Positions 1 through 15,064 of a stretch of 15,064 bases of DNA are shown piece after piece; position 1 is the first letter of the stretch; each line of letters opens with the position of its first letter. The position numbers and the translations under genes are program-made. The DNA comes from Chloroflexota bacterium (GTDB taxonomy: Bacteria; Chloroflexota; Limnocylindria; Limnocylindrales; CSP1-4). Where the stretch lies: assembly GCA_021814735.1 (NCBI GenBank), contig JAKAHX010000010.1, positions 1 through 15,064 of the forward strand, in the 5' to 3' direction. The notes under the pieces were generated by a model. It searched no databases, was not told the DNA's origin, and was given only the letters and a program-made list of their open reading frames with translations.

Positions 1-424
1 GCTCGATGGCCACCAGGCCGCCGTCGCCGGCCGCGAGATGCAGCATGCCCCATGGCGCAGGGTGCCGGACGAAGGCAGCCACGGGCCGCGCAACGTGCGG
101 CGCCGTCCCGATCACGGCGTGGTTGGCCGCCGTGCCTGGCGCGCGGGTGCTCCTGCCTGCCGGGGTGTCGCTGCGGCGGGGCGCCGTCCCACGGGCCCGG
201 AGCGCCCCCTGCGAGGCCGCTCCCGCGTCCTGATCCCGCGCCGGCGTCTCGCCGGACAGAGCCCGCACCACGTCGTGCGTCCGCCGAGCCGCCCCGACCA
301 GTTCATCCTCCAGGGCTGCCGGAGCCGGCAGCGGGTCGCCCAGGCGCAGGAGCCGCTCCAAGGCCGCCCGTCCAGGCCGGGCGCCTGGGCTGCCTGCTCC
401 GTCCCTCGGCCGCTGCGTCCTCAT
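1..424 (-). CDS. Partial O6-alkylguanine-DNA alkyltransferase-like protein with anti-sigma-like N-terminus (C-terminus off the left edge)
   Basis: An open minus-strand frame starts with ATG at 424-422, inside the sigma factor stop (ATGA at 421-424), and stays open to base 1, giving 141 codons. Residues about 20-50 (ALERLLRLGDPLPAPAALED and on) resemble the short Leu/Pro/Ala segment that opens many ECF-linked anti-sigma proteins. Residues 60-120 are a low-complexity Ala/Arg/Pro/Thr linker. Residues 121-141 (HPAPWGMLHLAAGDGGLVAI and on) match the first beta strands of Ogt/MGMT-type methyltransferases, typically written as TPLGPLxLAAxxxGLxxLxF. Such enzymes transfer the alkyl group from O6-alkylguanine irreversibly to a cysteine in a PCHR motif, which would lie beyond the window. 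The overlap implies translational coupling to the sigma gene. That the frame is coding is fairly sure; the domain call rests on about 20 residues; the anti-sigma role is inference. Confidence 0.72.
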   Translation of the reverse strand, partial: MRTQRPRDGAGSPGARPGRAALERLLRLGDPLPAPAALEDELVGAARRTHDVVRALSGETPARDQDAGAASQGALRARGTAPRRSDTPAGRSTRAPGTAANHAVIGTAPHVARPVAAFVRHPAPWGMLHLAAGDGGLVAIE

Positions 425-1212
425 CGCTCCGCCTCCATCCATGGCGCGAGGAGCGTGCGCAGCCTTCGCAGGCCCTGGCTGACATGCTGCCGGGCCGTGA
501 CGTCGTTGCACCCGAGCGCGGCCGCGACGTCGCGGTAGGGCCGGTCCTCCAGCACGCGCCGGACGACGGCCACTCGCTGCCGATCGCTGAGTTCGAGGAG
601 CGCGAGGCGGACGGCGTCCCGCAGCTCGGCCGCGGCGACGTGTTCGACGGGGTCGCCATCACCGGCAGGACGACGCCCCTCCCACCACGCGAGGGCCGCG
701 GCGGAGCCTCCGAGGGCCTCCATAGGAACGGTGTCGGTCCCGGCGTGCGCGACCGGAGGCGGCTCGTCACCGGCCGCCTGCCAGGGCTCGGTGATGCCGA
801 TGCCCGCGCGCACGCGCCGGCGTCGGTGCGCGTCACGCGCGAGATTGCCCGCGATGCGGTACAGCCATGCACGGACGTTGGCATCCGCGGCCAGGCGCGG
901 ATAGGCACGAACGGCACGGACACACGTGTCCTGGAGCAGGTCTGCGGCGTCCTCGGCCGTCGGGGCCAGGCGTCGGAGGTAGCGGTACAGCTCCGCCTCG
1001 TGCGCCGCGAGCACCTGGTCGAATGCGGGCACGACCGGCCCCGCGGGCGGCGTCGCAGCATCCGACGCATGGGGGGTCTCGTCACGGGAGGGCGGCGTCC
1101 CTGCCCGCGCCCGGTGGGTCCGTGCCCCTGACGGGAGCGGCGAGGACCGGGCCGGCCGGGGCGCCGTGGGCGGAAGCGTCATCACGCCCAGTGTGACGCG
1201 CCGGGGCGCCAT
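421..1212 (-). CDS. ECF-type RNA polymerase sigma factor (sigma-70 family)
   Basis: This is an extracytoplasmic-function sigma factor, which directs RNA polymerase to a stress regulon. With the ATG at 1212 it has 263 residues. Region 2 spans about 64-131: a helix beginning FDQVLAAHEAELYRYLRRLA, the DLLQDTCVRAVRAY core-binding stretch at 91-104, and the NVRAWLYRIAGNLARD -10-recognition helix at 112-127. Region 4 spans about 203-255, with LLELSDRQRVAVVRRVL followed by the helix-turn-helix YRDVAAALGCNDVTARQHVS. The linker between regions 2 and 4 (about 132-190) is long and acidic/Pro-rich, and the first 60 residues are Pro/Arg-rich and outside the fold. No Shine-Dalgarno sequence separates the ATG at 1212 from the one at 1182 (residue 11), so the start is uncertain. 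Its stop overlaps the start of the alkyltransferase-like gene (ATGA), which is its likely regulator or co-expressed effector. No sigma-factor C-terminal extension is present. Confidence 0.93.
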   Translation of the reverse strand: MAPRRVTLGVMTLPPTAPRPARSSPLPSGARTHRARAGTPPSRDETPHASDAATPPAGPVVPAFDQVLAAHEAELYRYLRRLAPTAEDAADLLQDTCVRAVRAYPRLAADANVRAWLYRIAGNLARDAHRRRRVRAGIGITEPWQAAGDEPPPVAHAGTDTVPMEALGGSAAALAWWEGRRPAGDGDPVEHVAAAELRDAVRLALLELSDRQRVAVVRRVLEDRPYRDVAAALGCNDVTARQHVSQGLRRLRTLLAPWMEAER

Positions 1213-1226
1213 TCGTGAAGGCTGCG

Positions 1227-1253
1227 AACGGGTGAAGGATCGTTCATCGTTCC
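1227..1253 (-). promoter_or_regulatory. Possible ECF-type (autoregulated) promoter of the sigma factor gene
   Basis: On the minus strand a GGAAC element (1253-1249), the usual ECF -35 core, is followed after 18 bases by CGTT (1230-1227), close to the common CGTC -10 core. Transcription would start near 1220, just before the ATG at 1212, giving a very short leader and making the ATG at 1182 a reasonable alternative start. The spacer is about two bases longer than the usual 15-17 and GGAAC is a short motif, so this is only a suggestion. Confidence 0.22.
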
Positions 1254-1317
1254 TTACCTGGCCGGCGGGGCGCCGTTTCAGATGGCTTTAAGGAACCGCG
1301 GGCAGCATGCACGACAT

Positions 1318-1379
1318 CGGCGGAGCGGATCCGGGCCCTCGACCACGCACCGGCCGGGATCGGCCCATCCGCTCCGCCG
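1318..1379. repeat. 13-bp perfect inverted repeat (long hairpin or operator dyad) upstream of the reductase operon
   Basis: CGGCGGAGCGGAT at 1318-1330 is matched exactly by its reverse complement ATCCGCTCCGCCG at 1367-1379. Inside it, GGGCC at 1333-1337 can pair with GGCCC at 1362-1366 after a two-base CC bulge, leaving a loop of about 24 bases. It lies between the divergent sigma factor and ferric-reductase genes, 60 bases before the reductase start. It has no T-run after it. It could be a leader hairpin that tunes expression of the flavin operon, or two half-sites for a dimeric repressor. The remaining 1213-1439 sequence shows no gene. Confidence 0.6.
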
Positions 1380-1439
1380 GTCCTCATCTCGAACCACACG
1401 CGGCCACCCGCGAGGGTGCCGCCTCACCGGGACGAAGGC

Positions 1440-2813
1440 ATGACCGCACCTGCTCGTACCCTCCAGCGCGTCCCCCTGCCCAGGGCGTGGTCGGTGCGCG
1501 CCAGCGACCTGGCCGCGCTCGCCATCGGGAACGCCGTCCTGATCGGCGCCATGTGGGTTCGCCATGGGCAGCTCGCCGAGCTCGGCTCTCCGTCGGGGAT
1601 CCTGATCGCGGCAGGGCAGCTGGCGGCCCTCTACGGCACCTACCTGGTGCTGCTGCAGCTGATCCTGATGTCGCGGAGCCCCTGGCTGGACCAGGTCCTT
1701 GGATCGGACCGCGTCGCCGCGCTGCACCGCTGGGTCGGCTTCTCGGGGATCCTGCTGCTGGTGGCCCACGGGGTCTTCACCGTCGTCGGCTACGGGCTGG
1801 CCACGGGCAGTGGCGTCCTCGCCGAGGCGCTCACGATCCTCACGTCCTACCCGTACGTCCTCATGGCCACCGCCGGAATGGCGCTCTTCGTAGCGATCGG
1901 GATCAGCTCCGTGGGGGCCGTGCGCCGGCGCCTGTCGTACGAGACCTGGTACGGGCTGCACCTGTACGCGTACCTGGCGATCGCCCTCGCCTTCCTGCAC
2001 CAGCTCGCGGTGGGGACCGACTTCACGACCGATCCCGTCGCGCGGATCTACTGGATCGCGCTGTACGTGGTGGCCGGCGCGCTGATGTTGATCTTCCGCT
2101 TCGCGCAGCCCGTGACACTCTCGCTTCGCCACCGACTGCGCGTCGCCAACGTGGTCGAGGAGGCCCCCGGGGTCGTCTCGATCTACATGACGGGCCGCGA
2201 TCTCGACCAGCTCGCCACGCGGGCCGGCCAGTGGTTCCGCTGGCGCTTCCTCACGCCGGAGGACTGGTGGCGCAGCCACCCGTTCTCTCTGTCCGCCGCC
2301 CCCAACGGCCGGTTCCTCCGTGTGACGGTGAAGGCACAGGGCGACCAGACGCAGAAGCTGCAGCGCGTGCGCATCGGGACCCCGGTCTTCCTCGAGGGGC
2401 CGTACGGCAACATGACCGGCGCCGCGCGGACCCGGCCCAAGGTGCTGTTGATCGCCGGAGGGATCGGGGTCACGCCGCTGCGTGCGCTCCTCGAAGAGCT
2501 GCCCGCCGCTCCCGGAGACCTGACGCTGGTCTACCGGGCCAGCCGCCCGCAGGACCTGGTCTTCCGGCGGGAACTCGAGCAGCTCTCGGCGATCCGCGGC
2601 GCCACGGTCCACTACCTCGTCGGCCGCCGCGGGACGCGTGCCATGCCCGGCGATCCGCTCGCCCCGGAGGCCCTTCGGCGCCTGGTCCCCGACGTGCGCC
2701 AGCACGACGTCTACGTCTGCGGGCCGCTGCCCATGATGGAGGCGGTCCGGCGCAGCCTGCGGGCGCTCCACGTGCCCGACGCCCAGGTCCACGACGAACG
2801 CTTCGCCTTCTGA
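1440..2813 (+). CDS. Ferric-reductase/NOX-like transmembrane NAD(P)H:flavin oxidoreductase
   Basis: This membrane protein of 457 residues would pass electrons from NAD(P)H via FAD and haem to an acceptor outside. The N-terminal half (about 20-222) has roughly six hydrophobic segments. Two pairs of histidines sit in membrane helices with the spacing known from FRE/NOX/STEAP haem proteins: H96/H110 (14 apart) and H174/H187 (13 apart). The C-terminal half is a ferredoxin-reductase module: a FAD-binding barrel with HPFSLSAAP at 280-288, an NAD(P)-binding GGIGVTPLRAL at 340-350, the VYVCGPLPMMEAV nucleotide motif at 424-436, and a terminal ERFAF. The ATG at 1440 is chosen because GAAGG lies just upstream; a GTG at 1416 would add eight residues. 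It is followed 18 bases later by a flavinylated-protein gene and then ApbE, so the electron acceptor is probably that protein. Whether the final substrate is iron, oxygen or quinone cannot be read from sequence. Confidence 0.93.
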   Translation: MTAPARTLQRVPLPRAWSVRASDLAALAIGNAVLIGAMWVRHGQLAELGSPSGILIAAGQLAALYGTYLVLLQLILMSRSPWLDQVLGSDRVAALHRWVGFSGILLLVAHGVFTVVGYGLATGSGVLAEALTILTSYPYVLMATAGMALFVAIGISSVGAVRRRLSYETWYGLHLYAYLAIALAFLHQLAVGTDFTTDPVARIYWIALYVVAGALMLIFRFAQPVTLSLRHRLRVANVVEEAPGVVSIYMTGRDLDQLATRAGQWFRWRFLTPEDWWRSHPFSLSAAPNGRFLRVTVKAQGDQTQKLQRVRIGTPVFLEGPYGNMTGAARTRPKVLLIAGGIGVTPLRALLEELPAAPGDLTLVYRASRPQDLVFRRELEQLSAIRGATVHYLVGRRGTRAMPGDPLAPEALRRLVPDVRQHDVYVCGPLPMMEAVRRSLRALHVPDAQVHDERFAF

Positions 2814-2831
2814 ACGCCGGAGTACCCGATC

Positions 2832-3431
2832 ATGCTTCCTCGTCGCGCCGTCATCGCGATCGCCACCACGGCGGTTGCCCTGGCTCTCCTCCTGAACTTC
2901 AAGACGTCACCCGCCCCGCTCCCCGGATCCATGTCCGCGCTCGTCGGGTCACCGGCCGTGGCGACCGCGCCAAGCGCACAGCCCGCCGGCGACGCCGCCG
3001 TCTCCGGGAGTTCGGGCAGCGCGGCCGGCGCGTCGTCCGGCAGCGGCGGGTCCTCCCCGTCGGGATCGACCAGCAGCACGGCCGGCGCGTCGTCCGGCAG
3101 CGGTGCGTCCTCTGCCGCCGGATCGAATGGCAGCGCGCAGGGAACCTCGCTGAAGAGCGGCCAGTTCACCGGGCCGGTCGTCCAGATCCCGTTCGGCAAC
3201 GTCCAGGTGCAGGTGACCATCCAGGGCGGGCGCATCGTCGACGTGCAGCCCCTCCAGATGCCGACCGCGCACATGCTCTCGCAGCAGATCGCCGCGTATG
3301 CGGCCCCGATCCTGCGCCAGGAGGTGCTCCAGGCGCAGAGCGCGCAGATCAACCTCGTCTCGGGAGCCACCTACACCAGCGAGGCATACGCACAGTCCCT
3401 GCAGGGCGCCCTCGATCAGGCGCTGGCATGA
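2832..3431 (+). CDS. Membrane-anchored FMN-binding domain protein (covalent flavin carrier)
   Basis: The product has 199 residues. Residues 5-22 form a hydrophobic N-terminal segment after MLPRR, so the protein is exported or anchored with its body outside. Residues 33-108 are a Ser/Gly/Ala-rich flexible linker containing a duplicated stretch. Residues 110-199 are an FMN_bind domain: GPVVQIPFGNVQVQVTIQGG, then RIVDVQPLQMP, ending in SGAT (177-180) followed by YTSEAYAQSLQGALDQAL. In this family FMN is attached by a phosphoester to the Thr of SGAT, here Thr180, by ApbE, whose gene follows with an ATGA overlap at 3428-3431. The residue three before SGAT that is often Asp is Asn174. Start: ATG at 2832 with CCGGAG about ten bases upstream. 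The protein probably receives electrons from the upstream reductase; its own acceptor is unknown. Confidence 0.92.
   Translation: MLPRRAVIAIATTAVALALLLNFKTSPAPLPGSMSALVGSPAVATAPSAQPAGDAAVSGSSGSAAGASSGSGGSSPSGSTSSTAGASSGSGASSAAGSNGSAQGTSLKSGQFTGPVVQIPFGNVQVQVTIQGGRIVDVQPLQMPTAHMLSQQIAAYAAPILRQEVLQAQSAQINLVSGATYTSEAYAQSLQGALDQALA
3022..3103 (+). repeat. Duplicated 25-bp direct repeat in the Ser/Gly linker
   Basis: The 25 bases at 3022-3046 are repeated exactly at 3079-3103, a period of 57 bases (19 codons), so the reading frame is kept. They encode most of a repeated TAGASSGSG/AAGASSGSG element in the flexible linker between the membrane anchor and the FMN-binding domain. Identity at the base level, including third positions, points to a recent in-frame duplication. 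Confidence 0.85.
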
Positions 3432-4285
3432 TCGCCCCTGCGCACGCGGGCCCCGGCGGGGACGTGGGGCCGCACGACCCGACGGGCGGGTCTTCCGCGC
3501 CGCCTCGGGGCACCTGGCCGGCGCGCGGCGCGCGGCTGCTGCGCGTCGAGCACATCATGGGCACGGCGATCACGATCGACGTGCGCGACGGCGCGGTGGG
3601 CCCCGGGGACCTGGATGCGGCCTTCGATCAGCTCCGGCGCGCCGACGCCACGTTCAGTCCGTTCCGGCCCGACAGTGAGATCAGCCGCCTCGGCCGCGGT
3701 GAGCTCCGTGAGTCGGACTGCAGCCTCGCCGTCCGCCAGGTGCTCGCACTCTGCGACGACCTGTACCGCACGAGCGGCGGCTTCTTCGACGCCCGGGGTC
3801 ATCGCCCGGACGGGCGCCCGGATCCGACCGCGGTGGTCAAGGGATGGGCCGTCGAGGAGGCGGCCTGGATGCTGACCGAGGCCGGCGCCCGCCGGTTCGC
3901 GATCAATGCCGGCGGAGACATCGTCGTCCGGGGTGGCATCGACGACCGGCTGCCGTGGCGCGTGGGGATCCGCCATCCCCATCGGGCCGACCGGGTGGCC
4001 GCCGTGCTGGTGCTCCGGGACGGGGCCGTCGCGACCTCGGGGGCCTACGAGCGTGGCCAGCACATCGTGAACCCGCACACCGGCCAGCCTCCCCTGGGGC
4101 TGGTCAGCGTCTCCGTGGTCGGCCCCAGCCTGACGTACGCGGACGCCTACGCCACCACCGCGTTCGTCATGGGCCTGGATGGTCTCGCGTGGGTTGCCGG
4201 GCACCCGGGTTTCGACGCGTACGCGATCACCGCCGACGACCGGGTGATCTGGACCCCGGGGCTCGACGATCGCCTCGCTCGATGA
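3428..4285 (+). CDS. apbE: FAD:protein FMN transferase (ApbE family)
   Basis: The 285-residue product would cleave FAD and transfer FMN to a threonine of the target protein, releasing AMP, with Mg2+. Family signatures are clear: HIMGTAITIDV near residue 38, SPFRPDSEISRLG near 76, GGFFDARG near 118, VVKGWAVEEAA near 137, the flavin-binding NAGGDIVVRG near 159, ATSGAYERGQHIVNPHTGQP near 200, and ADAYATTAFVMG near 238, which carries the metal-binding Asp and Thr. The start at 3428 overlaps the stop of the FMN-binding protein gene (ATGA), indicating translational coupling, so that protein is almost certainly its substrate. The first 38 residues are Pro/Gly-rich with no hydrophobic signal peptide or lipobox, unlike most exported ApbE proteins, so it may act in the cytosol or be exported another way. 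No clear terminator follows in 4286-4360. Confidence 0.95.
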   Translation: MIAPAHAGPGGDVGPHDPTGGSSAPPRGTWPARGARLLRVEHIMGTAITIDVRDGAVGPGDLDAAFDQLRRADATFSPFRPDSEISRLGRGELRESDCSLAVRQVLALCDDLYRTSGGFFDARGHRPDGRPDPTAVVKGWAVEEAAWMLTEAGARRFAINAGGDIVVRGGIDDRLPWRVGIRHPHRADRVAAVLVLRDGAVATSGAYERGQHIVNPHTGQPPLGLVSVSVVGPSLTYADAYATTAFVMGLDGLAWVAGHPGFDAYAITADDRVIWTPGLDDRLAR

Positions 4286-4373
4286 TCGGCGCCGCGATGG
4301 CGTCGCGTCCGCCTGCCTCCGGGCACGGATCTCGTGGCGAGACGAGGTCGCCCAGCGGGGCTGCGCTGCCGGG

Positions 4374-4395
4374 TCAGTTTTCAGGATCAGTTCAG
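4374..4395 (+). promoter_or_regulatory. TTCAG direct repeats: candidate response-regulator binding site
   Basis: TTCAG at 4380-4384 recurs at 4391-4395, exactly 11 bases apart, about one helical turn. Counting partial copies there are four TCAG units within 22 bases (from 4374, 4381, 4387 and 4392). Head-to-tail repeats of 10-11 bp are the usual target geometry of OmpR/PhoB-type winged-helix regulators. The site is 65 bases before the serine protease gene, at the head of a module that ends in an OmpR-type regulator and kinase, and it stands out as an AT-richer island. A plausible -10 element is not obvious; TACACC at 4406-4411 is a weak candidate. The rest of 4286-4460 shows no gene. Confidence 0.45.
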
Positions 4396-4460
4396 CCTAG
4401 ACGCGTACACCGTGCACCAAGGGATGCGGAGTTTCGAGTGATCGCCCAGCACTGGGAGCC

Positions 4461-5684
4461 ATGACCATGAACAACGAGACGGGCCTTCCGGCGGAGCCCT
4501 CCGCCACGCCCGTGGACGTGCCGGACGTCGCGCGTCCGGCACATGCAGTCGACGCCGAGCGCGTCCCCGCCGCGGATCCCGAGCGGCCCGCGGCGATGTC
4601 ATCAGGATCCGAGGCCGCATCTGCCACCTCCGCCCCGACCACGCCCACACTGCCCGCCCCGGCGGACTTCGTGCCCGCGCCGGGGATGGACGCGGCACCG
4701 GTCTGGACGCCGCCCGCCGAGGCAGCCCTCGGTGCGGCCGGGCCGTCGTCGACGCCGGAACCGAACGCGGCTTCCGCTGGGACGCCGCCCGTGCCGTTCA
4801 CGTCACCCGTACCGTCTGCGTCACCGACATGGTCCGCGGGGTCCGTGCCGCCCACGGCCGCGCCGGCGCCCCGCCGCAGGCGCCAGGTCCCGGTCGCAGG
4901 CATCATTGCTGCGGCGGTCCTCTCGGCCGTCCTCTCCTCCGGTGGCACGTATGCCGTGATCACCCTGACGGCGCCGTCCCAGGCCAGCGCGCCCGTCGCC
5001 CGTCTCGCCTCGACGGCCACCGCGCCGGCCACCGCGCCGGCCGCGATCAGCACCAGCGACGCGATCGTCCGGGTCGCGGCGGAGGCCAGCAAGTCGGTCG
5101 TGACCATCACGTCCACGGGGGCGACCGGCTTCTCGCCGTTCTCGGTCCCGGAGACCGGCGTGGGTTCCGGCTTCGTGGTCTCGTCCGATGGGCTGATCCT
5201 GACCGCCAACCACGTCGTGGCCGGCAGCACTTCGCTGACCGTGACGCTCCCCAGTGGCCGGCAGGTCTCCGCGACGGTCGTGACCACCGATCCGACGCAC
5301 GACCTGGCGCTGATCAAGGCGGACGCCACCGGCCTGGTCCCGCTCCCGCTCGGCGACTCCACGAACCTCACGGTCGGCCAGCTTGCGATCGCCGTGGGCA
5401 GCCCGCTCGGCACCTTCAACGACACCGTCACGAACGGCATCGTCTCTGCGCTCGGGCGGAGCATCACGGCCGCTGACCCGGCCACCGGACAGGCCACGCG
5501 GCTCAGCGGGCTCATCCAGACAGACGCGGCCATCAACCCCGGGAACAGTGGCGGCCCGCTCCTGGACGCCTCCGGCAACGTGATCGGCGTGATCACGGCA
5601 CAGGCGAGTGGCGCACAGGGCGTCGGGTTCGCGATCCCGATCAACCAGGCGAAGAGCCTCATGGCGGGCGTGCCTGCCGCGTGA
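4461..5684 (+). CDS. HtrA/DegP-like trypsin-type serine protease, membrane-anchored, without PDZ domain
   Basis: This is an S1C-family protease for damaged envelope proteins, 407 residues. Residues 1-137 are a disordered Pro/Ala/Ser/Thr-rich segment, followed by RRRR (138-141) and one transmembrane helix at about 144-170. That topology puts the long tail in the cytoplasm and the protease outside. The catalytic domain (about 197-402) has the full triad: His251 in TANHVV, Asp281 in HDLALIK, and Ser363 in GNSGGPLL. The protein ends at residue 407 right after the FAIPINQAKSLM strand, so the C-terminal PDZ domain usual in HtrA is absent. A 12-bp tandem repeat at 5016-5039 encodes ATAPATAPA just before the protease domain. 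Start: the ATG at 4461 is only two bases after GGGAG; the ATG at 4467 has better spacing and may be the real start. The TTCAG repeats upstream and the two-component genes downstream suggest envelope-stress control. Confidence 0.95.
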   Translation: MTMNNETGLPAEPSATPVDVPDVARPAHAVDAERVPAADPERPAAMSSGSEAASATSAPTTPTLPAPADFVPAPGMDAAPVWTPPAEAALGAAGPSSTPEPNAASAGTPPVPFTSPVPSASPTWSAGSVPPTAAPAPRRRRQVPVAGIIAAAVLSAVLSSGGTYAVITLTAPSQASAPVARLASTATAPATAPAAISTSDAIVRVAAEASKSVVTITSTGATGFSPFSVPETGVGSGFVVSSDGLILTANHVVAGSTSLTVTLPSGRQVSATVVTTDPTHDLALIKADATGLVPLPLGDSTNLTVGQLAIAVGSPLGTFNDTVTNGIVSALGRSITAADPATGQATRLSGLIQTDAAINPGNSGGPLLDASGNVIGVITAQASGAQGVGFAIPINQAKSLMAGVPAA

Positions 5685-5744
5685 TCGAACGTCGTTCCGG
5701 CCCGAGGCGCTTCCGGGAAGGCGCACGGCCCAGCACCCATCGCG

Positions 5745-5771
5745 AGACCCCGGTCGGGACGGCCGGGGTCT
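5745..5771 (+). terminator. GC-rich hairpin between protease and membrane fusion protein genes
   Basis: AGACCCCGG at 5745-5753 pairs perfectly with CCGGGGTCT at 5763-5771 across a 9-base loop. No run of T follows; the next bases are GCACCTGTCATCTCTCT. It lies 60 bases after the protease stop and 32 bases before the next start, so it may be a partial terminator that lowers read-through into the transporter genes, an RNA stability element, or an attenuator. The rest of 5685-5802 shows no gene. Confidence 0.5.
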
Positions 5772-5802
5772 GCACCTGTCATCTCTCTGGAAGGGACACT
5801 CG

Positions 5803-7797
5803 ATGAGACTCAAGATACTGGCTGCGGTCCTCCTGATCGTGATCGGCGTGGGGGCGGTCGGCTTCGCGGTCTTCGGACCGAACCTCTCGTCCTCGTCGAG
5901 CCCGCAGTACCTCACCGCGACAGCGTCCCGGGGAACGGTGGCGGTACAGGCGGTCGCCACGGGCACGGTCCAGTCCACGGCCGCCTACGGCCTCAGCTTC
6001 GGTGCTGATCCCGAGGTGATCTCGAGCGCCTCGACGACGACCACGTCGTCAGCCGCCACGGCCACCACGTGGGTCGTCAAGACCGTCCAGGCCGTGGTGG
6101 GCCAGACGGTGAAGAAGGGCCAGGTGCTCGCCACTGCCGATCCGACCAGCGCCAACGTTGCCGTTGCGGTCGCCAAGGCGAACCTGGCCGCCGCGCAGGC
6201 CAAGCTCACCATCGACGAGGGCCACCCGGCCGCGACCGTGATCGCGGCGGCGCAGAACGCGATCAACTCGGCGAACCTCTCGGTCACGGCCGCGGAGCAC
6301 AACGCGCAGATCACCGTCCAGCAGGACGAGCTGGCGGTCCAGCAGGCGCAGACGGTGCTGTCCAACGCGCAGACGGCGCTGACCCAGGCGCAGGCCGGCC
6401 CCACCGCCGACCAGATAGCCGTGCAACAGGCATCCCTGAGCAACGCGCAGCTCCAGCTCCAGCAGGCGCAGCAGACGCAGGCGGCACAGCAGGCGAAGGA
6501 TCAGCTGACGCTCCAGGCGGCGCAGCAGGCGGTGACCAACGCCCAGACCGCGCTAGCGGACGCGCAGGCGCAGCTCAACGCGGACATGAACCCCGCCCAG
6601 CCGTCGTCGACCGCGTCTCCGGCTCCAGTGGTGACCCCCGATCCAGCCACCATCGCCAAGGACGAGGCCGCCGTGACGGCAGCGCAGCAGGCGTTGCAGA
6701 CGGCCCAGAACAACCTCAGCTCCGCGCAGCTTGCGGCCCAGACCGCGGAGCAGCAGGCGGCCAACGCCGTCACGTCGGCCCAGAACAACCTCGACAGCGT
6801 ACAGGCGAACTACAACGCCAACACGACCCCTTCCCAGACGGCGATCCAGTCGGCCCAGCAGGCCGTGGTAACCGCTCAGCAGAACCTGACCGCGGCCCAG
6901 GACCGCCTGGCGGCGGCGAAGACCCAGCAGGGCGACAGCCTCGCGCAGGCGCGGCAGGCTCTCGCGTCGGCCGAGACCAACGCCGCCTCGTCCACGGGCC
7001 CCCAGTCGGCGGCCACGATCGCGAGCGACGAGGCCGCGGTTTCCTCGGCCAGGCAGAACCTCTCGAACGCGCAGGCCACCGCGGCGCATACGACCCTGAC
7101 GGCCCCGGCCGACGGCCAGATCGTGGCCGTCAACGTGGAACCCGGGACCATCGCCCCGACCGGGTGGGCGATCACCATGCAGACCACCGCGCTCGAGGCC
7201 ACGGCGAGCTTCGCCGAGACCTCGGTGGTGGGGCTGAAGGTCGGGCAGCCGGCCTCGGTCACGGTGACGGCACCGAACGTGACGGTCCCCGGCACCGTGA
7301 GCTCGATCCAGCCGGTCGGCACCAGTTCCGGGTCGAACAGCGTGGTGACCTTCACCGTGACGGTGTCGCTCAGTGACCCGCCGGCCACGGTCCTCTCCGG
7401 CATGTCCGCCAGCGTCGCCGTGACCACCGCAGAGGCGCAGAACGTGGTCACCGTGCCGGCCATCGCCGTGATCGGCTCGTCCGGCAACTACGAGGTGCGC
7501 GTCCTCGACAGCGCCGGCAAGGAGCAGGCCGTCCCGGTGCAGGTCGGACTGATGAGCTCCTCCCTGGCGGAGATCCAGAGTGGCATCAGCGCCGGCCAGA
7601 CGGTGGTGATCGGCACCGTCAGCGCCCTCAACTCGTCGACCACCTCGGGTGGGTTCGGCGGCATCGGCGGCATCGGCGGCGGCTTCCGCGCGGTGGATCG
7701 GGGCGGGGCCGGGGGCGCGGCTGGCGGCGCGGCCGGGAATGCCGGCACGCGCACCACGACCGGGGGCGCCGGCGCAGGCGGGGCAGGCCAGCCATGA
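5803..7797 (+). CDS. HlyD/MacA-like membrane fusion protein with very long helical region
   Basis: This is the adaptor subunit of the MacAB-type exporter encoded by the next two genes; 664 residues, against roughly 370 for E. coli MacA. One N-terminal membrane anchor spans residues 4-25. The first lipoyl half (about 44-112) includes VKTVQAVVGQTVKKGQVLATADP. Residues 115-430 are almost entirely Ala/Gln-rich helix with recurring AQxAL heptad-like units, broken by AGPT at 198-201, a Pro/Ser/Thr stretch at 261-283 and NTTPSQ near 340. The second lipoyl half (HTTLTAPADGQIVAVNVEPG, 429-448) and beta-barrel/proximal domains (460-610) follow. A Gly/Ala-rich tail runs from 615 to 664. Start: ATG at 5803 after AAGGGA; the frame is open further upstream, but that part has no such features and overlaps the protease gene. 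The stop overlaps the ATPase start (ATGA, 7794-7797). Confidence 0.93.
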   Translation: MRLKILAAVLLIVIGVGAVGFAVFGPNLSSSSSPQYLTATASRGTVAVQAVATGTVQSTAAYGLSFGADPEVISSASTTTTSSAATATTWVVKTVQAVVGQTVKKGQVLATADPTSANVAVAVAKANLAAAQAKLTIDEGHPAATVIAAAQNAINSANLSVTAAEHNAQITVQQDELAVQQAQTVLSNAQTALTQAQAGPTADQIAVQQASLSNAQLQLQQAQQTQAAQQAKDQLTLQAAQQAVTNAQTALADAQAQLNADMNPAQPSSTASPAPVVTPDPATIAKDEAAVTAAQQALQTAQNNLSSAQLAAQTAEQQAANAVTSAQNNLDSVQANYNANTTPSQTAIQSAQQAVVTAQQNLTAAQDRLAAAKTQQGDSLAQARQALASAETNAASSTGPQSAATIASDEAAVSSARQNLSNAQATAAHTTLTAPADGQIVAVNVEPGTIAPTGWAITMQTTALEATASFAETSVVGLKVGQPASVTVTAPNVTVPGTVSSIQPVGTSSGSNSVVTFTVTVSLSDPPATVLSGMSASVAVTTAEAQNVVTVPAIAVIGSSGNYEVRVLDSAGKEQAVPVQVGLMSSSLAEIQSGISAGQTVVIGTVSALNSSTTSGGFGGIGGIGGGFRAVDRGGAGGAAGGAAGNAGTRTTTGGAGAGGAGQP

Positions 7798-8468
7798 GCG
7801 AGCCCGTCATCTCCCTCGAGCACGTCTCCCGCGTCTACGACACCGGGAAGGTGCTCGTCCCGGCGCTCGAGGACGTGGACCTCCGCATCGAGCGCGGGGA
7901 GTTCGTGGCGATCGTGGGTCCCTCGGGGTCCGGCAAGACCACGATGATGAACATCCTGGGTTGCCTGGACCGCCCCACGGCGGGACGCTACCTGCTCGAT
8001 GGCACCTCGGTCGAGGATCTCGACGACAACGGCCTGGCCACCGTCCGCAGCCGCTCGATCGGCTTCGTCTTCCAGTCCTACAACCTGCTGCCACGCACCA
8101 GCGCGATCGAGAACGTCGCCGCGCCGCTCGCCTACCAGGGCGTCGCGCGGAAGGAGCGCCTGGCGCGGGCCAAGGAGGCGCTGGAGCGCCTGGGGCTCGG
8201 CGAGCGGCTGCACCACCAGCCCACGGAGCTCTCCGGCGGGCAGCAGCAGCGGGTGGGGATCGCGCGCGCGATCGTCACGGAGCCCGCACTGCTGCTCGCG
8301 GACGAGCCGACTGGCAACCTGGACAGCCACTCCGGCGCCGAGGTGATCGACCTCTTCCGCCAGCTCCACGCCACCGGCCGGACGATCGTGCTGATCACCC
8401 ACGACGTGGACGTGGCGGAGGCAGCGGACCGCCAGGTCCACATCCGCGACGGGAGGATCACCGCATGA
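7794..8468 (+). CDS. MacB/LolD-type ABC transporter ATP-binding protein
   Basis: The 224-residue ATPase energises the partner permease from the cytoplasmic face. All motifs are intact: Walker A GPSGSGKTT at 42-50, Q-loop Gln94 in FVFQSYNLLP, signature LSGGQ at 146-150 followed by QQR, Walker B LLLADE at 167-172 with catalytic Glu171, D-loop NLDS, and switch His203 in ITHD. The sequence between Walker A and the Q-loop (MMNILGCLDRPTAGRYLLDG) is typical of the MacB/LolD/FtsE group. Length is normal for a stand-alone subunit; here, unlike E. coli MacB, ATPase and permease are separate genes. It is joined by ATGA overlaps to the fusion protein before it and the permease after it, indicating one transcript and coupled translation. 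Confidence 0.97.
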   Translation: MSEPVISLEHVSRVYDTGKVLVPALEDVDLRIERGEFVAIVGPSGSGKTTMMNILGCLDRPTAGRYLLDGTSVEDLDDNGLATVRSRSIGFVFQSYNLLPRTSAIENVAAPLAYQGVARKERLARAKEALERLGLGERLHHQPTELSGGQQQRVGIARAIVTEPALLLADEPTGNLDSHSGAEVIDLFRQLHATGRTIVLITHDVDVAEAADRQVHIRDGRITA

Positions 8469-9676
8469 AGCTGGGTGATCTGCTCCGACTCGCGATCTCC
8501 CGCCTCGGCACCGGCAAGCTCCGTACGGGGCTGACGATGCTGGGGGTCATCATCGGCGTCGCCTCGGTGGTGGCACTCGTTTCGGTCGGGCAGGGGGCCA
8601 CCTCGGGCATCAACAGTCGCCTGGAGGGCCTTGGTACCAACCTGCTCTCCGTCACGCCGGGCGCCACCACCACGGGTGCCACGCGGGGTGCGCTCGGCTC
8701 CGCCACCACGCTCACCATCGAGGACGCGACGGCACTGACCACGCTGCCGGACGTCGCGGGTGTGGCCCCCGAGCTCACGAGCTCCCGCCTCGTGGCCGTG
8801 GGCAGCCAGAACGAGACCACCTCGGTCATCGGAACCACGCCCGCCTACCCGCTCGTGTTCGCCTACCAGATGTGGCAGGGATCGTTCCTCACGCAGGCCA
8901 GCGTCGACCACTCGCTGCGCGTGGCGGTGCTGGGCAACACGACCGCATCGAACCTTGGTCTTGGCGCCTCCTCGATCGGCAGCACCATCTACATCAGCGG
9001 GCTGCCGTTCCAGGTGGTCGGCATCCTGCAGCCCAAGGGCGGCGTGGGCTTTGCGAACCCCGACGACGAGGTGCTGATCCCGGTGACCACGGCCCGTGAC
9101 CTCTTCGTCGGCACGGATTCGGTCCGCACCATCGGGGTCAGCGTCGCCTCGCAGGCGGACATGAGCACGGTGACCGCGGAGATCACCAGCGTGCTCGACC
9201 AGCGGCACGGGATCGGTGCCGGCGGCACGCCCGACTTCACCGTCACCAGCCAGACGCAGCTGCTCTCGACGGTCGGCTCCATCAGCACCCTGCTGACGGT
9301 GCTGCTGGCCGGGATCGCCTCGATCTCGCTGATCGTGGGCGGCATCGGGATCATGAACATCATGCTGGTCTCGGTCCGCGAACGGACGCGCGAGATCGGC
9401 ATCCGCAAGGCGATCGGCGCGCGCGGGCGCGACGTCATGCTGCAGTTCCTCTTCGAGGCACTCCTCCTCTCGGTCTCCGGCGGCCTCATCGGGATCCTGG
9501 TCGGCGTGGCCGCCTCGGCCGTGATCGCGGTCCTGGCGGGCTGGGCCTTCACCTTCAACCCCGTCACGGTTGCCGTCTCCGTCGTCTTCAGCCTGATCGT
9601 CGGGGTGATCTTCGGGGTCTGGCCGGCCAGCCAGGCCGCGCGGCTCGACCCCGTGGTCGCCCTGCGCTACGAGTGA
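8465..9676 (+). CDS. MacB-type ABC transporter permease (FtsX-like)
   Basis: The 403-residue permease has the MacB plan. Helix 1 is at about 20-43 (LTMLGVIIGVASVVALVSVG), then a large extracytoplasmic MacB_PCD domain at about 44-275. Three C-terminal helices follow (roughly 275-308, 328-352 and 362-386) as the FtsX domain. The VRERTREIGIRKAIGARGRD loop that contacts the ATPase is present, and the protein ends with the usual RLDPVVALRYE. MacB-type systems do not move substrate through the membrane; they use the transmembrane movement to push substrates such as peptides, toxins or lipoproteins along the periplasmic adaptor. The start at 8465 overlaps the ATPase stop (ATGA). The substrate here is unknown. 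Confidence 0.96.
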   Translation: MKLGDLLRLAISRLGTGKLRTGLTMLGVIIGVASVVALVSVGQGATSGINSRLEGLGTNLLSVTPGATTTGATRGALGSATTLTIEDATALTTLPDVAGVAPELTSSRLVAVGSQNETTSVIGTTPAYPLVFAYQMWQGSFLTQASVDHSLRVAVLGNTTASNLGLGASSIGSTIYISGLPFQVVGILQPKGGVGFANPDDEVLIPVTTARDLFVGTDSVRTIGVSVASQADMSTVTAEITSVLDQRHGIGAGGTPDFTVTSQTQLLSTVGSISTLLTVLLAGIASISLIVGGIGIMNIMLVSVRERTREIGIRKAIGARGRDVMLQFLFEALLLSVSGGLIGILVGVAASAVIAVLAGWAFTFNPVTVAVSVVFSLIVGVIFGVWPASQAARLDPVVALRYE

Positions 9677-9690
9677 AAGGGAACCCATCG

Positions 9691-10356
9691 ATGGTCGAAT
9701 ACCCGAACGCCCCCGAGCCGGCGCCGTCGCAGCCCCCGGCCCCGGCGCCGGCATCGTCGCCCGCACCCGCGCCGGCACCCCGCACCCCCGCGTCGGGCGG
9801 ATCATCGCGCGGCACGACGATCCTCTTCCTGGTCGCCGGGCTCGTCGCGGTGGGCGGGATCGCCTTCGCCGTGGGCCGCCTGACGGCACCCACCGCCAGC
9901 GCCGCCACCGGCCGCTTCGGGACCACGGGCGCGTTCCGGGGCGAGTTCGGCGCCACCGCCAGCTCCGCGCCCGGGGCGGCCCGAGGGTTCTTCGGTGGTG
10001 GCCTCGGCGGTGGCGCGGCCGACCTCTCGCTGCAGGGCACCGTGCAGTCCATCAGCGGGAACACCATGACCCTCCGAACGGCGAACGGCGACACGGTCAC
10101 CGTGGATCTCACCGGCGCCACGGCGTACCACCGGCAGGCCGCGGCCAGCGCGAGCGACGTGACCACCGGCAGCCAGGTCCTGGTGCAGGTACAGTTCAAC
10201 CGGACCGCCTTCGGAGCGGGAGCGGCGGCCAGCGGCGCGCCCTTCGGGGGAGGGGCGGGAGCCGGTGGTGGAACGTCCGCCGGCGGCGCTGCGCCGCTCG
10301 CGAGCGCTGCGCCGCGAACCTTCACGGCCAGCGACGTGACGCTGGTGGCCCCGTAG
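9691..10356 (+). CDS. Membrane-anchored DUF5666-like small protein
   Basis: The 221-residue product has a Pro/Ala-rich cytoplasmic tail (1-39), one transmembrane helix at 42-63, a Gly/Ala/Phe-rich linker (70-111) and a small beta domain. The beta domain begins LSLQGTVQSISGNTMTLRTA at 112-131, continues NGDTVTVDLTGATAYHR, and ends DVTTGSQVLVQVQF. This G-x-V-x-x-(I)-x-x-x-x-(I/M)-T-L pattern resembles DUF5666/OB-like domains found beside transporters and two-component systems. A second Gly/Ala-rich stretch (173-208) precedes a final beta strand, FTASDVTLVAP. The ATG at 9691 is used because AAAGGGA sits about nine bases upstream; a GTG overlapping the permease stop would add six residues. No function is known; sitting between the exporter and the two-component genes, it may sense or help the exporter. 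The assignment is by pattern only. Confidence 0.65.
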   Translation: MVEYPNAPEPAPSQPPAPAPASSPAPAPAPRTPASGGSSRGTTILFLVAGLVAVGGIAFAVGRLTAPTASAATGRFGTTGAFRGEFGATASSAPGAARGFFGGGLGGGAADLSLQGTVQSISGNTMTLRTANGDTVTVDLTGATAYHRQAAASASDVTTGSQVLVQVQFNRTAFGAGAAASGAPFGGGAGAGGGTSAGGAAPLASAAPRTFTASDVTLVAP

Positions 10357-10366
10357 GAGGCACGTC

Positions 10367-11035
10367 GTGCACCTGCTCGTCGTCGAGGACGACGCCCGGC
10401 TCGTCCGGCTCCTGAAGCGGCTCCTGTCCCAGGACCGCCACGTCGTGGAGACGGCCTCGACGGCGGCCGAGGCGCTGGAGATCGCGACGTCGTCGATCGA
10501 GCTCGACGCGATCATCCTCGACATCGGCCTGCCCGACCGCTCGGGCTTCGAGGTCGCCCGCCGGCTCCGGCACGATGGGCACCAGGTCCCGATCCTGATG
10601 CTCACCGCGCGGGACGCGGTGAGCGACCGGGTGGAGGGCCTGGACGCCGGCGCGGACGACTACCTGGTGAAGCCGTTCGCGTACGAGGAGCTCCTGGCCC
10701 GCCTGCGGGCACTCGGCCGGCGGCCGCCGGCCCGCAAGGCGGTGCGGCTCGCCGCCGGGCCGATCGCGCTCGACGAGGCCAAGCGCCGGGTGACCGTGGA
10801 CGGCCGTCCGGTGGACCTCAGCCAACGCGAGTTCTCCATCCTGGAGTGCCTGCTCCGCCGACCCGGGCAGGTGCTGTCCCGCGACCAGCTGCTCGACTAC
10901 GCGTGGCCGTACGGCGTGGCGCTGACGCCGAACACGGTCGAGGCGTACATCCACCTCCTCCGCGAGAAACTGGGCGCGGCCGCCGAACGAGTCGAGACGG
11001 TGCGCGGCGTGGGGTACCGGCTGCGTGACGACTGA
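10367..11035 (+). CDS. OmpR/PhoB-family DNA-binding response regulator
   Basis: The 222-residue protein has a receiver domain (1-115) with the acidic pair at 8-9 (VVEDDA), phospho-acceptor Asp52 in IILDIGLPD, Thr80 in LMLTARD and Lys102 in YLVKPF. A winged-helix output domain (about 128-220) follows, with DLSQREFSILECLLRRPGQV, the recognition-helix region TPNTVEAYIHLLREKLG, and the RGVGYRLRD wing. Start: GTG at 10367 with a strong GGAGG seven bases upstream. The kinase gene begins at a GTG 11 bases before this stop, so the two are made together. Such regulators bind head-to-tail repeats; the TTCAG pair at 4380-4395 in front of the module is the best target visible here, so it may control the protease and exporter genes. 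That link is inference. Confidence 0.97.
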   Translation: MHLLVVEDDARLVRLLKRLLSQDRHVVETASTAAEALEIATSSIELDAIILDIGLPDRSGFEVARRLRHDGHQVPILMLTARDAVSDRVEGLDAGADDYLVKPFAYEELLARLRALGRRPPARKAVRLAAGPIALDEAKRRVTVDGRPVDLSQREFSILECLLRRPGQVLSRDQLLDYAWPYGVALTPNTVEAYIHLLREKLGAAAERVETVRGVGYRLRDD

Positions 11036-12419
11036 CCCGGCAGGCCACCCGGCGATCCGCGACCCGGCCTCCGCTGACGTGGAGGAGGCGCCGCTCCTTC
11101 GGCGCACCCGCTGGCGCCTCATCGCGTGGAGCGGCGGGCTGACCTTCCTGATCATCGCCCTGCTCGGCGTGGCGGTGTACGGCGCGGTCGCCGGCTCACT
11201 CGACGCCAGCGCCACGGCCCAGCTCGAGCACCGCGCCCAGGACATCGGGCGGTTCATCGAGCAGAGCGCGGGGCTGCCGGGACGCCCGCAGGTGGGGATC
11301 GCCTTCGGCGGCGAGGCGGGCGGCACGGTGGCATTCGTGATCGGCCCCGGCGGGGCCGTGCAGGGGGCGGCGGGCCTGAACCTGCCGAGCGGCCTGCCGG
11401 ACCAGGGCGGCATCGCGGCCTCGGAGCAGTCCGGTAGCGACGTCCGGGACGCCACGATCTCGGGGATCCCGGTGCGCATCTACTCGCTGGCCGTGCAGGG
11501 CGCAGGGGGGACCTACGTGGTCCAGGTGGTGGGCGACCAGACGGCCGAGCAGCGGCTGCTCCGTTCCCTCGTGTCGGTGCTGACCCTCGGCGGCCTGGCC
11601 GCCGTGCTCCTCGCGATCGCGGCGGGCTGGGTCTACTCGGGCCGGGCGCTGGTGCCGATCCGCGAGTCGATCCGTCGGCGGCAGGATGCCCTGCGCCGGC
11701 AGCGCGAGTTCACGGCCAACGCGAGCCACGAATTGCGAACGCCCCTCACGGTGATCCGCGCCAGCGTCGCGGACCTGCGGCGGAACCGCTCCAGGCCGGT
11801 GGCGGACGTTGGCGAGGCACTCGACGACATCGAGCAGGAGACCATGCACCTGACGGCGCTGGTCGACGACCTCCTGCTGCTGGCGCGCACGGACTCGGGC
11901 GTGGTCGAGCTCGCGCGGGAGCGCCTGGACCTCGCAGACCTGGCCGCGGAGGCAGCGGGCTCGCTCGCCTCGGTGGCGGCCGAGCGAGGCGTGACCGTGC
12001 AGGTGGATCCGCGGCCGACCGAGATGGTCGGCGATCCGCTGCGTCTGCGCCAGCTGGTCACCATCCTGGTAGACAACGCCATCGGGCACACACCCTCCGG
12101 CGGCACGGTCACGGTCCGGGTGCGGAGCGAAGGTGGTGAGGCAGTGCTCGACGTCCTCGACACGGGTCCCGGGATCCGCGAGGAGGACCTGGGCCGTGTC
12201 TTCGAGCGGTTCTGGCGGGCTGACAATGCTCCGCCCGGGGGAACCGGGCTCGGCCTCTCGATCGCTCGCTGGATCGTGGACCACCACGGCGGCACGATCG
12301 CCGCCTCCAACCGACCCGAGGGGGGCGCCCGGTTCGAGGCCTGCCTTCCCGCGGCTCCCCCGGCGCAGGAGCCGGCGCAGCAGGAGGCCGCCGAGCCGCC
12401 ACCGCAGGTCGCAGGCTGA
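11025..12419 (+). CDS. Sensor histidine kinase (partner of the OmpR-type regulator)
   Basis: The 464-residue membrane kinase has helix 1 at about 36-56, an extracytoplasmic sensor loop at 57-180, and helix 2 at about 181-203, followed by a short HAMP-like stretch (GRALVPIRESI). The sensor loop is Gly/Ala-rich with no named fold I recognise. The HisKA domain has the H-box ANASHELRTPLTVIRAS with phospho-acceptor His235. The ATPase domain has the N-box near VDNAIGH (Asn351), G1 DTGPG at 379-383, the F-box FERFWR, and G2 GTGLGL at 406-411. The last 25 residues are a Pro/Gln/Ala-rich tail. The GTG start at 11025 overlaps the regulator stop by 11 bases. The kinase is of the usual type, so phosphate would pass to Asp52 of the regulator in response to an envelope signal. 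Confidence 0.96.
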   Translation: MTTDPAGHPAIRDPASADVEEAPLLRRTRWRLIAWSGGLTFLIIALLGVAVYGAVAGSLDASATAQLEHRAQDIGRFIEQSAGLPGRPQVGIAFGGEAGGTVAFVIGPGGAVQGAAGLNLPSGLPDQGGIAASEQSGSDVRDATISGIPVRIYSLAVQGAGGTYVVQVVGDQTAEQRLLRSLVSVLTLGGLAAVLLAIAAGWVYSGRALVPIRESIRRRQDALRRQREFTANASHELRTPLTVIRASVADLRRNRSRPVADVGEALDDIEQETMHLTALVDDLLLLARTDSGVVELARERLDLADLAAEAAGSLASVAAERGVTVQVDPRPTEMVGDPLRLRQLVTILVDNAIGHTPSGGTVTVRVRSEGGEAVLDVLDTGPGIREEDLGRVFERFWRADNAPPGGTGLGLSIARWIVDHHGGTIAASNRPEGGARFEACLPAAPPAQEPAQQEAAEPPPQVAG

Positions 12420-12447
12420 TCGCACCGAACGCCACTGGAGGCATGCC

Positions 12448-15064
12448 ATGACCGAACCCACGCGGATGACCGTGAACCGGGCGCCGCAGACCGTCGTGGT
12501 GGACCTGGAACGGAGCCTGCTCTCGGTGCTCCGGGACGAGCTGGGCCTGCTCGGCGCCAGGATGAGCTGCGGCGAGGGCGAGTGCGGTGCCTGTACCGTG
12601 CTGCTGGACGGCACCCCGGTCCGTTCGTGTGTCACCCCGGTGCGCGAGGCCGCGGGACGGTCGGTCACGACGGTGGAGGGACTCTCCGCCGGCGGCCAGC
12701 TGCATCCTGTGGCCCGCGCCTTCCTCGAGGAGGGCGCGGTGCAGTGCGGCTTCTGCACGAGCGGCATGATCGTCAGCGCTGCCGCGCTCCTCGCGCGCGA
12801 TCCGCACCCCGACGAGGCCGCCATCCGCGAGGCGCTCGAGGGAAACATCTGCCGGTGCGGCACCTACCCCCGGATCCTGCGTGCCGTCTCGCGGGCCGCC
12901 GCGCTGGCCTCCGGCGCGGACCGCGCCGCGGGCCCCGAGCCGGACGGTCAGGCCGACCATGCCGGCGAGAACGGGACGACGGTCCCGGCCGTCCGCACGA
13001 CCCTCCCCACGGCCGAAGCCTCGCTGCCCCGGCCACCGGCTCCCTGGGACCTGCTGCCCCCGGAGGAGCGCGACTACTTCGGGATGCTGGGCGACGGGCT
13101 CGTCGTCGTCCTGCCACCGTCGGAGGCGGCGCGAAACCACCGTGACCAGCCGGGGCCCTGGCACGCCAACGGCGGCGCGTGGCTCCACGTGGGTGCGACC
13201 GGCGTCACCACCGCCTTTACCGGCAAGGTGGACTTCGGGCAGCACAACCGGCGGGCCCTGGCGCTCCTGGTGGCGGCGGAGCTGGGCGTCCCGGTCGACT
13301 CGGTGCGCCTCGTGATGGGCGACACGGACGTCTGCCCCTACGACGTGGGCACCTTCGGGAGCCGGTCCATCACGGACGTCGGTCAGTACCTCCGGGCGAC
13401 GGCGATCCGGGCACGCCAGCTGCTGGTGGAGGCGGCCGCCGGGCACCCCGGGCTAGGGGACGGCGCCCTCGAGATCCGCGACGGCAGGATCGGCGCGCTG
13501 TCGGGGGGACGGACGGTGGGGCTGCCGGAGTTGCTGACGGGTGTGCGACGCGTCGCACAGGCCGACATGGCCCTCGCGACCAGCGGGGAGCCGCGCCCGG
13601 TGGAGCAGCACCACTCGCCTGGCGCCGGGGCGGTGGACGGGGTGACGGGCCGACGACGATACGTCTCGGACCTGGTCCGCCCCGGCATGCTCCACGGCAA
13701 GGTGCTCCGACCGCCGTCCTTCGGGGCCACCCTGCGCTCCGTGGACCTCTCGGCTGCCCGTGGCATGCCCGGCGTCACGGTCGTACAGGACGGCTCGTTC
13801 GTCGGCGTGACCGCCCCGTCCCTGCCTGGGGCGACGCGGGCGCTGGCCTCGATCCGGGCGGAGTGGGACGAGGTACCCCAGCCGTCGGAGGCCGCCATCG
13901 AGGACTACCTCCGGTCGCATCCCTCGGCCGGTCACGGATGGGAGGGCCCCGTCCGACAGGAGACGGGCGACGTCGAGCGTGCCCTGGCCACCGCCGAGAT
14001 CCGACTCGACGCCACCTACACGGCCGCGTACATCGCGCACGTGCCGCTCGAGACCCGTGCCGCGCTCGCCGAATGGGACGGTGATCGGCTCACGGTCTGG
14101 ACCGGGACCCAGCGGCCGTTCGGGGTGCGGGAACAGCTCGCCGGCGCACTCGGTATCCCGCAGGAGCGGATCCGCGTGGTGGTGCCGGCCACGGGCGGGG
14201 GCTGGGGTGGCAAGCACAGCGGGGACGCGGCGGTGGAGGCGGCCCGCCTGGCGCGCGCGGTCGGGCGCCCGGTGCGAGTCCGCTGGGGCCGGGAGGAGGA
14301 GACCACCTGGGCGTACTTCCGCCCCTACGCCATCATGGACGTCCGCAGCGGGGCCGCTCGTGACGGATCGCTGTGGGCGTGGGAGTTCCGCAACCTGCAC
14401 GCCGGCCCGAACGCCCTCGATACGCCGTACGAGGTCGCCAACCGGCGCGTGGAGTTCCAGCCCACCGCGGCGCCGCTCCGGACGGGCTCGTACCGCGCCC
14501 TGGCCGCCACCGCCAACAACTTCGCGCGCGAGTCACACATGGACGAACTGGCGCACGCGCTGGGCGTCGATCCGCTCGAGTTCCGCCTCCGAAACCTGCG
14601 CGACGACCGCCTCGCCACCGTCCTGCGCGCCGCCGCGGACCGCGCAGGGTGGGGCCGGCGCGCTGAGCCGGGCCGCGGGCTGGGGATCGCCGGCGGGATC
14701 GAGAAGTGGGCGCGCATCGCCACCGTCGCCGACGTCCGGGTCCGAGCGGATGGGCACGTCGAGCTCCAGGGCATCGTGAGCGCCTACGAGTGCGGGCGGG
14801 TGGTGGACCGGGACGGCCTCCGCAACCAGGTCGAGGGAGCCACCGTCATGGGGCTCGGTGCCGCGCTGTTCGAGGCGGTCCACTTCGAGCAGGGCCGGAT
14901 CCTCAACCCGAAGCTGTCGCAATACCGCGTCCCGCGTTTCTCGGACGTGCCGCCGATCGAGGTCGTGCTGATCGACCGGCCCGACCTGGAGCCGGCCGGG
15001 GGCGGCGAGGTGCCCATCATCGCGGTGGCGCCCGCGATCGCCAACGCGATCTTCGCCGCCACGG
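12448..15064 (+). CDS. Fused [2Fe-2S]/molybdopterin hydroxylase, isoquinoline 1-oxidoreductase-like (C-terminus off the right edge)
   Basis: One frame stays open from ATG at 12448 (GGAGG seven bases upstream) to the window end, 872 codons. Residues 1-155 are the iron-sulphur subunit of xanthine-oxidase-family enzymes. They carry a plant-type cluster on C41, C46, C49 and C61 and a second cluster on C100, C103, C135 and C137 (QCGFC and CRCGTYPRI). A Pro/Ala linker (156-198) leads to the molybdopterin subunit. There the segment VDFGQHNRRALALLVAAELG...GTFGSRSI (261-308) comes before the hammerhead domain (from about 400) and the GGGWGGKH cofactor motif. This is the permuted order of the IorB family, not that of XDH or CoxL. 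Glu854 in GGGEVPIIAVAPAIANAIF is the catalytic base. No FAD subunit is seen, as in IorAB, so electrons may go to a cytochrome. The substrate, probably an N-heterocycle or aldehyde, cannot be told. Confidence 0.92.
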   Translation, partial: MTEPTRMTVNRAPQTVVVDLERSLLSVLRDELGLLGARMSCGEGECGACTVLLDGTPVRSCVTPVREAAGRSVTTVEGLSAGGQLHPVARAFLEEGAVQCGFCTSGMIVSAAALLARDPHPDEAAIREALEGNICRCGTYPRILRAVSRAAALASGADRAAGPEPDGQADHAGENGTTVPAVRTTLPTAEASLPRPPAPWDLLPPEERDYFGMLGDGLVVVLPPSEAARNHRDQPGPWHANGGAWLHVGATGVTTAFTGKVDFGQHNRRALALLVAAELGVPVDSVRLVMGDTDVCPYDVGTFGSRSITDVGQYLRATAIRARQLLVEAAAGHPGLGDGALEIRDGRIGALSGGRTVGLPELLTGVRRVAQADMALATSGEPRPVEQHHSPGAGAVDGVTGRRRYVSDLVRPGMLHGKVLRPPSFGATLRSVDLSAARGMPGVTVVQDGSFVGVTAPSLPGATRALASIRAEWDEVPQPSEAAIEDYLRSHPSAGHGWEGPVRQETGDVERALATAEIRLDATYTAAYIAHVPLETRAALAEWDGDRLTVWTGTQRPFGVREQLAGALGIPQERIRVVVPATGGGWGGKHSGDAAVEAARLARAVGRPVRVRWGREEETTWAYFRPYAIMDVRSGAARDGSLWAWEFRNLHAGPNALDTPYEVANRRVEFQPTAAPLRTGSYRALAATANNFARESHMDELAHALGVDPLEFRLRNLRDDRLATVLRAAADRAGWGRRAEPGRGLGIAGGIEKWARIATVADVRVRADGHVELQGIVSAYECGRVVDRDGLRNQVEGATVMGLGAALFEAVHFEQGRILNPKLSQYRVPRFSDVPPIEVVLIDRPDLEPAGGGEVPIIAVAPAIANAIFAAT

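Follow-up and report, generated by a model that had tools for sequence, protein, structure and literature searches.

Zinc anti-sigma factors of the zf-HC2 type, such as RsrA and ChrR, act on ECF sigma partners and sense through a redox zinc site or a cupin domain. A zf-HC2 domain encoded in the operon position directly after the sigma gene acts as an inhibitor, and this gene order with an overlapping junction is usual for sigma/anti-sigma pairs. O6-alkylguanine-DNA alkyltransferase (MGMT/Ogt) is destabilised once it has been alkylated. According to passages of PMC8999054, ECF sigma factors are released via conformational change, partner switching, proteolysis or phosphorylation; the same passages list 6-O-methylguanine DNA methyltransferases as neighbours of ECF122, a group given there as of 'unknown mechanism' and without a cognate anti-sigma factor. 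In E. coli, the suicide alkyltransferase Ada combines repair with signaling, and its production is inducible (PMC4437013, in part). Excerpts of PMC3426412 describe the ECF41 promoter as TGTCACA-n16-CGTC and its regulon as nearly a single operon.

The window analyzed here is a whole contig of 15,064 bases (C301) from a MAG with 390 contigs and 79% completeness, and it shares features with each of these systems. Its ECF gene adjoins an MGMT gene, as in ECF122 (type WP_057211282.1, Cellulomonas sp. Root930). However, the sigma factors of family f1, including that of the window, form their own clade (SH-aLRT 99), which does not nest with that of the Actinomycetota type; its placement relative to the Actinomycetota clade, to control ECFs and to zf-HC2-type ECFs is weakly supported, and the likeness to ECF122 is one of neighborhood. 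Like Ada, the partner is a suicide alkyltransferase, but its near-copy P0013 lacks the Ada zinc domain (Pfam finds only PF01035 and PF02870) as well as an AraC-type activator fused to MGMT, PF02805 was not found in genome G000, and the proposed output would be a released sigma factor. With zf-HC2 anti-sigma factors, the locus has in common the gene order and the overlap, and one relative (L194) carries zf-HC2 fused to MGMT, whereas the corresponding segment in the window consists of two helices without a zinc motif and the proposed sensor would be MGMT. The ECF41 promoter resembles the KTCACR-N15-CGTC motif found here, but ECF41 has a fused C-terminal regulatory domain, while the window sigma factor ends after region 4 (the match stops at residue 252 of 263, with no Pfam domain after it) and has a separate partner. 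Among literature titles and abstract openings, with most subscription papers outside the search, no description of MGMT as an anti-sigma factor was found, and in the part of PMC2587704 consulted both terms occur only for separate genes. The neighborhood is therefore already in print (ECF122), and what would be new is an anti-sigma system that uses a suicide DNA-repair enzyme for sensing.

A coupled ECF-MGMT gene pair at the contig end

The window sigma factor matches Sigma70_r2 (7.4e-15) and Sigma70_r4_2 (7.7e-11) in Pfam and the ECF model TIGR02937 (9.8e-26) in NCBIfam, all over the cut-off, and the Pfam listing contains no region 3 match, the composition of an ECF sigma factor. The program-listed open reading frame spans 421-1212(-) with 263 aa, but the start is likely the ATG at 1180-1182, giving 253 aa, because of the fixed spacing between promoter and ATG and the starts of relatives. 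The sigma stop TGA (421-423) and the ATG of the following gene (422-424) share ATGA, as the original prediction had stated, which constitutes translational coupling; the junction is ATGA in 11 of the 12 complete family pairs, the window counted. In this overlap and in the junctions of its relatives, the partner adjoins the sigma gene downstream and is coupled to it, the position characteristic of an anti-sigma gene. Coordinates are given in Table 1.

Table 1. Features of the ECF-MGMT locus in the window
Feature	Position	Strand	Basis
Predicted autoregulatory ECF promoter	1192..1219	(-)	-35 TTCACG 1214-1219, 15 bases, -10 CGTC 1195-1198
ECF sigma gene	421..1182	(-)	253 aa from ATG 1180-1182; Sigma70_r2, r4_2, TIGR02937
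ATGA overlap of sigma stop and partner start	421..424	(-)	Read directly
Partner gene, first 141 codons, cut by contig end	2..424	(-)	Open frame; N-terminal segment, linker and start of MGMT domain
Conserved helical segment, residues about 20-56, AALERLLRLGDPLPAPAALEDELVGAARRT...	257..367	(-)	Alignments; candidate sigma-binding (anti-sigma) element
Variable low-complexity linker from segment to MGMT domain	86..256	(-)	Length varies among relatives
Opening part of MGMT N-domain (PVAAFVRHPAPWGMLHLAAGDGGLVAIE)	2..85	(-)	Start of PF02870 in P0013; strands at the same place in the P0001 model

The partner frame runs from 424 to base 2 and is open over all 141 codons to the window edge. The 141-aa piece alone has no Pfam or NCBIfam family match, and therefore the reading of its visible end as the opening strands of an MGMT domain was not provable from the window alone; PF01035 likewise has no match in the window's 79%-complete MAG. 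Among the best 120 of 2203 matches at E 1e-20 or better in a profile search of a protein database, however, P0013 (313 aa) shares 131 of 141 residues with the window piece, and beyond it carries PF02870 and PF01035 with the motif IPCHRI. Its PF02870 match starts at residue 124, inside the stretch equivalent to window 2..85, and the predicted domain and the PCHR motif expected to follow were both recovered in this near-copy. All 11 complete family relatives (alignment A1) have both domains and PCHR too, and the MGMT catalytic motif is invariant in 53 of 53 aligned sequences. Because of this near-copy and these complete relatives, the partner is identified as an O6-alkylguanine-DNA alkyltransferase, predicted to be active, of which the window copy itself ends before PCHR. 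The linker between its N-terminal segment and the MGMT domain ranges among relatives from almost none to about 70 residues.

A piece cut at a contig end and matching no family alone could be a spurious fusion, an open frame that arose by chance from the high G+C content of the genome. The near-copy P0013, the 11 complete relatives and the conserved overlap and promoter refute this explanation, to which we assign a negligible probability. Genome searches with both proteins (101 genomes each), followed by reading of the contigs, found the pair on other contigs of the window's genus and of family f1, and thus not by chance; a wider survey for the same gene pair, as had been suggested, extended it to families f3-f5, other Chloroflexota and Actinomycetota plasmids. 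The window pair is confirmed as a real gene pair of an ECF sigma factor and an MGMT partner.

A conserved promoter upstream of the sigma gene

The sigma ATG comes 12 bases after CGTC, and the sigma mRNA is therefore predicted to be nearly leaderless. In each of the 11 complete family pairs from the protein search, KTCACR-N15-CGTC precedes the sigma ATG with constant spacing, while the twelfth complete pair (G109) was found via the promoter pattern itself; a longer form shared upstream of the relatives is KTCACR-N15-CGTCACA. The strict form KTCACG-N14-GCGTCACA occurs once each in 10 of 101 genomes, compared with 0 in 101 for the reversed control, and nine of these ten sites are the sigma promoter; the tenth, in G016, lies before an electron-transfer-flavoprotein-like gene (by eye). 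With the -35 element relaxed and an ATG required, 177 genomes of the class yielded 15 sites in 13 genomes: 12 precede ECF-MGMT pairs, two precede an EamA exporter gene of genus g23 and one precedes a lipoprotein-like gene. The flavoprotein-like site of G016 and the lipoprotein-like site of G144 (by eye) were taken as chance and rejected as regulon members. When two mismatches were allowed in 13 genomes, matches ranged from equal to the reversed control to about four times as many (G000, 20 vs 20; G056, 35 vs 9; G002, 43 vs 17), and G016, which has no known pair, was also above its control (24 vs 14); a wider regulon is therefore possible.

The EamA exporter genes on G029 C12 (L141) and G056 C47 (L142) carry the ECF-MGMT promoter with the same spacing to the ATG, but at the G109 EamA site only the -10 part is kept. 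This exporter gene is a possible second promoter target in genus g23.

Across 49 ECF-MGMT loci, in a count anchored on the sigma stop, [CTG]TCAC[AG]-N15/16-CGT[CT] was present in 43, against 1 of 49 in the reversed control and 0.65 expected from shuffles. By group, it was found in 12 of 12 loci of f1 (G109 by construction), 18 of 19 of f3-f5, 10 of 15 of other Chloroflexota and 3 of 3 of Actinomycetota. Among these 49 loci, it was not found at L185, L191, L194, L198, L204 and L213; since L194 and L213 are both zinc-type loci, their sigma factors may use another promoter.

Gene neighborhood of the pair

A ferric-reductase gene is the divergent neighbor of six pairs (G000-G005, all of the window's genus) and CopA that of two, whereas three pairs (G029, G046 and G056) have neither. 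As the divergent neighbor differs between pairs, the ECF-MGMT pair appears to be a self-contained module. In the window, 1416-3431 encodes a membrane protein resembling ferric reductases (PF01794) and, after it, an FMN-binding protein (PF04205). In genus g1, the interval between the sigma gene and the divergent ferric-reductase gene (1220-1300 in the window) repeatedly contains stretches similar to CTTAAA..TCTGAAA and GTAAGG..TTCAC (by eye).

A palindrome, GCATACTCC..GGAGTATA, lies between divergent CopA and MGMT genes in L115, L116, L117, L119, L120, L121 and L123, and is perhaps a metal-regulator operator common to the copper exporter and the alkyltransferase gene. Two other proteins, P0076 (541 aa) and P0081 (538 aa), are fusions of MGMT with PAS_4 and GGDEF domains and could connect DNA alkylation to cyclic-di-GMP.

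The N-terminal segment tracks the sigma gene

The original prediction had read the partner's N-terminus as an anti-sigma-like segment. What stood up is a conserved segment which, in the predicted structure of the relative P0001, forms two helices (block pLDDT 79-95) and whose occurrence follows that of the sigma gene; its membership in a known anti-sigma family did not. The window segment has no match among the anti-sigma families of Pfam and NCBIfam and lacks the zinc motif, the best PDB hit of the segment profile has an E of 0.18, and the N-terminal region alone returned only its own source protein from the protein database. Assignment to a known anti-sigma family was rejected, as none of the Pfam, NCBIfam and PDB profile searches gave anything convincing. 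Fold comparison covers mainly the MGMT part (residues 59-244) and is thus uninformative on the segment. Both the two-helix segment and the linker are longer in the f1 partner than in Actinomycetota-type pairs; hhalign placed the f1 segment in register with the shorter extension of the f4/Actinomycetota type at a probability of 8%.

Twenty loci encoding relatives were taken from named genomes, several being the same contigs as in the genomes searched above. Eight of them have the segment together with a directly upstream ECF gene (L113 counted with a 38-codon C-terminal ECF remnant near a contig edge), and in the other 12, in stretches of up to 4 kb on each side, neither was found (8/8 vs 0/12; Fisher p 8e-6, shared ancestry ignored). 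In a quick tree of 123 MGMT domains, with the segment label assigned by rank (P0001-P0061 and P0070), the root on L122, L125, L126 and L127 and some forks weak, there are three changes of label; of the 63 rows without a segment, 56 cluster in a single group (SH-aLRT 99), to which L115 and L116 belong and which is nested within the segment-bearing rows. A CopA gene adjoins the MGMTs of L115-L121, as it does the ECF-segment-MGMT pairs of G028 and G059, so that at comparable CopA loci the sigma gene and the segment are either both present or both absent. Counting against an anti-sigma role, a segment-bearing MGMT in G007 keeps only a remnant of the sigma gene. On that contig (C50, 1-518; L073), 38 sigma codons precede the MGMT gene near the contig end, which could represent either a decayed sigma gene or an assembly join.

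These distributions bear on an alternative in which MGMT is only a target of an alkylation-response regulon, the sigma factor is controlled otherwise (by its amount, by proteolysis or by another protein) and the segment serves, for example, protein stability. In passages of PMC8999054, ECF122 is grouped with sigma factors that lack a cognate anti-sigma factor, which would fit such a scenario, as would the window segment's lack of an anti-sigma family match. However, the scenario is at odds with the way the segment follows the sigma gene across the 20 loci, with its absence from the nested group, which has no sigma gene wherever the context was seen, and with the canonical anti-sigma domain found at the same place in L194 (see below), and we regard it as unlikely.

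A zinc anti-sigma domain fused to MGMT in a distant relative

Ten further ECF-match regions were fetched, four with an adjoining MGMT match. Nine proved to be ECF-MGMT pairs in families f3, f4 and f5; the tenth (L166) is an additional ECF of G098, and the pair of that genome is on a separate contig (L188). In a phylum sample of 400 genomes searched with the f4-type partner, 29 of the best 30 loci, seven of which repeat known loci, have an ECF gene directly upstream, and 25 of these 29 have the -4 overlap; among the next 20 matches in rank, 3 have an ECF gene and 17 have none in the stretch fetched. Judged by eye from putative start codons, coupled MGMTs have about 28 or more residues before the first-strand motif, whereas uncoupled ones mostly begin about 8-20 residues before it (nearest Met), except for the longer L197; L208, L211 and L220 were left out of this comparison.

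The L194 partner (G479), whose gene overlaps the ECF gene, combines zf-HC2 (PF13490, 34.7 bits vs a cut-off of 22.2) with PF02870 and PF01035, and matches the RsrA anti-sigma model at 5.9e-6, below that model's own cut-off. HxxxCxxC occurs at the same place in L213 and L205, with zf-HC2 scores of 19.4 and 16.0 bits that are under the cut-off, and L198 has a CPDC-bearing N-terminus with no anti-sigma family match. A recognized anti-sigma domain is thus present in the distant relative L194 and not in the window protein. The strongest indirect evidence for MGMT as a possible sensor half of an anti-sigma factor is the domain composition of this L194 fusion.

The same fusion weighs on a second alternative, in which binding of the segment would activate or tether the sigma factor, with alkylated MGMT aiding the sigma factor or the sigma factor bringing the repair enzyme to transcribed DNA. 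The variable tether joining segment and enzyme would suit this arrangement, and methylated Ada contacts RNA polymerase positively (PMC4437013, in part). However, since L194 carries an inhibitor-type domain in this very operon position, and the overlapping gene arrangement is typical of sigma/anti-sigma pairs, an activating or tethering role seems improbable to us, and inhibition by the segment remains the preferred reading.

Repair genes in Actinomycetota plasmid operons

A tblastn search of plasmids returned 267 records, of which three at 60-80% identity were read, plus one from Nonomuraea. The Tsukamurella tyrosinosolvens plasmid has the order Ogt, ECF, Ogt, PF09859 oxygenase and AlkB-type oxygenase (PF13532). 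The Rhodococcus antarcticus plasmid encodes ECF, Ogt, an annotated 2OG oxygenase and an Ada metal-binding protein (PF02805). In the unannotated Arthrobacter sp. StoSoilB13 plasmid, with frames read here, a PCHR frame is followed by ECF, Ogt, an AlkB-type oxygenase (PF13532) and a methyladenine glycosylase (PF03352). These three loci look like the ECF122 kind. The Nonomuraea region (L202) has no annotation and gave no promoter match, and for the Actinomycetota-type ECF at L022 no MGMT was found within the 3.3 kb examined.

Distribution of the pair relative to Ada

PF02805 was sought in 177 incomplete genomes of the class, 107 of them in family f1. Within f1, it was found in 4 of the 13 pair-bearing genomes (including G007, which has the sigma remnant), compared with 84 of the 94 others, among which G101-G146 were checked for the pair by promoter pattern only; because many matches are weak and partial, not all represent true Ada. 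PF02805 is absent from all eight genomes of the window's genus, seven of which have the pair, and from G028. In genus g3, it occurs in 20 of 21 genomes, and the only one without it, G059, is also the one with the pair. However, replacement of Ada by the pair as a general rule is ruled out by genus g23, in which PF02805 and the pair occur together in all four genomes, and by ten f1 genomes that have neither PF02805 nor a known pair. In a 61-genome sample, G001-G005, G007, G028 and G029 each carry a pair-type MGMT, complete in PF01035, as their only MGMT, while G046 has a second one.

Proposed mechanism and implications

Collectively, we consider it probable, from the domains, the gene overlap, the promoter, the joint occurrence of segment and sigma gene, the L194 fusion and the repair genes of related operons, that the locus is an autoregulated alkylation-response operon in which the MGMT protein acts as a one-shot anti-sigma sensor. 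Besides the G007 remnant, several results count against this reading: the missing anti-sigma family match and the 8% hhalign probability of the window segment, the sub-threshold zinc-domain scores of L213 and L205 and RsrA score of L194, the listing of ECF122 without a cognate anti-sigma factor, the six of 49 loci with no promoter match, the presence of PF02805 beside the pair in g23 and its absence from ten f1 genomes with no known pair, the separate f1 sigma clade, and the ECF at L022 with no MGMT found nearby. The ECF sigma factor would transcribe its own operon from TTCACG-N15-CGTC, and the partner would be its anti-sigma factor, with the N-terminal helical segment holding the sigma factor and an active O6-alkylguanine-DNA alkyltransferase as the sensor domain. 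The active-site Cys would take an alkyl group from DNA irreversibly, the alkylated partner would change shape or be degraded, and the sigma factor would be let go. Free sigma factor would then lead to new sigma factor and new alkyltransferase, and once the damage is gone, unspent partner would recapture the sigma factor. The original prediction of such an alkylation-triggered switch is supported as far as comparison can go.

A more specific formulation, on which we are evenly divided, is a one-shot anti-sigma factor with a covalent trigger: for every alkyl group removed from DNA, one enzyme would be spent and one sigma factor freed that immediately re-makes the spent enzyme, so that damage would be counted stoichiometrically and the stock refilled to match. 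Attachment of an anti-sigma element to MGMT perhaps occurred repeatedly, with zf-HC2 in L194 and helical segments in other partners; the outcome would resemble the Ada response but operate via sigma release. If true, suicide DNA-repair chemistry would be a new input for ECF sigma release and would provide a mechanism for ECF122, and Chloroflexota and Actinomycetota would have, in addition to Ada, another principle by which alkylation repair is induced.
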